From Acetobacteraceae bacterium (GTDB lineage: Bacteria > Pseudomonadota > Alphaproteobacteria > Acetobacterales > Acetobacteraceae): 64,000 nucleotides of DNA. The notes beneath the pieces are model-generated. The model had not been told where the DNA came from. It was given only the letters and a program-made list of their open reading frames with translations, and searched no databases. Below, piece by piece: positions 1 to 64,000 of the stretch (the first letter of the stretch is position 1; every line of letters begins with the position of its first letter). Location of the stretch: contig JANXMB010000048.1 of assembly GCA_025354865.1 (NCBI GenBank), positions 1 through 64,000 of the forward strand, in the 5' to 3' direction. Position numbers and translations under genes: made by a program.

Positions 1-1
1 C

Positions 2-421
2 GTCACCGAGGTGATTAATTTCACCGCCGTGGACGACGTCGGCCGCGTCGTGAACCCGATGATCGTGGAGGGTCAAATTCAGGGCGGCGTCGCCCAGGGC
101 ATCGGGCAGGCGCTGCTGGAAGCCGCGATCTACGACAAATCGGGCCAGCTTCTGAGCGGCTCGATGATGGACTACACGATGCCGCGGGCGGACAATCTGC
201 CCAACTTCAACGTGTCCACCGAGAACACCATGTGTACCCACAACCCCCTGGGGTCGAAGGGCTGCGGCGAGGTCGGGGCCATCGGCTCCCCGCCCGCGAT
301 CATGAACGCGGTGATCGACGCGCTGAAAGAGTACGGCGTGCGTCACATCGATATGCCCGCGACCGGGCCGAAGCTGTGGTCGATCATACAGGCTGGCCAG
401 ACCAAAATGGCGGCGGAATAA
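2..421 (+). CDS. Xanthine dehydrogenase/CO dehydrogenase-type molybdopterin-binding large subunit, C-terminal fragment
   Basis: This is the 3' end of a molybdenum hydroxylase large subunit; its start lies before the window and the frame is open from base 2. About 139 residues are visible. They include the substrate-channel segment DDVGRVVNP, the Q-rich helix [11 protein letters not shown] and the GCGEVGAIG stretch, whose Glu is the conserved catalytic base of this family (CoxL/XdhB type). Such enzymes use a Mo-pterin cofactor to hydroxylate purines, aldehydes, aromatics or CO. The FAD subunit follows 13 bases after the stop, so the two are one operon. A 2Fe-2S small subunit is expected nearby but is not in the window. 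The substrate cannot be told from this fragment. Confidence 0.9.
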
Positions 422-434
422 AGGAGTCGGAACG

Positions 435-1226
435 ATGTACGATTTTACCTATTCGAAACCGGCCTGCCTTGCCGATGCGGTGGCCGCACTGACCGCCGAC
501 GACGAAGCCAGGGCGCTGGCCGGCGGCATGACCTATATCCCGGTGTTGAAGCAGCGGCTGGCCAAACCCTCGGCGGTGGTGGATCTCGCGGACCTCGGTC
601 TAGCCGGAATCACGGTGACGGCGACGACCGTGACCATCGGCGCCATGACCCGGCACGAAGCGGTGGCGAAAAGCGCCGAGGTGCGGCAAGCCATTCCGGC
701 CCTGGCCGCTCTGGCCGGCGGCATCGGCGATGAGGCTGTGCGCCATCGCGGCACCATCGGCGGATCGCTCGCCAACAATGACCCTGCCGCGTGCTACCCC
801 TCGGCCGTGCTGGCCCTGGGCGCCACGATTACGACCAACAAGCGCTCGATCGCTGCCGACGATTATTTCCAGGGCATGTTCTCCACCGCGCTGGAACAGG
901 GCGAGTTGATCGTTTCCGTGACCTTCCCGATCCCGCAGAAGGCCGGTTACGAGAAATTCAAGAACCCGGCCTCGCGCTATGCGATCGTCGGAGCGTTCGT
1001 CGCGCAATTCGCCAATGGCGCCCGTGTGGCGGTGACTGGCGCCAGCCAAGGCGGCGTGTTCCGGCACGAGGGGATGGAAAAAGCTTTGTCCGCCAACTTC
1101 TCCGCCGACGCAACGATCGGGGTTGCCACCTCGGCAGACAACATGAACGGCGACATCCACGCCAGCGCCGAGTATCGGGCGCATCTGGTGGGCGTCATTA
1201 CCAAACGCGCCGTCGCGAAGGCGTAA
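435..1226 (+). CDS. Molybdenum hydroxylase FAD-binding medium subunit (CoxM/CutM type)
   Basis: This 263-residue protein has the usual length for the medium subunit of xanthine dehydrogenase-family enzymes. It binds FAD and passes electrons from the iron-sulfur subunit to an acceptor. The N-terminal AGGMTYIPVLK loop and the central GGIGDEAVRHRGTIGGSLAN segment are the two FAD pyrophosphate-binding motifs of the CO_deh_flav family. It starts 13 bases after the large-subunit stop with AAGGAG just upstream, so it is translated as part of the same operon. The L-then-M order, with the small subunit presumably upstream, is common in alphaproteobacteria. The physiological substrate is not identifiable here. 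Confidence 0.92.
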   Translation: MYDFTYSKPACLADAVAALTADDEARALAGGMTYIPVLKQRLAKPSAVVDLADLGLAGITVTATTVTIGAMTRHEAVAKSAEVRQAIPALAALAGGIGDEAVRHRGTIGGSLANNDPAACYPSAVLALGATITTNKRSIAADDYFQGMFSTALEQGELIVSVTFPIPQKAGYEKFKNPASRYAIVGAFVAQFANGARVAVTGASQGGVFRHEGMEKALSANFSADATIGVATSADNMNGDIHASAEYRAHLVGVITKRAVAKA

Positions 1227-1334
1227 ACAACGGCGGCGGGGATGGCCGAAACGCCGTCCCCGCCCCAATACAAGGCGCGATCGGCCCAGCGTTGCGCGTC
1301 GCCTCGGCCGATCGGCCAGGACCGAGGTGCCGCG

Positions 1335-1598
1335 ATGGACATCGTCAACGACATCCACCCCCTCTCTGCCTTCCACGCCGGTTCGACGTCCCTTCTGCAG
1401 CAATTGAAGGCGACCGGCCGCCCTATCGTGTTGACGATCGACGGCAAGGCGGAACTCGTCGTGCAGGACGCCGCTGCCTATCAACAACTCTGCGAGCTAG
1501 CCGCAGGCGCCGGCCCGATCGCCGCAGACCCGGCAGAGAACGAACCCAGCGGCGATATATTCGAAGATATGCGCCGGCGGTTGGGGCTGGCGCCGTGA
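1335..1598 (+). CDS. Phd/YefM-type antitoxin without an adjacent toxin
   Basis: This 87-residue protein fits the Phd/YefM antitoxin fold. A short N-terminal strand is followed by a helix (SLLQQLKATGRP), then the strand IVLTIDGKAELVV and the DAAAYQQL helix, a layout matching the family's DNA-binding dimer domain. The C-terminal 30 residues are acidic and probably disordered, as in antitoxins that wrap a RelE or Doc partner. No RelE/ParE or Doc gene follows. The last bases instead overlap a GTG start (GTGA) of an alpha/beta hydrolase. A longer frame opens upstream at 1242, but the ATG at 1335 begins the conserved part. The toxin may be lost, or the protein may act as a stand-alone repressor. 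Confidence 0.72.
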   Translation: MDIVNDIHPLSAFHAGSTSLLQQLKATGRPIVLTIDGKAELVVQDAAAYQQLCELAAGAGPIAADPAENEPSGDIFEDMRRRLGLAP

Positions 1599-2443
1599 CG
1601 GGGTTGGCGGCGCTGGTGGCGAACCCCGGCGCGCAAACGATGCCGTATTTCGATCCAGCGTTTCCGGATCGGCGGCTGGTTCTGCACAGCGCTTGCCCGA
1701 GCGGTTTCGGCCCCGCGACACCGGTGCTGTTCGTGCATCATGGGGTCGCGCGCAATGGGCAGGCCTATCGCGATTATTGGCTGGAACACGTGGACTCCTG
1801 CGGCATTCTGGCCATCGCCATCGAGTTCCCCGAAGAATCCTTCCCCGAATACCTGTGGTACAATTTTGGCAATCTGCACGCCAAAGACGGGACGCCCAAC
1901 CCGCGATCGGACTGGACATTCGGCATCGACGATCGGTTGTTTTCGGCCTTGCAGGCCGAAGACGTGGTCGAAAGCCAACGCTATGGCGTCTTCGGCCATT
2001 CGGCCGGCGGGCAATACGTGCACCGCATGCTGTCGTTCGGCTACCGCGATCGGGTCGCGGTCGCGGTCAGCGCCAATGCCGGCACCTATGCCATGCCCGA
2101 CCTGGACATCCCCTGGCCCTTCGGCCTCGGCGATGTCGGACTGACGCCGGCAGCGTTGCAAGCCGTGCTGGAATTTCCGATCGCGATCATGGCCGGCACC
2201 GAGGATACCAGGACAACCGGCAAGTTCTTCCCGAAAGGACCGCGCTCGTTACGCCAAGGCCCGCATCGGCACGCGCGAGCGCATACTTATATCCGCATGG
2301 GGCACGACGCCGCAGCGGCGTTGGGCACGACCTGTCGATGGGCCGTCATCGATGTGCCGGGCGTCGGGCACAGCGGCCGAGGCATGTCCGCCGCCGCCGC
2401 GCCGGTTGTTGCCGCAGCGCTGCATGCGGCCCAAACGGGATAA
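1595..2443 (+). CDS. Alpha/beta hydrolase
   Basis: This protein of about 282 residues carries the alpha/beta-hydrolase nucleophile elbow GHSAGG near residue 135, an early HHG oxyanion-type segment (VLFVHHG), a MAGTEDT strand-turn around the expected acid residue and a C-terminal GVGHSGRG that supplies the catalytic His. The overall plan resembles esterases and polyhydroxybutyrate-depolymerase-like hydrolases, but the substrate is unknown. The GTG at 1595 overlaps the antitoxin stop by four bases, which implies coupled translation. An ATG at 1640 is an alternative start that would lose no core strand. There is no clear signal peptide, so a cytoplasmic role is likely. Confidence 0.72.
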   Translation: MTGLAALVANPGAQTMPYFDPAFPDRRLVLHSACPSGFGPATPVLFVHHGVARNGQAYRDYWLEHVDSCGILAIAIEFPEESFPEYLWYNFGNLHAKDGTPNPRSDWTFGIDDRLFSALQAEDVVESQRYGVFGHSAGGQYVHRMLSFGYRDRVAVAVSANAGTYAMPDLDIPWPFGLGDVGLTPAALQAVLEFPIAIMAGTEDTRTTGKFFPKGPRSLRQGPHRHARAHTYIRMGHDAAAALGTTCRWAVIDVPGVGHSGRGMSAAAAPVVAAALHAAQTG

Positions 2444-2528
2444 GCCTCGCGGTAAACCGCCATAAGATCGTTGCTGACGGCAGCGGCCTGGGATTAGGCT
2501 CTGTTTGTCATTGGGAAGGCTCAGCATC

Positions 2529-4118
2529 ATGAAACGCCGCACCATTCTGCGCACCGCGCTCGCCGGAACCGCTGCCCTCGCCGCACCGCGGGTCGTGAGC
2601 GCCCAGAGTAAATCGAAAACCGTCACGTTCGCGCCGCACGCCGATCTGGCGTCGCTCGATCCGGTCTGGACGACGGCGGACATCACCCGCAATTATTCCC
2701 TTGCCGTATTCGATACGCTCTATGGTTACGATGCCAATTTCGTGGTGCGCCCGCAGATGGTGGCCGGCGACAAGACCGAAAACGACGGTAAATTGTGGGA
2801 ACTCACGCTGCGCGATGGCCTGAAATTCCACGACGGCGAGAAAGTGCTGGCCAAGGATTGCGTCGCCACGATCCAACGCTGGTCGAAACGCAATCCTTTC
2901 GGTCAGGCGATGATGAAGCGGGTGGACGAGGTTTCGGCCCCGTCGGACAATGTCATTCGTTTCCGCCTCAACAAGCCATTCCCGTTGCTGCGCGCCGCCT
3001 TGGCCGAGGTCTATTGCGCGATCATGCCGGAACGTCTGGCGAAGACCGATCCGCTGCAACAAATTCCCGAAGCGATCGGCAGCGGTCCATTCCGTTTCCT
3101 GACCAACGAACGCATCCCTGGCTCCCGCATCGTCCTCGCTCGGAACGAAGCCTACGTACCCCGAGCGGAGGGGACGCCGAGCTTCAACACCGGACCGAAA
3201 ATCGTGCATGTGGATCGTGCGATCTGGAATTTCATTCCGGATGCATCGACCATTTCCGCAGCCCTGCAAAACGGCGAAATCGATTGGTGGGAACAGCCGG
3301 CGATCGACTTAATACCGTCGATGCGTAAGAATAAGGATATCGTGATCGGGGTGAAGGACCGCACCGGCGAAATCGGCTGTTTGCGGTTCAATCATTTGAA
3401 TCCGCCGTTCAACAATCCCGCGATCCGGCGCGTCGTGCTGTCGGCCTTCGACCAGAAGGAAATTATGGATGCCTATGCCGGCGCCGAACCGGCGCTGATC
3501 AAGACCGAGGTTGGCATCTTCGTCCCCGGTACCCCGATGGCCAGCACCGTCGGTGTCGAGCGGACGCACGGCATCAAAGATTTCGCGAAATTGAAAAAGG
3601 ACCTCGCGGCGGCAGGCTACAACGGCGAAAAGATCGTGGTTCTGGCAGCAACAACGCTGCCGAATATCTGGGCCGAGGCGCAGGTCGCGACCGATATCCT
3701 CACCAAAATGGGGTTCAACGTCGATATGCAGACGCTGGAATGGGGCACCGTGGTGCAACGCCGCGCCAGCAAGGAATCGATCGACAAAGGCGGTTGGAAC
3801 ATTTTCTACACCTATCTCGGCGGGTTCGGTAACGTCTCGCCCGCGCCGAATATCGCCATCCGTGGCACCGGCACCGGGGCCGGAACCTGGTTCGGTTGGC
3901 CAACAAGCCCGAAAATGGAAACGCTGTACGACGCTTGGTTCGAGGCGCCGGACCTGGGTGCGCAGAAGAAGATCGTCGACGACATGCAAGCCGTGTTCTG
4001 GGACGATCCGCCGTATGTCCCGCTGGGCATGTACGACCAACCGACCGCATATCGTTCCTACCTGTCCGAGGTGCCGGACGGCTGGCCGCAATTCTACGGA
4101 CTGAAAAAGAACATCTGA
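2529..4118 (+). CDS. Peptide/nickel-type ABC transporter substrate-binding protein (SBP_bac_5), Tat-exported
   Basis: This periplasmic solute-binding protein is about 529 residues long. The N-terminus KRRTILRTALAG followed by an Ala-rich stretch and an AxA-type site before QSK looks like a twin-arginine signal. The mature protein starts with LASLDPVWTT and has the ETLYGYD-like and LRDGLKFHDGEKV segments typical of the DppA/OppA family, plus the late YVPLGMYDQP region. The ATG at 2529 is preferred over an upstream in-frame start because it directly precedes the KRR motif. No permease or ATPase gene adjoins it. Its only partner is the oxidoreductase that starts one base after its stop, so the ligand may be an amino-acid-like compound. 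Confidence 0.88.
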   Translation: MKRRTILRTALAGTAALAAPRVVSAQSKSKTVTFAPHADLASLDPVWTTADITRNYSLAVFDTLYGYDANFVVRPQMVAGDKTENDGKLWELTLRDGLKFHDGEKVLAKDCVATIQRWSKRNPFGQAMMKRVDEVSAPSDNVIRFRLNKPFPLLRAALAEVYCAIMPERLAKTDPLQQIPEAIGSGPFRFLTNERIPGSRIVLARNEAYVPRAEGTPSFNTGPKIVHVDRAIWNFIPDASTISAALQNGEIDWWEQPAIDLIPSMRKNKDIVIGVKDRTGEIGCLRFNHLNPPFNNPAIRRVVLSAFDQKEIMDAYAGAEPALIKTEVGIFVPGTPMASTVGVERTHGIKDFAKLKKDLAAAGYNGEKIVVLAATTLPNIWAEAQVATDILTKMGFNVDMQTLEWGTVVQRRASKESIDKGGWNIFYTYLGGFGNVSPAPNIAIRGTGTGAGTWFGWPTSPKMETLYDAWFEAPDLGAQKKIVDDMQAVFWDDPPYVPLGMYDQPTAYRSYLSEVPDGWPQFYGLKKNI

Positions 4119-4119
4119 C

Positions 4120-5376
4120 ATGCATGTCGTTGTCATCGGCGCCGGCATTGTCGGCGCCGCCTGCGCGTTGGAATCGTTGCGCGACGGACATCGCGTCACC
4201 ATCGTCGAGCCCGGCGAACCCGGGGGCGAGCAAGCCGCCAGTTACGGCAACGGCACCTTGCTCAACCCCAGTTCGGTCATTCCCATGTCGTCCCCCGGCC
4301 TGTGGAAAAAAGTGCCATCCTACCTCGCCGATCCGCTCGGTCCACTAGCGATCCGTTGGTCTTATTTACCGAAAATCCTGCCGTGGTTACGGCGTTTTTT
4401 GGCGGCGGGCTCGACGCCGGACAAAGTGCGTGCGATCGGCAAAGCCTTGCGACCGCTGCTGGATCGGGCGCCGGAACGTCACCTCAAACTCGCCGAAGAA
4501 GCCGGCGTCGGCGAGATGATTACCAAACAGGGTGTATTGTTCGCTTTCCCCGACCGCAGCGCGTTCGAAGCCGAGGCTTTGTCGTGGAAAGTCCGCGCCG
4601 ATAACGGCGTCCAATGGTTGGAATTGGATGAAGATGCGTTACGGCAGCAGGAGCCGTCACTCGACCGGCATTACAAATTCGCCGTTCTGGTGCAGGAAAA
4701 CGGCCAATGCCGCGATCCCGGCGCCTATGTCGCCGCATTGATCCGCCATGCGGAAGCCCAGGGCGCGGCACTGCAACGAAACCGTGCCACCGGATTTCGT
4801 ATCGAATCCGGTCGTTTGAAAGCCGTCACGATCGACAACGGGGAGATTGCCTGCGATCGTGCCGTCATCGCCGCCGGCGCTTGGTCGAAAGCCTTGGCTC
4901 GGCTGGCCGGCGATGTCGTACCGTTGGAAACCGAACGAGGGTATCACATCGTCATCGCAAATCCTGGTATCGAACCGCGTTATCCGGTGATGCCGAGCGA
5001 TGGGAAGATGGGATGTGCGATGACGCCGCAGGGGTTGCGGTTGGGTGGGCAGGTGGAATTGGCGGGCCTGGAAGCCGATCCCAATTGGAACCGCGCGGAT
5101 GTGCTGCTGAAATTCGCCCGCAAGGTCTATCCCGGCATTCCCGAGGGGCTGTCGCTGGACAATGTCGCGGTGTGGATGGGCCATCGTCCCTCGATGCCCG
5201 ACGGGCTGCCCTGCCTTGGCCCGGCGTCGGGATGTTCCGATGTGATCTATGCCTTCGGGCACGGCCATGTGGGTTTGACGGCAGGGGCGACGACCGGGCT
5301 GGTGGTGGCGGATATTCTCGCCGGACGGCAACCCCGCATCGATCTGACCCCTTATGCCCCGACGCGGTTCCGGTAA
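4120..5376 (+). CDS. FAD-dependent amino-acid oxidoreductase (DadA-like)
   Basis: This 418-residue flavoprotein of the DAO family has the dinucleotide motif VVVIGAGIVGAACALE at the extreme N-terminus. The NGTLLNPSSVIP loop follows, and later come the RGYHIV substrate-channel segment and the closing GHGHVGLTAGATTG FAD-binding motif. DadA-type enzymes oxidatively deaminate D-amino acids and pass electrons to the respiratory chain. The start lies one base beyond the upstream binding-protein stop, so the two are co-translated. The simplest reading is uptake and then oxidation of a D-amino acid or related amine, but the substrate is an inference. Confidence 0.87.
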   Translation: MHVVVIGAGIVGAACALESLRDGHRVTIVEPGEPGGEQAASYGNGTLLNPSSVIPMSSPGLWKKVPSYLADPLGPLAIRWSYLPKILPWLRRFLAAGSTPDKVRAIGKALRPLLDRAPERHLKLAEEAGVGEMITKQGVLFAFPDRSAFEAEALSWKVRADNGVQWLELDEDALRQQEPSLDRHYKFAVLVQENGQCRDPGAYVAALIRHAEAQGAALQRNRATGFRIESGRLKAVTIDNGEIACDRAVIAAGAWSKALARLAGDVVPLETERGYHIVIANPGIEPRYPVMPSDGKMGCAMTPQGLRLGGQVELAGLEADPNWNRADVLLKFARKVYPGIPEGLSLDNVAVWMGHRPSMPDGLPCLGPASGCSDVIYAFGHGHVGLTAGATTGLVVADILAGRQPRIDLTPYAPTRFR

Positions 5377-5396
5377 CCGCGCAGGGGCGCGCGATT

Positions 5397-7238
5397 TTAC
5401 TCCGACGCCGAACCTATTTCCCGGCGCACGACCGCCAGAACCGCATCGCCGTAGCGATCCAGTTTCGACGCGCCGACGCCCTTGATCTGACTGAGTTCGT
5501 CTCGATCGTTCGGCCGCACGGCTGCGAGATCGCGGAGCACGGTGTCGTGGAAAATGACGTAGGGCGGCACGGACTGGGATTTAGCCTCGGCGGCGCGCCA
5601 AGCACGCAATGCCTCGAACAAGCCGGCGGACACCGGTCCGGCCGATGGCGCATCGGCAATGATCCGGCGTCGATCCGGTTTCGCAGTGGGCCGCTTCGGG
5701 GTCTCCTGGCGCAACATCACCCGCACTTCGCCGCGCAGGATGGGACGTGCTTCCTCCTGCACCAGAAACAATCCCCCATGCCCCGCCGTATCCACATCCA
5801 ATGCTCGGTTTGCCACCAATTGGCGGATCAGGGCGCGCCAATACTGTACGGAACGATCCGCACCGATACCGAATGTGGGCAACCGATCGTGCCCGTGGCG
5901 CAGGATGGCTTCCGATTTTTCGCCGCGCAGCACCGCAACAATATGCAATGCACCGAAAATTTGATCGGTTCGATAGACGGCTGAAAGTATTTTTTGCGCC
6001 TCGACCGTCGCGTCGGCCATAACGGGCGGGGCATCGCAATTGTCGCAATGACCGCAATCGCCGGACAGCGTTTCGCCGAAACATGCCAGCAACGTTCGGG
6101 TGCGGCAGGTCACCGCCTCGGTCAATGCGACCATTTCTTCCAGCTTGGTACGCATGACCCGCTTCTGGGTCTCGGGCGCCGAGGACTGCGCAAGCCAATG
6201 CCGCGCCTGCGCAATATCCTGACCGCCATACAGCAGCAGGGTATTCGACGGATCGCCGTCCCGCCCGGCTCGGCCGATTTGCTGGTAATAAGCCTCCGGC
6301 GAGTCGGGCATATCCAGATGCGCCACGAACCGCACGTCCGGGCGATCGATACCCATGCCGAACGCAATGGTCGCAACGATCACCACCGGCTCACCGGATC
6401 GGAACCGCGTCAGAGATTCGCGCTTATGTTGCGGATCCAGACCGGCATGGAACGCGATCGCCGGAAACCCTTTTTCCCCCAGCTTCGCCGCCATACGTTC
6501 GGTTTTCGCTCGACTTCCGCAATAAACGATGCCGCATTGCCCTTTGTGTTGCGCCAGGAACTCCAACAATTGTGCGGTTTCGCCGACTTTCGCCTCCGCT
6601 GCCACATGTAGATTGGAACGGTGGAAACTATCGAGGAAGACCTCCGCTTCCCGCATTCCCAGGGCCGCGAGAATATCGGTGCGGGTGCGGGTATCGGCGG
6701 TCGCGGTCAGGGCGATGCGGGGCACGCCGGGGAAACGTTCCGGTAGCAGCGCCAACCCGCGATATTCCGGGCGGAATTCGTGCCCCCATTGGGACACGCA
6801 ATGCGCCTCATCGATGGCAAAAAGCGACACCGGAATCCGCGACAATCGATCGATCGTGCCGTTGCCGAGCAGCCGCTCGGGGGAAACGTAGAGCAGGTCG
6901 AGGGTGCCTTCGACCATGTCGCGATAGACCGATCGGGCCTCGGCGGGGTCCAATTCGGAATGCAAGGCACCGGCATTGACCCCGACCTGACGCAGGGCCG
7001 CGACCTGATCGTCCATCAACGCGATCAAGGGGGACACGATGACGGCGGTTCCGGGGCGGCAGAGCGCGGGGACCTGGTAGCAGATACTTTTGCCGCCGCC
7101 GGTGGGCATCAGCACCAACGCGTCGCCCCCGGCGATCACGTGGCGCACGACGTCTTCCTGCTGACCGCGAAAACCGGGGAAGCCGAAAACACGGCGCAAC
7201 GCTGCGACGGGATCTTCTTGGATCCGAGCCTGCAACAT
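5397..7238 (-). CDS. recQ: ATP-dependent DNA helicase RecQ
   Basis: This superfamily 2 helicase of about 613 residues unwinds DNA 3'-5' in recombinational repair. Walker A is MPTGGGKS near residue 45. The RecQ-specific DEAHCVSQWGHEFRPEYR covers motif II and the aromatic-rich loop. IAFGMGIDRPDVRFVAH and QQIGRAGRDG are motifs V and VI. Cysteines in GDCGHCDNCDAP form the zinc-binding site. A winged helix follows, and one C-terminal HRDC domain (about residues 535-605) contains the helix-hairpin-like IKGVGASKLDRYG. The ATG at 7238 is chosen; an in-frame TTG at 7280 would add 14 unconserved residues. It converges with the DadA-like gene, 20 bases away. Confidence 0.95.
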   Translation of the reverse strand: MLQARIQEDPVAALRRVFGFPGFRGQQEDVVRHVIAGGDALVLMPTGGGKSICYQVPALCRPGTAVIVSPLIALMDDQVAALRQVGVNAGALHSELDPAEARSVYRDMVEGTLDLLYVSPERLLGNGTIDRLSRIPVSLFAIDEAHCVSQWGHEFRPEYRGLALLPERFPGVPRIALTATADTRTRTDILAALGMREAEVFLDSFHRSNLHVAAEAKVGETAQLLEFLAQHKGQCGIVYCGSRAKTERMAAKLGEKGFPAIAFHAGLDPQHKRESLTRFRSGEPVVIVATIAFGMGIDRPDVRFVAHLDMPDSPEAYYQQIGRAGRDGDPSNTLLLYGGQDIAQARHWLAQSSAPETQKRVMRTKLEEMVALTEAVTCRTRTLLACFGETLSGDCGHCDNCDAPPVMADATVEAQKILSAVYRTDQIFGALHIVAVLRGEKSEAILRHGHDRLPTFGIGADRSVQYWRALIRQLVANRALDVDTAGHGGLFLVQEEARPILRGEVRVMLRQETPKRPTAKPDRRRIIADAPSAGPVSAGLFEALRAWRAAEAKSQSVPPYVIFHDTVLRDLAAVRPNDRDELSQIKGVGASKLDRYGDAVLAVVRREIGSASE

Positions 7239-7356
7239 CAGCTGGGGACCGCCGAACGGCGCATGGTCGAGTCTCTCCAACGGCGGGGAGCGGTCTTCGT
7301 GCCGCCCCCCCTCGCCCCCGTCAACCGCGGATCGACGATCGCGATGGAATCGCCGG

Positions 7357-8529
7357 TCAAAGTATCAGCGGCAACCCGACGTAATTCTCGGCCAGCGCCG
7401 TCGAGGCGGCGACCGAACCGAACAGCGCATCCAACTCCGCCTGCTGCACCCGGCGCTCGAACGGGCTGTGCTCGGCGAAGCGATGCAGCAGGCTGGTCAT
7501 CCACCAGGAAAAGCGCTGCGCCTTCCACACCCGACGCAGGCAGGTCTCGCTGTAGGTATCCAGATAGTTTGTATCGCCGGAACGGAACCACGCCGTCAGC
7601 GCCCGCGTCAGCACCGCAACATCGGCCGCCGCTAAATTGAGGCCCTTGGCACCCGTCGGCGGCACGATATGGGCCGCATCGCCCAGCAGGAACAGCCTGC
7701 CATACTGCATCGGCTCCACCACGAAGCTGCGCATCGGGGTCACCCCTTTTTGCGAGATCGGCCCGTCCTGCAAGGCGAACCCATCGCGCGCGAGCCGCAC
7801 CGACAGCTCGCTCCAAATCCGATCGTCGGACCATTGCGCAAGGTCCTCGTCCGGCGCGCACTGCAAATACAGCCGGCTGACCGACGGCGATCGCATCGAC
7901 AGCAACGCGAAACCCCGATCGTGGCTGGCATAAACCACCTCCGGCGAGGACGGCGCGACATCGGCCAGAATGCCCAGCCAGCCGAAGGGGTATTCGCGAT
8001 CGAAGGACTGCCGCGCGGCTGCGGGAATGGTGTCGCGGGCGATGCCGTGGAACCCGTCGCAGCCGGCCACGATGGCACAATCCAGTCGGTGCGTCCGGCC
8101 GTCCTGCTCGTAAACGATAAAGGGCGCGTCGGTGCGCAGATCGTGCAGGCCGATGCAAGTCGCCTCGAACCGGATATCGCCCCCGGCCGCAAGCCGAGCC
8201 GCGATCAGGTCCTGGACGATCTTATGTTGGGAGTAGACGACGATGCCGCGACCGGTCAACGCCGCGAGGTCGATCCGGTGGTCGCGGCCCCCGGTGCGCA
8301 GGGCAATGCCCTCGTGGCGCAGGCCCTCCGCCCGCATCCGCTCCCCCACACCGCTGTCGTTCAACAGTTGCTCGACCGGTTGTTCCAGCACCCCGGCGCG
8401 GATGCGGGCTTCGACATAGGCGCGGGAGCGGGATTCGAGCACCACCGACTCGATGCCGGCCAGATGCAGCAGGTGCGACAACAACAATCCGGCCGGACCG
8501 GCACCGACAATTCCCACCTGCGTGCGCAT
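7357..8529 (-). CDS. pobA: 4-hydroxybenzoate 3-monooxygenase
   Basis: This 390-residue flavoprotein matches PobA in length. It converts 4-hydroxybenzoate to protocatechuate with NAD(P)H and O2. Visible motifs are the N-terminal GIVGAGPAGLLLSHLL for ADP binding, the CDGFHGIAR (DG) motif shared by FAD and NADPH, and GDAAHIVPPTGAKGLNLA for the flavin ribityl chain. The start at 8529 gives the classic MRTQVGIVGAGPAG opening; an upstream extension of the frame to 8664 would run into the divergent gene. No PobR-type regulator or protocatechuate gene lies in the window. The 85-base divergent region with the AtzG-like gene must hold both promoters. Confidence 0.94.
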   Translation of the reverse strand: MRTQVGIVGAGPAGLLLSHLLHLAGIESVVLESRSRAYVEARIRAGVLEQPVEQLLNDSGVGERMRAEGLRHEGIALRTGGRDHRIDLAALTGRGIVVYSQHKIVQDLIAARLAAGGDIRFEATCIGLHDLRTDAPFIVYEQDGRTHRLDCAIVAGCDGFHGIARDTIPAAARQSFDREYPFGWLGILADVAPSSPEVVYASHDRGFALLSMRSPSVSRLYLQCAPDEDLAQWSDDRIWSELSVRLARDGFALQDGPISQKGVTPMRSFVVEPMQYGRLFLLGDAAHIVPPTGAKGLNLAAADVAVLTRALTAWFRSGDTNYLDTYSETCLRRVWKAQRFSWWMTSLLHRFAEHSPFERRVQQAELDALFGSVAASTALAENYVGLPLIL

Positions 8530-8614
8530 TCGTTCCTCCCGTTTGTTGTTGGGACTTGTAACCTCGGTCGTTCCGGTGTGCATAATGCTGCATCGCAGCG
8601 AACAGGAGTCCCCG

Positions 8615-8821
8615 ATGCCTCCCCTCTCCCCCGACGCGTTGGCCCGCGAATTCGACGCATTCATGGCACGCGGAGGGCTGACCGTGCCGCCCGCGCGCCG
8701 TGCCGCCGTGTTGGCATCCTATGCCGACTTCCGAGCACAGATCGATTTGTTGCACGGACGCCAGGATCACACGGGGGAGCCGGCGCATATCTTCGCACTC
8801 CCCCCGGTCGGAGACGCATGA
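8615..8821 (+). CDS. AtzG-like small subunit (DUF4089)
   Basis: This 68-residue protein resembles AtzG/DUF4089 proteins, which form a small structural subunit for AtzE-type amidohydrolases. The recognisable parts are the helix SYADFRAQIDLLHG and the acidic tail ending in an alanine. It has AGGAG six bases before its ATG. Its stop overlaps the start of the amidase as ATGATGG, with the amidase ATG inside the TGA context, so the two proteins are made in equal amounts. In cyanuric-acid degradation AtzG is needed for soluble, active AtzE. Here it strengthens the idea that the amidase is an AtzE-like enzyme and not a generic amidase. The assignment rests on size, sequence pattern and context. Confidence 0.72.
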   Translation: MPPLSPDALAREFDAFMARGGLTVPPARRAAVLASYADFRAQIDLLHGRQDHTGEPAHIFALPPVGDA

Positions 8822-10209
8822 TGGACACGCGCGATCTTTCCATTGCCGCGATGGGCAAGGCCCTGCGGTCGGGTGCCGTTACATCGGTGCAGCTAACCCA
8901 GGACGCGCTGGCGCGGGTCGCGGCGCAGGACGGCGCGTTGCATGCCTTTGTACTGACGACCGGGGATCTGGCGCTGGCGCAGGCCCAACGCGCCGACGCC
9001 GAGTTGAATTCCGGCAGCGATCGCGGTCCGTTCCATGGCATTCCGTATGCCCTGAAGGACATTTACGACACGGCCAACATCCGCACGACCTGCCATTCCA
9101 AACTGCGGCTGCACAACGTGCCGAAAACCAACAGCGTCGTCGCCGGTCGGTTCGACGCGGCCGGCGCGGTCTTGTTGGGCAAGCTGGCGACGCACGAATT
9201 CGCCCTTGGCGGTCCCAGCTTCGACCTGCCCTTTCCGCCGGCCCGCAATCCCTGGAACCCCGAGCACGTGACCGGCGGATCGTCGTCCGGTTCGGCCACC
9301 GCGATCGCATCGCGCATGGTGCGGATGGCGATGGGGTCGGATACCGGCGGGTCGATCCGTGGTCCGGCGGCGTGGTGCGGGCTGGTGGGGATCAAGCCGA
9401 CCTACGGGCGTGTGTCGCGGCGCGGGGTCTTCCCCCTCTCCTGGGCATTGGATCACTGCGGGCCGCTTTCCCGCTCGGTCGAGGATTCGGTGCTGACCCT
9501 GCAATTATTGGCCGGGCACGATCCGTACGACGATGCCAGTGCCGATCTGCCGGTTCCGGACTACAGCGCCGATCTGAACAAAGGGGTGAAGGGGCTGCGG
9601 ATCGGCATTCCCCGCGACTTCTTCATCGGCGCCGCCGCAACGACGCACGACGTCCTCGCCGGGCTCGACCGCACGGCCGCGCAACTGCGCGACGCCGGGG
9701 CGATCGTGGAGGATATCGCCCTGCCGGATTACGCGCTGTTCGGCGCCGCCGGTCGGGTCATCATGATGGCCGAGGCTTTCGCCATCCACGAGCACGATCT
9801 GCAAACAAGGCTGCTGGATTTCGGCGAAATCACCGCCAATCGGTTCGTCCTGGGCGCGACCGTGCGATCGGCCGACTACCTCGCGGCGTTGCGGGTGCGA
9901 CGGGAACTGACCGAAGCGGTCAGCGACGCGTTGACGCGCTACGATGCGCTGCTGTGCCTGTCCGCGCTGAACACCGCGCCGCGCTTCGATGCCCCGGTGG
10001 ATGCGCTGTCCAGCGGCGCGCCGATGCAGACCATCCCGTTCAACGTGACCGGCCACCCGGCCATGAGCGTGCCGGTCGGGCTGGGATCGGACGGGTTGCC
10101 GGTCGGTGTGCAAATCGTCGGCCGTGCCTTCCAGGAAGCCATGGTCTTCCGCATCGGCCGCGCGGTGGAGACCCTGTCGGGGTGGGAGGGTGTGGCCCTC
10201 CCCGCCTGA
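8818..10209 (+). CDS. Amidase-signature hydrolase, AtzE-like
   Basis: This 463-residue amidase-signature enzyme has all three catalytic elements. Lys80 is in HGIPYALKDIYD, the cis-Ser region is GGSSSGSATAIA (about residues 153-164), and the nucleophile is near Ser179 in GSDTGGSIRGPA. The C-terminal NVTGHPAMSVPVG and LPVGVQIVGR segments are typical of the family. Together with the AtzG-like partner it resembles AtzE, which hydrolyses 1-carboxybiuret, but many such pairs in proteobacteria act on other amides or ureides. The ATG at 8818 overlaps the small gene by four bases. No other cyanuric-acid genes (atzD, atzF/H) are present, so the substrate is left open. Confidence 0.82.
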   Translation: MMDTRDLSIAAMGKALRSGAVTSVQLTQDALARVAAQDGALHAFVLTTGDLALAQAQRADAELNSGSDRGPFHGIPYALKDIYDTANIRTTCHSKLRLHNVPKTNSVVAGRFDAAGAVLLGKLATHEFALGGPSFDLPFPPARNPWNPEHVTGGSSSGSATAIASRMVRMAMGSDTGGSIRGPAAWCGLVGIKPTYGRVSRRGVFPLSWALDHCGPLSRSVEDSVLTLQLLAGHDPYDDASADLPVPDYSADLNKGVKGLRIGIPRDFFIGAAATTHDVLAGLDRTAAQLRDAGAIVEDIALPDYALFGAAGRVIMMAEAFAIHEHDLQTRLLDFGEITANRFVLGATVRSADYLAALRVRRELTEAVSDALTRYDALLCLSALNTAPRFDAPVDALSSGAPMQTIPFNVTGHPAMSVPVGLGSDGLPVGVQIVGRAFQEAMVFRIGRAVETLSGWEGVALPA

Positions 10210-10283
10210 TCGGCAGCGGCAGCGTTCGTGCCGGATTTCACACGCGCGGCGCGCGTTTTTCCTGTCGGTGCCGAGGCACAAAT

Positions 10284-10325
10284 TAGATCGCGATGCGTTC
10301 GCGCCGGCTCGCGTATCGCGATCTA
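10284..10325. repeat. 42-base palindromic intergenic repeat, copy 1
   Basis: Arms TAGATCGCGAT (10284-10294) and ATCGCGATCTA (10315-10325) are perfect inverted copies around a GC-rich 20-base loop. A near-identical 42-base unit lies at 51399-51440, also between genes and followed in both places by an ATTGTTTGTT-like tail. It sits 74 bases after the amidase stop and could act as a transcript-end hairpin or be a REP-like dispersed element. Confidence 0.75.
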
Positions 10326-10368
10326 CCCATTGTTTGTTGGCGATATTTTGCCCGGTCGTCGCGGTTTA

Positions 10369-10425
10369 GGCTCAGGACTTACTATTGGAGCCAGAGGACA
10401 ACGGTTGCTGGGACGCAGGGGCCGG
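10369..10425 (-). mobile_element. Terminal fragment of an IS5-type insertion sequence (C-terminal end)
   Basis: The octamer GGCTCAGG (10369-10376) opens a stretch that matches the end of the deleted element at 11862 at 25 of 32 positions. On the reverse strand the adjacent bases encode a short tail ending ATVVLWLQ and a stop, the same pattern as the VIFWL tail that ends IS5-group transposases. Nothing else of this copy is recognisable. The rest of 10210-10580 has no gene; it holds the palindromic repeat at 10284 and a less GC-rich stretch before fic. Confidence 0.5.
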
Positions 10426-10580
10426 TAGATCGGCAAGCAGACCTGCGGCACCGAACGAATTCAATCGAAGTTTCAAGGCACTGCAGGAAAATCGTAGATC
10501 GGCAGAGAGATCGGCAAATTCGGCTTCCGAATCGCGTTTTTTGTTTGTTTTCATTGAGCCTTTAGATTCTAAAGATCGGC

Positions 10581-11777
10581 ATGACAGCCGTTATCGAATC
10601 CCCATCGCGAATAGAGCCCTGCCTACTCGACGATGTGAACGCCGAGATCCTCGATCTCGTGGCGAAGCTCTCTGCTGCGACCAGCATGCTCGGAACACGG
10701 TTGCATCCGCGCTCAGCCGCCGGTTTGGCGGAGTCGGTCCGGATCATGAATTGCTATTACTCGAACCTGATCGAGGGCCATAACACGACGCCAAGGGAGA
10801 TTGAGCGTGCCCTTGCCGACAAGTTCGACGCCGCGCCAGAACGCCGTGACCTGCAGGTCGAAGCTCGTGCGCATATCCGGGTGCAGCGCGAGATCGATCG
10901 ATTGCATGCAGCCGGCGCCTTGCCAGATCCGGCCGCCGCCAGCTTCATCGCCTGGCTGCATCGTGCCTTCTACGAGGACGCGCCGGGGGCGATGCTGCTG
11001 ATCGGGCAAGGCGACCGCCAGGTGCATATGACCCCTGGCGCCTTCCGTTCGGCCGAGAGCCCAGACGTCGAGGTCGGACGGCATTTACCGCCATCAGGGA
11101 GCGTAATAGATGCCTTCATGTCACATTTCGAGCACCGGTATCGCTTTGCCGGCCTGGGAATGGGCCAACGGATCACGGCGATCGCAGCGGCGCACCACCG
11201 GCTGAATTACATCCACCCATTCCTGGACGGAAATGGCCGTGTCAGTCGCCTGATGAGCCATGCCATGACTTTGGAGGCCGGGATTGGTGCACATGGCCTC
11301 TGGTCGGTCTCGCGGGGCCTAGCGCGGGGGTTGGAGAGCCGTAGCGACTACAAGCGGATGATGGATCTTGCCGACTTCCCCCGGCAGGGGGATTTAGATG
11401 GCCGTGGGAACCTGTCACGCCGTGCGCTGGTGGATTTTACCACTTGGTTCTTGAAGGTCTGCCTCGACCAGGTGACCTTCATGGGCGAATTGTTCGCCCT
11501 CGACACGCTGGTCGATCGATTGAAGCTCTATGTCCGCAGCCGCGAGATGAAGCCGGAGGGCTTTGCCCTGCTGGAGCAGGTCCTGCAGCGCGGCGAGCTG
11601 CCACGAGGCGAGGCGACGCGCGTCACCGGCTTACGGGAACGCAGTGCCAGAGATCTGCTTGGAGCGCTCGTCGATGACGGCATTTTGGGATCGGACACCC
11701 CGAAAGGGCCGGTATCGCTGCGCTTTCCACTGGATACGGTTGAAGTGCTTTTCCCCAGCCTGTTCCCGAAAACATAG
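10581..11777 (+). CDS. Fic domain protein (class II, with N-terminal inhibitory motif)
   Basis: This 398-residue Fic protein transfers AMP (or a related nucleotide moiety) onto a target hydroxyl. The catalytic loop [13 protein letters not shown] at about residues 211-223 is a perfect HxFx(D/E)GNGRxxR motif. An inhibitory helix SNLIEGHN (Ser61 to Glu65-Gly66) precedes the Fic core, which places it in class II, where the protein inhibits itself in cis and needs no separate antitoxin. The C-terminal part (about 310-398) looks like a winged-helix domain ([27 protein letters not shown]). The gene stands alone between two IS-type ends, which suggests transfer. The target is unknown. Confidence 0.9.
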
Positions 11778-11861
11778 GCGCAGCACGAGCGCTTGCTTTA
11801 CGAGCATGCCATTCATGGCATGCACTTTATATTCCTCGCGACGGTATGCGGGATAAAGCGA

Positions 11862-12279
11862 GGCTCAGGACTCACTCTCGAAGCCAGAAGATAACGTTTG
11901 CGGCAGTGCGGTGCGCCTTGAGAGGCGTGCGATCGATCGTCGATTACTCGGGTTTGCTGCCCTCGGCGGCCAGGGCGGCAATAATACGTTCGAAGACGCC
12001 CACGCGGCTCCAGCGGACGAAGCGGTTGTAGAGCGTTTTGTGCGGCCCATAGCTGCGCGGTGCATCCTTCCACATCGCGCCGTTGCGAACGACGGAGACG
12101 ATCCCACCGATCACCCGCCGGTCGTCCACCCATCGCCGACCGCGAGAGCGCAGGAACTGGGGCGCCAAGCGGTCGATCTGTGCCCGAGAAAGTAGAGCAA
12201 CGGCGGACATCGCTCACCTCCGACGTCTCAGGAGTCGCATGCCCACGAGCCGAGGCAAGCCGCTTATGGGGCCTGAGCC
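11862..12279 (-). mobile_element. Internally deleted IS5-type element (MITE-like)
   Basis: This segment of about 418 bases is bounded by inverted GGCTCAGG (11862-11869) and CCTGAGCC (12272-12279). Reading on the reverse strand, the N-terminal third of an IS5-group transposase (12210 to about 11900) is joined directly to the last few codons of the gene and the right end. The central catalytic part is missing, so the element cannot move by itself but could be mobilised in trans. The terminal octamer is shared with the IS end at 10369 on the other side of the fic gene. No 3-4 base target duplication is convincing at these borders. Confidence 0.65.
11872..12210 (-). pseudogene. Truncated IS5-family transposase
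   Basis: The intact N-terminal 88 residues (12210-11944) contain FLRSRGRRWVDDRRVIGG, a WKDAPRSYGPHKTLYNRF segment and the WSRVGVFERI helix, all typical of the N-terminal domain of IS5/IS1031-group transposases. An in-frame TAA follows SKPE. The same frame then continues as IDRTPLKAHRTAA, which holds the first catalytic Asp region, and jumps straight to NVIFWLRE and a stop. That tail normally ends the protein some 130 residues later. The loss of the middle and the nonsense codon make it non-functional. Confidence 0.75.
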
Positions 12280-12360
12280 TAAGGTGCGCGTTCCGGTCCA
12301 TGTGCCGGCACGGCAATCGGGCGCCCTGGCGACGCCAGCACACCGTTCACGCCGAAGGGG

Positions 12361-13941
12361 TCAGCGATCGAGCCAGATATCCTCCCGCCGGTTGCCCGCG
12401 AACTGGCTGTCTTCCATCAGTGTCATGTTTTTCACGGCGGGCTTCCAGCAGGTACCCGCACGCACGTAGAACAGGATGGGACGCACAACGTCCTCGGCCA
12501 GCTTGCGCTCGATGGCCCAGAGCAATTGCTTACGCTTGGCAATGTCGGTTTCCAGCCATTGCTCGTCGATCATCTTATCCAGCGAGGCATCGCAGTAGTT
12601 ATCCCAGTTGAGATTCGAGCCGCATTTGTAATACGCATCGACGATCCCGCCGGGCTCCGGCCCACTCGTCTGGAGGTTGAACGCCAGCGTGTAATCCTTG
12701 CGGTAGACGCGGGGGAAAAATGCCGGGGTTTCCACCGTGTCCAGCTCGCTTTCGATATAGATTTCCTTGAGCTGATCCATCAGCAGGACGGCCGGCGCCT
12801 TATAGAATGACAGATCGCGCGTCATGACCTTGATCTTCAGCCGGTTCTCGGGTCCGTAGCCAAGGCCGCGCATGATCGCGCGTGCCTGCTCGCGGTTTTT
12901 CCGGACGTCGGGATCGTAGCCGGGTAGGGTTTTCAGCATCTCCGGCGGCATGCCCCAGAGTCCGCCGGGCGGCGGTTGAAACACGCCGCCAATGTCGCCC
13001 TGACCTTCGGCGATAATGTCGATGAAAGCCTGACGATCGATGCTGAGTGCCACCGCGCGGCGCAACTCGATGTTGTCGAACGGGGGTTTGGAGCGATTGA
13101 ACAGGATGTGACGGTTGACCCCGCCGGCCGGCACCATCTCGCAGATCGCATCGGATTTCTGGCTGCGGATGTTGCTGAGTTGCGGCGGAGTCAGTTGGTA
13201 CGGGAACGTCATGTCGAAACGCCCGGCGATAAACGCCAGGCCGGCGGTGCCAGGGTCGCGGACGATTATGTAGTCGATGCCATCGAGGTATGGCAGGCCG
13301 GGCTTCCAATAATCCGGGTTCCGCGCGACCTTGATATATTCGTTCGGTTTGAACTCGACGAATTTATAGGGGCCGGTGCCAATCGGTTGCGTGCGCATCG
13401 CGGCGGGTTTGACGTGACATGGGTAGATCACGGCGGTTCCGCCAGCCAGAATCATCGGAAACCAGGGCCGGGGCTGTTTCAGGTGAAACGTCACCTCGAA
13501 GTCGCCGTTGGCGGTCAGGCTATCGATATCCTGGGTTGCGACCTTGCGCGGATTGACGCGCAGCTTGTCGACCGATGTCTCCATCAGCAAGGCAAAGGTA
13601 CAGAGGACATCGCGGGCGGTGAATGGCGCGCCATCGTGGAACTTCACGCCTTCGCGGAGTTTGAAGGTCAGGGTGCGGTAATTGTCGCTCCAGGTCCAGG
13701 AAGACGCGAGATCGGGGACGATCCCGTCGATGTTGTTATGGGTTTTGTGCTGATCCATCATGATCAGGTTGTTGAACACACCGGCCATGGGGCCGAGAGA
13801 AAAGACCGTCGCCTCCTCCAGCACCGAGAGGCCGCCGGGGCTGTCGGGCGAGTACATGGTCAGGATGCCGCCGCGTTTCTGGGCGCTGGCCGGTGTGCAA
13901 AGCAGCAGCGCGACTGCTAAAAGGCAGAGGAATCGTGTCAT
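12361..13941 (-). CDS. Peptide-type ABC transporter substrate-binding protein (SBP_bac_5)
   Basis: This solute-binding protein of about 526 residues has a Sec signal peptide (MTRFLCLLAVALLLC, cleavage after PASA). The mature part starts KRGGILTMY and shows the SBP_bac_5 hallmarks LREGVKFHDGAPFTARDV, GTGPYKFVEFKPNEYIKVARNPDYW and RRAVALSIDRQAF. The start at 13941 is chosen over an upstream extension because it begins the signal peptide. No permease or ATPase is adjacent, so it is a second orphan binding protein beside the one at 2529. The 189 bases upstream of its start hold no gene. Ligand unknown; dipeptides, oligopeptides or opine-like compounds are possible. Confidence 0.88.
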   Translation of the reverse strand: MTRFLCLLAVALLLCTPASAQKRGGILTMYSPDSPGGLSVLEEATVFSLGPMAGVFNNLIMMDQHKTHNNIDGIVPDLASSWTWSDNYRTLTFKLREGVKFHDGAPFTARDVLCTFALLMETSVDKLRVNPRKVATQDIDSLTANGDFEVTFHLKQPRPWFPMILAGGTAVIYPCHVKPAAMRTQPIGTGPYKFVEFKPNEYIKVARNPDYWKPGLPYLDGIDYIIVRDPGTAGLAFIAGRFDMTFPYQLTPPQLSNIRSQKSDAICEMVPAGGVNRHILFNRSKPPFDNIELRRAVALSIDRQAFIDIIAEGQGDIGGVFQPPPGGLWGMPPEMLKTLPGYDPDVRKNREQARAIMRGLGYGPENRLKIKVMTRDLSFYKAPAVLLMDQLKEIYIESELDTVETPAFFPRVYRKDYTLAFNLQTSGPEPGGIVDAYYKCGSNLNWDNYCDASLDKMIDEQWLETDIAKRKQLLWAIERKLAEDVVRPILFYVRAGTCWKPAVKNMTLMEDSQFAGNRREDIWLDR

Positions 13942-14130
13942 GGTTGGCCCCCCTATCCGCCAGTCTTTTTGGGCTTGGTTCGGCGGATGGGACGCAGTCT
14001 GCATGCAGGAGCCGACAGGACGCAATGGACGGGTCGGTGCCTTTCAGGGATGTTGCATTCGAACGCCCCCCCCGCTCGTCACCGCCGGAGGGTGTCGACC
14101 GGCAAACGAACCGCGCGTGCGATTCGCGAT

Positions 14131-15942
14131 CTAGCCGGAAGCTGCCGCGAAATCGTCGTCTTCCAGGGCCAACACCCCGGCCGATCCGTGCATGACGGTA
14201 TGCGCCAGCCCGGCTGCCTGCGACAGGACGTGGTCGGCGTAGAACCGAGCGGTGCCGATCTTGGCGCGGTAGAACCCGGGTTCGTCGTTATCCCCCGCCG
14301 CCAACCGATCCGCCGCAGCCAAGGCCGCTCGGGCCGACTGCCAACCGCCCGCAACGATACCGAACAGGTTCAGCAACGGCACTGCCCCGGCCAATACGCC
14401 GCGCGGGTCGGTCGGGTTGGTCTCGACGATCCAGGCAATCGCCTGTTCCAACCGCGCGATGGCGTCGGCCAGCCCGGCGCGGATCGCGGCGAAATCGTCG
14501 CCCCCGGCTGCGTCGAGACGCGCCAACACCGCGCGCATCTCGGCGAATGCGGCGCGGGCGGCGGCGCCGCCATCCCGCAGGATTTTGCGGCCCACCAGAT
14601 CGTTTGCCTGGATCCCGGTCGTGCCCTCGTAAATCGCCAGAATGCGGGCATCGCGCAGGTATTGCGCCGCGCCGGTTTCCTCGATGAAGCCCATGCCGCC
14701 GTGGATCTGCACGCCGGTCGAGGCGATATCGATCGAGGTTTCGGTGCTCCAGCCTTTGACGATGGGAATCAGCAGATCGACCATCGACCGATTGCGCTCC
14801 CGTTCCGCAGCATCGGGATGGCGTTGCGCCAGATCTAGGGAAGCAGCGACGACATAAGCCAAAGCGCGCATCGCCTCGGTGCGAGATTTCATCGACATCA
14901 GCATCCGACGCACATCGGGATGCCGCAGGATCGGCACCCGACCGCCGCCGCGCACGCCGGCATCGTTACCCTGCACACGATTGCGGGCGTAATCGAGCGC
15001 GTGCTGAAACGCTCGTTCCGAAATGGCGACGCCCTGCAAGCCCACATCGAAGCGGGCGCGATTCATCATGATGAACATATATTCCAGGCCTCGATTGGTC
15101 TCCCCGACCAAGGTGCCGATTGCGCCTTCCTTGTCGCCGTATGCCATCACCGCCGTCGGGCTGGCATGAATGCCAAGCTTGTGTTCCAGGCCCACACAAT
15201 AGGCATCGTTGCGGGCGCCAAGCGAACCGTCGGCGCCGACCAGGAATTTCGGCACCACGAACAGGGAGATACCGCGCACACCCTCGGGCGCGTCGGGCAA
15301 GCGGGCGAGCACGAGATGGACGATATTCTCCGTCATGTCGTGGTCGCCGTAGGTGATAAAAATCTTCTGCCCATAAATACGGTAATGTTCACCATCCGGA
15401 ACCGCTCGGGTCCGGATGGCACCAAGGTCCGATCCGGCCTGCGGTTCGGTTAGGTTCATCGTGCCTGTCCAGGTGCCTTCGACCATTTTCGGCAGGTACA
15501 TGGCTTTTTGGGCGTCGGAGCCGACAAGGTGCAGCGCCTCGATGGCGCCAGTGGTGAGCAAGGGGCAGAGGGAAAACGCCATGTTGGCGGCGTTCCACAT
15601 CTCTTTTACCGCGGTGCCGAGCACGGCGGGCAGGCCCTGGCCGCCGTATTCGGGGTCGCAGCCGAGGGCGTTCCAACCGCCTTCGACGAACTGCTTATAG
15701 GCAGCGGCAAAACCGGCGGCGGTGTGCGCCCCGTCGGCATCGAGGCGGGCGCCTTCCTTGTCGCCGGAATGGTTCAACGGCGAGAGCACGGAGCCGGCGA
15801 ATTTCCCGGCTTCTTCCAGGATCGCGTCGATCAGGTCGGGTTCCGCGTGTTCGAAACCCGGCAGCGCCGCGATCCGATCCATGCCGACGAGGTCGTTCAG
15901 CACGAAGCGCATATCGCGCAGTGGCGCCGTGTATTCGGTCAT
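14131..15942 (-). CDS. Acyl-CoA dehydrogenase, long form (DmdC/AcdA-like)
   Basis: At 603 residues this is about 200 longer than a standard acyl-CoA dehydrogenase, which places it with the DmdC-like subfamily carrying an extra C-terminal domain. LTEPQAGSDLGAIRTRA and KIFITYGDHD form the FAD/substrate site, and the catalytic base is the Glu in ILAIYEGTTGIQANDL. IHGGMGFIEET is the subunit-interface motif. The enzyme oxidises an acyl-CoA to the enoyl-CoA in the cytoplasm, giving electrons to ETF. It follows the acyl-CoA synthetase on the same strand after 90 bases, so the product of that ligase is probably its substrate. The chain type is not determinable. Confidence 0.9.
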   Translation of the reverse strand: MTEYTAPLRDMRFVLNDLVGMDRIAALPGFEHAEPDLIDAILEEAGKFAGSVLSPLNHSGDKEGARLDADGAHTAAGFAAAYKQFVEGGWNALGCDPEYGGQGLPAVLGTAVKEMWNAANMAFSLCPLLTTGAIEALHLVGSDAQKAMYLPKMVEGTWTGTMNLTEPQAGSDLGAIRTRAVPDGEHYRIYGQKIFITYGDHDMTENIVHLVLARLPDAPEGVRGISLFVVPKFLVGADGSLGARNDAYCVGLEHKLGIHASPTAVMAYGDKEGAIGTLVGETNRGLEYMFIMMNRARFDVGLQGVAISERAFQHALDYARNRVQGNDAGVRGGGRVPILRHPDVRRMLMSMKSRTEAMRALAYVVAASLDLAQRHPDAAERERNRSMVDLLIPIVKGWSTETSIDIASTGVQIHGGMGFIEETGAAQYLRDARILAIYEGTTGIQANDLVGRKILRDGGAAARAAFAEMRAVLARLDAAGGDDFAAIRAGLADAIARLEQAIAWIVETNPTDPRGVLAGAVPLLNLFGIVAGGWQSARAALAAADRLAAGDNDEPGFYRAKIGTARFYADHVLSQAAGLAHTVMHGSAGVLALEDDDFAAASG

Positions 15943-16032
15943 GACAATTTTGCCCTTGTTTGCGGTCCGGACCGTTTTGCGATCCAGGTGGGGCCGTTCT
16001 TACCGGACCGAGCGGCGACCGCCTATCGGGAT

Positions 16033-17673
16033 TTACCCGATCGCGCTGGCGGATTTAGCCCGCTCCCGCAGCGCAAACTTCTGGATTTTTCCGGTCGAGG
16101 TCTTCGGCAAATCGCCGAACACATAGGCCCGCGGCACCTTGAAACCTGCCAGATGCTGGCGGCAGAAAACGCGCAGATCCTCGGCCGACACCGATGCCCC
16201 CGGCTTCAGTTCGACGAACGCACAGGGCGTCTCCCCCCATTTCTCGTCGGGTTGCGCGACCACGGCGGCGCTCAGGACGGCGGGGTGGCGGTACAACGCC
16301 TCCTCCACCTCGATCGACGAGATATTCTCGCCGCCGCTGATGATGATGTCCTTCGACCGATCGCGGATTTTCACGTAGCCGTCGGGCTGCATCACCGCGA
16401 GGTCGCCGCTGTGGAACCAACCGCCTTCGAACGCCTTCGCGGTGGACGCCGGATTGGACAGATACCCCTTCATGGTGATGTTGCCGCGCAACACGATCTC
16501 CCCCATCGTCTCCCCGTCCCAGGGCACCGGCTGCATCGTTTCTAGGTCGAGCACCGTCAGTGCCTCCTGCAACGGGGTGCGCACACCCTGGCGTCCGTTG
16601 CGTTCGGCCCGCTGGTCGATCGGCAGCGACTCCCAGGCGGCGTGCTTGGCACAGACCGACACCGGGCCGTAGACCTCGGTCAGGCCATAAACATGGGTCA
16701 GATCGATCCCGGCCTGTTCGGCGCCCTCGATAATCGCGGCCGGCGGCGCGGCGCCGGCAACCTGTCCGGCGATGCGATGGCCGATCCCTTCGCGCAGCGC
16801 CGGGTCGCAGTTGATCAGCAAGGAGTAAACGATCGGGGCGCCGCACATATGGGTGACGCCCTCGGTGCGAATGGCATCCCAGGCCGCTTTCGCCTCCACC
16901 CGCCGCAAGCACACATTCACCCCCGCCCGCTCGGCCACCGTCCAGGGGAAGGTCCAGCCGTTGCAATGGAACATCGGCAGCGTCCAAAGATACACCGCAT
17001 GGTGCGGCATGCCCCAATTCAGGATGTTGCTGACCGCGTTCAGATGCGCGCCGCGATGGTGGTACACCACACCCTTGGGATCGCCCGTGGTGCCCGAGGT
17101 ATAGTTCAGCGCGATCGCATCCCATTCGTCGTCCGGGTTCTGCCACGCGTATTCGGGATCGCCCTCGGCCAGGAAGGCGTCATAGGTCGTTGCGCCCAAC
17201 AGATCGCCGAACGGCCATTGCGGGTCGTCGACGTCGATCACCAGCGGCTTCTCGTCCAGCATGGCCAGGGCCGGCCCAACGACGGCGGAGAACTCGCGAT
17301 CCACAATCAGCACCCGCGCCCCGCCGTGCTTCAACATGAAGGCGATGGTTTCGGGATCGAGGCGGGTGTTCAGCGTGTTCAGCACCGCGCCGCACATCGG
17401 GACGCCGAAATGCGCCTCATACATCGGTGGGGTGTTCGGCAACATGACCGCAACGGTATCGTTCTTGCCAATGCCGCGCCGCGCCAGGGCCGAGGCCAGA
17501 CGGCGGCACCGCGCATAGGTCTGTGCCCAGGTATAGCGTTCGTCGCCATGCACCACGGACGGCTTGTCCGGATAGACGTAGGCCGCCCGCTCGATGAAGG
17601 TCAGCGGCGTCAACGCGGAAAAATTGGCCTGGTTTTTGTCCAGCCCATGCTGATACGCGGGATTTCCGGTCAT
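16033..17673 (-). CDS. Acyl-CoA synthetase (AMP-forming; DmdB-like)
   Basis: This 546-residue ANL-superfamily ligase activates a carboxylic acid to its CoA thioester through an acyl-AMP. YTSGTTGDPKGVVYHHRG is the ATP-binding P-loop. GWFHSGDLAVMQPDGYVKIRDRSKD covers the A7-A8 motifs and hinge, and PKTSTGKIQKFALR holds the catalytic Lys. The ATG at 17673 has GGAGGA with good spacing, and that Shine-Dalgarno lies inside an upstream in-frame start at 17685, so the later ATG is preferred. It lies between TRAP transporter genes and an acyl-CoA dehydrogenase on one strand, suggesting uptake, CoA activation and oxidation of one organic acid. Confidence 0.9.
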   Translation of the reverse strand: MTGNPAYQHGLDKNQANFSALTPLTFIERAAYVYPDKPSVVHGDERYTWAQTYARCRRLASALARRGIGKNDTVAVMLPNTPPMYEAHFGVPMCGAVLNTLNTRLDPETIAFMLKHGGARVLIVDREFSAVVGPALAMLDEKPLVIDVDDPQWPFGDLLGATTYDAFLAEGDPEYAWQNPDDEWDAIALNYTSGTTGDPKGVVYHHRGAHLNAVSNILNWGMPHHAVYLWTLPMFHCNGWTFPWTVAERAGVNVCLRRVEAKAAWDAIRTEGVTHMCGAPIVYSLLINCDPALREGIGHRIAGQVAGAAPPAAIIEGAEQAGIDLTHVYGLTEVYGPVSVCAKHAAWESLPIDQRAERNGRQGVRTPLQEALTVLDLETMQPVPWDGETMGEIVLRGNITMKGYLSNPASTAKAFEGGWFHSGDLAVMQPDGYVKIRDRSKDIIISGGENISSIEVEEALYRHPAVLSAAVVAQPDEKWGETPCAFVELKPGASVSAEDLRVFCRQHLAGFKVPRAYVFGDLPKTSTGKIQKFALRERAKSASAIG

Positions 17674-17780
17674 TGTTTCCTCCATGACGGATCGCCGCCC
17701 GTTTCGGGGGCTGTCCGAACCTGCGATCGACGGCTTCGACTATGCCGCCCGTCTTATCCTGCTCCTACGCTCGTCGCGGT

Positions 17781-19061
17781 CTAGTGCCCGTAAACCAGAT
17801 TGGGCAGCCACATCGTCAGCTCCGGCACATAGGTGATGATGCCCAGCACGATCAGCAGCAGGATCAGGAAGGGCAGAATGCCGCGAATGACCTCCCCCAC
17901 CGGGGCGGTGGAGATGGTGGACAGCACATACAGGTTCAGGCCCACCGGCGGATGGATCAGCGCGATTTCCATGTTGTGGGTGAAGATAATCGAGAAATGC
18001 ACGGGATCGACACCCAACGGCACCAACGCAGGCGCCAGAATCGGCATCACCAGCAGCAGGGCCGCCACGACCTCCAGAAAGCAGCCGAGGACCAGCAACA
18101 GCACATTCATCGCCAGCAGGAATTCCCAGGTGGCGAAATGGTGTCCGAGCGTCCAGGTGACCAATTTGGCGGGCACGCCGGATTCCGTCATCCAATGCCC
18201 GAAGGCCAGCGCCGTTGCCACGATCAGCATAATCGTCGCCGCGCTGCGCAGGGCATCCGCGATGACCGATAGCGTTTGCGTGACCTTGAACCCGCGATAG
18301 AAGACCAGACTGACGAACAGCGCCACGGTCGCGGCGATGGCCGCTGCCTCGGTCACCGTGACGATGCCGCCGTAGATGCCGACCAACACGATAATCGGCA
18401 CCAACAGCGCCGGCAGCGCCCGCACCGTCACCCGCAGGCGCTCGGCCAGCGGCAAAGACGGTTCCATCGGCAGATTGTTGCGCCTTGCGTAGTACCAGAC
18501 CCAGACAAAGAACGCGCCGGCCTGCAAAAGCCCAGGCAGGATGCCGGCCAGGAACAGGCGCGGCACCGATTGCTCCGTCACGATGCCATATAGAATCAAC
18601 GCCAGGGAGGGCGGGATGACGATGCCGATCGTGCCGGATGCGCCGATCACCCCCAACGCGAACCCGCGCGGATAGCCCTTTTCCAGCATCGCCGGCAGCA
18701 GGATGGTTCCCATCGCCAATGCGGTCGCCACGGACGATCCGCAGATCGCGGCAAACAGGGTGCAGGCAACCACCGTCACCAACCCCAGCGACCCGCGAAC
18801 GCCGCCGAGCCAAGCGGCGGACACATCGACCAGCGCCTTGGCAACACCGCCTTGGCGCATGAACGCGGCTGCCATCACGAACAGCGGCAACGACATCAAC
18901 GTGGACGAGTTCAGATGGTCGATGACCACCTGCGCCACCCCGATCAGCGGTTGTCCGGTCGCGATGTAAAGCACCGCCGCGCAGGCGCCCAGAACCAGGA
19001 AAATCGGCATGCCGGCGGCCAGCAAGCCGAAGAACATCGCCAGGAAAAGCAAAGCGTCCAT
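17781..19061 (-). CDS. dctM: TRAP transporter large permease (DctM)
   Basis: This 426-residue membrane protein has about 12 hydrophobic segments and no soluble domain, the normal size of DctM. Characteristic stretches are the opening MDALLFLAMFFGLLAAGMPI, PLFVMAAAFMRQGGVAKALVDV, GASGTIGIVIPPSLALILYG and the late IIFTHNMEIALIHPPVGLNL, which lines the Na+-coupled substrate path. It is the third gene of a P-Q-M set and starts six bases after the small permease stop. TRAP systems take up organic acids such as C4-dicarboxylates or 2-oxoacids with a binding protein. The cargo here is unknown. Confidence 0.93.
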   Translation of the reverse strand: MDALLFLAMFFGLLAAGMPIFLVLGACAAVLYIATGQPLIGVAQVVIDHLNSSTLMSLPLFVMAAAFMRQGGVAKALVDVSAAWLGGVRGSLGLVTVVACTLFAAICGSSVATALAMGTILLPAMLEKGYPRGFALGVIGASGTIGIVIPPSLALILYGIVTEQSVPRLFLAGILPGLLQAGAFFVWVWYYARRNNLPMEPSLPLAERLRVTVRALPALLVPIIVLVGIYGGIVTVTEAAAIAATVALFVSLVFYRGFKVTQTLSVIADALRSAATIMLIVATALAFGHWMTESGVPAKLVTWTLGHHFATWEFLLAMNVLLLVLGCFLEVVAALLLVMPILAPALVPLGVDPVHFSIIFTHNMEIALIHPPVGLNLYVLSTISTAPVGEVIRGILPFLILLLIVLGIITYVPELTMWLPNLVYGH

Positions 19062-19067
19062 CGAAAA

Positions 19068-19622
19068 TCAGTGCTTTCCGGCCGGGGCGAGATTGGGTGT
19101 CAGCTCGTGCTCGGGGATATGCCCCAGCGCCATTGTCGCAGGATCGAAGCGGAACACGTAGCGATAGAAGCGGACGATATAGCGCACCGCCATCAGGAAA
19201 CCGCCGGTCGGCAGCGCGCTATAATAAATCCACATCGGGAACGCGAGCCCGGTGGCGCTGGTTTCGTCCAGCAGCAGAGAGGTCTGCACGATCTCCCACC
19301 CGTACCACAGCATGCCGCCGCAGAATCCGAGCGCGACCACGCAGTTGAACGCCTCCAGCCAGCGTTGCAGCCAGGCCGGCACCACCCGCAACACAAGGTC
19401 GGGCCGGACATGGCCGTCGGTGCGCACGAGTTGGCTGGAGATGATCATCACCCCCCAGACCACGAGGTAGACGATCACCTCCTCCGCCCAGATGATCGCA
19501 TGGGCGGGGAAGAAGTAGCGACCGAGCACCTGGACGAGCCCGACGATCATCGCCAGCAAACCGAGGAGGCCGACCAGCGTCCGCTCGATCCGATCGTAGA
19601 AACTATGGGGGGCGGGGGTCAT
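19068..19622 (-). CDS. dctQ: TRAP transporter small permease (DctQ)
   Basis: This protein of about 184 residues has four predicted transmembrane helices. They begin with LVGLLGLLAMIVGLVQVLGRYF, followed by the family signature WAEEVIVYLVVWGVMI (Trp-Ala-Glu-Glu) and a further pair of helices. DctQ joins the large permease to form the membrane part of a TRAP transporter. The ATG at 19622 lies 10 bases after the stop of the binding-protein gene, while a longer frame to 19652 would overlap that gene, so the shorter start is used. It overlaps no other gene and is clearly operonic. Confidence 0.9.
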   Translation of the reverse strand: MTPAPHSFYDRIERTLVGLLGLLAMIVGLVQVLGRYFFPAHAIIWAEEVIVYLVVWGVMIISSQLVRTDGHVRPDLVLRVVPAWLQRWLEAFNCVVALGFCGGMLWYGWEIVQTSLLLDETSATGLAFPMWIYYSALPTGGFLMAVRYIVRFYRYVFRFDPATMALGHIPEHELTPNLAPAGKH

Positions 19623-19632
19623 ACCGACGCAA

Positions 19633-20661
19633 TCATCCGGCGAAGGTTGCATCGACGAGTTTGACGATCTCGGGCGACAATTTGGCGTCTTTGATCAAGG
19701 TCCCGACATCGGCTTGCATACGGGCGCGATCGGCTTTCAGGGTTTCCTCGGTCGGATCGACGATCGTCACACCGTTGTCGATCAGAACCTGCCGGGCGCG
19801 GGTCTGCGCGACCTGGGCGTTGGTGCGATAGGTGCCGATATTCTGCGCCCAGACATCGGTCATGATTTTCTGCATGTCCGGCGCCAGCTTCGACCAGAAC
19901 GCATCGGCGATCAGCGGCACATACATCCCGCAATACTGGTGATCGGCATAGGAATGGCGCACCCCGGCTTCCCACAATTTGGAGCTGAAGCAGCTTTCGT
20001 CGGTGGAGACGAAGCCATCGAAGGTGCCTTGCGAGAGGGCCAAGGGCACGTTCGGCCACGCAGTGGTGTTCGGGATGCCACCGAAGAAATTGATCCGCCA
20101 GGCAATGCCGGCGCCGCCGGGGCTGCGCAATTTCAACCCTTTCAGATCGGCCACCGTGCGCAGCGGGGTCTTGGTGGTGTACCAGTTCTGAAACCCGAGG
20201 GAGACCCAGGGTCCGAGCAGATGGCTGCGCAGTTTGGCGCCGAGGGTGGTAGCGATCTGCTGGCCGGGTTTGCCGTCGCAGGCGGCCCAGGTGACCTCGA
20301 TTTTACGACCGTAGAAATTGGGCAGTTGCACGAAGTCGCCGTCCGGCACAATGCCGGTCTGGGTCCAGGCGCCCGGCACCGCCATATCGACCTGCCCTTG
20401 CAGCAGGGCTTTGCCGACGTTCAGATCGGCGAACAACTGCCCGGCGTGGAACACCTCCCCCGCGATCTTGCCGCCGGTCGCGGCTTTGACCTTTTCCAGG
20501 TAGTCGACGATCGACACGTTACGAATATGCGACGGTGCGGTATCCAGCGAGCAGCGCAAGCGGATCGCTTCTTCCCCACGGGCATGGCGAAGAATGCCAA
20601 AACTGGCAACAGTCGCGGCAGCAGACGCGCCGAGGGTACGACGGGACAGACCGTATGTCAT
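19633..20661 (-). CDS. dctP: TRAP transporter solute-binding protein (DctP)
   Basis: This 342-residue periplasmic protein begins with SRRTLGASAAATVASFG, a likely Tat signal cleaved near HARGEE. Family hallmarks follow: AGEVFHAGQLFADLNVGKALLQGQ, the PLRTVADLKGLKLRSPGG loop with the conserved Arg that binds the ligand carboxylate, and ALSQGTFDGFVSTDES. It is first in the P-Q-M operon and probably in a longer unit that runs through the acyl-CoA synthetase and dehydrogenase. The ligand is likely a carboxylic acid that those enzymes degrade, which is an inference from context. Confidence 0.92.
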   Translation of the reverse strand: MTYGLSRRTLGASAAATVASFGILRHARGEEAIRLRCSLDTAPSHIRNVSIVDYLEKVKAATGGKIAGEVFHAGQLFADLNVGKALLQGQVDMAVPGAWTQTGIVPDGDFVQLPNFYGRKIEVTWAACDGKPGQQIATTLGAKLRSHLLGPWVSLGFQNWYTTKTPLRTVADLKGLKLRSPGGAGIAWRINFFGGIPNTTAWPNVPLALSQGTFDGFVSTDESCFSSKLWEAGVRHSYADHQYCGMYVPLIADAFWSKLAPDMQKIMTDVWAQNIGTYRTNAQVAQTRARQVLIDNGVTIVDPTEETLKADRARMQADVGTLIKDAKLSPEIVKLVDATFAG

Positions 20662-20729
20662 GCAAATGCTCCGAGGGGGCCGGGAGAGTCCGATTTAACG
20701 CGGCCACATGAGGGCGACGCCGCGGCGTG

Positions 20730-21554
20730 TCAAGTGAGAAGCGCGTCCCGCAGCGCCTGCCAGGAGTCGCGGTCGGGCGCGCAGATCAGGCCGCCATCGA
20801 TGCGGGTGGGATCGTAGCCTCGGCCGTCGAACTGCGCGGAATACCCGCCGGCTTCGCGATGCAGCAGCCAACCGGGCGCGTGGTCCCAGGGATAGAGACG
20901 GTTGAAGAACAAGAAATGGCAGTGCCCATCGGCCACCATGCGGTATTCGTGCGCGGCGCAGCGGTAATCCCAGGAAGCGGCCACCTTGGGCAAGTTGCTG
21001 CACACGATCGCGCGCTGGGCTTCGGGGAGCATACGCCAAGCGACATTGCCGGCCATCTCCGCGACCGGGGCGGGCGGTGCGATGCGCAGGTCCCGGCGGC
21101 TGGCGGTGGCGGTTTCGATCCACGCGCCCTCCCCCCGCAAGGCGAAGGCGGTATCGTCGCCGATCGGGTCGTGAATGACGCTGGCCACGACCTCCCCCCG
21201 CACGATCGCCGCGACCATGACCCCGAACAGCGCCAGACCGGCGGCGAAATTGGCGGTGCCATCGACCGGATCGACCACGAAAGCCAAATCGGCGCCGGCC
21301 AGGGTTTGTAGCAACGACGGATCGGCGGTCGCCGCTTCCTCCCCCACCACCGCGCACCCCGGAAACCGCGCCCGCAGCCCTGCGACAATCGACCGCTCGG
21401 CGGCCTCATCCGCTTCGGTCACAAGGTCGAGCGGGCCTGATTTGGTGCGCACCGACCCGGCTTCGAGATTGCGGAAGCGCGGCAGAATCTCGCGCCGCCC
21501 GGCCTCCCGCACGAGGTCGGCGATATCGGTCAGATGGCGGGTGCGCAGGATCAT
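20730..21554 (-). CDS. Inositol monophosphatase family protein
   Basis: This 274-residue Mg2+-dependent phosphatase has VVGEEAATADPS (metal-binding Glu), AFVVDPVDGTANFAAGLALFG (the DPxDGTxxF motif) and the late YPWDHAPGWLLHREAGG (WDxA motif). Enzymes of this family act on inositol phosphates, histidinol phosphate or 3'-phosphoadenosine compounds. HisN-type activity is possible but cannot be decided here. The ATG at 21554 opens MILRTRHLTDI. This beginning and the 5' region are repeated at 22268-22387, so the gene's promoter segment exists in two copies. The gene is alone on the reverse strand, 68 bases before the TRAP operon start. Confidence 0.85.
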   Translation of the reverse strand: MILRTRHLTDIADLVREAGRREILPRFRNLEAGSVRTKSGPLDLVTEADEAAERSIVAGLRARFPGCAVVGEEAATADPSLLQTLAGADLAFVVDPVDGTANFAAGLALFGVMVAAIVRGEVVASVIHDPIGDDTAFALRGEGAWIETATASRRDLRIAPPAPVAEMAGNVAWRMLPEAQRAIVCSNLPKVAASWDYRCAAHEYRMVADGHCHFLFFNRLYPWDHAPGWLLHREAGGYSAQFDGRGYDPTRIDGGLICAPDRDSWQALRDALLT

Positions 21555-21644
21555 GGGGCGGGGGTCCGGAGGATGCTGGCGGCTTTGTCTCATGCTGACG
21601 GGGATCGTGCCAGGAGATGCGCGGGATTAGGCTCCGCAAAAAAA
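21525..21644. repeat. 120-base direct repeat, copy A (5' end and upstream region of the inositol monophosphatase gene)
   Basis: This segment matches 22268-22387 at nearly every position, with a few substitutions and short gaps. It contains the start codon and first 10 codons of the phosphatase gene plus about 90 bases upstream that must include its promoter or leader. The two copies are in the same orientation and enclose two small reverse-strand genes. Confidence 0.85.
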
Positions 21645-21692
21645 TAGGACTATGCACTTCGCAAACACGATATTGGAAACGGAAATTTGGGC

Positions 21693-22022
21693 CTATCTCG
21701 GCTTAACGACTTGCCCTGAGGGCGGGGCCTGGGAGGGTGGCTGAGGCTTCAGCGTTTGGGTGAGGGCCCACGCGGCCATATCCATATCGTTATCTATCCG
21801 TGGCACGACGACCCAGGCCATAGGTTCGTTGGCCAAGTTCGTATATTTCGTGAACTGCCAGACGGTGCCGGTCTGAGTGTCAAGAAGGAATGAATCGGCT
21901 CTGGCATGGGGGCTAAACACTATCTGATAGCGCCCGTGGTCCAATGGCTTCTCTGGGGACTGCGCTTCGACGACGCTGAATAAGGCCGGCAAAAGAAGCG
22001 CCGCCAGCAGGACGCGCCTCAT
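21693..22022 (-). CDS. Small secreted protein of unknown function
   Basis: This 109-residue protein has a clear Sec signal peptide (MRRVLLAALLLPALFSVVEA) and a short mature part with a HGRYQIVFSPHARADSFLLDT stretch, TGTVWQF and a Pro/Gln-rich tail. The region around FLLDTQTGTVWQ resembles the single beta-strand repeat seen in some secreted hypothetical proteins, but no family is assigned. Its ATG overlaps the stop of the upstream gene (ATGA), so the two are co-translated. Both sit between the 120-base repeats, which suggests arrival as one cassette. It is probably periplasmic. Confidence 0.6.
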   Translation of the reverse strand: MRRVLLAALLLPALFSVVEAQSPEKPLDHGRYQIVFSPHARADSFLLDTQTGTVWQFTKYTNLANEPMAWVVVPRIDNDMDMAAWALTQTLKPQPPSQAPPSGQVVKPR

Positions 22023-22198
22023 TGGCCGGTGGCCTCAGTTAGCTCAGAACCATCCTTAGGTTTCTGCCGCGCGATCACCCACAGCTTGGCGCGGAAGGCT
22101 TCCTCATCCTCGTCAGCGCTGAGGCCGCAGGCTATCTCTATGAACCGTTCCGATTGTGTGCCAGTATTCTGAGCTTGATCACCTGAGTTACGAGCCAC
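22019..22198 (-). CDS. Small hypothetical protein
   Basis: This 59-residue acidic protein contains SERFIEIACGLSADEDEEAFRAKLWVIARQKP, a pattern like that of many short helical proteins found near phage and IS genes whose function is unknown. The start is a GTG at 22198 with GGAGAG six bases before it. An open frame reaches back to 22297 and would give it the same first residues as the phosphatase (MILRTRNLTD), but that part is the duplicated segment and has no such Shine-Dalgarno. It overlaps the next small gene by four bases. Confidence 0.6.
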   Translation of the reverse strand: MARNSGDQAQNTGTQSERFIEIACGLSADEDEEAFRAKLWVIARQKPKDGSELTEATGQ

Positions 22199-22267
22199 GC
22201 AATCTCTCCTATCGGATTCATAGCATCCGTCGATGGGGCGGGGGCTACCAGCCTTAAGAATATGAGA

Positions 22268-22387
22268 ATCGGTCAGATTGCGGGTGCGCAGGATCATGGG
22301 GCGGGACCGGAGGATGCTGGCGGCTTTGTCTCATGCTGGCGAGGATCGTGCCAGGAGATGCGCGGGATTCGACTCCGCAAAAGAAAA
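22268..22387. repeat. 120-base direct repeat, copy B
   Basis: Second copy of the segment at 21525-21644, in the same orientation, with scattered substitutions. It lies upstream of the two-gene cassette and includes the relic start codon of the phosphatase at 22297. The duplicated 5' region may now serve as the promoter of the cassette. Confidence 0.85.
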
Positions 22388-22413
22388 GGGCGGCGCCCAC
22401 GCGGGGCACCGCC
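22380..22413 (-). terminator. Intrinsic terminator candidate, probably for gltX
   Basis: On the reverse strand GGCGG (22413-22409) pairs with CCGCC (22393-22389) and GCCC with GGGC inside, with a 5-base loop and one mismatch. The T-rich tract CCTTTTCTTTTG follows in the direction of reading. It lies about 130 bases beyond the gltX stop. The bases between hold no gene. Confidence 0.55.
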
Positions 22414-22545
22414 AAGTTTGGGGAGGAGTCCAAGAGAGGAGCGGAGCAAGACAGGCTTGGTCTGCTTCTCGACAGGGAACATGATCCGCCGAACGCCGTT
22501 TGCCTTTGACCTGAATCAAGCCGATGGATTTTTTCCCGATTTTTT

Positions 22546-23943
22546 TCAGCGGGAGGCGATTTCGATCCGTGCGAGCGATTCCGCCGGGCCCAATGCGGCC
22601 AAAGTGGCGTCGATTCCGGGGCTGACATTGCTCCCGGTCAGGGCGGCGCGCAGGGGCTGCGCAACCTCCCCGAGTTTGAGGCCGGCTGCCTCGGCAAAAC
22701 TGCGCAGGACGGCGTCGATCCCGGCAACGGTGAAATCGCAGGTTTCCAGCGCTTTGCCGACGCCGCGCAGCAGTAGCCTTGCCTCGGCGGTCAACAGCGC
22801 CTCGGCCTTGGGTTGCATCGTCAGCGGCAGAGGATGTGCAAGGAAGGCTGCGGCGTCGGCCAACTCGATCGTGGTTTTCGCGCGTTCCTTCAATTGCGGC
22901 ATCAGCGCCCGAATGCGTTGCGCCGCGATGGCGCCCACGGCCAGATGCGGGCGATGCGCCAACCGTTCCAATACCATCTTGGTCAGCCGATCGTCGTCGG
23001 CCTGGCGGATGTAGATGCCGTTCAGGTTTTCCAGTTTCTTGTAGTCCATCCGGGACGCGCCGCGATTGACGTCGGCGATATCGAACAGACGGATGGCTTC
23101 GGCGCGATCCACGACCTCCAGATCGCCATGCGACCAACCGAGGCGCAGCAGATAGTTGCAGACGGCTTCCGGCAGGAAGCCCTGCTCGCGGAATTCCAGC
23201 ACCGACACCGCACCGTGCCGCTTGGACAGTTTTGCCCCATCGGCGCCGTGGATCAGCGGGATATGGGCGAAACGCGGGCGTTCCCAGCCCATCGCCTCGA
23301 AGATCTGCACCTGCCGGAAGGTGTTGGTCAGGTGATCGTCGCCACGCACGACATGGGTGATGCCCATATCGTGGTCGTCCACCACCACCGCATGCAGATA
23401 GGTCGGGGTGCCGTCGCTGCGCAGGACGATCATGTCGTCCATTTCGGCATTGGCGACCCGAACCGTGCCCTGCACCAGATCGTCGACCACGGTTTCCCCG
23501 GTTTGCGGCGCTTTCAGGCGGATGGATGGCCGCACACCGGGCGGCGCCTCGGCTGGATCGCGATCGCGCCACCGCCCATCGTAGCGGGGGGAGCGCTTTT
23601 CGGCGACCGCCTGTTCCCGCATCTGGCGCAGTTCTTCGGCCGTGCAATAGCAGTAATAAGCCTTTCCCGCCGCCAGCAATTCGTGCGCGACCGCCGCATG
23701 GCGGGCGGCGCGCGACGATTGAAACACGGTCTGCTCATCGCGATCGAGGCCGAGCCAGTCGAGGCCTTCGAGGATGACTCGGGTGGCTTCGTCGGTGGAG
23801 CGTTCGCGGTCGGTGTCTTCGACCCGCAGCAGGAAGGCGCCGTTGTTGTGGCGGCTATAGAGGAAGTTGAACAGTGCGGTGCGGGCGCCGCCGATGTGCA
23901 ACAATCCGGTGGGGCTTGGGGCGAAGCGTGTGCGTATGGTCAT
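22546..23943 (-). CDS. gltX: Glutamyl-tRNA synthetase
   Basis: This 465-residue class I aminoacyl-tRNA synthetase charges tRNA-Glu with glutamate (and in many alphaproteobacteria also tRNA-Gln, for later amidation). The HIGH-class motif appears as SPTGLLHIGGARTALFNFLY at the N-terminus, and the KMSKS motif as GAKLSKRHG near residue 240. The middle has FRQVQIFEAMGWERPRFAHIP and the C-terminal anticodon-binding bundle ends at SLARIEIASR. Length and motifs are normal. Alphaproteobacteria often carry two gltX copies with different tRNA preference, and which one this is cannot be seen. The gene is divergent from the PEP-CTERM gene. Confidence 0.96.
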   Translation of the reverse strand: MTIRTRFAPSPTGLLHIGGARTALFNFLYSRHNNGAFLLRVEDTDRERSTDEATRVILEGLDWLGLDRDEQTVFQSSRAARHAAVAHELLAAGKAYYCYCTAEELRQMREQAVAEKRSPRYDGRWRDRDPAEAPPGVRPSIRLKAPQTGETVVDDLVQGTVRVANAEMDDMIVLRSDGTPTYLHAVVVDDHDMGITHVVRGDDHLTNTFRQVQIFEAMGWERPRFAHIPLIHGADGAKLSKRHGAVSVLEFREQGFLPEAVCNYLLRLGWSHGDLEVVDRAEAIRLFDIADVNRGASRMDYKKLENLNGIYIRQADDDRLTKMVLERLAHRPHLAVGAIAAQRIRALMPQLKERAKTTIELADAAAFLAHPLPLTMQPKAEALLTAEARLLLRGVGKALETCDFTVAGIDAVLRSFAEAAGLKLGEVAQPLRAALTGSNVSPGIDATLAALGPAESLARIEIASR

Positions 23944-24029
23944 GCGGCATAAGTGGCGCAGGCTGATTTGGATGACAACTGCGTCTGCGGTTCGTGCGTT
24001 GCGGCGCCGTTTTGCGCTACGCGAGACGA

Positions 24030-24100
24030 TGTAATATAAATAACGCTATTTATATTTTTTTATACAAATATATCTGTATTTTCCCAATTTTTTATCGGAA
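24030..24100. other. AT-rich intergenic segment with hairpin and T-tract
   Basis: In an otherwise very GC-rich sequence this stretch is almost only A and T. Arms ATATAAATA (24034-24042) and TATTTATAT (24047-24055) form a 9-base-pair hairpin with loop ACGC, followed by seven Ts. It has terminator shape on the plus strand but no gene ends there. It lies between gltX and the PEP-CTERM gene, where both promoters must be, and may be a foreign piece or a regulator-binding (H-NS-like) site. The rest of 23944-24285 shows no gene. Confidence 0.5.
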
Positions 24101-24285
24101 CGCGCCATTTTCCCGTTGTTAATCGGCCCGAACTTCGACTAGACAGGTCGTGCGGTCATATTTCCAATGATCCGTTCGAATCGAACCGTTTATTTTTTGG
24201 ATTCACTCTTATGTTCCATGCCACACCCGACGCGCTCGCGAACGACCGAGCATCCGCTGCAAGCCCTGCTAATCCCAGGATCCGA

Positions 24286-24993
24286 ATGCTGCGTGCCATC
24301 GCCCGCGCGACGATGCTCGTCGCCGTCTGCGCAATCGGCGTCGCGCTGCCCGCCAAAGCGGACCAACTCTCGGTCACCTCCGTCACCGTGCCGCTTTATG
24401 ACTCCGGCATCAACGTCAGCTACGGCTCCACGACCTGGAGCGGCGTGATCGCCGGGCAGATCGTGCTGCATGCGACCGACTCGGCAACCCCCTCGGCACC
24501 GGCGTTCGACGCCGCAGCCTGGTGCGTCGATCTGTTCCATAACATTTACCTCGGCAACAACGTCTATACGTTCACGATCGGCAGCGCTTTGACGACCGAC
24601 AGCAACGGCCACGCGATCTCGACCGCGCTGAACAATAAAATCATGACCCTTGGCGCCTACGGCAATTCGCTGCTGGCCGGCACCTATGCTGGCAACGCCG
24701 ATGTGTCGTCCGCGATCCAGCTCGCGATCTGGCAGACCGAGTATTCCGGCCTGACCTTCGTCGCCAACGCTGCCGTGACCTCGTTCGTCACCACATTCGA
24801 ATCCTATGCGAATTCCCACACGTTCACCGGTGCCGCGCTCGCCCCGCTGAACGGTCAGCAGCAGTTGATCACCAACAGTGTTTCGGCAACCACCACCACC
24901 GGCGGCAATTCCAACGCGCCGGAACCGATGTCGCTCGCGCTGCTGGCGACCGGCGTGATCGGGCTGGGCTGCATCCGCCGGCGCGCGCGCTAA
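24286..24993 (+). CDS. PEP-CTERM sorting-domain protein with thioester-like Cys/Gln motifs
   Basis: This 235-residue exported protein has a signal peptide (MLVAVCAIGVALPAKA), a Ser/Thr/Ala-rich body and a classic PEP-CTERM tail at about residues 212-235: PEP, a hydrophobic helix LALLATGVIGLG and a basic end RRRAR. Such tails are cut by exosortase. Within the body, Cys80 in AAWCVDLFHN and Gln145 in AIQLAIWQTEYSG are spaced like the Cys-Gln pair of thioester domains that bind surfaces covalently, but the match is to short motifs only. AGGA five bases before the ATG at 24286 favours this start over an upstream ATG at 24211. No exosortase gene is in the window. Confidence 0.75.
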   Translation: MLRAIARATMLVAVCAIGVALPAKADQLSVTSVTVPLYDSGINVSYGSTTWSGVIAGQIVLHATDSATPSAPAFDAAAWCVDLFHNIYLGNNVYTFTIGSALTTDSNGHAISTALNNKIMTLGAYGNSLLAGTYAGNADVSSAIQLAIWQTEYSGLTFVANAAVTSFVTTFESYANSHTFTGAALAPLNGQQQLITNSVSATTTTGGNSNAPEPMSLALLATGVIGLGCIRRRAR

Positions 24994-25109
24994 GCCGGAT
25001 CGCAGCCGGGCCGCGCACCACCGCAGCCGGCCGACCGCTTCCCTCTACCCCACGGCATACCATTCGCCCTAGAACGTCCCGGCGCTGGTGCAGCAGGCGG
25101 GAGGGCGCG

Positions 25110-26717
25110 ATGGAACAAGCAATCGCAACGATGCAGGCCGCCATTCGATTGGCGGAGCAAGGCCATCCCGCTCGGGCCGCCGCCGGTCTGGCGCAAGCGG
25201 CCGCGATGGCACCGAGGGATCCGCGCCTCCAGGTGCAATGCGGCGGGCTGCTGCGCCAACTCCAACGCCCCGCCGACGCACTGACCTGTTACGATCGTGC
25301 CATCGCTGTCCTGCCGGACAATCCAGCCATCCTGGGCAACCGCGCCATCGTCCTGGCGGAGTTGGGACGCACCGCCGAGGCACTGGCCTGCATCGACATC
25401 GTCGCCCGCCTGCGCCCCGACGATCCCGCGACCCTGGTCAATCGCGGCAGTATGCTGGTGCAACGCGGCCGCCCGCAGGAGGCACTGGCCGACTACGATC
25501 GCGCCATTGCCCTCCGCCCCGATATGGCGCCGATCCTGAGCAACCGCGCAAACCTGCTGATGGACCTGCGCCGGCCGGCGGAGGCATTGGCGGATTACGA
25601 CCGAGCGCTGGCGTTACGCCCGGTGCATGCTGCGACGGTGGCGGATCGGGGAAATGCGCTGCTGGCCCTGGATCGCCCGGCCGAGGCACTGGCGGCGTAC
25701 GACGCAGCGTTGCAGTTGGACCCCGGCAATGCCCATACGCTGGACCATCGCGGCAAGGCGCTACAGGTCCTCGGTCGCACGCAGGACGCACTGGCCAGCT
25801 TCGATGAAGCCGTCCGCCTCGCCCCCAACGTCCCGGCCATGCGCGTCCATCGCGCCATGTGCCGCCTGTTGCTCGGCGATTTCGCGGGTGGCTGGCCCGA
25901 TTACGAATCCCGCCGACCGCCGCCGATCCCGCCCTGGCCCGACACCCTCACCGGCCGGACGGTGTTGTTGCAAGCCGAGCAGGGGCTGGGCGACACGATC
26001 ATGTTTTGCCGATACGCGGCGTCGGTGAAGGCGCTCGGCGCCACAACCATCCTGCAAGTTCCGGCCTCGCTGCTGCGGACGATGGGCAGCTTGGCCGGCG
26101 TCGATCGCGTGGTCTCGGCGGACGCCTCTGTCCCCGACGCCGATTTCGCCTGCCCGCTCATGAGTTTGCCGCTTCGTTTCGGCACCCGTCCGGCCGCCGT
26201 GCCGTATCTGTCGGCCGATCCGGCGTTGGTTGCGGCATGGGCCGAACGGCTCCCGAGTGACGGGCGGCGGAAAATCGGGCTGGTCTGGTCCGGCAATGCG
26301 GATCATCCGAACGACCGCAATCGCTCCATTCCACTCAGCCTGTTTGCGCGGGCGATCGACGGCGAGGCCGATTTCGTCGGCTTGCAGACCGATGTACGCC
26401 CAACCGATGAGCCCGCGTTGCGCGATATTTTGATGCCGGAACCTTGGGACCGCGACTTCGCCGATACCGCTGCGCTGATCGCATCGATGGACTTGGTGTT
26501 GACCGTCGATACCTCGGTCGCGCACCTCGCAGGGGCGATGGGCAAACCGGTCTGGATTCTGCTACCGCACGATCCCGACTGGCGCTGGATGCTCGGTCGT
26601 GCGGACAGCCCCTGGTATCCCAGCGCACGATTGTTTCGCCAATCGACGCCGGGGGACTGGCCTCGTGTCCTGGACCGCGTGGTCGCGGCACTCCGTCGCA
26701 CAATGGGGGTGCCATAA
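25110..26717 (+). CDS. TPR protein with C-terminal glycosyltransferase-like (ADP-heptosyltransferase-fold) domain
   Basis: This protein of 535 residues has about seven tetratricopeptide repeats in the first 280 residues (PADALTCYDRAIAVLPDNPAI and similar units). A domain follows with LLQAEQGLGDTIMFCRYA, KIGLVWSGN and LVLTVDTSVAHLAGAMGKPVWILLP. That last part is the nucleotide-sugar-binding half of heptosyltransferase-like GT-B folds, as in TPR-containing transferases near flagellar or polysaccharide genes. GGGAGG precedes the ATG. A paralogue lies at 47114. It may glycosylate proteins or sugars, but acceptor and donor are unknown. It follows the PEP-CTERM gene and may share its transcript. 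Confidence 0.82.
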   Translation: MEQAIATMQAAIRLAEQGHPARAAAGLAQAAAMAPRDPRLQVQCGGLLRQLQRPADALTCYDRAIAVLPDNPAILGNRAIVLAELGRTAEALACIDIVARLRPDDPATLVNRGSMLVQRGRPQEALADYDRAIALRPDMAPILSNRANLLMDLRRPAEALADYDRALALRPVHAATVADRGNALLALDRPAEALAAYDAALQLDPGNAHTLDHRGKALQVLGRTQDALASFDEAVRLAPNVPAMRVHRAMCRLLLGDFAGGWPDYESRRPPPIPPWPDTLTGRTVLLQAEQGLGDTIMFCRYAASVKALGATTILQVPASLLRTMGSLAGVDRVVSADASVPDADFACPLMSLPLRFGTRPAAVPYLSADPALVAAWAERLPSDGRRKIGLVWSGNADHPNDRNRSIPLSLFARAIDGEADFVGLQTDVRPTDEPALRDILMPEPWDRDFADTAALIASMDLVLTVDTSVAHLAGAMGKPVWILLPHDPDWRWMLGRADSPWYPSARLFRQSTPGDWPRVLDRVVAALRRTMGVP

Positions 26718-26889
26718 TACCGGACCGGCCGGCTCACCGCCAAGGGGCGTTCGAATTATGCCGATCATCCTAATTTTCTGTGAGAAGATGTTGAAAAATG
26801 GCATCCAATAAGCCGAGGGCATTGACACAAAGCCTATTTCCTCGCACGGAGCCTTGCACCGCATCGCGTGTACCGAAAGGAAGAATCGA

Positions 26890-27228
26890 ATGTCTGTTAC
26901 CTCGTCCGGGATGAAATCCCGCCTCGGCATGTTCGTGGCCCTGGCAATGACCGCCGGCCTGGCCGCTTGCGCCGACGACAAGATGGCTGCCGCCCCCACC
27001 CCTGCTCCCGTCGCTGCCCCGGCGCCCGCGCCGGCGAAGCCGATGAACAAGATGGAACAGACCAAGGCCGTTCAGACCGCCCTGAACAGCAACGGCGCCA
27101 AGCTGACCGTCGATGGCATTTACGGCAAGAAGACTGCCGCCGCCGTGGCCCACTTCCAGAAGGCCAAGGGCATGAAGGCGACCGGCAAGGTCGACGACAA
27201 GACCGCGTCCGCCCTCGGCGTGATGTAA
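26890..27228 (+). CDS. Peptidoglycan-binding (PG_binding_1) lipoprotein
   Basis: This 112-residue protein has a lipoprotein signal ending in the lipobox LAAC after MFVALAMTAG. An Ala/Pro-rich linker (AAAPTPAPVAAP) follows, then a PG_binding_1 domain from about residue 54: QTALNSNGAKLTVDGIYGKKTAAAV and FQKAKGMKATGKVD. It should sit in the inner or outer membrane with the domain in the periplasm touching cell-wall peptidoglycan. The ATG at 26890 has GGAAG six bases upstream; the frame extends to 26854 without a signal sequence. A TTGACA element about 70 bases upstream has no matching -10, so the promoter is uncertain. It has its own strong terminator. Confidence 0.85.
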   Translation: MSVTSSGMKSRLGMFVALAMTAGLAACADDKMAAAPTPAPVAAPAPAPAKPMNKMEQTKAVQTALNSNGAKLTVDGIYGKKTAAAVAHFQKAKGMKATGKVDDKTASALGVM

Positions 27229-27254
27229 TCCGGATTTCACAATCTGGACGATGG

Positions 27255-27284
27255 AAAGGCCGCTCCTGGGAGCGGCCTTTTTAT
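27255..27284 (+). terminator. Intrinsic terminator of the PG-binding lipoprotein gene
   Basis: AAAGGCCGCTCC (27255-27266) pairs perfectly with GGAGCGGCCTTT (27269-27280), with a two-base loop, and runs into TTTTT. It starts 27 bases after the stop codon and has the strong stem and T-tract of a Rho-independent terminator. Confidence 0.92.
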
Positions 27285-27318
27285 TTGCCCGGTTTACAGG
27301 AGCCGGACCGAAATGACT

Positions 27319-27840
27319 CTATCCGGCGAACCCGAGCGCGCCCAGGGCGGCGGCGCCGGCCAGAATAAGCAAGGGGTGATACCGGGTGAAATAAACCAGC
27401 AGCGCGACCGCTGCCGTGATCGCGCCGGCCTGCCAGTGGATCGTGGTGCTGACCGTGATCAGCGCGGCACTGGCCATGACCAGCCCGATGGTGACCGGCA
27501 GAAGGCCCGCCTGAATGGCCTTGCGCCAGGGGCGATCCCGCAGACGGAACCATGCACCGGCGGTCAAATAGGTCAGCACGGAAGTCGGTCCGGCGATCGC
27601 CACGGTCGAGACCAAGGCCCCGGTCAGGCCGGCAACCCGCCAACCGATAAGGCTGACAACCATCATGTTCGGCCCCGGCGCGGCCTGCGCCAGCGCAAAG
27701 AGGGCGGCAAACTCATGCGCCCCCATCCATCCCTGGCCGACGACCTGGCGTTGCAGGTCGGGCAGGATGGAATTGGCCCCGCCGAATGCCAACAGCGAAA
27801 GCTGCCCGAACAGCAGCGCCAGCGCGAGCGTCGGGTTCAT
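27319..27840 (-). CDS. Chromate transporter, ChrA half-protein (C-terminal type)
   Basis: This 173-residue membrane protein is one half of a split ChrA (CHR) transporter. FGQLSLLAFGGANSILPDLQRQV and the ALAQAAPGPNMMVVSLIGWR segment are the conserved CHR motifs, and the rest is four to five hydrophobic helices. Short CHR proteins work as heteropairs. Its ATG overlaps the stop of the other half (ATGA at 27837-27840), so both are made together. Chromate export is the known activity of the family; anion transport of other kinds is also possible. The gene ends 35 bases from the strong lipoprotein terminator on the opposite strand. Confidence 0.88.
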   Translation of the reverse strand: MNPTLALALLFGQLSLLAFGGANSILPDLQRQVVGQGWMGAHEFAALFALAQAAPGPNMMVVSLIGWRVAGLTGALVSTVAIAGPTSVLTYLTAGAWFRLRDRPWRKAIQAGLLPVTIGLVMASAALITVSTTIHWQAGAITAAVALLVYFTRYHPLLILAGAAALGALGFAG

Positions 27841-28385
27841 CGCGCGAACCTCCAGAGCACAAGGGTCGAGGCCGCGGCCATCGCCGGCATCGTGACGACC
27901 AAAGGCAGGCGGAGGACGGCGATCGCGGCGAAGGTGATCGCGGTCATCGCGATCGCCAGCCAGCGGCCTTTCAGCGGTGCCGCGATCTTGATCGATGTCG
28001 CGATCAGCATACCGGCCCCGGCGGCTGCCAGCGCCTCGAACGCATGTTTGACCTGCGGCACGTCCTTGTATTCGTCGTAGACGGCACCCAGCAGGATCAC
28101 GATCGTAACCGGGGCCGCCATCAGGCCCACCAGGGCCGCGACGGCGCCAGGGACGCCCCGGAAGCGCGAACCGAGCGCAACCGCGACATTCATGATGTTG
28201 CCCCCCGGCATGAACTGGCAGAAGCCCAGCAGTTCTGTGAACTCCTGCGGGGTGAGCCAGCGGCGAGTTTCCAGGATCGTGCGCCTTGCCCACGGCAGCA
28301 CGCCGCCGAAGCCGCAAACGCCGATGGTGAAGAAACCGAGGAAGATTTCGGCGACGGTGGGATTTGGGCGGGGTTTGTCGGACAT
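27837..28385 (-). CDS. Chromate transporter, ChrA half-protein (N-terminal type)
   Basis: This 182-residue membrane protein has FLGFFTIGVCGFGGVLPWARRTI at the start and FCQFMPGGNIMNVAVALGSRFRG in the middle; both are signature motifs of the N-terminal half of ChrA. The second half follows with a four-base overlap. Together the two give the full 10-12-helix transporter. The 93 bases to the next gene upstream (M20 hydrolase) contain no gene. Chromate resistance should be treated as the family name only. Confidence 0.88.
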   Translation of the reverse strand: MSDKPRPNPTVAEIFLGFFTIGVCGFGGVLPWARRTILETRRWLTPQEFTELLGFCQFMPGGNIMNVAVALGSRFRGVPGAVAALVGLMAAPVTIVILLGAVYDEYKDVPQVKHAFEALAAAGAGMLIATSIKIAAPLKGRWLAIAMTAITFAAIAVLRLPLVVTMPAMAAASTLVLWRFAR

Positions 28386-28478
28386 GCCGACTGGATAAAG
28401 GGTCCGCGCGGTTGGGGGAAGGGTGGCTTCCGCGCGGTGGCCGACAACGCCGCTTACCGGTCCGGGCGGAGGGGGGCG

Positions 28479-29624
28479 CTACCCCTCCAGCGCGCGCTTG
28501 GCGACGCCGGCCAGGAAGCCGCTCGCGGCCGGCAGTACGGCGTCGTTGAAGTCGTAATTCGCGTTGTGCAATTCCCGACCGCCATCCGCCGGGCCGTTGC
28601 CGATCCACACGAAAGCGCCGGGCCGTTGTTGCAGATACCAGGCAAAATCCTCACCGGTCATGGCCGGCAGCATGTCGCGCCGCAGCGGCAGGCCCGCCCG
28701 CACCACGGCATCCGACGCCATGGCCACGCCATCGAGGCTGTTCAACGTCACGGGATTGCCGCGCGGGATCGACACTTCGATTTCGACGCCGCAGGTCAGT
28801 GCCACGCCGGCCGCGACGCGATGGATTGCGGCTTCCACCCGATCCCGCGACTTGTCGTTCAATACCCGCATGGTGCCGCGGACCAGGGCGTCGCCGGGCA
28901 CCTGATTGGCCGCTGTGCCACCCTGGACGATGCCGATCGTGATCACCACGCTCTCCATCGGGTCGGTTTCGCGGGATACGACGGTTTGCAACGCCAGGAT
29001 CAGATGCGCCGCCGCGACCATCGGATCGCGGGTCAAATGCGGCAGCGCCGCGTGCCCGCCATGGCCTGCGATCTGGAATATCAGGCGGTTCCCAGCGGCC
29101 ATCACCGCGCTGTCATGAACGGCGACGGTGCCGGCATCCAGGCCCGGCCAGTTATGATAGCCGAAAATGCGCTCCATCGGAAAACGCTCGAACAGGCCGT
29201 CGGCGATCATACTCTTGGCGCCGCCGCCGCCTTCTTCGGCCGGTTGGAACACGAACTGCACGGTGCCGGACCAGGATTTGTCCTGTTGCAACAGCGCCGC
29301 AGCGCCGAGCAGCGACGCGGTGTGGCCGTCGTGCCCGCAGGCGTGCATCACGCCGGGGTTCAAGGAGGCGTGGGTCACGCCCGAGGTTTCGACGATCGGC
29401 AGCGCATCCATGTCCGCGCGCAGCCCCACCGAGCGATTGGACGATCCGCGCACGAGGGTCGCGACGACCCCATACCCGCCGACGCCGGCCACGAACGGCA
29501 CCCCCAACTCCTGCAATTTCGCCTGCACGAACAACGAAGTTTCCTTCTCGTGCAGGGTAAGTTCGGGATGGGCATGCAGATGCCGGCGCCACGACGTCAG
29601 CGTATCGAACAGGGCGTTTTCCAT
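28479..29624 (-). CDS. M20-family amidohydrolase (hippurate/N-acyl-amino-acid hydrolase type)
   Basis: This 381-residue metallo-hydrolase cleaves N-acyl amino acids such as hippurate or IAA-conjugates. The zinc and catalytic residues are in VGLRADMDALPI, MHACGHDGHTASLLGAA, FQPAEEGGGGAKSMI and the late MTGEDFAWYLQ. The dimerisation domain includes GHGGHAALPHLTRDP. The length and the D-M-D-A-L-P-I block fit the HipO/AmaA subgroup. It is upstream of the ChrA genes on the same strand with 93 bases between, so common transcription is possible but not required. The natural substrate is unknown. Confidence 0.9.
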   Translation of the reverse strand: MENALFDTLTSWRRHLHAHPELTLHEKETSLFVQAKLQELGVPFVAGVGGYGVVATLVRGSSNRSVGLRADMDALPIVETSGVTHASLNPGVMHACGHDGHTASLLGAAALLQQDKSWSGTVQFVFQPAEEGGGGAKSMIADGLFERFPMERIFGYHNWPGLDAGTVAVHDSAVMAAGNRLIFQIAGHGGHAALPHLTRDPMVAAAHLILALQTVVSRETDPMESVVITIGIVQGGTAANQVPGDALVRGTMRVLNDKSRDRVEAAIHRVAAGVALTCGVEIEVSIPRGNPVTLNSLDGVAMASDAVVRAGLPLRRDMLPAMTGEDFAWYLQQRPGAFVWIGNGPADGGRELHNANYDFNDAVLPAASGFLAGVAKRALEG

Positions 29625-29682
29625 GCCCCACGCCTAAACCGTCGCCCAGCCGGATGCAATAGAATCCGCTGGGGTTTAGAGC

Positions 29683-29794
29683 GTGATCGCCTGAGGTTGA
29701 CTTCAACCTCGGGCGTGAATCACCCTCTCAAACAAAGGCTTAGACCATGATCCAACGCCGAGATCGCGTGCAACCTCAAACGATCATGGTCTAA
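29683..29794. repeat. Two intergenic palindromes between the M20 hydrolase and lutC
   Basis: The first, 29683-29723, is an imperfect long hairpin with GAGGTTGA/TCAACCTC at the tip and GTGAT/ATCAC at the base. The second has 13-base arms TTAGACCATGATC (29740-29752) and GATCATGGTCTAA (29782-29794). The 191-base gap 29625-29815 otherwise contains no gene. The pair could end transcripts on both sides or be a dispersed repeat unit. Confidence 0.75.
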
Positions 29795-29815
29795 AGTGCG
29801 ATGCGTTCGGGTGCG

Positions 29816-30487
29816 CTACCCCGCGTCCTCGACCAGGATCACATGCAGATTGCGCGGTCCGTGCGCGCCCAATTCCAGGGTCTGCTCGATATCGGCCGAG
29901 CGCGAGGGGCCGGTGACCAACATCACGTTACGCGGCATGCCGCCCAATTCGGCGCGCAGCTTGTCCCAGGCTTCCTCGTACGCGCCGACCAGATTGGAGG
30001 CCCGCAGCACCACGATGGCGGTGTCGGCCAGCAGATTGAGGGTGGTCGGACGCTCCGGCGCGCTGGGCAGCATCAGGGTCCCGGTCTCGGCGATGGCCGC
30101 AAATGCCTGCGTAACCGCCACCGCATCGGTCGCCTCCGCTCGGCCGACCCGGATTTCCAGCATCGGGCGGTTGGACCACGGAATCGCCTGCAATTCCGGG
30201 TGCGGTGCCATCGCGAAGCGGCTCGGCAGATTCTGCGCCGACAGGTAATCGGCGATCGCGTCGGGAACCGCGTTCCAATCGGCGACCCGGACGACCGAAC
30301 CGAATTCCTTCTCGACGTTGCGGACGAACAGATCGACCTGTCCCGCATGCGGCAAGCGGGACCGCGCCGGGATTGTGTGCCGGGGATGCAGCGCCAGCCG
30401 CCCGCGCAGCATGGCCTTCCGATCCTCCGGCAAGGGGCCGCGCTTCAGCCCGCGACGAACGGCGTTGAGCAGAATATCCTTACTCAC
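29816..30487 (-). CDS. lutC: LUD-domain protein LutC
   Basis: This 223-residue LUD-domain protein (LutC/YkgG) helps the LutABC complex oxidise L-lactate to pyruvate. It has a basic N-terminal region (RRGLKRGPLPEDRKAML) and the LUD core with TQAFAAIAETGTLMLPSAPERP and a closing GAHGPRNLHVILVED, where the GP-R-N and VED residues are family landmarks. The GTG at 30487 starts two bases after the LutB stop, so it is translationally linked. LutA is not adjacent, an unusual arrangement. It is last in the reverse-strand CoA-transferase/lyase/lut operon. Confidence 0.88.
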   Translation of the reverse strand: MSKDILLNAVRRGLKRGPLPEDRKAMLRGRLALHPRHTIPARSRLPHAGQVDLFVRNVEKEFGSVVRVADWNAVPDAIADYLSAQNLPSRFAMAPHPELQAIPWSNRPMLEIRVGRAEATDAVAVTQAFAAIAETGTLMLPSAPERPTTLNLLADTAIVVLRASNLVGAYEEAWDKLRAELGGMPRNVMLVTGPSRSADIEQTLELGAHGPRNLHVILVEDAG

Positions 30488-30489
30488 GA

Positions 30490-31920
30490 TCAATGCGTCC
30501 CGTCGCGCTGGGCCCGCGCGTAGCGGGCGAAGAACGTGTCCCCTTCCGGCGTCGGCAGGTCGCGGCCTTCGGTCCAACCGGCGGCAAACGGCAGGCTGGC
30601 GAGGCGACCGCGCTTGCGACCCAGCAACGCCAACGCCTTCGCCCCGATCCGGGTGGCGAGCCGATACAACGACGGACGGCGGGCGAAAAACGCCCACAGG
30701 CCGAGATTGGTGCGGTATGCGGTGGGGCTGAGGTGGCGTTCGAACTCGCGCTCCCGCCAATGGCGCATCAGTTTAGGTAGGGGAATTTTGACCGGGCAGA
30801 CGCTCTCGCATTTGCCGCAAAAGGTGGAGGCGTTGGGCAGGTGTCCAGCTTTGTCGACACCGAGCAGCCCGGGGGTCAGGACCGATCCCATTGGGCCGGG
30901 ATAGACCCAGCCATAGGCGTGCCCGCCGACCGCGCCGTAGACCGGGCAATGGTTCATACACGCGGCGCACCGGATGCAGCGCAGCATCTCCTGGAACTCG
31001 GTCCCGATCATGGCGGAGCGGCCATTGTCGATCAGGACGACGTGATATTCGTCCGGCCCATCCAGATCGCCGGGGCGACGGACGCCGGTGGAAAACGTCG
31101 TGTAAACCGAGAAATCCTGGCCGGTGGCGGACCGCGCCAGCAGCCGCAGCAACGAGGTGGTGTCCTCGATCGTCGGCACGCATTTTTCGATACTGGCGAG
31201 CACGATGTGCACCCGTGGCAGGGTCTGGGTCAGGTCGCCGTTGCCCTCGTTGGTGACGATGACGCTGCTGCCGGTCTCGGCGATCAGGAAATTCGCCCCG
31301 GTGATGCCGACATCGGCGGCGAGGAACTTGCTCCGCAGCCGGGTCCGCGCCTCGATCAGAATGTCGCGGCGTTCCGCTAGCGAGCGATCCGCCGGCAGGT
31401 CGGTGTGGTGCTTGCGGAATGCTTCTTCCCAATCTTCCATATTGAGGTGGAAGGCCGGCGCGATGATATGGCTGGGCAGTTCGTCGCGCAGCTGGATGAT
31501 ATATTCGCCCAGATCGGTCTCGATCGGGACGATGCCGTGCCGCTCCAGGTGCGCATTGATGGCGATTTCCTCGCCGATCATCGACTTCCCCTTGGTCACC
31601 GTCCGCGCGCCGACCCGCTGGCAGATCGCCAGCACCGCCGCTCGGGCAGCGTCCGCATCGGGGCACCAATGCACCTGGCCGCCGGCGGCAATCACTTTGG
31701 CCTCGTATTCCTCCAGATAGAAATCGAGGTTCTCGATCGCGTGGTTCTTGATGTCGCGCGCAATGTTGCGCAGTTCCTCGAACTCCGGCAGGCCGGCTAC
31801 GGCCGATGCGCGACGCGCGATGAAGCTGGGGCCGCTGCGGGCGAGCGCCTTTTGCAAGCCGGCGTCGGCGAGCGCTTTGTGGGCGTTTTCCTTAAAGGCC
31901 GGGGAGGTGGCAACATGCAT
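30490..31920 (-). CDS. lutB: Iron-sulfur L-lactate utilisation protein LutB
   Basis: This 476-residue LutB has an N-terminal LUD domain (TKGKSMIGEEIAINAHLERHGI and EGNGDLTQTLPRVHIVL) and a C-terminal ferredoxin-like part with two 4Fe-4S motifs: CIRCAACMNHCPVYGAVGG and FCGKCESVCPVKIPLPKL. It ends in a tail with RRPSLYRL. LutB forms the electron-carrying core of the NAD-independent lactate-oxidising complex. The ATG at 31920 is used because it opens the typical start and the upstream frame has no conserved residues. It is 165 bases downstream of the TPP enzyme and abuts lutC. No lutA is present. Confidence 0.9.
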   Translation of the reverse strand: MHVATSPAFKENAHKALADAGLQKALARSGPSFIARRASAVAGLPEFEELRNIARDIKNHAIENLDFYLEEYEAKVIAAGGQVHWCPDADAARAAVLAICQRVGARTVTKGKSMIGEEIAINAHLERHGIVPIETDLGEYIIQLRDELPSHIIAPAFHLNMEDWEEAFRKHHTDLPADRSLAERRDILIEARTRLRSKFLAADVGITGANFLIAETGSSVIVTNEGNGDLTQTLPRVHIVLASIEKCVPTIEDTTSLLRLLARSATGQDFSVYTTFSTGVRRPGDLDGPDEYHVVLIDNGRSAMIGTEFQEMLRCIRCAACMNHCPVYGAVGGHAYGWVYPGPMGSVLTPGLLGVDKAGHLPNASTFCGKCESVCPVKIPLPKLMRHWREREFERHLSPTAYRTNLGLWAFFARRPSLYRLATRIGAKALALLGRKRGRLASLPFAAGWTEGRDLPTPEGDTFFARYARAQRDGTH

Positions 31921-32084
31921 CGGGCGAAAGCTCCTTCGCCGCCTGTTTAGCTTGTTTCCAGCGGAACTGGAATCCATTGTAGCCGTTGGCCGACGCCGAC
32001 GGTTCTGCCGGATTTGCTTGGGGAGCACGATGCCGCAACCGACCGGACACCGGGGGATTGCCCCTGTGCCCGGCCGGCGCGCGA

Positions 32085-33737
32085 TCAGGTCGAGTAGTCG
32101 GAGAACGACGCGCCCGAGAAACGAGCGCGATAGTCGGTGCGGACGTTGACCAGCGCGACGCGGCCCTTATCCACTTCCGCCTGCGCCCGGGCGAGTGCCG
32201 GGGCGATGTCTTCCGGCTGCGTGACATACTGGCCGTAGCCGCCCAGTGCCTCGCACATCAGGTCGTAACGCATATAACCCAGGTCGCGGCCGGGTTTTTC
32301 GCGCTTCGGATCGCCGGTCCAACCGCCGTTCAGGCTGATGACGATCAGCAGCGGGATTTTGTGACGGATGGCAGTATCCATTTCCATCGCGTTCAAACCC
32401 ATGGAACCGTCGCCGTGCACAACGATGACCTGCTTGTCCGGGCAGGCGACTTTCGCGCCGACACCGAACGGCAGACCGACGCCCATGGTCCCGAACGGAC
32501 CGGAGTTCAAACGATGCGCCGGGGAGAAGGTCGGCATCGTCTGGCGACCGAAGTTCAGGGTTTCCTGACCGTCGACACACAGGATGGCATCGCGGTTGGC
32601 GAAATCGCGCACCGCTTCCAACATGCGGACGGGATGGATGTCCCCGTCTTCCGCCGGGCGATTGGCACCGGCCGCGCTGCGCTTGGCCATTTCGCCGTCG
32701 TGCAGCTTCTTGCGCCAGCCGGCGAACCGGTCCGGGCTGACCTTGCCTTTGATGCCGGCCAGCAATTGTCCCAACACGGCCTTGCAGTCGCCGACGATGG
32801 GAATATCGACGTAACGCGCGGCAGTGGCAATTTCAGCCGAGTCGATATCGATACGGGCGATCGTCGCATCAGGCCCAAAACGCGGCGGGGAGGCATGCCC
32901 GATGATATAGTTCATGCGGGTGCCGAGCACGACGATCAGATCGGCATCGCGGAAAGCCGAAGACCGCATCGCGAGATACGAATATTCATGATCGTCCGGC
33001 ACCACGCCACGTCCTTGCGGCGTCGTATAGAACGGCACGCCGGCCGCTTCCACGAACTGCTGCATTTCGCCCCATGCGCGCGACCAAATCACACCCGAAC
33101 CGGACACGATCAGCGGGCGTTCGGCTTTGGCCAGTGCACTCACCAGCGCATCGACCTGACGCGGATCGCCGAGCGGACGGGAGTCCACCAGCGGTCGGCC
33201 GGCGTAGGACCAATCGACCAGATTCTCGTCGATCTTTTGGTACAGCATGTCGCCGGGGCAATCGATGTAGACGGGGCCCGGCTTGCCGGTCATCGCCTTT
33301 TGCAGCGCGAAATTGATCTGCTGCGGGATGCGCTTGAGGTTGATCAGACGGTCCACGTATTTGCAGGCGCCGCGCATCAGCTCGACCTGATCGATTTCCT
33401 GGAAAACCTGACGACCGAACTGCGACAACGGGCTGGACCCACCGAACGCCACCACCGGGCAGCAATCGACCAGCGCATTGGCCATGCCGGTGATCAGGTT
33501 GGTCACGCCGGGGCCGGACGCCGCCATGCAGACCGACGGGACCTGTTTCAGGCGGCTATAAGCCTGGCAGGCGAACGCGGCTGCTTGCTCATGCCGCACG
33601 TCGATCATGCGAATGCCTTCCTTGATGCAGGTGGCTTCCGCCAACAGCATCGGCCCGCCCATAATATAGAAAAGGTCGGCGACCCCCTCTTTAGCGAGGC
33701 ATTTCGCGATGATTTCCGAACCGGTTAGTTCCGCCAT
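32085..33737 (-). CDS. TPP-dependent 2-hydroxyacyl-CoA lyase / oxalyl-CoA decarboxylase-like enzyme
   Basis: This 550-residue thiamine-diphosphate enzyme has the catalytic Glu50 in DVRHEQAAAFACQAYSR, a central FAD-type fold remnant (VLGTRMNYIIGHA) and the Mg-ThDP motif VVHGDGSMGLNAMEMDTAI ending in SLNGGWTGD. The C-terminal RYDLMCEALGGYG matches the oxalyl-CoA decarboxylase/HACL branch and not acetolactate synthases. The early FYIMGGPM is seen in 2-hydroxyacyl-CoA lyases. Such enzymes split formyl-CoA from 2-hydroxyacyl-CoAs or decarboxylate oxalyl-CoA. The CoA-transferase gene lies 26 bases upstream, so the pair activates an acid and then cleaves it. AGGAG precedes the start. Choosing between the two reactions is not possible here. 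Confidence 0.82.
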   Translation of the reverse strand: MAELTGSEIIAKCLAKEGVADLFYIMGGPMLLAEATCIKEGIRMIDVRHEQAAAFACQAYSRLKQVPSVCMAASGPGVTNLITGMANALVDCCPVVAFGGSSPLSQFGRQVFQEIDQVELMRGACKYVDRLINLKRIPQQINFALQKAMTGKPGPVYIDCPGDMLYQKIDENLVDWSYAGRPLVDSRPLGDPRQVDALVSALAKAERPLIVSGSGVIWSRAWGEMQQFVEAAGVPFYTTPQGRGVVPDDHEYSYLAMRSSAFRDADLIVVLGTRMNYIIGHASPPRFGPDATIARIDIDSAEIATAARYVDIPIVGDCKAVLGQLLAGIKGKVSPDRFAGWRKKLHDGEMAKRSAAGANRPAEDGDIHPVRMLEAVRDFANRDAILCVDGQETLNFGRQTMPTFSPAHRLNSGPFGTMGVGLPFGVGAKVACPDKQVIVVHGDGSMGLNAMEMDTAIRHKIPLLIVISLNGGWTGDPKREKPGRDLGYMRYDLMCEALGGYGQYVTQPEDIAPALARAQAEVDKGRVALVNVRTDYRARFSGASFSDYST

Positions 33738-33763
33738 GTTTTTCGTCTCCTGAGTAGATTATT

Positions 33764-34993
33764 CTATCCGATAACGCCGCCGGCACGCAGACCGCCGATG
33801 TCGTTGGCGCCGAGGCCCAGCCAACTGGCCAGCACGTCGTCGTTGTTCGCCCCGAGCAACGGGGCCGGCGCCACGGGCGGTGGTTTGCCACCATGCCGAA
33901 CGGGCCATGAAACCATTTTGAATTTGCCGACTTTCGGGTGCTCGACGATCGGCATGATGCCGCGCATTTCAAAGGTCGGATCGCTGGACAATTCCATCGT
34001 ATCCAGCACCGCACCGGCAGGAATGCCGGCGGCGCCGACGATTTCCATTGCCACCTTTTTATCGTGCCGACGGGTCCAATCGGCGATCATCGCGTTGACC
34101 TCGTCTGCATGTTCGACCCGCGCCGCCGGGGTATCGTAGCGCGGATCGCCATCCAGTTCCGACCGCCCGATCACCCCCAACAGCCGCCGCCAATGTTCCG
34201 GGTTCGCTCGGCTTGTGAAAATATAAACGTAATCGTTCAAGCCGCCGCCCTTGCAGGGATAGGTGCCCATCGGCGGGGTCGTCGCGGATACGGAACTATC
34301 GGCCGCGCGTTGCGCCGGCAGGCCGGTGCGGTACTGCGCTGCGAAAGCGATACGAATATAATGCAACATCGCATCCTGCATCGCGACCTGCAGATGGTCC
34401 CCCTGCCCCGTGCCTTTGCGCCGATACAGCGCCCCCAGGATCGACACGGCCAGCAGCATGCCGGTGCCGGTATCGCCCAGCGACGGCCCCGGTTTCAACG
34501 GACGCCCATCCTTTTCCCCGGTGATCGACATGGTGCCGCCGCAGGCCTGCGCGATCATATCGAATGCGAGATTTTTTTCGTACGGGCTGCCTTCCCCGAA
34601 ACCTTTCACCTGACAATAGATTATGCCGGGATTGATGGCCTTGATCGTATCGTAGCCGAGGCCAAGTCGCTCGATGGCGCCGGGTGCGAAATTTTCGGTC
34701 AACACATCGGCTTTCGCCGCGAGTTCCTTGATCAACGCAAGGCCGGCGGGATTCTTCAGATTGACCGTGATCGATTTTTTATTCGCGTTGAACAGCAGAA
34801 AATACGGATCGTCGATACCGGGTTTACCGCCGAGCGCGCGCCCGGGATCGCCGCCGCCGGGATTTTCGACCTTCACGACCTCGGCGCCGAGCCAGGCGAG
34901 GGCTTCGGTGCAGGCTGGGCCGGCCTCGAACTGGGTGAAGTCGAGAATCCGCACACCGGCGAGGCAATCCTGACCGCCTGGGATCGATTCCAT
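33764..34993 (-). CDS. Class III (CaiB/Frc-type) CoA-transferase
   Basis: This 409-residue family III CoA-transferase moves CoA between acids. FTQFEAGPACTEALAWLGAEVVKVE is the N-terminal fold motif shared with formyl-CoA:oxalate CoA-transferase, followed by FNANKKSITVNLKN and NYAPG-like NFAPGAIERLGLGY. SLGDTGTGMLLAVSILGAL holds the catalytic Asp that forms the acyl-anhydride. AAAGGAGG stands nine bases before the start, the strongest Shine-Dalgarno in the cluster. It is first in the operon with the TPP lyase and lutBC and is divergent from a LysR gene. By context it makes the CoA ester for the lyase. Formyl-CoA as donor is an inference. Confidence 0.85.
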   Translation of the reverse strand: MESIPGGQDCLAGVRILDFTQFEAGPACTEALAWLGAEVVKVENPGGGDPGRALGGKPGIDDPYFLLFNANKKSITVNLKNPAGLALIKELAAKADVLTENFAPGAIERLGLGYDTIKAINPGIIYCQVKGFGEGSPYEKNLAFDMIAQACGGTMSITGEKDGRPLKPGPSLGDTGTGMLLAVSILGALYRRKGTGQGDHLQVAMQDAMLHYIRIAFAAQYRTGLPAQRAADSSVSATTPPMGTYPCKGGGLNDYVYIFTSRANPEHWRRLLGVIGRSELDGDPRYDTPAARVEHADEVNAMIADWTRRHDKKVAMEIVGAAGIPAGAVLDTMELSSDPTFEMRGIMPIVEHPKVGKFKMVSWPVRHGGKPPPVAPAPLLGANNDDVLASWLGLGANDIGGLRAGGVIG

Positions 34994-35140
34994 GTGCGTT
35001 TTCCTCCTTTAATCCGGCCTGCCGCGCGGACGGTTCGGGCTGTTCATCGGGGACGGTAGCGCCATTGGGCGGGCAGCGTAAGCCCCACGGCTGCGCCACC
35101 GGTTGACACCGCCGGGCAGATGCTCGCCCCTGCGTGCCGC

Positions 35141-36034
35141 ATGATCGACAAGCTGGAAATGATGCTGGCCCTGGCGCGGGAACAGCACTTCGGGCACGCG
35201 GCGGAAGCCTGCGGCGTCACCCAACCGACGTTGTCGGCGGGGTTGAAGCAGCTTGAGGAAAGCCTCGGCGTGCTGCTGGTGCGGCGTCGGTCTCGCTTTA
35301 TCGGCTTCACGCCCGAGGGTGTGCGCGTGCTCGACTGGGCGCGTCGAATTGTGGGCGACACACGGGCGATGCGGCAGGAAATCGGCGCTTTGAAGCGCGG
35401 TCTGGCCGGGCATTTGCGGATTGCCGCGATCCCGACCGCACTGCCGATCGTGGCGGCGCTGACGACGCCGCTGCATATTGCCCACCCCGAGGTGGCGTTC
35501 ACCATCCTGTCGCGCACGTCGATCGAGATATTGTCGTTACTTGAAAACCTCGAAATCGATGCCGGACTGACTTATATCGACAACGAACCGCTCGGGCGCG
35601 TGCGCACGGTTCCGATTTATTTCGAACATTACAGGCTGTTGATTGCGGCCGATCATTCGTTGGGATCGCGCGATAGCGTGAGTTGGAAGGAAGTCGGCGA
35701 TATCCCGCTGTGCCTGCTCACGCCGGATATGCAAAATCGGCGCATTATCGACAGAAGATTGGCCGAGGCCGGAATCGATCCCGCACCGACTTTGCAGTCG
35801 AATTCGATGGTCGTGCTATTTTCCCACGTGCGCACCGGACAATGGGCGAGCGTGATGCCGGCCGTTCTGGCCGAAACCATGGGCCTCGGCGATCCGATCC
35901 GATCGATCCCGATCGACGACCCCGAACCGCCGCCGGCCGTGGGCCTTGTCTACCCGCGACGCGAACCGATGACCCCGCTCACGGCCGCCCTCGTCGGCGA
36001 AGCCGCCCGGCTAGGTACCGAATGGTTGGGATAA
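35141..36034 (+). CDS. LysR-family transcriptional regulator
   Basis: This 297-residue regulator has an N-terminal winged helix-turn-helix: REQHFGHAAEACGVTQPTLSAGLKQLEESLGVLLVRR. A periplasmic-binding-like effector domain follows (LRIAAIPTALPIVAALTTPLH to the end). The first residues MIDKLEMMLALA resemble LysR regulators found beside formate dehydrogenase operons, which fits a neighbour that would yield formyl-CoA/formate, though this is only suggestive. It is divergent from the CoA-transferase operon with 147 bases between, where its binding site should lie. The ATG at 35141 is preferred to an in-frame start at 35120. Confidence 0.88.
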   Translation: MIDKLEMMLALAREQHFGHAAEACGVTQPTLSAGLKQLEESLGVLLVRRRSRFIGFTPEGVRVLDWARRIVGDTRAMRQEIGALKRGLAGHLRIAAIPTALPIVAALTTPLHIAHPEVAFTILSRTSIEILSLLENLEIDAGLTYIDNEPLGRVRTVPIYFEHYRLLIAADHSLGSRDSVSWKEVGDIPLCLLTPDMQNRRIIDRRLAEAGIDPAPTLQSNSMVVLFSHVRTGQWASVMPAVLAETMGLGDPIRSIPIDDPEPPPAVGLVYPRREPMTPLTAALVGEAARLGTEWLG

Positions 36035-36042
36035 TTTTTCCC

Positions 36043-36072
36043 TTGACCCCGCAACGCGCCGTCTCGTAAAGC
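36043..36072 (+). promoter_or_regulatory. Candidate promoter of serC-serA
   Basis: TTGACC (36043-36048) and TAAAGC (36067-36072) are spaced 18 bases apart, close to vegetative -35/-10 signals. Transcription would start near 36079, just before the two-hairpin leader of serC. Confidence 0.5.
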
Positions 36073-36078
36073 CCCGCT

Positions 36079-36129
36079 CGGGCCACATCCCCCCACCGGG
36101 GTGCTTCTCTTCTGAAAGGGAGAGCGAAC
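36079..36129 (+). ncRNA. serC leader (two-hairpin alphaproteobacterial serC motif candidate)
   Basis: The 51-base leader holds hairpin 1, CATCCC (36086-36091) with GGGGTG (36098-36103) including one U-G pair. Hairpin 2 is TCTCTT (36106-36111) with AAGGGA (36116-36121) around a CTGA tetraloop. The second stem ties up the AAGGGAG Shine-Dalgarno of serC. A short structured element of this kind upstream of serC in alphaproteobacteria is described as the serC motif. The match is by layout and gene context, not by a covariance search. It would couple serine biosynthesis to an unknown signal at translation initiation. Confidence 0.6.
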
Positions 36130-37296
36130 ATGAACGCGATCTCGTCACCGGACGTCCGTCCGCAAAATCCGAATTTTTCTTCCGGTCCCTGCGCCAAGCG
36201 CCCGGGCTATTCGCTGCAAGCACTGTCGGGCGCCTTTCTCGGCCGCAGCCATCGCGCCGCCGAACCTAAAGCGCAACTTGCCGACGTCATCGCCAGATCC
36301 CGCAGAATTCTCGGCATGCCCGCCGATTGGCGGCTCGGTATCGTTCCGGGTTCGGATACAGGTGCGGTCGAAATGGCGCTATGGTCGCTGCTCGGCGCCC
36401 GCCCCGTCGATATCCTGACATTCGAAAGCTTCGGCGAAGGGTGGGCAACCGATATCGTCAAGCATTTGAAATTGTCGGATGCAACGGTACTGACGGCCGA
36501 TTACGGCGCGCTGCCGGATCTGGGCCGAACCGATCCCGCGCACGACATCGTATTTACCTGGAACGGCACAACATCGGGGGTTCGCATGGCGAACGCCGAT
36601 TGGATCGCCGACGATCGCCAGGGTTTGACGATCTGCGATGCCACATCGGCAACATTCGCGATGGAACTTCCGTGGTCCAAACTCGATGTTGTCACATGGT
36701 CGTGGCAAAAGGCGCTGGGCGGGGAAGCCGCGCACGGGATGCTGGCGTTGTCGCCCCGAGCGGTCGAGCGGCTAGAAACCTACACCCCGCCATGGCCGTT
36801 GCCGAAGATTTTCCGGCTGACATCGAAAGGCAAAATCGCTGAGGCCGTGTTCAAAGGCGAAACCATCAACACACCGTCGATGCTTTGCGTCGAAGACGCA
36901 ATGGACGGGTTGAAATGGGCGGAGGGGGTCGGCGGTCTCCCCGCTTTGATCGCTCGTTCCGAAGCCAATTTGAAAGCCGTTGCCGATTGGGTCGCAAGTT
37001 CCGACTGGGCCGGGTTTCTGGCACAGGATCCGGCAATACGGTCGTGCACAGCAATTTGTTTGACGATCGTCGCCCCGTGGTTCGTCGCACTCGGCCCGGA
37101 CGAACGCTCCAAGGCGGCAAAACAACTCGCTACGATGCTGGAAAAACTAGGCGTGGCCTATGACATCGGGTCGTACCGCGATGCGCCGCCCGGAATTCGC
37201 ATCTGGGGCGGGGCCACTGTGGAAACCTCGGATATCGTTGCATTGCTGCCATGGTTGGACTGGGCGCACGCGCAAACCGCCGCCGCCTACCGATAA
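36130..37296 (+). CDS. serC: Phosphoserine aminotransferase
   Basis: This 388-residue PLP enzyme converts 3-phosphohydroxypyruvate to phosphoserine, the second step of serine synthesis, and acts in pyridoxal synthesis in many bacteria. The opening [16 protein letters not shown], the [17 protein letters not shown] loop and [20 protein letters not shown], which carries the PLP Lys, mark the alphaproteobacterial type. SerA follows 31 bases later and forms one operon. The start at 36130 follows AGGGAG, which can be masked in a hairpin of the leader. Confidence 0.95.
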
Positions 37297-37327
37297 AAGC
37301 CAGCCTACCGTTTAAGGATCTACCGAC

Positions 37328-38914
37328 ATGCCTAAAGTCCTGATCAGCGACAAATTGTCCCCCGCAGCCGTCGATATTTTCCGGCAACGCGGTATCGAAA
37401 CAACCTTCAAGCCCGGCCTGTCGCCAGCCGAGTTGCGCGCGATCATCGGCGAATACGACGGGCTCGCCATTCGATCCGCGACCAAGGTGACGCGGGAACT
37501 GCTCGACGCCGCGCCGAACCTGAAAGTGGTTGGGCGTGCCGGCATCGGCGTGGACAATGTCGATGTGAAATCGGCTACCGCGCGCGGTGTGGTGGTGATG
37601 AATACCCCGCACGGCAATACCATTACGACAGCGGAACACGCCATCGCCATGATGTTCGCCCTGGCGCGGCAAATTCCCGATGCATCCGCATCCACCCGCG
37701 CCGGCAAGTGGGAGAAAAACCGCTTCATGGGCGTCGAACTCACCGGAAAAACCCTGGGTTTGATCGGTTGCGGCAACATCGGCTCGATCGTGGCCGAACG
37801 GGCGGTGGCGCTGAAGATGAAGGTGGTGGCTTACGATCCGTATTTGTCGGATAAAAAAGCGCTCGACCTCGGCGTCGAAAAAGCCGACCTCGATACGCTT
37901 TTGGCGCGCGCCGATTTCATTACGGTCCACACCCCGCTGATCGACGCCACCCGCAATATCATTTCGCGGGAGGCGATTGCCAAAACCCGAAAAGGCGTGC
38001 GGATTATTAATTGCGCCCGAGGCGGCCTCGTGGACGAAGCGGCGCTGGCCGATGCGCTGAAATCGGGCCACGTCGCCGGCGCGGCACTCGATGTATTCGA
38101 AGTCGAACCGGCGACCGACTCCCCGTTGTTCGCCTTGGACAATGTCGTGTGCACACCGCACCTCGGTGCCGCAACGGCGGAGGCGCAGGAAAATGTCGCT
38201 TTGCAGGTTGCCGAACAAATGAGCGATTTTCTCCTGACGGGGGCGGTTTCGAATGCCATCAATATGGCGTCCGTGACCGCCGAGGAAGCCCCACGTCTCA
38301 AGCCATATCTCGAACTTTGCCGTTTGCTCGGCACCTTGGCCGGCCAACTGGCGCGAGCACAAGACGGAACGATTCGCCGCGTGACCGTAGAATACGAAGG
38401 ACAGGTGGCCGCGCTGAACACCAGACCGCTGACCGCCGCTGCCCTGGCCGGACTGCTGCAACCGATCGCCTTGAGCGTGAATATGGTGAATGCGTCGGTT
38501 GCGGCGCGCGATCATGGGATCGACGTGGCGGAAACCGCGCACGATCGGCCCAGCGAATATCTGACACTCGTGCGGGTGACCATCCAGACCGATAGCCAGA
38601 CCCGCTCGGTTGCCGGCACATTGTTCGCCGGTTCGCGCCCGCGCATCGTGGAGATCAAAGGCATCAAGGTCGAAGCCGATTTCGCGCCGCATATGTTGTA
38701 TGTGACCAACCAGGATAAGCCGGGTTTCATCGGCCGCTTCGGCGCGACGCTGGCCGGCGCAGGAATCAATATTGCCACGTTCCATCTGGGCCGAGCGGAA
38801 CAGGGCGGCGATGCGATCTGTCTGGTGTCGGTCGACGAACCGGTGCCGGAGGACGTGCTGGCGATGGTACGGACCCTGCCGTTGGTGGTGCAGGCGACCC
38901 CCTTGGCGTTGTAG
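37328..38914 (+). CDS. serA: D-3-phosphoglycerate dehydrogenase
   Basis: This 528-residue long-form SerA commits 3-phosphoglycerate to serine. The catalytic core has AIRSATKVTRELLDAAPNLK, the NAD motif GLIGCGNIGSIVAERA and NCARGGLVDEAALADAL, with the Arg and Glu/His residues of the hydroxyacid dehydrogenase family. An intervening ASB domain and a C-terminal ACT domain (VTNQDKPGFIGRFGATLAGAGINI) close it; the ACT domain usually senses serine. It lies 31 bases after serC in the same operon. Length and domain order are standard. Confidence 0.96.
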   Translation: MPKVLISDKLSPAAVDIFRQRGIETTFKPGLSPAELRAIIGEYDGLAIRSATKVTRELLDAAPNLKVVGRAGIGVDNVDVKSATARGVVVMNTPHGNTITTAEHAIAMMFALARQIPDASASTRAGKWEKNRFMGVELTGKTLGLIGCGNIGSIVAERAVALKMKVVAYDPYLSDKKALDLGVEKADLDTLLARADFITVHTPLIDATRNIISREAIAKTRKGVRIINCARGGLVDEAALADALKSGHVAGAALDVFEVEPATDSPLFALDNVVCTPHLGAATAEAQENVALQVAEQMSDFLLTGAVSNAINMASVTAEEAPRLKPYLELCRLLGTLAGQLARAQDGTIRRVTVEYEGQVAALNTRPLTAAALAGLLQPIALSVNMVNASVAARDHGIDVAETAHDRPSEYLTLVRVTIQTDSQTRSVAGTLFAGSRPRIVEIKGIKVEADFAPHMLYVTNQDKPGFIGRFGATLAGAGINIATFHLGRAEQGGDAICLVSVDEPVPEDVLAMVRTLPLVVQATPLAL

Positions 38915-38996
38915 CAGGACCTCGACGCGCGGCCGCCGTCGCCGCTATAACGTCGCCTTGTCACAACGGATGTTTGCGCATCCTCGGGGGATTTGG

Positions 38997-39644
38997 ATGC
39001 AGGCCAGTGCGGCCCTGCCCTGGCGACGCTGCCGGTCGCTGCTACCGGCCCTACTGGCGATGCTGGTCGCGGCGGCAGTCGTGCGACCGGCCGACGCGCA
39101 GGCGCCGCCCGCTGGCCGCCCCATTTTCGCCGTCCCGCCGTCGTTGTGGGACCGCCGCATGGTGTCGGTGCGCCCGTTGCTGAACCAAACCGTATCCGAT
39201 TTCGCGGCGATCGCCGATGGCATCGTGTTCGGCATGGGTCCGGGGGAGGTCAACGCCCACATGCCGGTGCCCGCGAAGGGCGTCACCTGGACCGCCTTGC
39301 CGCAAGCGACCGAATTCCAGGACGACGTCCGCTATTTCTGGGTCAAATTCGACGACGCACCGAACCTGCGCGCCGGAGCAACCGCCTGCGCCGGGGACGA
39401 GAGCTACATCGTCTTCATGTTCAAAACGCGGGGCTTGTTCCGTATTTCCTACCGGCTGATGCCCAGCGCGGTTTGCCCTCGAACGACGGAGGTTCTGGAC
39501 CAGATATTCGGCCGGTTCGTTGCGATCTCCGCCGACATTGCCGCAAGCGTGCATTATCGCGCTGGCCCGCTGGACGTGGTGGACATCACCGACAGTACGG
39601 CCGGCTATCTGCTCTCGACCCGGTGGCAACCCCGTGCGGAATAA
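38997..39644 (+). CDS. Secreted protein of unknown function
   Basis: This 215-residue protein has a long signal peptide (basic start PWRRCRSLLPALLAMLVAAAVV, cleavage near ADAQ). The mature part has a YFWVKFDDAPN motif, two Cys (ATACAGDESYI and AVCPRTTE) that may form a disulfide, and a closing VDITDSTAGYLLST. GGGGGA six bases before the ATG supports this start over a frame extension at 38970. Its stop codon lies inside the next gene (GTG at 39634), so the two are expressed together. No known family is recognised. A periplasmic location is likely. Confidence 0.6.
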   Translation: MQASAALPWRRCRSLLPALLAMLVAAAVVRPADAQAPPAGRPIFAVPPSLWDRRMVSVRPLLNQTVSDFAAIADGIVFGMGPGEVNAHMPVPAKGVTWTALPQATEFQDDVRYFWVKFDDAPNLRAGATACAGDESYIVFMFKTRGLFRISYRLMPSAVCPRTTEVLDQIFGRFVAISADIAASVHYRAGPLDVVDITDSTAGYLLSTRWQPRAE

Positions 39645-40224
39645 CCCAATCGGCCGCGTTGTCGGCGCCCTGCTGGCGCTATGCGTGCTGGGTTCGCCCG
39701 CCTGGGGGGCCGCGGTCAATTCGGCCGACGACGTCGGGATTGCGTCCGTGGTGACCGACACGACGAAGCCTCGGCAGTGCGTGTTTGCCTATGCGGTGAT
39801 CGATACCGGCAACAACGACATGTTCGTGTCGCGCCAGCAAGTGACGCCGGGACCGGACGAATCGGCCAATCGCAGCCGCTTCCCCTGCCCCACGCAGGTG
39901 CCCACCCGGCTTGCGACCCGCGCCTTAGAAGCCTGCCTCAGTCGCACGGCCGATGCGAAATTGTGCGTCTATGGCGACATGGCGCGCGGCTTCGAAAGCC
40001 GCCCGGACATCCGCCAGACCGCCGAAAATACCTCCCGCTGCGCGTCGGATTTGGCCAACTATATTGGGATCGCCTGCTTCGATACCGGGGATCGCCAAGT
40101 TTGCAATGTCGCCTGCGGGGGCACCGAACAGGAAGCGCGCGATCTCGCTCGGGGGCGGTGCGAGGTGAAGCAGCAGAAGCGATGCCCGATCACCGGCGTC
40201 GCGGAGATTCTGCCGCCGCAATAG
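39634..40224 (+). CDS. Cys-rich secreted protein of unknown function
   Basis: This protein of about 196 residues, translated from a GTG at 39634, has a signal peptide (IGRVVGALLALCVLGSPAWG). The mature sequence holds eight or more Cys (RQCVFAY, RFPCPTQVP, LEACLSRTADAKLCVYG, SRCASDLANYIGIACF, VCNVACGG, RCPITG), a pattern expected for several disulfides in the periplasm. It overlaps the previous secreted protein by 11 bases and overlaps the next reverse-strand gene tail-to-tail by 35 bases. No family is recognised. The pair may be one functional unit. Confidence 0.6.
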   Translation: MRNNPIGRVVGALLALCVLGSPAWGAAVNSADDVGIASVVTDTTKPRQCVFAYAVIDTGNNDMFVSRQQVTPGPDESANRSRFPCPTQVPTRLATRALEACLSRTADAKLCVYGDMARGFESRPDIRQTAENTSRCASDLANYIGIACFDTGDRQVCNVACGGTEQEARDLARGRCEVKQQKRCPITGVAEILPPQ

Positions 40225-41167
40225 CCTCCCCCGCCGCCTGCCGCAGCATGCGTCCGATCGCCTGGGAGTGCGCAATCTGGGCGGTTTCGTGCAGATGGTC
40301 GGCGGTATCGAAAAAATCCCCCCGATTATAGCGGCTGCGGTTCGCCAACATTAGAAATCCGGCGCCATGGGCCTCGAATAGGGCCTGGATCGCCGCCAGA
40401 GTCTCCGGCGGCATCGGCGAGTCCGCAAAGCCCGTCGGCAGCCCCCCCACCGCTCGTACCCCATGCGCCGCCGCCCAGTCCAAAAAAACGGGGAGGTGGT
40501 GGCTAGCGGCCTGGCTTGCGACTTGCTGCGCGGTTGCGTGTTCGGGCCGCACCGACGCCAGCATCAACCGGTTGGCGGCGGCTTTCAAAGCGGTATGGCC
40601 GATATGGTCGCCCCAGGCGTTCAGGGTCCCCCCGGCCTCGGCCCGGGGATCGTGGAACCGGCCCGCCACCAGCGCGGTTTCGATCGCACTCATGATCGCC
40701 GCGCGCAGATCGAAGGCGAAGAACGCCGCCACCCAGCGGTCGGGCGGCAAGCGCGACAGGGTCGTCCAGTCGTGACGCGCCATGATGGCGGCATCGGGTC
40801 CGAGGCGGTTGGCAGCCTCGGACACGGTGTACTGCGCTTCCTCCAGCGGCAGATAAACGATATCGCCGGGGTGCAGCAGCGGCTTCCAGCGCGCGAACAG
40901 GTAATCCAGTCCGATGCCGACGGCGACGCCGGCGTTGACGCAAGCCATTCCGACCAGCGGTTCGATCGCCGCGCACCGATGCGAGTAAGGCCCATTCGAT
41001 CCAGCCAAAATGACCAGTTTACGACCCTCGATCGCGGCGCCACGGGCGATTGCGGCATCCAGTTGGGCGTGCGGCATCCCAAGCGAGAGGGGCCGATCCA
41101 GCAGAAAAGCGAATGTCGTGGCGTAGAGCAGCAAGGAGGCGACGCAAGCGAGCGCAAGTCCGCGCAT
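40190..41167 (-). CDS. SGNH-like O-acetylation partner protein (AlgJ/PatB type)
   Basis: This 325-residue protein has one N-terminal membrane anchor (GLALACVASLLLYATTFAFLL) and a periplasmic domain. VILAGSNGPYSHR resembles the Ser-containing first block of SGNH hydrolases, and FFDTADHLHETAQIAH resembles the DxxH fifth block. The ATG overlaps the MBOAT stop (ATGA), a pairing seen in O-acetylation systems where the MBOAT protein moves acetyl groups across the membrane and the SGNH-like partner puts them on a polymer. The blocks are degenerate, so a catalytic role is likely but not certain. Confidence 0.7.
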   Translation of the reverse strand: MRGLALACVASLLLYATTFAFLLDRPLSLGMPHAQLDAAIARGAAIEGRKLVILAGSNGPYSHRCAAIEPLVGMACVNAGVAVGIGLDYLFARWKPLLHPGDIVYLPLEEAQYTVSEAANRLGPDAAIMARHDWTTLSRLPPDRWVAAFFAFDLRAAIMSAIETALVAGRFHDPRAEAGGTLNAWGDHIGHTALKAAANRLMLASVRPEHATAQQVASQAASHHLPVFLDWAAAHGVRAVGGLPTGFADSPMPPETLAAIQALFEAHGAGFLMLANRSRYNRGDFFDTADHLHETAQIAHSQAIGRMLRQAAGEAIAAAESPRRR

Positions 41168-42591
41168 CAGAATTGGAAATACAGAAACGGCGCGACATGC
41201 GGCGCGAAGCACAGCGCGCGCACGGCGAACGCAAAGCTGCCGGTGACGGCCCAAAGGCGGCCTCGGTCCGACAGGGCCTGCGCATGCGGGAACGCCAACG
41301 CGATCGTCCAACCCAGCAGCAGGCAGGCCGCGACCTCCGGCAAGCTCAAGGTGCGGGCATCGCCGAGGAAGCGTAGCAGCGGCACCGGCGTCGCGATGGC
41401 GGACAGGGCCGGGAATGCTCCGGCGATCAGCGTCGGCACCGCCAGCCCGTTCAGACCCAGCAACCCCCGCGCCATGGCGTCGGCGGCCGCCATCCCGTCG
41501 GCGCGAAACGGCACCCAGGCGAGGCAGACCAGCACCAGGGTGATCGCGCGCGCTAGGCAAGCCGGCAATGGCGGCCCGATGCGCCGGTAGAAGCGGTGCC
41601 CCACCAACATCGCACCATGCAACCCGCCCCACAGCACGAACCGCCACGCCGCCCCGTGCCACAGACCGGCCAGCAGCATTGTCGCCATCAGTGCAAACAC
41701 CTGCCGGCGACGGTTGCCGCCGAGCGGAATGTAGACGTGGTCGCGCAGGAATGAGCCGAGGGTGATATGCCAGCGACGCCAGAACTCGGCGATGTCGCGG
41801 GCGCGATAGGGGCTGTCGAAATTCAGTGGAAAGCGGACCCCGAACATGCGGGCGATCCCAGTGGCCATATCGGAGTAGGCGGAGAAGTCGAAGTAAATTT
41901 GCAGCGCGTACGCCAGGGTCGCGGCCCATGCCTCCAGCAAGGTCAGGGTCTCGCCCCGCGCCGCCGCATCGAAGCCGGTATCGGCGAAGGTCGCAAACAT
42001 ATCCGCCAGCACCAGCTTCTTCGCCAGACCCAGCAAGAACAACGTCAGCCCCGCCGCGACATTGCCCTCGGTCGCTTGCCCGCCTTGCAACGCGGCCAAT
42101 TGCGGCAGGATATCGCGCGGCCGCACCAAGGGGCCGGCGATCAGATGCGGGAAGAACGCGACGAAGGCGGCGTAATGCAGCAAGCTGGGCACCGGTCGGT
42201 CGGGGTCGCGGCAATCGACCAAAAACACGATCTGTTGGAAGGTAAAAAAGCTGATTGCCAGCGGGAGCACGATGCCGAAGGGCGCGGCACCGGGGGCGAC
42301 GATGCCGGCCAGGAAATCGGCGTATTTGAACCATGCGAGCACCGCGAGGTTGCCGGCCACCCCGGCGATCGTCCAGCGGCGCGGCGTGGGGGAGCAATGG
42401 ATGCGGCGCCCGACGGCATGGTTCGCAAGGATCGAACCGACCAGCAGCGGGACGTGGATCGGATTCCACCAACCGTGGAACAGCAGGCTGGCCGCGATCA
42501 GCCAGTGCAGCGCCCAGCGCCCGGCGAGCCGGAAACCCAGGAAGCACAGCGGCAAAAAGCCGAAAACGAAGGCTTGCGAATGAAACAGCAT
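41167..42591 (-). CDS. MBOAT-family O-acyltransferase (AlgI/PatA type)
   Basis: This 474-residue integral membrane acyltransferase has about 10-12 helices. QIYFDFSAYSDMATGIARMFG, NFDSPYRARDIAEFWRRWHITL and the active-site LLAGLWHGAAWRFVLWGGLHG (with the invariant His) match AlgI, which transfers acetyl groups to exported alginate. The start MLFHSQAFVFGF at 42591 gives the usual AlgI opening; an in-frame start 24 bases earlier is not conserved. With the SGNH-like partner it forms an O-acetylation module, but no polysaccharide synthase is nearby, so the acceptor is unknown. Confidence 0.9.
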   Translation of the reverse strand: MLFHSQAFVFGFLPLCFLGFRLAGRWALHWLIAASLLFHGWWNPIHVPLLVGSILANHAVGRRIHCSPTPRRWTIAGVAGNLAVLAWFKYADFLAGIVAPGAAPFGIVLPLAISFFTFQQIVFLVDCRDPDRPVPSLLHYAAFVAFFPHLIAGPLVRPRDILPQLAALQGGQATEGNVAAGLTLFLLGLAKKLVLADMFATFADTGFDAAARGETLTLLEAWAATLAYALQIYFDFSAYSDMATGIARMFGVRFPLNFDSPYRARDIAEFWRRWHITLGSFLRDHVYIPLGGNRRRQVFALMATMLLAGLWHGAAWRFVLWGGLHGAMLVGHRFYRRIGPPLPACLARAITLVLVCLAWVPFRADGMAAADAMARGLLGLNGLAVPTLIAGAFPALSAIATPVPLLRFLGDARTLSLPEVAACLLLGWTIALAFPHAQALSDRGRLWAVTGSFAFAVRALCFAPHVAPFLYFQF

Positions 42592-42709
42592 GGCGGCCGG
42601 CATTGTGCCTGCCAAATGTTAATCGAAAGTAAACATGCGGCATATTTCGGAGGCTTGCCTCCCATGGCGGGCAGGGCTTACGGTCGGGGAAAATAAGCAG
42701 GAGCGTCCC

Positions 42710-43858
42710 ATGGCCGAACAGTTGATTTCCGCCGACAATCACATCGACATGACGTACTGCCCGGCCGATCTCTGGTCGGCTGCCGCACCGGCCAAATGGA
42801 AAGCCACCGCCCCGCGCACCGAACAGCGCGACGACGGGCTGCACTGGATCGTCGATGGCGACGACAAGGGCATGTGGAACGGGGTCGGCCCCGGCTTCAC
42901 CAAATACCAGAAGGGCTCGTTCGCCCATGTGGACGAAATGAAGCAGGCCGGGTTCGAGTGGAACTATTTCCCCGGCGCCCAACCCCGCCCCACCACGCCG
43001 GAATTGCGGGTCGCCGACCTCGACCGCGATGGGGTGAAGGCGGAAATCGTCTACGGTTGTCTGATGATCAACCACATGATCGCCGACAAGGCGATGCGAG
43101 GCTGGGCGGACAGCGTTTACAACGACTGGGTGGCCGATTTCGCCAAACGCGCCGATCCGAACCGGGTCTTCCCTTTGGCCATCGTGCCCAACCACGATCC
43201 GAAAGAAGCGGCGGCGGAGGTGCGGCGTTGCGCCAAAATGGGCCTGCGCGGCGGCGACATGGCGTTCAAGCACAGCGTCGTGCCGCTTTGGCACCACGAC
43301 TGGTACCCGGTCTGGGAGGCGGCGGCGGAATGCCATTTCCCGATCTCCTTCCACTCCACCGGGTCGCAATCGCCGCGTGCGCCGAACAACCCGGAGATGG
43401 AGAAAGAGTACTTCACGCAATGGCGCCTTGTGCGTTCGGCGTTGTTTCAGACCGACACGATGGAGGTGCTGGTGTCGATGCTGGCATCCGGCGCTTGCGA
43501 GAAATATCCCGATTTCAAGTTCGTGCTGGGCGAGTCCGGGGTGACATGGCTGCCGTATATCTTCGATCGGCTGGACACCGAATACTACGATCGCGCGAGC
43601 GGCCTCGGTTTCAAGATGGCGCCGAGCGACTATTTCCGCCGGCAAGGGTATGTGACGTACCAGCAGGATAAGTTCCTGGATCCGATTATTCCCTTGATCG
43701 GGGAGGATAATATCATGTGGGGGTCGGACTACCCGCACCCCGATTGCCTGTGGCCGGAATCGCACGCGGTCATCGGGCGCAATCTGGCGACCGTGTCGCC
43801 GGCCGTGCGCGCCAAGATCGTGCACGATAATTGTGCCAGGCTTTACAATATTCAGTGA
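42710..43858 (+). CDS. Amidohydrolase-2 family metal-dependent hydrolase
   Basis: This 382-residue protein of the ACMSD-like amidohydrolase clan has the metal-binding ISADNHIDMTY near the N-terminus, ISFHSTGSQSP mid-way, the strand-loop FVLGESGVTWLPYIFDRLD and the late GSDYPHPDCLWPES, whose Asp is the usual base. Members hydrolyse or decarboxylate aromatic acids and related compounds. AGGAG precedes the ATG, and a longer open frame upstream has no conserved start. A cupin gene follows after 11 bases, suggesting a two-gene catabolic unit. The substrate is unknown. Confidence 0.87.
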   Translation: MAEQLISADNHIDMTYCPADLWSAAAPAKWKATAPRTEQRDDGLHWIVDGDDKGMWNGVGPGFTKYQKGSFAHVDEMKQAGFEWNYFPGAQPRPTTPELRVADLDRDGVKAEIVYGCLMINHMIADKAMRGWADSVYNDWVADFAKRADPNRVFPLAIVPNHDPKEAAAEVRRCAKMGLRGGDMAFKHSVVPLWHHDWYPVWEAAAECHFPISFHSTGSQSPRAPNNPEMEKEYFTQWRLVRSALFQTDTMEVLVSMLASGACEKYPDFKFVLGESGVTWLPYIFDRLDTEYYDRASGLGFKMAPSDYFRRQGYVTYQQDKFLDPIIPLIGEDNIMWGSDYPHPDCLWPESHAVIGRNLATVSPAVRAKIVHDNCARLYNIQ

Positions 43859-43869
43859 AAGACCGACCC

Positions 43870-44427
43870 ATGACCTTGCCGCTGCTGGATCACGAACTCG
43901 CGCAGGACGAAATCGACTGGATGCGCGACGTCTACGCCGCGTTCGATGCGGCCCGCGCAACCCAACCGAACCCACGCGAAGCCCTGCGAGAGGTCCTGGG
44001 ACGCTCGGAATTCCAACTCGAAACGCCGATCGACCTGAGCGGCGACGGGGTCTGGCGCGGCGGGCGGAACAAGCACGGGCGCAACGTGGCCGGGGTCTTC
44101 CTGCCCCGGGTCGAACTGCACCGCCACCCGTTCAGCCGCACCGACCAATTCACGATGTATGTCGCGGGGGAGGCCGATGCCTTCTCGGTCGACGACGCCG
44201 GTGGGCCGGTGCTGACGCCGGTCACCGGCGGCGCGCACTTCCACAACGCCCCCGGCGCCCCGCACGCCTTCCTGCCGAAAGTCGGCAAACCCGTGCCGGC
44301 AGATTGGGAAATCGCGTTCATCGCCATCACGCCGCGCAATCTGAAAGAAGACACCGTCGCTGTCGCCGACGACACAAAAGCGCTCTATCGGCAGGCAACG
44401 GGCTCGGCAGCACCGACGGGGATTTGA
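43870..44427 (+). CDS. Cupin-like protein
   Basis: This 185-residue protein has a helical N-terminus (AQDEIDWMRDVYAAFDAARAT) and a cupin-type barrel with LPRVELHRHPFSRTDQFTMYV and GGAHFHNAPGAPHAFLPK, where the His residues resemble metal-binding cupin motifs. The end is short and acidic. It follows the amidohydrolase after 11 bases and is probably translated with it. Enzyme or accessory function is unclear. No family name is given. Confidence 0.65.
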   Translation: MTLPLLDHELAQDEIDWMRDVYAAFDAARATQPNPREALREVLGRSEFQLETPIDLSGDGVWRGGRNKHGRNVAGVFLPRVELHRHPFSRTDQFTMYVAGEADAFSVDDAGGPVLTPVTGGAHFHNAPGAPHAFLPKVGKPVPADWEIAFIAITPRNLKEDTVAVADDTKALYRQATGSAAPTGI

Positions 44428-44467
44428 TCCGCGCCCCGGATACCACGGCATTCTTGCAATGCGCCCG

Positions 44468-44495
44468 ATAGCCGTTCCCATATAGCCGTTCCCAT
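44468..44495. repeat. Tandem 14-base repeat upstream of hisZ
   Basis: The unit ATAGCCGTTCCCAT occurs twice head to tail, ending 32 bases before the hisZ start. It could be a regulator-binding direct repeat or a slippage product. Confidence 0.7.
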
Positions 44496-44527
44496 ATCGG
44501 CCGATTGCTGGTAGCAGACGCCACGCA

Positions 44528-45682
44528 ATGACCGACGATACCCAAACCAACCTGGCCCTCCTGCCGGCCGGCCTGCGCGACCTGTTGCCACCCGATGCCG
44601 AAACCGAGGCATCGGCGGTGGAATCGCTTATGGATGTGTTCGCCAGCCACGGATACCAGCGGGTCAAACCGCCGCTGCTGGAGTTTGAGGAGTCCCTTCT
44701 CGCCGGCTTCGGTTCGGCGGTGGCGGACCAGACGTTCCGTATCATGGACCCCGACAGCCAGCGGATGATGGGGCTGCGGGCCGATACCACGCCGCAGGTT
44801 TCCCGGATCGCCGCAACAAGGCTGGCCAAGGCGCCGCGACCGTTGCGCCTTTCCTATGCTGGCCAATGCCTGCGGGTGCGCGGCACCCAACTGGCGCCCG
44901 ATCGGCAGATCGCCCAGGCCGGTATCGAGTTGATCGGCCAGGACAGCCCGGAAGCCGACGCAGAAATCGTGCTCGTCGCGGCCGAAGCCCTCGCCGCCGT
45001 CGGCCTGACGCGGGTGAGTTTCGACCTGACGCTGCCGATGCTGACGCCGACGCTGATGGACGAAGCCGGCATTACCGGGGCCGAGGGTGCGGCGCTGGCC
45101 CGCGCGCTCGACCGCAAGGACGCCGCTGCGGTGGCCGAGCATGGCGGGGTGTTGGCACCGGTGCTGACGGAACTCCTTCTTGCTGCCGGCCCGGCCGACC
45201 GAGCACTGGCGGCGCTGACGGCGGCGCGGTTGCCGAATGGGGCCGGGGCGCTCGCGGCTCGTCTGGCCGCTGTCGTCGCCGCGATTCGCGCTCGGACGCC
45301 GACCCTGCGGCTGACCATCGATCCCGTGGAATTCCGCGGCTTTCGCTACGAAACCGGTGTTTCGGTTACGATCTATGCGCCCGGCAAGCACGAAGAACTC
45401 GGGCGCGGCGGGCGATATGGCGGCGGGGAAACCGAACCCGGCACCGGCCTGACGCTGTTCCCCGACGCCGTGCTGCGATCCGCGCCGAAGCGGGAAGCGC
45501 GACTGCGGGTGTATGTTCCGCATACCGCTCAACCGGCCGACGCTGCCGCCATCCGCGCACAAGGCTTCGCCACGGTGGCCGCGCTGACCGCCGCTTCCGA
45601 CGAACGGGCCGAGGCACACCGCCTCGGCTGCACTTACATCCTGGTCGGCGCTTCCGCCGTTCCACTCACCACCGAGGTCTGA
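44528..45682 (+). CDS. hisZ: ATP phosphoribosyltransferase regulatory subunit HisZ
   Basis: This 384-residue HisRS-like protein forms the regulatory part of short-form HisG, the first enzyme of histidine synthesis. [30 protein letters not shown] (like motif 2 of class II synthetases) and [23 protein letters not shown] mark HisZ. It lacks the tRNA-binding C-terminal domain. PurA starts five bases after its stop, so histidine and purine genes share a transcript, which fits their common use of ATP and PRPP-derived AICAR. hisG is not in the window. Confidence 0.92.
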
Positions 45683-45687
45683 ATCCA

Positions 45688-46977
45688 ATGGCCAATGTCG
45701 CCGTTATCGGCGCCCAATGGGGCGACGAGGGCAAGGGGAAGGTCGTCGATTGGCTTGCAAGCCGCGCCGACGTCGTCGTTCGCTATCAAGGCGGCCATAA
45801 CGCCGGGCATACGTTGGTCGTCGGGAACGAGACATATAAGCTCTCGTTGCTGCCCTCCGGCCTCGTGCGCGGAAAATTGTGTGTGATCGGCAACGGCGTC
45901 GTCATCGACCCCGAAGCGCTGCTGGCGGAAATCGCGCGGGTGCGGGCGCAGGGGCTTTCGGTCTCGCCGGACACGCTGCGCATCGCCGACAACGCCGTGC
46001 TCATCCTGCCGATGCACGGCGCTTTGGATCGGGCTCGGGAAGAAGCCCGCGGCGATCGCAAGATCGGCACCACCGGCCGTGGCATCGGCCCGGCTTACGA
46101 GGACAAGGTTGCCCGCCGCGCCATTCGCGTCTGCGATCTGGCCGAGCCGGAAACCCTGGATGCCAAGCTCGACGAGTTGCTGCGCCACCACAACACGTTG
46201 CTCGCCAGCCTCGGCGCCCCGACCTTCGACAAGCAAACCGTCCTCGCTCGGCTGCTCGCCCTGGCGCCCGAGATCCTGCCGTATGTCGAACCGGTTTGGG
46301 AACGGCTCGACACCTTGCGGCAGGCCGGCAAGCGCATCCTGTTCGAAGGCGCCCAGGCGGTGATGCTGGACGTCGATCACGGCACCTACCCCTATGTCAC
46401 CTCGTCCAACACCGTCGCCGCCACCGCAGCTTCCGGTGCGGGGGTCGGGCCGCATAGCGTCGGATTCGTGCTGGGTATCGCGAAAGCCTACGCCACCCGC
46501 GTGGGATCGGGCCCCTTCCCGTCGGAGTTGCATGACGACATCGGCAAAGGGCTGGGCGAACGCGGGCACGAATTCGGCACCGTCACCGGGCGCCCCCGCC
46601 GCTGCGGCTGGTTCGATGCGGCGATGGTGCGTCAGGCGATCAAAGTCAGCGGCATCCAGGGGCTGGTGGTGACCAAGCTCGACGTGCTCGACGGCCTGAA
46701 AGAACTGAAACTCTGCACCGGCTATCGCATCGGCGATAAGGTCGTGAAGCATCTGCCGGCCGGCATGGCGGCGCAGGCGGCGGCCGAACCGATCTTCGAG
46801 ACGATGGCGGGGTGGACCACCTCCTCCCGCAGTATGCGGACCTGGGCCGAGCTGCCGCCGGCCGCGATCGCCTATTTGCGTCGGATCGAAGAACTGGTGG
46901 AAGCGCCGATCGCGCTGGTTTCCACCAGCCCGGAACGCGACGACACCATCGTGGTGCGGGACCCCTTCGCCGACTGA
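45688..46977 (+). CDS. purA: Adenylosuccinate synthetase
   Basis: This 429-residue GTP-dependent enzyme joins IMP and aspartate on the way to AMP. The N-terminal [18 protein letters not shown] is the nucleotide loop, [12 protein letters not shown] the IMP site, [16 protein letters not shown] the next conserved loop, and [20 protein letters not shown] the hallmark of the family. It starts five bases after hisZ and has the normal length. Hairpins after its stop probably end the transcript. Confidence 0.97.
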
Positions 46978-46983
46978 TACCGG

Positions 46984-47050
46984 TCGGCCGAACGGCCGAA
47001 CGATATGCGCGCAGGGTTGGCGCGGCGAATGCGAGGCAACCCGCATTCGC
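46984..47050 (+). terminator. Hairpins downstream of purA, candidate terminator region
   Basis: TCGGCCG/CGGCCGA (46984-46999, 2-base loop) and GCGAATGCG/CGCATTCGC (47025-47050, 8-base loop) are perfect stems without a T-tract. The 136 bases up to the next start hold no gene. The run CTGATACCGGT just at the stop recurs after the membrane protein gene at 51348. Confidence 0.45.
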
Positions 47051-47113
47051 TGTTGCAAACCATCGACACACCGGCTTATCTCGCTGCAATGAAAAAAAGC
47101 GGGGAGGCCGTGT

Positions 47114-48829
47114 ATGTCCTACACGAACCTAACAATAATATTGTGCCTGGTCTTGGACGGACTGGGCATACTTCTGCTCGACTTCGATTTCGATTCCACA
47201 TCCCGGCCATCCGCCGCATGGGTGTCTCTATCGACATGCGCGGCGTGCGCCATCGGGGGAACGCGCCATGAAACCGAGCAGCTCTTCCAATACGGCCGAC
47301 AGATGCACGACGCCGGGCAGTTGGCGGATGCCGAACGGGTGTTTCGCGACGTGCTCGCGGCGGATGCCGAGCATGCCGAGAGTTGGCATCGCCTGGGCGT
47401 CATCGCGTTGCAAACCGGGCGGATGCAGGAGGCACTGGCATCGTTCGATCGGGCCATCCGCCGCAAACGCCTGAACGCGATTTTCCACGTCCATCGCGCG
47501 CATGCTTTGTCGGCGCTAGGTCGTTCCTTGGATGCACTGGAATCGGCGCGCCAGGCATTGCGCCTGAAACCGCAAATGCCGGAGGCGTTGTTCGTCCTCG
47601 GCCACGCCCTCTACGACCTCAATCGCCCGATCGAGGCAGTTGCTGCCTATCGGGAGGCGTTGCGCCGCGATCCAAGGCTGCCCGATCTCCGCAATGCGCT
47701 GGCGCTCGCTTTATGGGATACGAACCGCCATGCCGAGGCGATCGCAATGCTGCGGGAGGTCGCGCGCCACGATCCCGCCGATCTCGCAACCCGGCAAAAC
47801 CTTGTCGGGATGTTGAAAGACACCGGCATGCTGACCGAGGCCGAGACCCTGGCCCGCGAAATCCTGCTCCGGCGGCCGGACGATGCGGTTAGTCATTTCA
47901 ATCTCGCACTGACCTTGTTTCTGGCGGAGCGGTTCGACGAGGCCTGGCCGGAATGGGCCTGGCGGTTCCAGGCAGACCCGGCGATCACGATGCCCTACGG
48001 CGACCCGGAATGGCGCGGGGAGCCGTCGTCCGGCCGCACCCTGCTGGTGCATGCGGAACAGGGCATGGGCGATGCGATCCAGTTCTGCCGCTACCTCGAT
48101 CGCATACCGGCGGGCACCGAGGTCGTGCTGCAAGTGCATCGCCCCCTGGTGCGTCTGCTGTCGCATTGCCCGAATGTTGCCCGCACCATCGCCCTGGACG
48201 ACCCCACCCCGCACTACGACCTGCGGGTACCGATCATGAGCCTGCCGCTGGCGCTGGGCGCCACCCATTCGGACGATGGAACGATGGCGAGCCCCTATAT
48301 CGTCCCCTCCCTCGATCGCGCCGAACACTGGCGCGCGCTGCTGCCGGATGGGCGGCAACCCCGCGTGGGCCTGGTCTGGGCCGGCAATCCCGAACGCACC
48401 CGTATGGACCGTCGCCGGTCGGTGCCGCTGGCGCAGTTTGCGCCGCTGTTGGCGGTGCCCGGGGTATCGTTCGTGTCCCTGCAGAAGGGCAACGCGGCGA
48501 GGGACCTGACCACCGTGCCGTTCGGGGGCGCGATCCACGATCCGACCGAGGCCCTGCACGACTTCGCCGATACCGCCGCCCTGATCGCGGAACTGGATCT
48601 GGTGATCGCGTCGGATACGGCGGTGGCCCATCTGGCCGGGGCGATGGGCAAGCCGATCTGGCTGCTGAACCGGGCCGATACCTGCTGGCGCTGGGGCCTC
48701 GGGCGGACCGACAGTGTCTGGTATCCGGCCATGCGTCAGTTCCGACAGGATACGGCGGGGGATTGGTCCAGCGCGATCGGGCGGGCCGCCGAGGCGTTGC
48801 CGGGCTTCGTGGCAGGGCACGCGGGTTGA
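47114..48829 (+). CDS. TPR protein with glycosyltransferase-like C-terminal domain (paralogue of 25110)
   Basis: This 571-residue protein has six to seven TPRs (such as AESWHRLGVIALQTGRMQEA) and the same C-terminal nucleotide-sugar-binding-type domain as the protein at 25110: LLVHAEQGMGDAIQFCRYL, RVGLVWAGN and LVIASDTAVAHLAGAMGKPIWLL. The ATG at 47114 has GGGGAGG six bases before it and gives a hydrophobic N-terminal segment (TIILCLVLDGLGILLL) before the first repeat; the first TPR begins near residue 54. If the segment is real it would anchor the protein in the inner membrane. Function is unknown; polysaccharide or protein glycosylation is possible. Confidence 0.78.
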   Translation: MSYTNLTIILCLVLDGLGILLLDFDFDSTSRPSAAWVSLSTCAACAIGGTRHETEQLFQYGRQMHDAGQLADAERVFRDVLAADAEHAESWHRLGVIALQTGRMQEALASFDRAIRRKRLNAIFHVHRAHALSALGRSLDALESARQALRLKPQMPEALFVLGHALYDLNRPIEAVAAYREALRRDPRLPDLRNALALALWDTNRHAEAIAMLREVARHDPADLATRQNLVGMLKDTGMLTEAETLAREILLRRPDDAVSHFNLALTLFLAERFDEAWPEWAWRFQADPAITMPYGDPEWRGEPSSGRTLLVHAEQGMGDAIQFCRYLDRIPAGTEVVLQVHRPLVRLLSHCPNVARTIALDDPTPHYDLRVPIMSLPLALGATHSDDGTMASPYIVPSLDRAEHWRALLPDGRQPRVGLVWAGNPERTRMDRRRSVPLAQFAPLLAVPGVSFVSLQKGNAARDLTTVPFGGAIHDPTEALHDFADTAALIAELDLVIASDTAVAHLAGAMGKPIWLLNRADTCWRWGLGRTDSVWYPAMRQFRQDTAGDWSSAIGRAAEALPGFVAGHAG

Positions 48830-48876
48830 CGATTCCGCGTAGCGCCCCGCCCCCCAACCAACAAATCCGCGCGGCG

Positions 48877-48891
48877 TTAACCATGCGTTAA
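48877..48891. promoter_or_regulatory. CtrA-type binding site upstream of the pseudokinase gene
   Basis: TTAA (48877-48880), seven bases, TTAA (48888-48891) fits the full CtrA consensus TTAA-N7-TTAA. It lies 43 bases before the start codon, in an otherwise GC-rich gap of 105 bases, where CtrA would overlap or sit at a promoter. Confidence 0.6.
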
Positions 48892-48934
48892 CCTTTTCGC
48901 GTCACACTGCGCGTGTCTTTCCAGCGCGGCCCCG

Positions 48935-50905
48935 ATGCAAACCCAACCCGATTCGTCCCACGCCCCGATCGCCGGGCGCTTCACCGTCGATATCGCGCGT
49001 CCCCTCCAAGGGGCCGGAGGCGGTCTGCCCGCTTTTGCTGCCACCGACCTGCGAACCGGGCGCCGCGACCTGATGGCCGTTGCCGTCGGGCGGTCCGAAC
49101 CGGCGCGGGCCAACGTCCTTCGCGATTTGAACGACCCAATCGACAACCTGCTCGTCCCGCTCGGCGTCGGGTCCGGTCCCGGTGCCGACGGCGCGCAAGC
49201 CTATTACGTCGTTTGCCCCGCACCCGCCGGCACCGCGCTCGGCCTTGCCACCAAGCCCTGGACCGAGGCAGCGTTGATCGCCCAGGTCCTGCGTCCGGCC
49301 GCCATGGTCCTGCGGCAGTTGGAAACGCGACGCCTCACCCATCGCGCCATCAGGCCGAACAATGTCTTCCTGCCGGAGGCCGGGCAGCCGGTCGTTTTCG
49401 GATGCGCCTGGGCCGCGCCGCCAGCCCTGCACCAACCGCCCGCGTACGAGCCATTTTACAGCCTGATGTGCCACCCGGCGGCGCGCGGCGACGGGTCGAT
49501 CGCCGACGATGTTTATGCCCTGGGATGCCTGCTGATCGCGCTGGCGACCGGCACTGCGCCGCTCGCGGGGCTCGACGATGCGGCCGTGTTGCGGCGGAAA
49601 CTCGAACTCGGCAGCTTCGTCGTGATCGTCGGCGATGCCCGCCTGCCGTCGATGATCGCCGACCTCGCGCGCGGCATGTTGGCCGAGGATCCGGACCACC
49701 GGCCAACCCCGTCGATGCTGCTCGATCCCGCATCGGCCCGAGGCCGACGAGTCGCCGCCCGCCCGCCCCGCCGCGCCCCGCGCCCGCTATCGGTCGGGGC
49801 AACCACGGCCTGGGATGCGCGCACGCTGGCCTATGCGATCGGCAAGGAACCAGAGGACGGCGTGCGGGCGATCCGGGATGGCAGCGTTGGGAACTGGCTC
49901 CGCCGAGGCTTGGGCGATGCCGCCCTTTGCGCGCGCGCCGACGAGTTGGTGCGGCAGCGCGCGAGCGAAACCCAGGATGATGAGGCGCGCGCCGATGCTG
50001 TGCTCGCGATGCGCATCATTGCCACACTGGAACCGCTCGCGCCCTTGTATTGGCGCGGGGTGGCGCTTTGGCCGGACGGGCTGGGGCCCGCGCTGGCGGC
50101 CGCACGTGCCGGGGATTCCGTCCTGCAGGAGCGACTCGCGGATGTGATCGCGATCGAGGCCCCGAGCACCTGGGCGGCTGTGCGCGCCGAACGATGCGAT
50201 GCCCTGGCGCTGCGGACGACAGCTCGGGCAAATCAGGCGTTGCTGCGCATTCGCCCGCCGGCGGGCGGGATCGCCCGGCTGACCTACACGCTCAATCCAT
50301 TGCTGCCTTGCGGCGGCGCAATCGGGGCCGCGCATTGGGTCACGAGCCTCGATGCGCTCGCACCCGCCATGGAAACCACGATGCAGGGCGGCGGGCATCC
50401 ATTCGATTCCGACCTCGTGTCGTTCCTGGTCGCCCGCGTGTCCCGCGATCTGGAGATGGAGGTCAACGCCCTCGCCGCGCATCACGGTGCGGCCTTCCCG
50501 ATCATGCCCTGGCTGCGCATTCTGGCCCAGCTCCAGGTCCGATATGCGCCCCACCCCATGCCCGCCTTAGCCAATTGGGCCATCGCCCAATCGGAACCGG
50601 CCACCGCCGAATGGCAAAACCGCGACCGGCGCTCAGCTTTGCGGGAAACGCTGAAACATTTTGCGGCCGAGGGCAATTTCGCCCCGATCATCGCCGCCCT
50701 GGACGATCCGCTCGGGCTGGAACGCGACGCCGCCGGAGCGACCACTGCCCATCGCGCGCTGGCCCGGATCGACGCCGAATTGTCCGGCATCGCGCTCGGC
50801 GGGCCCGCACGCGCCGCTGTCGCCGCCCGATACGGGCAGGAAACGACAGCCGCCCTCGGCCTTACTGCGCTGGCAATTGCAATTCTGGCGACGGCGATCG
50901 GCTGA
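48935..50905 (+). CDS. Protein-kinase-like pseudokinase with C-terminal membrane segment
   Basis: This 656-residue protein has an N-terminal kinase fold (about residues 15-250) and a long unassigned C-terminal part that ends in a membrane helix (TTAALGLTALAIAILATA). The catalytic loop reads HRAIRPNN (136-143) where active kinases have HRDLKPxN: the Asp is Ala. The DFG site is VFG (154-156), and no Lys is visible in the LMAVAVGR strand that should carry the VAIK Lys. The Asn143 and the SIADDVYALGCLLIALATG helix are kept. It cannot catalyse by the usual route and is likely a sensor or scaffold. The next membrane-protein gene overlaps its stop. Confidence 0.75.
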   Translation: MQTQPDSSHAPIAGRFTVDIARPLQGAGGGLPAFAATDLRTGRRDLMAVAVGRSEPARANVLRDLNDPIDNLLVPLGVGSGPGADGAQAYYVVCPAPAGTALGLATKPWTEAALIAQVLRPAAMVLRQLETRRLTHRAIRPNNVFLPEAGQPVVFGCAWAAPPALHQPPAYEPFYSLMCHPAARGDGSIADDVYALGCLLIALATGTAPLAGLDDAAVLRRKLELGSFVVIVGDARLPSMIADLARGMLAEDPDHRPTPSMLLDPASARGRRVAARPPRRAPRPLSVGATTAWDARTLAYAIGKEPEDGVRAIRDGSVGNWLRRGLGDAALCARADELVRQRASETQDDEARADAVLAMRIIATLEPLAPLYWRGVALWPDGLGPALAAARAGDSVLQERLADVIAIEAPSTWAAVRAERCDALALRTTARANQALLRIRPPAGGIARLTYTLNPLLPCGGAIGAAHWVTSLDALAPAMETTMQGGGHPFDSDLVSFLVARVSRDLEMEVNALAAHHGAAFPIMPWLRILAQLQVRYAPHPMPALANWAIAQSEPATAEWQNRDRRSALRETLKHFAAEGNFAPIIAALDDPLGLERDAAGATTAHRALARIDAELSGIALGGPARAAVAARYGQETTAALGLTALAIAILATAIG

Positions 50906-51348
50906 TGGCACGCGAGGCATCGCCCCCGAAGGAAAAGGGCCGCAGCATCGTTTGGATACAGGGGCTGGCGTGCGGCGCCTGCATCGCGATCGCCCCGGCC
51001 GCTTCGACGTTGCTCGCGGTGTTACTGGCGCCAGCGCTTGCGATCCTGCTTGTCGATCGCGCGCCGGGACGGGCGGTGGCCCGAGCGGTATTGCTGTGCG
51101 GGGCGGCGCCCTGCGTCGGGCCGTTGGTGACGTTATGGCAATCCGGTCGCGGCGCGGGTTTCGCGCTGATCGCCGATCCCTCGGTGCTAGGGCCAGCCTG
51201 GGCAGCTTGTGCTGGCGGTTGGTTGTTGTCGCAACTGCTGCCGATCGGCATTCGCGGCATTCTGGAGGCCACGAGCCTCGCGCAGGCCGCCCGCTTGCGC
51301 ACCGAGCGGGAGAGATTGGTGAAAGACTGGGGGCTGGAGGAAAACTGA
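50905..51348 (+). CDS. Small membrane protein, co-translated with the pseudokinase
   Basis: This 147-residue protein has three to four hydrophobic segments (GLACGACIAIAPAASTLLAVLLAPALAILL, AVLLCGAAPCVGPLVTLW, WAACAGGWLLSQLLPIGI) and a charged C-terminal helix (ARLRTERERLVKDWGLEE). The start is the TGATG overlap with the pseudokinase stop, which implies a fixed ratio and a joint function at the inner membrane. No family recognised. It converges with rpoH. Confidence 0.72.
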   Translation: MAREASPPKEKGRSIVWIQGLACGACIAIAPAASTLLAVLLAPALAILLVDRAPGRAVARAVLLCGAAPCVGPLVTLWQSGRGAGFALIADPSVLGPAWAACAGGWLLSQLLPIGIRGILEATSLAQAARLRTERERLVKDWGLEEN

Positions 51349-51398
51349 TACCGGTTGGCCTCGGGGCCGACGCCATCGGCCCCGAGGTGTGTCGGTAT
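51348..51398. terminator. Strong hairpin between the membrane-protein gene and rpoH
   Basis: CCTCGGGGCCGA (51359-51370) pairs perfectly with TCGGCCCCGAGG (51376-51387), with an outer ATACCG/CGGTAT (51348-51353, 51393-51398). There is no T-tract, so it may be a transcript-end structure or processing site for the plus-strand operon. Confidence 0.6.
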
Positions 51399-51440
51399 TA
51401 GATCGCGATCCGTTCGCTCTCGCTCACGTATCGCGATCTA
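51399..51440. repeat. 42-base palindromic intergenic repeat, copy 2
   Basis: Arms TAGATCGCGAT and ATCGCGATCTA are identical to those at 10284-10325, with a slightly different loop and the same ATTGTTTGTT-like tail. It lies in the converging gap before the rpoH stop. Confidence 0.75.
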
Positions 51441-51499
51441 ACCTATTGTTTGTTCGCGCGATTCAGACCTCCGGTGATTCCACCTCCGGTCATCGCGCT

Positions 51500-52396
51500 C
51501 TACGCCCCCGCAGCCGAGGGGGCCGCGCCGCGTCGTTCGGCGACCTGCTGCTTCATCGCTTTCTGCAACCGATCGAAGGCCCGAACCTCGATCTGGCGAA
51601 CCCGCTCACGGGAGATGTTGTATTCCCGGGACAGGTCTTCCAGCGTCGTGGGATTATCCTTCAACCGCCGCTCGACCAGGATATGGCGCTCGCGATCATT
51701 CAATGTTTTCAGTGCATTGGACAGCAAAGCCGAGCGGCCGGTGCGCTCTTCCCGCTCGGCCAGGACGGTTTCCTGGCTATCGGCGTCGTCCACCAGCCAA
51801 TCCTGCCACTCGCCTTCGCCTTCCTGGCGCAGCGGGGCATTCAGGCTGTTGTCCGGCGCGGCGAGGCGACGGTTCATGCTGACCACCTCCTGTTCCTGCA
51901 CATCCAACAACCGAGCGATTTTGGTCACATGCTCGGGTTTCAGATCGCCATCTTCGAGGGCCTGCATCTGCCCTTTCAAACGACGCAGATTGAAGAACAG
52001 CTTTTTCTGGGCTGCGGTCGTGCCCATTTTCACCAGCGACCAGGAGTGCAAAATATACTCCTGAATGGCGGCCCTGATCCACCACATGGCATAGGTCGCC
52101 AAACGGAAGCCGCGATCCGGATCGAAGCGCTTGACCGCCTGCATCATGCCGACATTGCCCTCCCCGATCAGTTCGCCGATCGGCAGACCGTAGCCGCGAT
52201 AGCCCATCGCGATCTTGGCAACCAACCGAAGATGGGATGTGACCAGCTTGTGCGCGGCGTCGGTATCTTCGACATCGCGCCAGCGCAACGCGAGCCTCAG
52301 TTCCTCCTCGGGTGTGAGCATGGGGAACTTGCGAATATCTTGCAGGTACCGCGACAGGTTACCGTCGGGTCCGATGTTCATGACAGCAGCAGCCAT
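51500..52396 (-). CDS. rpoH: Heat-shock RNA polymerase sigma factor RpoH (sigma-32)
   Basis: This 298-residue sigma-32 directs RNA polymerase to heat-shock promoters. Region 2 has GNVGMMQAVKRFDPDRGFRL and TYAMWWIRAAIQEYIL; the RpoH box QKKLFFNLRRLKGQM follows; region 4 ends with TLEDLSREYNISRERVRQIEVRAF. These are exactly the sigma-32 signatures. AGGAG six bases before the ATG at 52396 fixes the start; a longer frame to 52561 is untranslated leader. A near-consensus promoter lies 216 bases upstream and has a palindromic spacer, so the leader is long and could hold a thermometer structure. Alphaproteobacteria often have two rpoH genes. Confidence 0.97.
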   Translation of the reverse strand: MAAAVMNIGPDGNLSRYLQDIRKFPMLTPEEELRLALRWRDVEDTDAAHKLVTSHLRLVAKIAMGYRGYGLPIGELIGEGNVGMMQAVKRFDPDRGFRLATYAMWWIRAAIQEYILHSWSLVKMGTTAAQKKLFFNLRRLKGQMQALEDGDLKPEHVTKIARLLDVQEQEVVSMNRRLAAPDNSLNAPLRQEGEGEWQDWLVDDADSQETVLAEREERTGRSALLSNALKTLNDRERHILVERRLKDNPTTLEDLSREYNISRERVRQIEVRAFDRLQKAMKQQVAERRGAAPSAAGA

Positions 52397-52612
52397 CTGA
52401 CACTCCTTACCTCTGCCGTTCCGTCCTGCCCTTGGGCGTGATTGCCCGTTGTGGCGCAAGGAGCGAATTGGCTTGTGACGTTCGCCAGCCAGTGCTGACC
52501 AGTCCGGATGAGGGAGGGGAAACACGGTCCCGGAAACCCACCCCAGATTTGGCAGCGGCACTTCCGGACTTCCCCATCGCCAGGGTTCATCCGACCCTCA
52601 GCGATGAGCCTG

Positions 52613-52641
52613 GGTATACAGGACCGATTTGGTCCTGTCAA
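52613..52641 (-). promoter_or_regulatory. rpoH promoter with palindromic spacer
   Basis: On the reverse strand TTGACA (52641-52636) and TATACC (52618-52613) are 17 bases apart, an almost perfect vegetative promoter. The spacer itself is the perfect inverted repeat CAGGACC-AAATC-GGTCCTG (52637-52619), an operator-like site in the middle of the promoter. A repressor bound here would block RNA polymerase. Confidence 0.7.
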
Positions 52642-52717
52642 GATTACTAACTGGTTAACTCGCCGTCATGTATATTATAAGTTGTTCAATTGCGTCAATA
52701 TACTGTTTTAAGTTGTA

Positions 52718-53551
52718 TTATTCTGTCCGCATCATCCCACGGTGGCTGTCGGCATCGATGAATGCTAGCACCTCGGCCACCAAAGGGTCGGTGCCGAACC
52801 GTTCCCGCGCTTCGGCCAAACGGTCGGCAAAAACCCCACCCTGCCGATACAAAACCCGGAAGGCAATATACAGCCGTTGAATTTGCGCCTTATCGAAGCC
52901 CCGCCGCTTCAGGCCGACAACGTTCAGCCCGGCCAAATGTGCGCGATTGCCGATCACGCTGCCGAAGGGGATGACATCGCCTTCAACACCGGAGACCCCG
53001 CCGATCATGGCTGCCCGCCCGATCCGCACGAACTGGTGGATCGCTGCGGCGCCGCCGATTACGGCAAAATCGCCGATGCTGACATGACCGCCCATCACGG
53101 CGTTGTTCGCCACGATGACATTGTTCCCAAGCGCGCAGTCGTGCGCGACATGGGCGACGGCCATGATCAGGCAATCCGAACCGATCGCGGTAATCCCCCG
53201 CCCGGTGACGGTGCCCCGATGGATGGTACAATGCTCCCGGATATGGGTGCGGTCGCCGATAACGCAGCGAGTCGGCTCACCTTTGTATTTGAAATCCTGC
53301 GGTTGCAGGCCGACGGTGCAAAATGGGAACAGGGTTACTCCCGCCCCGATGACGGTGTGACCATCGACCACCACATGCGACACCAGTGTGGTGCCATCGC
53401 CGATGGCAACGTTGGCGCCCACAGTACAAAACGGTCCGATCGTGACCCCCGCACCGATTTGCGCGCGATGGTCTACGAAGGAGGTCGGGTGGATCGTGCC
53501 CATCGTGGCATCGGTCGGCAGGGTGAGCATCGCGTCCATTGTATCGAGCAT
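52718..53551 (-). CDS. lpxA: Acyl-[ACP]-UDP-N-acetylglucosamine O-acyltransferase LpxA
   Basis: This 277-residue left-handed beta-helix acyltransferase starts lipid A synthesis. The hexapeptide repeats (IGPFCTVGANVAIGDGTTL and so on) make the helix, MAVAHVAHDCALGNN carries the catalytic His, and the C-terminal helices end IDADSHRGMMRTE. An in-frame ATG at 53503 (MGTIHPTS) gives 261 residues, the usual LpxA length, and may be the real start. It is the last gene of the envelope operon, and lpxI/lpxB do not follow; the next gene is rpoH with its own promoter. The gap to fabZ (147 bases) has a 9-base inverted repeat CCTAAAGCG/CGCTTTAGG. Confidence 0.95.
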   Translation of the reverse strand: MLDTMDAMLTLPTDATMGTIHPTSFVDHRAQIGAGVTIGPFCTVGANVAIGDGTTLVSHVVVDGHTVIGAGVTLFPFCTVGLQPQDFKYKGEPTRCVIGDRTHIREHCTIHRGTVTGRGITAIGSDCLIMAVAHVAHDCALGNNVIVANNAVMGGHVSIGDFAVIGGAAAIHQFVRIGRAAMIGGVSGVEGDVIPFGSVIGNRAHLAGLNVVGLKRRGFDKAQIQRLYIAFRVLYRQGGVFADRLAEARERFGTDPLVAEVLAFIDADSHRGMMRTE

Positions 53552-53698
53552 TCCATATCGGGGCCGTGTTCGGCAGGGCGCAACCTAAAGCGCGCAGGTC
53601 GCCTACGAAACACAACCATTATTGCCGGATATTTCGTAACACCCAGCAAGCCTTTGTTTCGCATGGGAATTTGGCCGCTTTAGGGCAGCCGACCCGGT

Positions 53699-54181
53699 TC
53701 AGGCGCGATTTTGGATCATTGCGGTAAAGGTCGCCTCGGCCACCGTCGCATCGCCCACTTTCGCCGTTCCGCGAAACCGCCACACCGTCCCGCGCATGCG
53801 TTCTTTCACCACATGCAGCCGCAGTTGATCGCCCGGCCCGACCGGCCGGCGGAACTTCGCGCCCTCGATGGACATGAAATACACGATCTTCTCGGTCGAT
53901 TCGCTGCCCAGGGTCAGCACCACCAGGGCGCCAGCGGTCTGTGCCATCGCTTCCACGATCAGCACGCCGGGCATCACCGGCATCTTGGGGAAATGGCCGG
54001 CGAAAAAAGCCTCCCCGATGGTGACGTTTTTAATGCCGATGGCGGATTCGCCCAGAACGACATCGACCATCCTATCGACCAGCAGGAACGGGTATCGATG
54101 CGGGATGCATTCCATGATCCGCATGACATCGACCGTTTCGATCGTCCGAACGGCCGGGGTTTCCTGAGTGCTCTCGTTCAT
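53699..54181 (-). CDS. fabZ: 3-hydroxyacyl-[acyl-carrier-protein] dehydratase FabZ
   Basis: This 160-residue hot-dog dehydratase of fatty-acid and lipid A synthesis has ECIPHRYPFLLVDRMVDV, FFAGHFPKMPVMPGVLIVEAMAQ with the catalytic His and Glu, and the late KVGDATVAEATFTAMI. The ATG at 54181 gives the common MNESTQE start, and the frame upstream to 54229 runs into lpxD. Its place between lpxD and lpxA is the classic order, supplying beta-hydroxyacyl chains to both acyltransferases. Confidence 0.96.
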   Translation of the reverse strand: MNESTQETPAVRTIETVDVMRIMECIPHRYPFLLVDRMVDVVLGESAIGIKNVTIGEAFFAGHFPKMPVMPGVLIVEAMAQTAGALVVLTLGSESTEKIVYFMSIEGAKFRRPVGPGDQLRLHVVKERMRGTVWRFRGTAKVGDATVAEATFTAMIQNRA

Positions 54182-54225
54182 AGCGTTCGATCCGTGCCCA
54201 ATCGTGAGTGGTCCAGGTCTCGATA

Positions 54226-55263
54226 TCACGTTTTTCGTGTGTCGCGCCGAACCAAACGCCGCAACGTCGCCACGCCGCGCAAGAAAGCGCGGATGGGTTC
54301 GGCCGGCGAGCCCAGATACTCCGCCCCCGCAGGAACGTCGCCTATAACGCCCGACTGCGCGCCGATCCGAGCACCCTTGCCGACGGTCAGGTGCCCCGCC
54401 AACCCAACCTGCCCGCCGAGCATGGCAAAATCCTCGATAACAGTCGAACCGGACACGCCAACCTGTGCAACCAGCACGCAGCAGCGGCCGATGCGCACAT
54501 TGTGCCCAACCTGGACCAAATTATCGAGGCGGGAGCCCGCACCGACCACCGTATCGCGCAACGAACCGCGATCCACCGTCGAGTTCGCCCCGACCTCCAC
54601 ATCGTCTTCCAATATCGCGCGACCGATCTGCGGAACGGAGAGGAACCCCTCCGAGGTGACCGCAAAACCGAAACCGTCCTGGCCGATGCGCGCGCCGGGA
54701 TACAACACAACGCGATCGCCGAGCAGCGCGTGGGATACGCTGACATGGGCGCCGATGCGGCAATCGCGGCCCATCTGCACGCCGTCGCCGATAACGGCCA
54801 AAGGGGCGATCCGGCACCGCGGCCCGATTCGTACCCCGGCCCCGATGACCGCGAGCGGCCCGATCTCGGCCGTCGGGTCGATTTCGGCATCCGGCGCAAC
54901 CACGGCCGAGGGATGAATGCCCGGCTTTGCCGGTGGTTGCGGAAAGAACAGCGCCGCGACCCTGGCCCATGCGGCATACGGTTCGGTGGTGACGATCACG
55001 ATAGAAGTGGACGGGACACGGTGGACGAAATCGGGATGCACGATCACCGCGCCGGCCTGCGTCGCATCCAACGCCGAAAGGTATTTGCGGTTATCGAGGA
55101 AGCTGACACGATCCGCGTCCGCCGTTTGCAGCGGGGCGATGCCAGCCAGCATGATGCGGCGGGGCGGTGCCTCCGCCTGCGCTGCATCCACGACCGCCGC
55201 CAGCGGCAGCGGCCCGGACCATTGAAAGAAGCGCGGATCGCCCTCGATTTCCGTCCGCTCCAT
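54226..55263 (-). CDS. lpxD: UDP-3-O-acylglucosamine N-acyltransferase LpxD
   Basis: This protein of about 345 residues adds the N-linked 3-hydroxyacyl chain to the lipid A precursor. An N-terminal uridine-binding domain (LDNRKYLSALDATQAGAVIV) is followed by a hexapeptide beta-helix (IGPLAVIGAGVRIGPRCRIA). The catalytic His lies in the LDNLVQVGHNVRIG segment. The start at 55263 is chosen because the frame beyond it has no conserved residues. It lies 44 bases before fabZ and 19 after the OmpH stop. Confidence 0.94.
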   Translation of the reverse strand: MERTEIEGDPRFFQWSGPLPLAAVVDAAQAEAPPRRIMLAGIAPLQTADADRVSFLDNRKYLSALDATQAGAVIVHPDFVHRVPSTSIVIVTTEPYAAWARVAALFFPQPPAKPGIHPSAVVAPDAEIDPTAEIGPLAVIGAGVRIGPRCRIAPLAVIGDGVQMGRDCRIGAHVSVSHALLGDRVVLYPGARIGQDGFGFAVTSEGFLSVPQIGRAILEDDVEVGANSTVDRGSLRDTVVGAGSRLDNLVQVGHNVRIGRCCVLVAQVGVSGSTVIEDFAMLGGQVGLAGHLTVGKGARIGAQSGVIGDVPAGAEYLGSPAEPIRAFLRGVATLRRLVRRDTRKT

Positions 55264-55282
55264 CGCCGTTACCGCGCCTGGG

Positions 55283-56164
55283 TTACTTCTTCGCTGGCGC
55301 CGGCGGAGCGGCCGGCACGACCAGCGGAACCTGCTCGGCTGGCGCCAGCGGGGCGATGATACTGCCAGGCGCCGCAGCACCGCTTTGCACCATCGACATC
55401 GGCGAAACCCCATCGGGCGGCACCACCACGGTCGGCTGCACCTTATTCAGAATCTCGGCGACCTGCGGGGAAAGGTCGTATTCGATCGTCGTGCCCAAAA
55501 GCTGCGCGCGATTCAGCACCAAGGTGACGCCACGCGAGACCGCGACTTTTTGGGTCACCGCTTCGAGCGTCCGATCGATCTGCGCCAGGACATACTGATG
55601 GGCTTCCTGGATAATACGCTTACGCTCCCCGAACTTGCGGCGAGATTCATTGATGCGTTCTTCGTATTCGCGCTCTTTGGCGCGGATTTCCTCGGGCTTC
55701 ATCTTCGCCCGATCGCGCACCAAGGCCTGACCGAGTTCGCGCAGAGCAACCTGTTCCTTCTGCGCGTCCTCGTTCAATTTTTGGTCGCGCGCGCCCAGTT
55801 CCCGATAGGCCGCCTGATAAGCCACCGACAACCGCATGATGTCCGGCACCGACAGAATACCGATGACCGGCGGCGGCGGCGGGGCGGTTTTCGCGACGTC
55901 GGGAATTTCCGGCATCGGCGGCAGCGGAAGCTGTATCTGCCGGGGCGGGCCCTGCTGATCGTCGGTCGGCACGATCCCGTCGTTCGCGAAGGCCGGCGCG
56001 GCCGGCGGGGGGGCTGCGCGGTTGGGTTGCGGGGCCGGGCTGTTCGCGGGCCGTTGTTGCCCGGGGACGAACCACCCGGGACCTTGCTGTTGCGCCATCG
56101 CCGACAGCGGGAACAATACCGTCGCCGAAATCGCACAGATACGGCTGAGTTTGGAGTGGATCAC
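55283..56164 (-). CDS. ompH: Skp/OmpH-family periplasmic chaperone, extended form
   Basis: This 293-residue periplasmic protein is much longer than Skp (about 160). A signal peptide (ISATVLFPLSAMAQ) is followed by a Pro-rich segment (AAPPPAAPAF), then the coiled-coil Skp core (AKMKPEEIRAKEREYEERINESRRKF and VLAQIDRTLEAVTQKVAVSRGVTLV). The C-terminal 50 residues are Ala/Pro-rich. It holds unfolded outer-membrane proteins for BamA. The GTG at 56164 overlaps the bamA stop by one base (TAGTG). The Pro/Ala tails are unusual and might extend its reach in the periplasm. Confidence 0.85.
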   Translation of the reverse strand: MIHSKLSRICAISATVLFPLSAMAQQQGPGWFVPGQQRPANSPAPQPNRAAPPPAAPAFANDGIVPTDDQQGPPRQIQLPLPPMPEIPDVAKTAPPPPPVIGILSVPDIMRLSVAYQAAYRELGARDQKLNEDAQKEQVALRELGQALVRDRAKMKPEEIRAKEREYEERINESRRKFGERKRIIQEAHQYVLAQIDRTLEAVTQKVAVSRGVTLVLNRAQLLGTTIEYDLSPQVAEILNKVQPTVVVPPDGVSPMSMVQSGAAAPGSIIAPLAPAEQVPLVVPAAPPAPAKK

Positions 56165-58557
56165 TAGTACCTCGTCCCGAAGCCAAAGCGGAAGATCTGG
56201 GTCTGATCGCCCGGCTGGCGCACCACGAAGGGCGCCAGATCGATGTTGATCAACCCGAACTGGGTTTTCCAGGATATGCCGACACCGGCACCGATGCGGG
56301 GCGCGCCGGACTGGCTGATCCGGCAGGCAGACCCATCGGCTTCGATACAATTGCCGATGTTGCGGAAGTTGGCGTTTGTCAGTGCGCCGATATCGACGAA
56401 GGCGCGCCCGCTCAAGCCCAGGTCGGCGGAGACCGGCAACGGAAATTTGAGTTCGGTGGTTTGCGTCCAGATAAAGCGACCGCCCAAGGGGTCACCGGAT
56501 ACCGCATCGTGCGGGCCGGCACCGCCGGTCTGGAAGCCGCGCAGATTGTCGCCGCCCAGGAAGAACCGATCAATGATCAGATCCTTACCGCCGATCGAAT
56601 TCAAATAACCGGCCGAACCGGCGATCTTGATGCTCCAATCCGCATTCCCGGTCAAACTGTCGAGCGGCACGTAATACGCCCCGCTCACGTTGGTCCGCAA
56701 GAATTTCGCATCGCCCCCGAGTCCGGCAAAGTCCACGCCGGTTTCGACAACGAAGCCGCGATGCGGATACAGGCGGCTATCGCGATAATCCAGGGTCAGC
56801 ACCTGCCCGACCTGCGAGAGCGTGGTTTGCCCCAACTCGTTGGCAATGAACGGGCTGGCCGTGCTCAGTGCATTGAACACCGTGCGGCTGACCAGCGAGT
56901 AGCTCCAGACCTGGCGCAGATGTTCGGTGAACTCGTAACCGGCCCGCAGCGCGAAGCCGACCCGGCGTTCGTCGTAAACCTGGGTGCCCAGGTAGTTGGT
57001 CTGGATCAGAAACACGTCGGCCCCGACGACCAGATTGCGATCCAGGAAGTACGGATCGGTCACCGACAAGGTCACCGAGCTACGCTTCTGCGCCAGAACC
57101 CCGTTCACGCTGGCATTGATGCCGGTGCCGACCAGATTCCGCTCGGCCAGACCTATATCTACCAGTGCGCCGGCATCGGTCGAATAACCGCCACCAAAGC
57201 TCAGTTCGCCGGTCGCCTTTTCGGAGATTTTGATGGTCAGGTCCGCTTTATCGGGGGCCGAACCCGGCGCGTTGACGATGTCGACGCCGTTGAAATAGCC
57301 AAGATCGGTCAACCGCGTGCGGGACCGTCGGATCGCCTCGGCGTTGAACGCATCGCCTTCCGCGACACGCAGTTCCCGACGGATCACCTTATCCATGGTG
57401 CGCTGGTTGCCGGTGATATCGATGCGCTCGATATAAACCCGCGGCCCCTCGCCGATTTCGAAGGCGAGATCGACCGTATGGGTTTTGGCATTGCGCGCGA
57501 CTCGCGGTTTCACTTCGACGAAAGCATACCCGCGCGTGCGGATCGCTTCTTCCAACGCGTCGGCCGTCTTGCCCACCGCGTCGCCGTCGTACCAGTCGCC
57601 CTCGGTGATCGGCACCACCTCGCGCAATTGATCGCCGGTCAAGTTACGCAGTTGAGAGTTCACCGCGACTTTGCCGATCTTATAACGCTCCCCTTCGGAC
57701 AGCGTGTAGGTCACGAAGAACGAGCTACGATCCGGCGAAAGTTCCGCGCGTGCATCGCGCACCTCGAAATCGGCATACCCATTCTTCAGATAGAAGCGGC
57801 GCAGCAGTTCCTTATCGTAATTCAACCGCTCGGGGTCGTACTGGTCGGAGCTGGACAGAAACCGCCACCAGCGTTGCTCCCGGCTGTCGATCGCATCGGT
57901 CAGGCGGCTTTGGGAGAAATTCTTGTTGCCGACGATTGCGATCCGGCTGACCAAAGTCACCTGTCCGTCGTCGATCTGGAACACCACATCGACCCGGTTT
58001 TGATCGAGCCGGATGATCCGCGGTTCGACCGAGGCATTGAAATACCCGCGACGGGCATAGAGGTCGAGGATATGGCGACGATCCGCATCGGCCATCGCCG
58101 GCGAAAACACGGCCCGCGCACGCAGTTGGGTTTCGGTCTTCAACTGGTCGTCGTTGAGCTTGTGATTGCCCTCGAACGCGACGCGGTTGACGATCGGGTT
58201 TTCGACCACATTCACGGTCAGCACATCGCCATCGCGGCTCAGGCGCACATCCTGGAACAACCCGGTTGCGAACAGGACCTTCAAGCTCCGATCCACCCGG
58301 TCCTGGTCGAACGCATCGCCTGCGCGGACCAGCATATAGGACCGGATCGTGCCCTCTTCGATGCGCTGATTGCCGACCACTTTAATGGCTTGGATCGCGC
58401 CCCCGACGGGTGCGGCCCGAGCAATTGGGGGCCGAGCAATCGGGGGCCGGGCGACCGCAGGCCGGGGCGCGGGGGTCTGCTGCGCACCGGCGGTGCCGGC
58501 AACGAGCAGAGACAACAGAAAAGCGGCGAGGAACCGCGCGGCGCGAGTCGGTATCAA
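56164..58557 (-). CDS. bamA: Outer-membrane protein assembly factor BamA
   Basis: This protein of about 797 residues inserts beta-barrel proteins into the outer membrane. A signal peptide (RFLAAFLLSLLVAGTAGA) is followed by a linker with the repeated PPIAR motif, then five POTRA domains (IKVVGNQRIEEGTIRSYMLV marks the first) and a 16-stranded barrel ending IFRFGFGTRY, with the aromatic terminal residue needed for insertion. The best start is a TTG at 58557 with GGGGAG nine bases upstream; a longer frame to a TTG at 58662 would add 35 residues before the signal peptide. It is in the standard rseP-bamA-ompH-lpxD order. Confidence 0.95.
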   Translation of the reverse strand: MIPTRAARFLAAFLLSLLVAGTAGAQQTPAPRPAVARPPIARPPIARAAPVGGAIQAIKVVGNQRIEEGTIRSYMLVRAGDAFDQDRVDRSLKVLFATGLFQDVRLSRDGDVLTVNVVENPIVNRVAFEGNHKLNDDQLKTETQLRARAVFSPAMADADRRHILDLYARRGYFNASVEPRIIRLDQNRVDVVFQIDDGQVTLVSRIAIVGNKNFSQSRLTDAIDSREQRWWRFLSSSDQYDPERLNYDKELLRRFYLKNGYADFEVRDARAELSPDRSSFFVTYTLSEGERYKIGKVAVNSQLRNLTGDQLREVVPITEGDWYDGDAVGKTADALEEAIRTRGYAFVEVKPRVARNAKTHTVDLAFEIGEGPRVYIERIDITGNQRTMDKVIRRELRVAEGDAFNAEAIRRSRTRLTDLGYFNGVDIVNAPGSAPDKADLTIKISEKATGELSFGGGYSTDAGALVDIGLAERNLVGTGINASVNGVLAQKRSSVTLSVTDPYFLDRNLVVGADVFLIQTNYLGTQVYDERRVGFALRAGYEFTEHLRQVWSYSLVSRTVFNALSTASPFIANELGQTTLSQVGQVLTLDYRDSRLYPHRGFVVETGVDFAGLGGDAKFLRTNVSGAYYVPLDSLTGNADWSIKIAGSAGYLNSIGGKDLIIDRFFLGGDNLRGFQTGGAGPHDAVSGDPLGGRFIWTQTTELKFPLPVSADLGLSGRAFVDIGALTNANFRNIGNCIEADGSACRISQSGAPRIGAGVGISWKTQFGLINIDLAPFVVRQPGDQTQIFRFGFGTRY

Positions 58558-58696
58558 AAGGCTGGTCTCCCCAAACGCGCGATCGAAGGATCGCGCCGCG
58601 GCAGGCCCGTAAGAGCAATACGCGGCGGACCATAGCCTCCACCGATGCAGTACGCCAGCCAACGCATGCGTGCGACCGGACGAATTGCCGTCCGGA

Positions 58697-59809
58697 TCAG
58701 CCGATCAGGCTGGCGACCCACCGGAAAAGGCCGATATTTGTCAGATCGTTCCAGGTCGCGAAAATAAATAGGCTCGCCAGCACGGCGATCCCGGCACGCA
58801 GACCGTATTCCTGCGCCTTCGGCGGCAGCGGTCGGCCGCGAATCGCCTCCAGTAAGTAAAACAGCAAATGCCCGCCATCGAGGACCGGGATCGGGAACAG
58901 GTTGATCAGGCCCAGATTGACCGACAGCACCGCGATGAACGAAATCAGGCTGGCGACGCCGAGTTTGGCCACCTGACCGGACATCTGGGCGATCCGCAGC
59001 GGGCCGCCGAGTTCTTCCGTGCCGCGCGCACCGCTGATCATTTGGGCGATCCCGGCGAACGTGTCGGCGGTCACCTTCCAGGTCTGCACGAAGCCGCCTG
59101 TCAGCGACTCGACCGGCCCGACCGGCACATAGCCGACCTTGCTGCCGCTGATGCCCAGCAAGCCGACCGCACGGCCAGCGACCTCCCGCGAGCCGGTGAC
59201 GACCGGCAGTTCCACCTGCTTGCGGTCGCGCAGGACCGTCAGAACCAGACGCTGCCCAGGCCGCTCGACGACGATGCGTTGAATATCCTCGAATGTCGCG
59301 ATGGCATGTCCGTCGATTGCTTCGATCCGATCCTCGGCCATCAGACCGGCTTTCGCCGCCGCGCCATCGGGCAGGACTTTGCCCACGACGGGTTCGGTCA
59401 TCGGCTTGCCGAACGCCAGGAACAGGCCTGCGAACAGCAGGGAGGCCAGCAGGAAATTGGCGATCGGTCCTGCCGCCACGACCAAAGCGCGCGGCAGCAC
59501 ATGCTTGTCGTGGAAGGTTTTGCCCGCCATCCAGGATGCCCGCACTTCGTCCGATACGTCGTGCGGCTGTTCCTGACCGTGCAATTTCACGTAGCCGCCC
59601 AGCGGCAGCCAAGACAATTTCCACACTGTCCCGACGCTGTCGGTCCATTCCGTTATGGTTTTGCCGAAGCCGATCGAAAACACCTCGACATGCACCCCGC
59701 ACCAGCGGGCGACGATGTAGTGACCGAACTCATGCACGAACACCAGGACGCCGAGCACGACCACGAATGCCGCGCCGGATCGGAGAAGGTCGGGTAAGGC
59801 GTGGATCAA
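58697..59809 (-). CDS. rseP: Site-2 intramembrane protease RseP
   Basis: This 370-residue zinc metalloprotease cuts anti-sigma factors inside the membrane. The active-site HEFGH is in the first helix (VLVFVHEFGHYIVARWCGVHVE), a PDZ domain lies in the middle (VLPDGAAAKAGLMAEDRIEAIDG), and the second metal motif is NLFPIPVLDGGHLLFYL. The start is a TTG at 59809, with no nearby ATG before the first helix. It lies 26 bases after dxr and 139 before the bamA start, and fits the bacterial dxr-rseP-bamA order. Confidence 0.94.
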   Translation of the reverse strand: MIHALPDLLRSGAAFVVVLGVLVFVHEFGHYIVARWCGVHVEVFSIGFGKTITEWTDSVGTVWKLSWLPLGGYVKLHGQEQPHDVSDEVRASWMAGKTFHDKHVLPRALVVAAGPIANFLLASLLFAGLFLAFGKPMTEPVVGKVLPDGAAAKAGLMAEDRIEAIDGHAIATFEDIQRIVVERPGQRLVLTVLRDRKQVELPVVTGSREVAGRAVGLLGISGSKVGYVPVGPVESLTGGFVQTWKVTADTFAGIAQMISGARGTEELGGPLRIAQMSGQVAKLGVASLISFIAVLSVNLGLINLFPIPVLDGGHLLFYLLEAIRGRPLPPKAQEYGLRAGIAVLASLFIFATWNDLTNIGLFRWVASLIG

Positions 59810-59835
59810 GGGTGCGGTCTTTCTCGGGAGAAGGT

Positions 59836-61050
59836 TCAGGCGGCCTGGGTCGAGGCGATTTTGGCCACCACGTTGCCGGCCGCGCGGCGTGCCGCTGCGT
59901 CCAGGGCGATGACGTCGTCCAGCGTCTCGGCCGACGGCGTCCCCATGGCGTCCAGCACACGCTCGACCGTGCCCGCTATATCGAGGAAGCCGATACGGTT
60001 TTTCAAGAACGCCTCGACCGCAATTTCGTTGGCTGCGTTCAAAATCGTCGGCGTGCCCCCGCCCGCCCGCAGCGCGTACCGCGCCAGACGCAGCGCGGGA
60101 AACTGGATCGGGTCGGGTTCGGCGAAATCGAGCCGAGCGACCGCTGCCAGATCGAGCCGGGGCGATGGCGTGGCCATCCGCGCCGGCCAGGCCAGGGTAT
60201 GCGCAATCGGAATGCGCATATCGGGGGAGCCGAGTTGCGCCAGCACCGACCCGTCGGTGTAGCAGACCATCCCGTGGATGACGGATTGCGGATGGATCAG
60301 CACGCCGATCCGGGCTTCGTCCAGGTCGAACAGCCGCGCTGCCTCGATCAATTCGAGGCCTTTGTTCATCATCGTGGCCGAGTCGATGCTGATCTTCGCG
60401 CCCATCGACCAGACCGGATGCTTCAACGCCACCTCCGGCGTGGCGCGCTTCATCTCGTCAAAGGACGCGGTTCGGAACGGCCCGCCCGATGCCGTGAGGA
60501 TAATTTTTTCGATGGAGCGACGATTGCCATCCGCCAGCGACTGGAAGATCGCATTATGCTCCGAGTCGACGGGCAGCAGCGTCGCGCCGGCATCGCGGAC
60601 GGCGCGCAACATAACCTCCCCCGCGCAAACCAGGGCTTCCTTGTTGGCCAGCGCGACATAGGCGCCCCGGCCGATCGCGGCCAGGGTCGATGCCAATCCG
60701 GCGGCCCCGGTGATCGCGGCCATGGTCCAATCGGCTTCCATCGCGGCGGCTTCGACCACCGCGTCCGGCCCGGCCGCAACCGCGATATTCGTGCCTGCCA
60801 GCGCGTTCCGCAAATCGTTATATAGTGCGGGATCGGCGACGACGGCCATTTCCGCGCCGAACGCGATCGCCTGTTGCGCCAGCAGCGCTACATTGCGCCC
60901 GGCAACCAACGCCTTCACCCGAAAGCGCCCCGGCTCGGCCGACAGCAAATCGAGGGTCTGAGTCCCGACACTTCCGGTGCTGCCCAGGACGGTCACCGAG
61001 CGCGGCATGTGCTCGGACGTGCCGGATGTTGGGGGTGCTATGTCGCTCAT
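59836..61050 (-). CDS. dxr: 1-deoxy-D-xylulose 5-phosphate reductoisomerase
   Basis: This 404-residue enzyme makes MEP in the isoprenoid pathway. VTVLGSTGSVGTQTLDLL is the NADPH loop, ALANKEALVCAGE and LPVDSEHNAIFQ hold metal and substrate residues, and the KISIDSATMMNKGLE and HPQSVIHGMV segments complete the site. The ATG at 61050 overlaps the cdsA stop (ATGA), which couples the two. An alternative ATG at 61056 adds two residues. Its product feeds undecaprenyl-PP synthesis by UppS, encoded upstream in the same operon. Confidence 0.95.
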   Translation of the reverse strand: MSDIAPPTSGTSEHMPRSVTVLGSTGSVGTQTLDLLSAEPGRFRVKALVAGRNVALLAQQAIAFGAEMAVVADPALYNDLRNALAGTNIAVAAGPDAVVEAAAMEADWTMAAITGAAGLASTLAAIGRGAYVALANKEALVCAGEVMLRAVRDAGATLLPVDSEHNAIFQSLADGNRRSIEKIILTASGGPFRTASFDEMKRATPEVALKHPVWSMGAKISIDSATMMNKGLELIEAARLFDLDEARIGVLIHPQSVIHGMVCYTDGSVLAQLGSPDMRIPIAHTLAWPARMATPSPRLDLAAVARLDFAEPDPIQFPALRLARYALRAGGGTPTILNAANEIAVEAFLKNRIGFLDIAGTVERVLDAMGTPSAETLDDVIALDAAARRAAGNVVAKIASTQAA

Positions 61051-61889
61051 TGCCATAGTACTACACCACGTCCGGCGATCAGCGCCAGTAAAGCCGCCGC
61101 GGGCGCGGCAATCAGCAGCGCGTCGAGCCGATCCAGCAGCCCGCCATGCCCCGGAATCAAGGTTCCCGAATCTTTCGCCCCGAAATGCCGCTTGAGCACG
61201 CTTTCGAGCAAATCCCCCGCTTGCGCCACAACCCCGAGGCAGCCGGCAATCGCGACCACCCGCAACGGTTGCGACAATGCATGCGACAACGCCGCCACTG
61301 CCAAGCCGGCGCCGATCGCCCCGATCAGCCCACCCAGCGCACCCGACCATGTCTTGCCCGGCGAAATCCGCGGCGCCAGCTTCGGACCGCCCAGCAAACG
61401 GCCGGTCAGGTAGGCGCCAACATCGCTCGACCACACCAACAACAGCACGAACAGCAGGTTTTCCAACCCACGCTCGGGATCGTCGCGCAGCCACAGCAAG
61501 GCGACCGAGCCGATACCGGCATAGGGAATCCCGGCCGCCAAGGCGCGCCAATGCGGCGTGCCCCCCGCTAGTGCAGCGGTAAAGGCGGCCCCGGTTGCAA
61601 AAATCGCGAGGCCGGACCCGACATAGCCCATCGCCGCAGAAAACGTGCCCGCGACGACCGCAACCGCCACCAGCTTGCCCGGCATCTGGGTCGGAGCATT
61701 GCCGCACAGACCGATCCACTCCCACGCCAACCCCAAAGCCGCGACGACCAGCATGATCTTGTAGGGAATGCCGCCCGACCAGATGCAGAGCAACACCGCC
61801 GGCGCCAGGATCGCGGCCGACAGCACGCGCTTGCGAAGATCGCTCCAGCGCGCCGCGTTGCTTCGGTCGGAGGCTTGGCCCTCAGCCAG
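61047..61889 (-). CDS. cdsA: Phosphatidate cytidylyltransferase CdsA
   Basis: This membrane protein of about 280 residues makes CDP-diacylglycerol. It has about seven helices and ends with the CdsA signature KRHFGAKDSGTLIPGHGGLLDRLDALL. The conserved N-terminal ARWSDLRKRVLSAAILAP has no ATG, GTG or TTG between the uppS stop and Val58 of the frame. A CTG at 61889, six bases after GGAG, is the best-placed start and overlaps uppS by eight bases. Alternatives are a GTG at 61826, which removes conserved residues, and an ATG at 61997, which overlaps uppS by 116 bases. Identity is certain; the start is not. Confidence 0.9.
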   Translation of the reverse strand: MAEGQASDRSNAARWSDLRKRVLSAAILAPAVLLCIWSGGIPYKIMLVVAALGLAWEWIGLCGNAPTQMPGKLVAVAVVAGTFSAAMGYVGSGLAIFATGAAFTAALAGGTPHWRALAAGIPYAGIGSVALLWLRDDPERGLENLLFVLLLVWSSDVGAYLTGRLLGGPKLAPRISPGKTWSGALGGLIGAIGAGLAVAALSHALSQPLRVVAIAGCLGVVAQAGDLLESVLKRHFGAKDSGTLIPGHGGLLDRLDALLIAAPAAALLALIAGRGVVLWQ

Positions 61890-62634
61890 GACGTGCTCCG
61901 AACCGCCGCTCCCGGCGGGAAAAATCGGCCATCGCCGCCGCGAAATGTTCGTCCCCGAAATCCGGCCAGAGCACGTCCAGGAACACCAATTCCGCATACG
62001 CCGCCTGCCAGAGCAGGAAGTTGGACAGGCGTTGCTCGCCCGAGGTCCGAATGATCAGATCGGGGTCGGGGATACCATCGGTCGAGAGAAAACCGGCGAA
62101 GGCGTCTTCGGTCAGCGCGTCGGTATCGAGCCGACCCTGCCGAACAGCCTCCCCCATCGCGCGGGCCGCAGCCAGAATCTCCGCACGGGCGCCATACGAC
62201 AACGCGACGGTCAGGTTCAGCTTGGTGTTGCCCACCGTTGCCCGCTCGGCCTGCGCGAGGTCGTCGCGAATGCCCGCATCGAACCGATCCCGGTCGCCGA
62301 TGAAGCGGATCCGCACGCCGTTCGACGCGAGTTCGGCGATTTCGGTGCGCAAATACTGGCGGAGCAGGCCGGTGAGGTCCATCACCTCCCCCGCTGGGCG
62401 GCGCCAATTCTCGCTGCTGAATGCATAGATCGTCAGCCACTGCACATCGTGCCGGATCGCCGCGCTCACGGTGCGCTTGACCGCTCGTGCCCCTTCGCGG
62501 TGGCCGGCGACGCGGGGCAGATGGCGGGACGCGGCCCAGCGCCCGTTGCCATCCATGATGATGGCAACGTGACGCGGCGGCTGGGCCGGCACGTCCGCAG
62601 CGGGTTCGGGAAGGATGGACGCGGCCTGCGACAC
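61882..62634 (-). CDS. uppS: Undecaprenyl diphosphate synthase (cis-prenyltransferase)
   Basis: This 250-residue enzyme builds the C55 lipid carrier for peptidoglycan and polysaccharides. HVAIIMDGNGRWAASRHLPRVAGHREG holds the diphosphate-binding Asp-Gly-Asn-Gly-Arg motif, YAFSSENWRRP follows, and the C-terminal PDPDLIIRTSGEQRLSNFLLWQ, AYAEL and WPDF motifs are standard. The start is a GTG at 62634, eight bases after frr. It overlaps the cdsA start. Confidence 0.96.
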   Translation of the reverse strand: MSQAASILPEPAADVPAQPPRHVAIIMDGNGRWAASRHLPRVAGHREGARAVKRTVSAAIRHDVQWLTIYAFSSENWRRPAGEVMDLTGLLRQYLRTEIAELASNGVRIRFIGDRDRFDAGIRDDLAQAERATVGNTKLNLTVALSYGARAEILAAARAMGEAVRQGRLDTDALTEDAFAGFLSTDGIPDPDLIIRTSGEQRLSNFLLWQAAYAELVFLDVLWPDFGDEHFAAAMADFSRRERRFGARPG

Positions 62635-62642
62635 GGCGGTTC

Positions 62643-63209
62643 TCAGACCTGCCTTATGTCCTTTTCCTTATCGGCCAAGGCTTCGTCTAGGCGCTTGGTA
62701 TATTGGTCGGTCAGCTTTTGCACTTCGGTTTCCCACATCTTGGCGACATCCTCGCCGATGTCTTTTTTCTTCTCGAAGCCTTTGACCTGCTCCATCCCGT
62801 CGCGGCGCACGCCACGGACCGCGATCTTCGCCCCTTCGGCGTATTTATGCGCCATCTTGACCAGATCATTGCGGCGTTCGGTCGTCAACTGCGGCAGCGG
62901 AATGCGGATCATCATGCCATCGGCCTGTGGGTTCAATCCCAGCCCGGCCTCCCGGATGGCTTTATCCACGGCGTTCACCATGGATTTGTCCCACACTTGC
63001 ACCGTCAGCATGCGGGCTTCCGGCGCACCGATGGTGCCGACCTGCGCCAACGGCATCTCGGTGCCATACGCATGCACTTTCACCGGTTCGAGCAGCCCAG
63101 GATGCGCGCGCCCGGTCCGCAATCCGTTGAATTCGCGTTTGAGCGTATCGACCGCCCCGTCCATCCGACGGGTCAGGTCCTGCTTCAACGTCGCGAGATC
63201 GGCTGCCAC
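62643..63209 (-). CDS. frr: Ribosome recycling factor
   Basis: This 188-residue protein releases ribosomes from mRNA after termination, together with EF-G. The body has [23 protein letters not shown] and the second conserved [25 protein letters not shown] segment. Length matches Frr of other alphaproteobacteria. The start is a GTG at 63209 with AAAGGAGG eight bases upstream, so the long frame to 63350 is not used. It follows pyrH after 28 bases. Confidence 0.96.
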
Positions 63210-63237
63210 GGTCGTGCCCTCCTTTGGCCGTCCTGAA

Positions 63238-63963
63238 CTATTTCGGCTCGACGATGCGGGTGAACAGCCCCTCGCCGCGCATGACTTGCGCGAAGGCGCC
63301 GGGCGCGTGGAGATTGAACACCAGAATCGGCAAATTATTTTCCCGCGCAATACTGATCGCAGCGGCGTCCATCACCGCGAGGTCGCGGGACAGGACATCG
63401 AGATACGTCAATTCCTCGTAACGGGTCGCATTCGGCACTTTCCGCGGATCGGCGCTGTAGACGCCATCGACCTGGGTGCCTTTCAGCAGCGCATCGCAGC
63501 CCATTTCGATGGCCCGCAACGCAGCAGCGGTATCGGTGGTGAAGAACGGGTTGCCGGTGCCGCCGCCAAACACCACGACTCGGCCCTTTTCCATGTGGCG
63601 CATGGCGCGGCGGCGGATGTAGGGCTCGCACACGCTGGCCATCGGGATGGCGGATTGCACCCGCGTTTCCACGCCGGCTTTTTCCAACGCCGCCTGCACC
63701 GCCAGCGCGTTCATCACGGTTGCGAGCATGCCCATGTAGTCGGCCTGGGCCCGATCCATCCCCGTCGCCGCAGCCGAGACCCCGCGAAAGATATTCCCGC
63801 CGCCGATCACGACGCACACCTGAACGCCCATTGCCACGACATCCCCGATATCGATGGCGATGGCGCGCAGCGTTTCGATATCGAGGCCGTAGTCTCGCTG
63901 GCCCATCAACGCTTCGCCGGACAATTTCAGCATCACGCGCTGGTAGACCGGATTTTGCGACAT
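63238..63963 (-). CDS. pyrH: Uridylate kinase (UMP kinase)
   Basis: This 241-residue amino-acid-kinase-fold enzyme phosphorylates UMP. It starts [13 protein letters not shown], then [13 protein letters not shown], the [16 protein letters not shown] helix and [19 protein letters not shown], with [15 protein letters not shown] near the end. The ATG at 63963 has a GGGA upstream; the frame to 63999 extends beyond it without conserved residues. It is the first gene of the visible operon; tsf and rpsB usually lie beyond, outside this window. Confidence 0.96.
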
Positions 63964-64000
63964 GGGATTCCCTAAAAGCGAGGGCGGAAGGCGCCGCACC

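Follow-up and report, generated by a model that had tools for sequence, protein, structure and literature searches.

The DNA analysed here, a window of 64,000 nucleotides from a bacterium of the Acetobacteraceae, carries a two-gene unit that probably provides the flagellum with a non-catalytic scaffold under the control of CtrA, formed by a tail-anchored pseudokinase and its membrane partner. The DNA itself offers a CtrA-type box, its promoter layout, their conservation, the loss of the catalytic residues of the kinase fold, the linkage of the two genes and their co-occurrence with flagellar genes; a flagellar link is the best reading of the genome comparisons, and the exact flagellar step at which the unit would act is proposed on the same grounds.

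The pseudokinase and its membrane partner

The first gene (48935..50905, forward strand) encodes a protein of 656 residues, made of a kinase fold (about residues 5-270, 48947..49744, forward strand; model pLDDT 92), a conserved all-helical domain (about residues 284-620, 49784..50794, forward strand; model pLDDT 94.6) and a C-terminal hydrophobic helix (residues 636-656, 50840..50902, forward strand; hydropathy peak at 637-638), which is predicted to be a tail anchor, a hydrophobic C-terminus being found in 75 of 76 homologues. Compared with solved structures, the kinase-fold model gave Z values of 20 to WNK3 and 19 to PknA, and its motifs are substituted, with MAVAV at the VAIK region, THRAIR for HRD and VFGCAW for DFG. 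The first-pass annotation had described a kinase fold without the VAIK Lys, the HRD Asp and the DFG Asp, and both alignment and model bear this out; the same residues are lost in all the intact homologues aligned, 29 from the taxonomic family and 76 from the class, so that the losses on which that description depended are conserved. The combination of a protein kinase fold with this family-wide loss supports the view of the product as a putative non-catalytic pseudokinase. Since the losses are found in 76 of 76 homologues and 99 of the 289 sampled alphaproteobacterial genomes carry the family, we are dealing with an ancient pseudokinase family and not with a decayed gene; a decayed kinase specific to this genome is ruled out, the losses being common to the whole family.

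Database searches do not place the protein. Pfam gave just a sub-threshold Pkinase match and NCBIfam just kinase models far below cut-off, none of which is sufficient for a curated family assignment; Azospirillum records label the gene serine/threonine protein kinase. When the helical domain was predicted alone, Foldseek returned no match to solved structures at E < 0.001, and the best Z given by VIA against solved structures was 5.3. As modelled, the domain appears to have no assignable relative among solved structures, no match being confident, and a relative may have been missed.

Among known systems, the nearest working analogue is EssB/YukC (review PMC12599244), a transmembrane pseudokinase with a structural role in type VII secretion; it too is membrane-anchored with all three catalytic motifs degraded. 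The likeness is one of analogy and not of membership: EssB/YukC belongs to Firmicutes and to type VII secretion, whereas the present protein is alphaproteobacterial, carries a helical domain before its C-terminal tail anchor, has a separate polytopic partner and is found next to purA-rpoH or flagellar genes, not in a type VII secretion locus. The GLW pseudokinases (PMC12599244) are also proteobacterial with a transmembrane segment C-terminal to the kinase fold, but there GLW replaces HRD, while here HR is mostly kept (THR[A/G]IR) and the poly-leucine beta3 motif is absent; GLW in place of HRD, as defined in PMC12599244, was seen in none of the aligned homologues (29 + 76). The DYD pseudokinases have a DYD motif and carry Arg where VAIK has its Lys (PMC12599244), and neither a conserved Arg nor DYD was found in the 76 class homologues. 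The motif definitions of that review (PMC12599244) for the GLW and DYD groups do not fit. The best bacterial matches of the kinase fold, by sequence and by structure, are the Ser/Thr kinases of the PknA/PknB type. These are catalytic, with a membrane segment in the middle of the protein or an outer domain after it, unlike the present protein, which has lost the catalytic residues and has its anchor at the very C-terminus.

The second gene (50905..51348, forward strand) encodes a membrane protein of 147 residues with three to four predicted transmembrane segments, for which a family search gave nothing above cut-off. The overlap of its start with the pseudokinase stop, already pointed out in the first reading, amounts to one base (TGATG), and at 71 of the 76 loci, those where the unit sits elsewhere included, a membrane open reading frame begins no more than 100 nt from the pseudokinase stop. 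Further downstream, where the pseudokinase unit and rpoH converge, an inverted repeat (TTAGATCGCGAT...ATCGCGATCTAA, window 51398-51441), one arm of which recurs at 10283, is possibly a two-way terminator.

The CtrA-type box and its conservation

A CtrA-type box, TTAA-N7-TTAA, is found at 48877..48891 on the forward strand (TTAACCATGCGTTAA; full stretch TTAACCATGCGTTAACC), followed 11 nt 3' of its second TTAA by a -10-like hexamer, CACACT (48903..48908, forward strand). The gap of 43 bases between the box and the ATG of the pseudokinase gene (48935) was re-read together with the position of the box, and both are exactly as first described. In the own genome, which comprises 4.76 Mb in 190 contigs, the counts of TTAA-Nk-TTAA for k from 4 to 10 are 0, 2, 2, 45, 0, 0 and 1. 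The genome-wide enrichment proposed as a check is therefore present, and the contrast between 45 copies at spacer 7 and 0-2 at each of the spacers 4-6 and 8-10 excludes chance for the motif as a class. Judged from the rate at neighbouring spacers, a single chance match or so would be expected among the 45. Most of these boxes lie immediately upstream of genes, and an xAnnnT hexamer is found at +11 from the second TTAA in 17 of the 35 that are oriented towards genes (27 with all boxes in both orientations, each other offset reaching at most 10). The pseudokinase box has its CACACT at exactly +11, the position common to other boxes of the genome, and a chance match at this site is rejected on spacer counts and promoter layout together.

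The genome encodes ctrA (G000:C114:25314-25988), with an approximate identity of 57% to a Caulobacter CtrA query, so that an absence of the regulator does not stand against the proposal. Full CtrA sites of activated promoters lie near -35 (PMC6180460), and the present site shares with the CtrA-activated flagellar promoters of Caulobacter and Rhodobacter (PMC6180460) the TTAA-N7-TTAA near -35, with motility genes downstream. It has the exact 7-base spacer and a predicted activation placement near -35 with a -10-like element; unlike those promoters, its target is a pseudokinase unit that the literature searched describes neither as CtrA-controlled nor as flagellar. On these features, 48877-48891 is very likely a CtrA binding site.

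The genes behind the other boxes of this genome include four chemoreceptors, fliF, fliR, fliM, flgI, a CheZ-like gene and an EAL protein, as well as glycosyltransferases and several unrelated genes. According to a review, CtrA controls flagellar genes in every order studied, among them Rhodospirillales (PMC8116508). Other boxes (L062, L065, L045, L076) are near thiC, 2-oxoglutarate dehydrogenase E1, CoA-transferase and Mu-like prophage genes, and two near-identical CtrA-box promoter regions are found on different contigs of one assembly (L049 position 245 and L078 position 1501), the former preceding a UPF0102 gene; this pair is a duplication or a product of mixed strains.

The box is kept in relatives with the same 7-base spacer and the same -10, as the first reading would need. 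A perfect box with the same -10 precedes the pseudokinase gene of the closest relatives, L198 (74% protein identity), L199 (67%) and L267 (66%), and also of L205; of two same-genus genomes, G176, probably the same record as L267, has a perfect box and G099 has TTAA-N7-TCAACC before the pseudokinase. A recognisable box with the same spacer and -10 is present in most of the taxonomic family. For 43 homologues of the taxonomic family, the summed best score is 314 at spacer 7 versus 249-281 at other spacers and 237 +/- 5 for shuffled upstream regions; scores of at least 7/10 are reached at N7 by 35 of the 43 (3-22 at other spacers), and of at least 8/10 by 17 (0-6 at other spacers), a value of 8/10 being attained in 1.9% of 311 upstream regions of other genes of the same loci. 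In a sample of 72 upstream regions, which partly overlaps that of the 43 homologues, 19 score 9/10 at spacer 7, as opposed to 0-3 at other spacers. A -10-like hexamer accompanies 61 of 68 distinct homologue boxes, 35 at +11 and 25 at +12, with at most three at any other offset, and distances to the ATG in homologues are approximate because start codons were picked by rule. Outside the taxonomic family, 12 of 42 homologues score at least 8/10 at N7 (1-8 at other spacers) and a perfect box is rare, so that these data argue only weakly for conservation of the box across the class. In two carriers the best ctrA matches are partial with in-frame stops (G062:C1:2264463-2264945 and G109:C41:1881-2423); the pseudokinase of G062 has a weaker box (L018, 7/10), and this genome may be a natural test of the link between CtrA and the unit.

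Distribution, neighbourhood and flagellar genes

Homologues were found in 70 of the 150 taxonomic-family genomes sampled. Named carriers are Rhodopila, Acidisphaera, Limobrevibacterium and Azospirillum. Across the class, with genes called by simple composition rules, the usual order is hisZ-purA-pseudokinase-membrane protein-rpoH-rluD. Two to four pseudokinase copies occur in G369, G374, G376, G418, G476, G513 and G516, in tandem in G374 and G516. In the window, a TPR and glycosyltransferase-9 gene (47114-48829) is found between purA and the pseudokinase gene; its layout resembles that of FlmG-type flagellin glycosyltransferases, and in L100 there is a relative close to the unit. The rpoH gene (51500-52561, minus strand) has a CtrA-like ATGA-N7-TTAACC upstream (about 52562-52670), and that of the same-genus G099 (L113 near 6754) has TTAA-N7-TTAA, adjoining TTGACA, so that the gene for the heat-shock sigma factor might be a target of CtrA as well.

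The unit occurs almost only where flagella are encoded, as for a flagellar accessory. With p values computed on genome counts without tree correction, flgI is present in 93 of 99 carriers versus 75 of 190 non-carriers in the class sample (p 2.8e-21), in 66 of 70 versus 51 of 80 in the taxonomic-family sample (p 3.6e-6) and in 50 of 54 versus 34 of 84 when one genome is taken per GTDB family (p 1.5e-10). Nine of 10 flgI-negative carriers have flhA, G436 (98% complete) being the single carrier without either gene. Conversely, 75 of the 168 flgI-positive genomes of the class sample are without the unit; flagella therefore do not require it, and the unit is accessory. The genes listed by a motility screen in Phaeobacter, which may or may not carry the family, do not include it.

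Most carriers have the unit at the purA-rpoH site, and three lineages have it in a flagellar cluster. In G009 (L120) it follows fliI-fliJ, with ctrA divergent; in G272 (L278) it follows flgI, a rod-binding (flgJ-like) gene, a weak FlgN match, flgK and an flgL-like gene, the last without a Pfam match; in G374 (L187) two units stand in tandem ahead of flhA, a motA-type gene and a sigma54 activator. The first-pass annotation had proposed that a cell-cycle or development regulator drives a non-catalytic kinase-like membrane unit. The CtrA-type promoter in front of such a unit stands, given the spacing, the layout, the conservation and the presence of ctrA; as to its role, motility is indicated rather than cell cycle or development, because of the CtrA boxes at chemotaxis and flagellar genes, the flagellar co-occurrence and the loci within flagellar clusters.

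These three loci also bear on whether the unit serves not the flagellar apparatus itself but another surface process linked to CtrA (for example chemotaxis signalling, flagellin glycosylation or c-di-GMP control). That chemoreceptors, the CheZ-like gene, the EAL protein and several glycosyltransferases follow CtrA boxes of this genome is in its favour, but the embedded units have structural, export and motor genes (fliI-fliJ, flgK-flgL, flhA-motA) around them, not chemotaxis genes, and we consider this explanation unlikely. Somewhat less probable is a housekeeping or stress module of the purA-rpoH neighbourhood, responding to purine state or heat shock, the flagellar link then being a by-product of genome size and ancestry. 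It would account for the gene order kept across the class and for the CtrA-like box of rpoH in G099; however, partner and CtrA-like element persist in taxonomic-family loci without adjacent purA or rpoH, several streamlined genomes (1.4-2 Mb) that retain flagella retain the unit, and in the order sample all 47 carriers have flgI.

Catalysis, mechanism and significance

That the protein is active by a non-canonical route, like WNK, with its moved lysine, or other atypical kinases, is improbable: WNK kinases are the closest solved folds and the family alignments show no variation at the catalytic-loop Asn (N143), but no homologue has the HRD or the DFG aspartate, and the beta2-beta3 region shows no conserved lysine. 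Least of all do we favour a chance match or the site of another regulator at 48877-48891, for which the restriction of the perfect box to this genome and near relatives might speak, against the spacer control, the -10 layout and the conservation.

According to the preferred reading, that of a CtrA-controlled flagellar scaffold, phosphorylated CtrA would bind TTAA-N7-TTAA overlapping the -35 region and activate the two-gene operon, so that its expression would go with that of the other motility genes in the CtrA regulon. The first product would be cytoplasmic, pseudokinase and helical domain being held at the inner membrane by the C-terminal helix, and the second a small polytopic membrane protein that is its near-constant partner. 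Together they may form a complex acting as a non-catalytic inner-membrane scaffold for flagellar assembly or motor control. A broader proposal, for which we see even chances, is that of an unnamed flagellar component spread through the class, in which the tail-anchored pseudokinase, its helical domain of unmatched fold and the dedicated partner would form a scaffold on the export or motor base, under CtrA control since early in Alphaproteobacteria.

No paper on this pseudokinase family or its function was found in the literature searched. If the proposal is true, a dead kinase would be a flagellar part in much of a bacterial class, not described in that literature, its gene being hidden by the automatic name serine/threonine protein kinase. 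Azospirillum, which is genetically tractable, offers a direct test, and a positive outcome would strengthen the view of motility as the old core of CtrA control.
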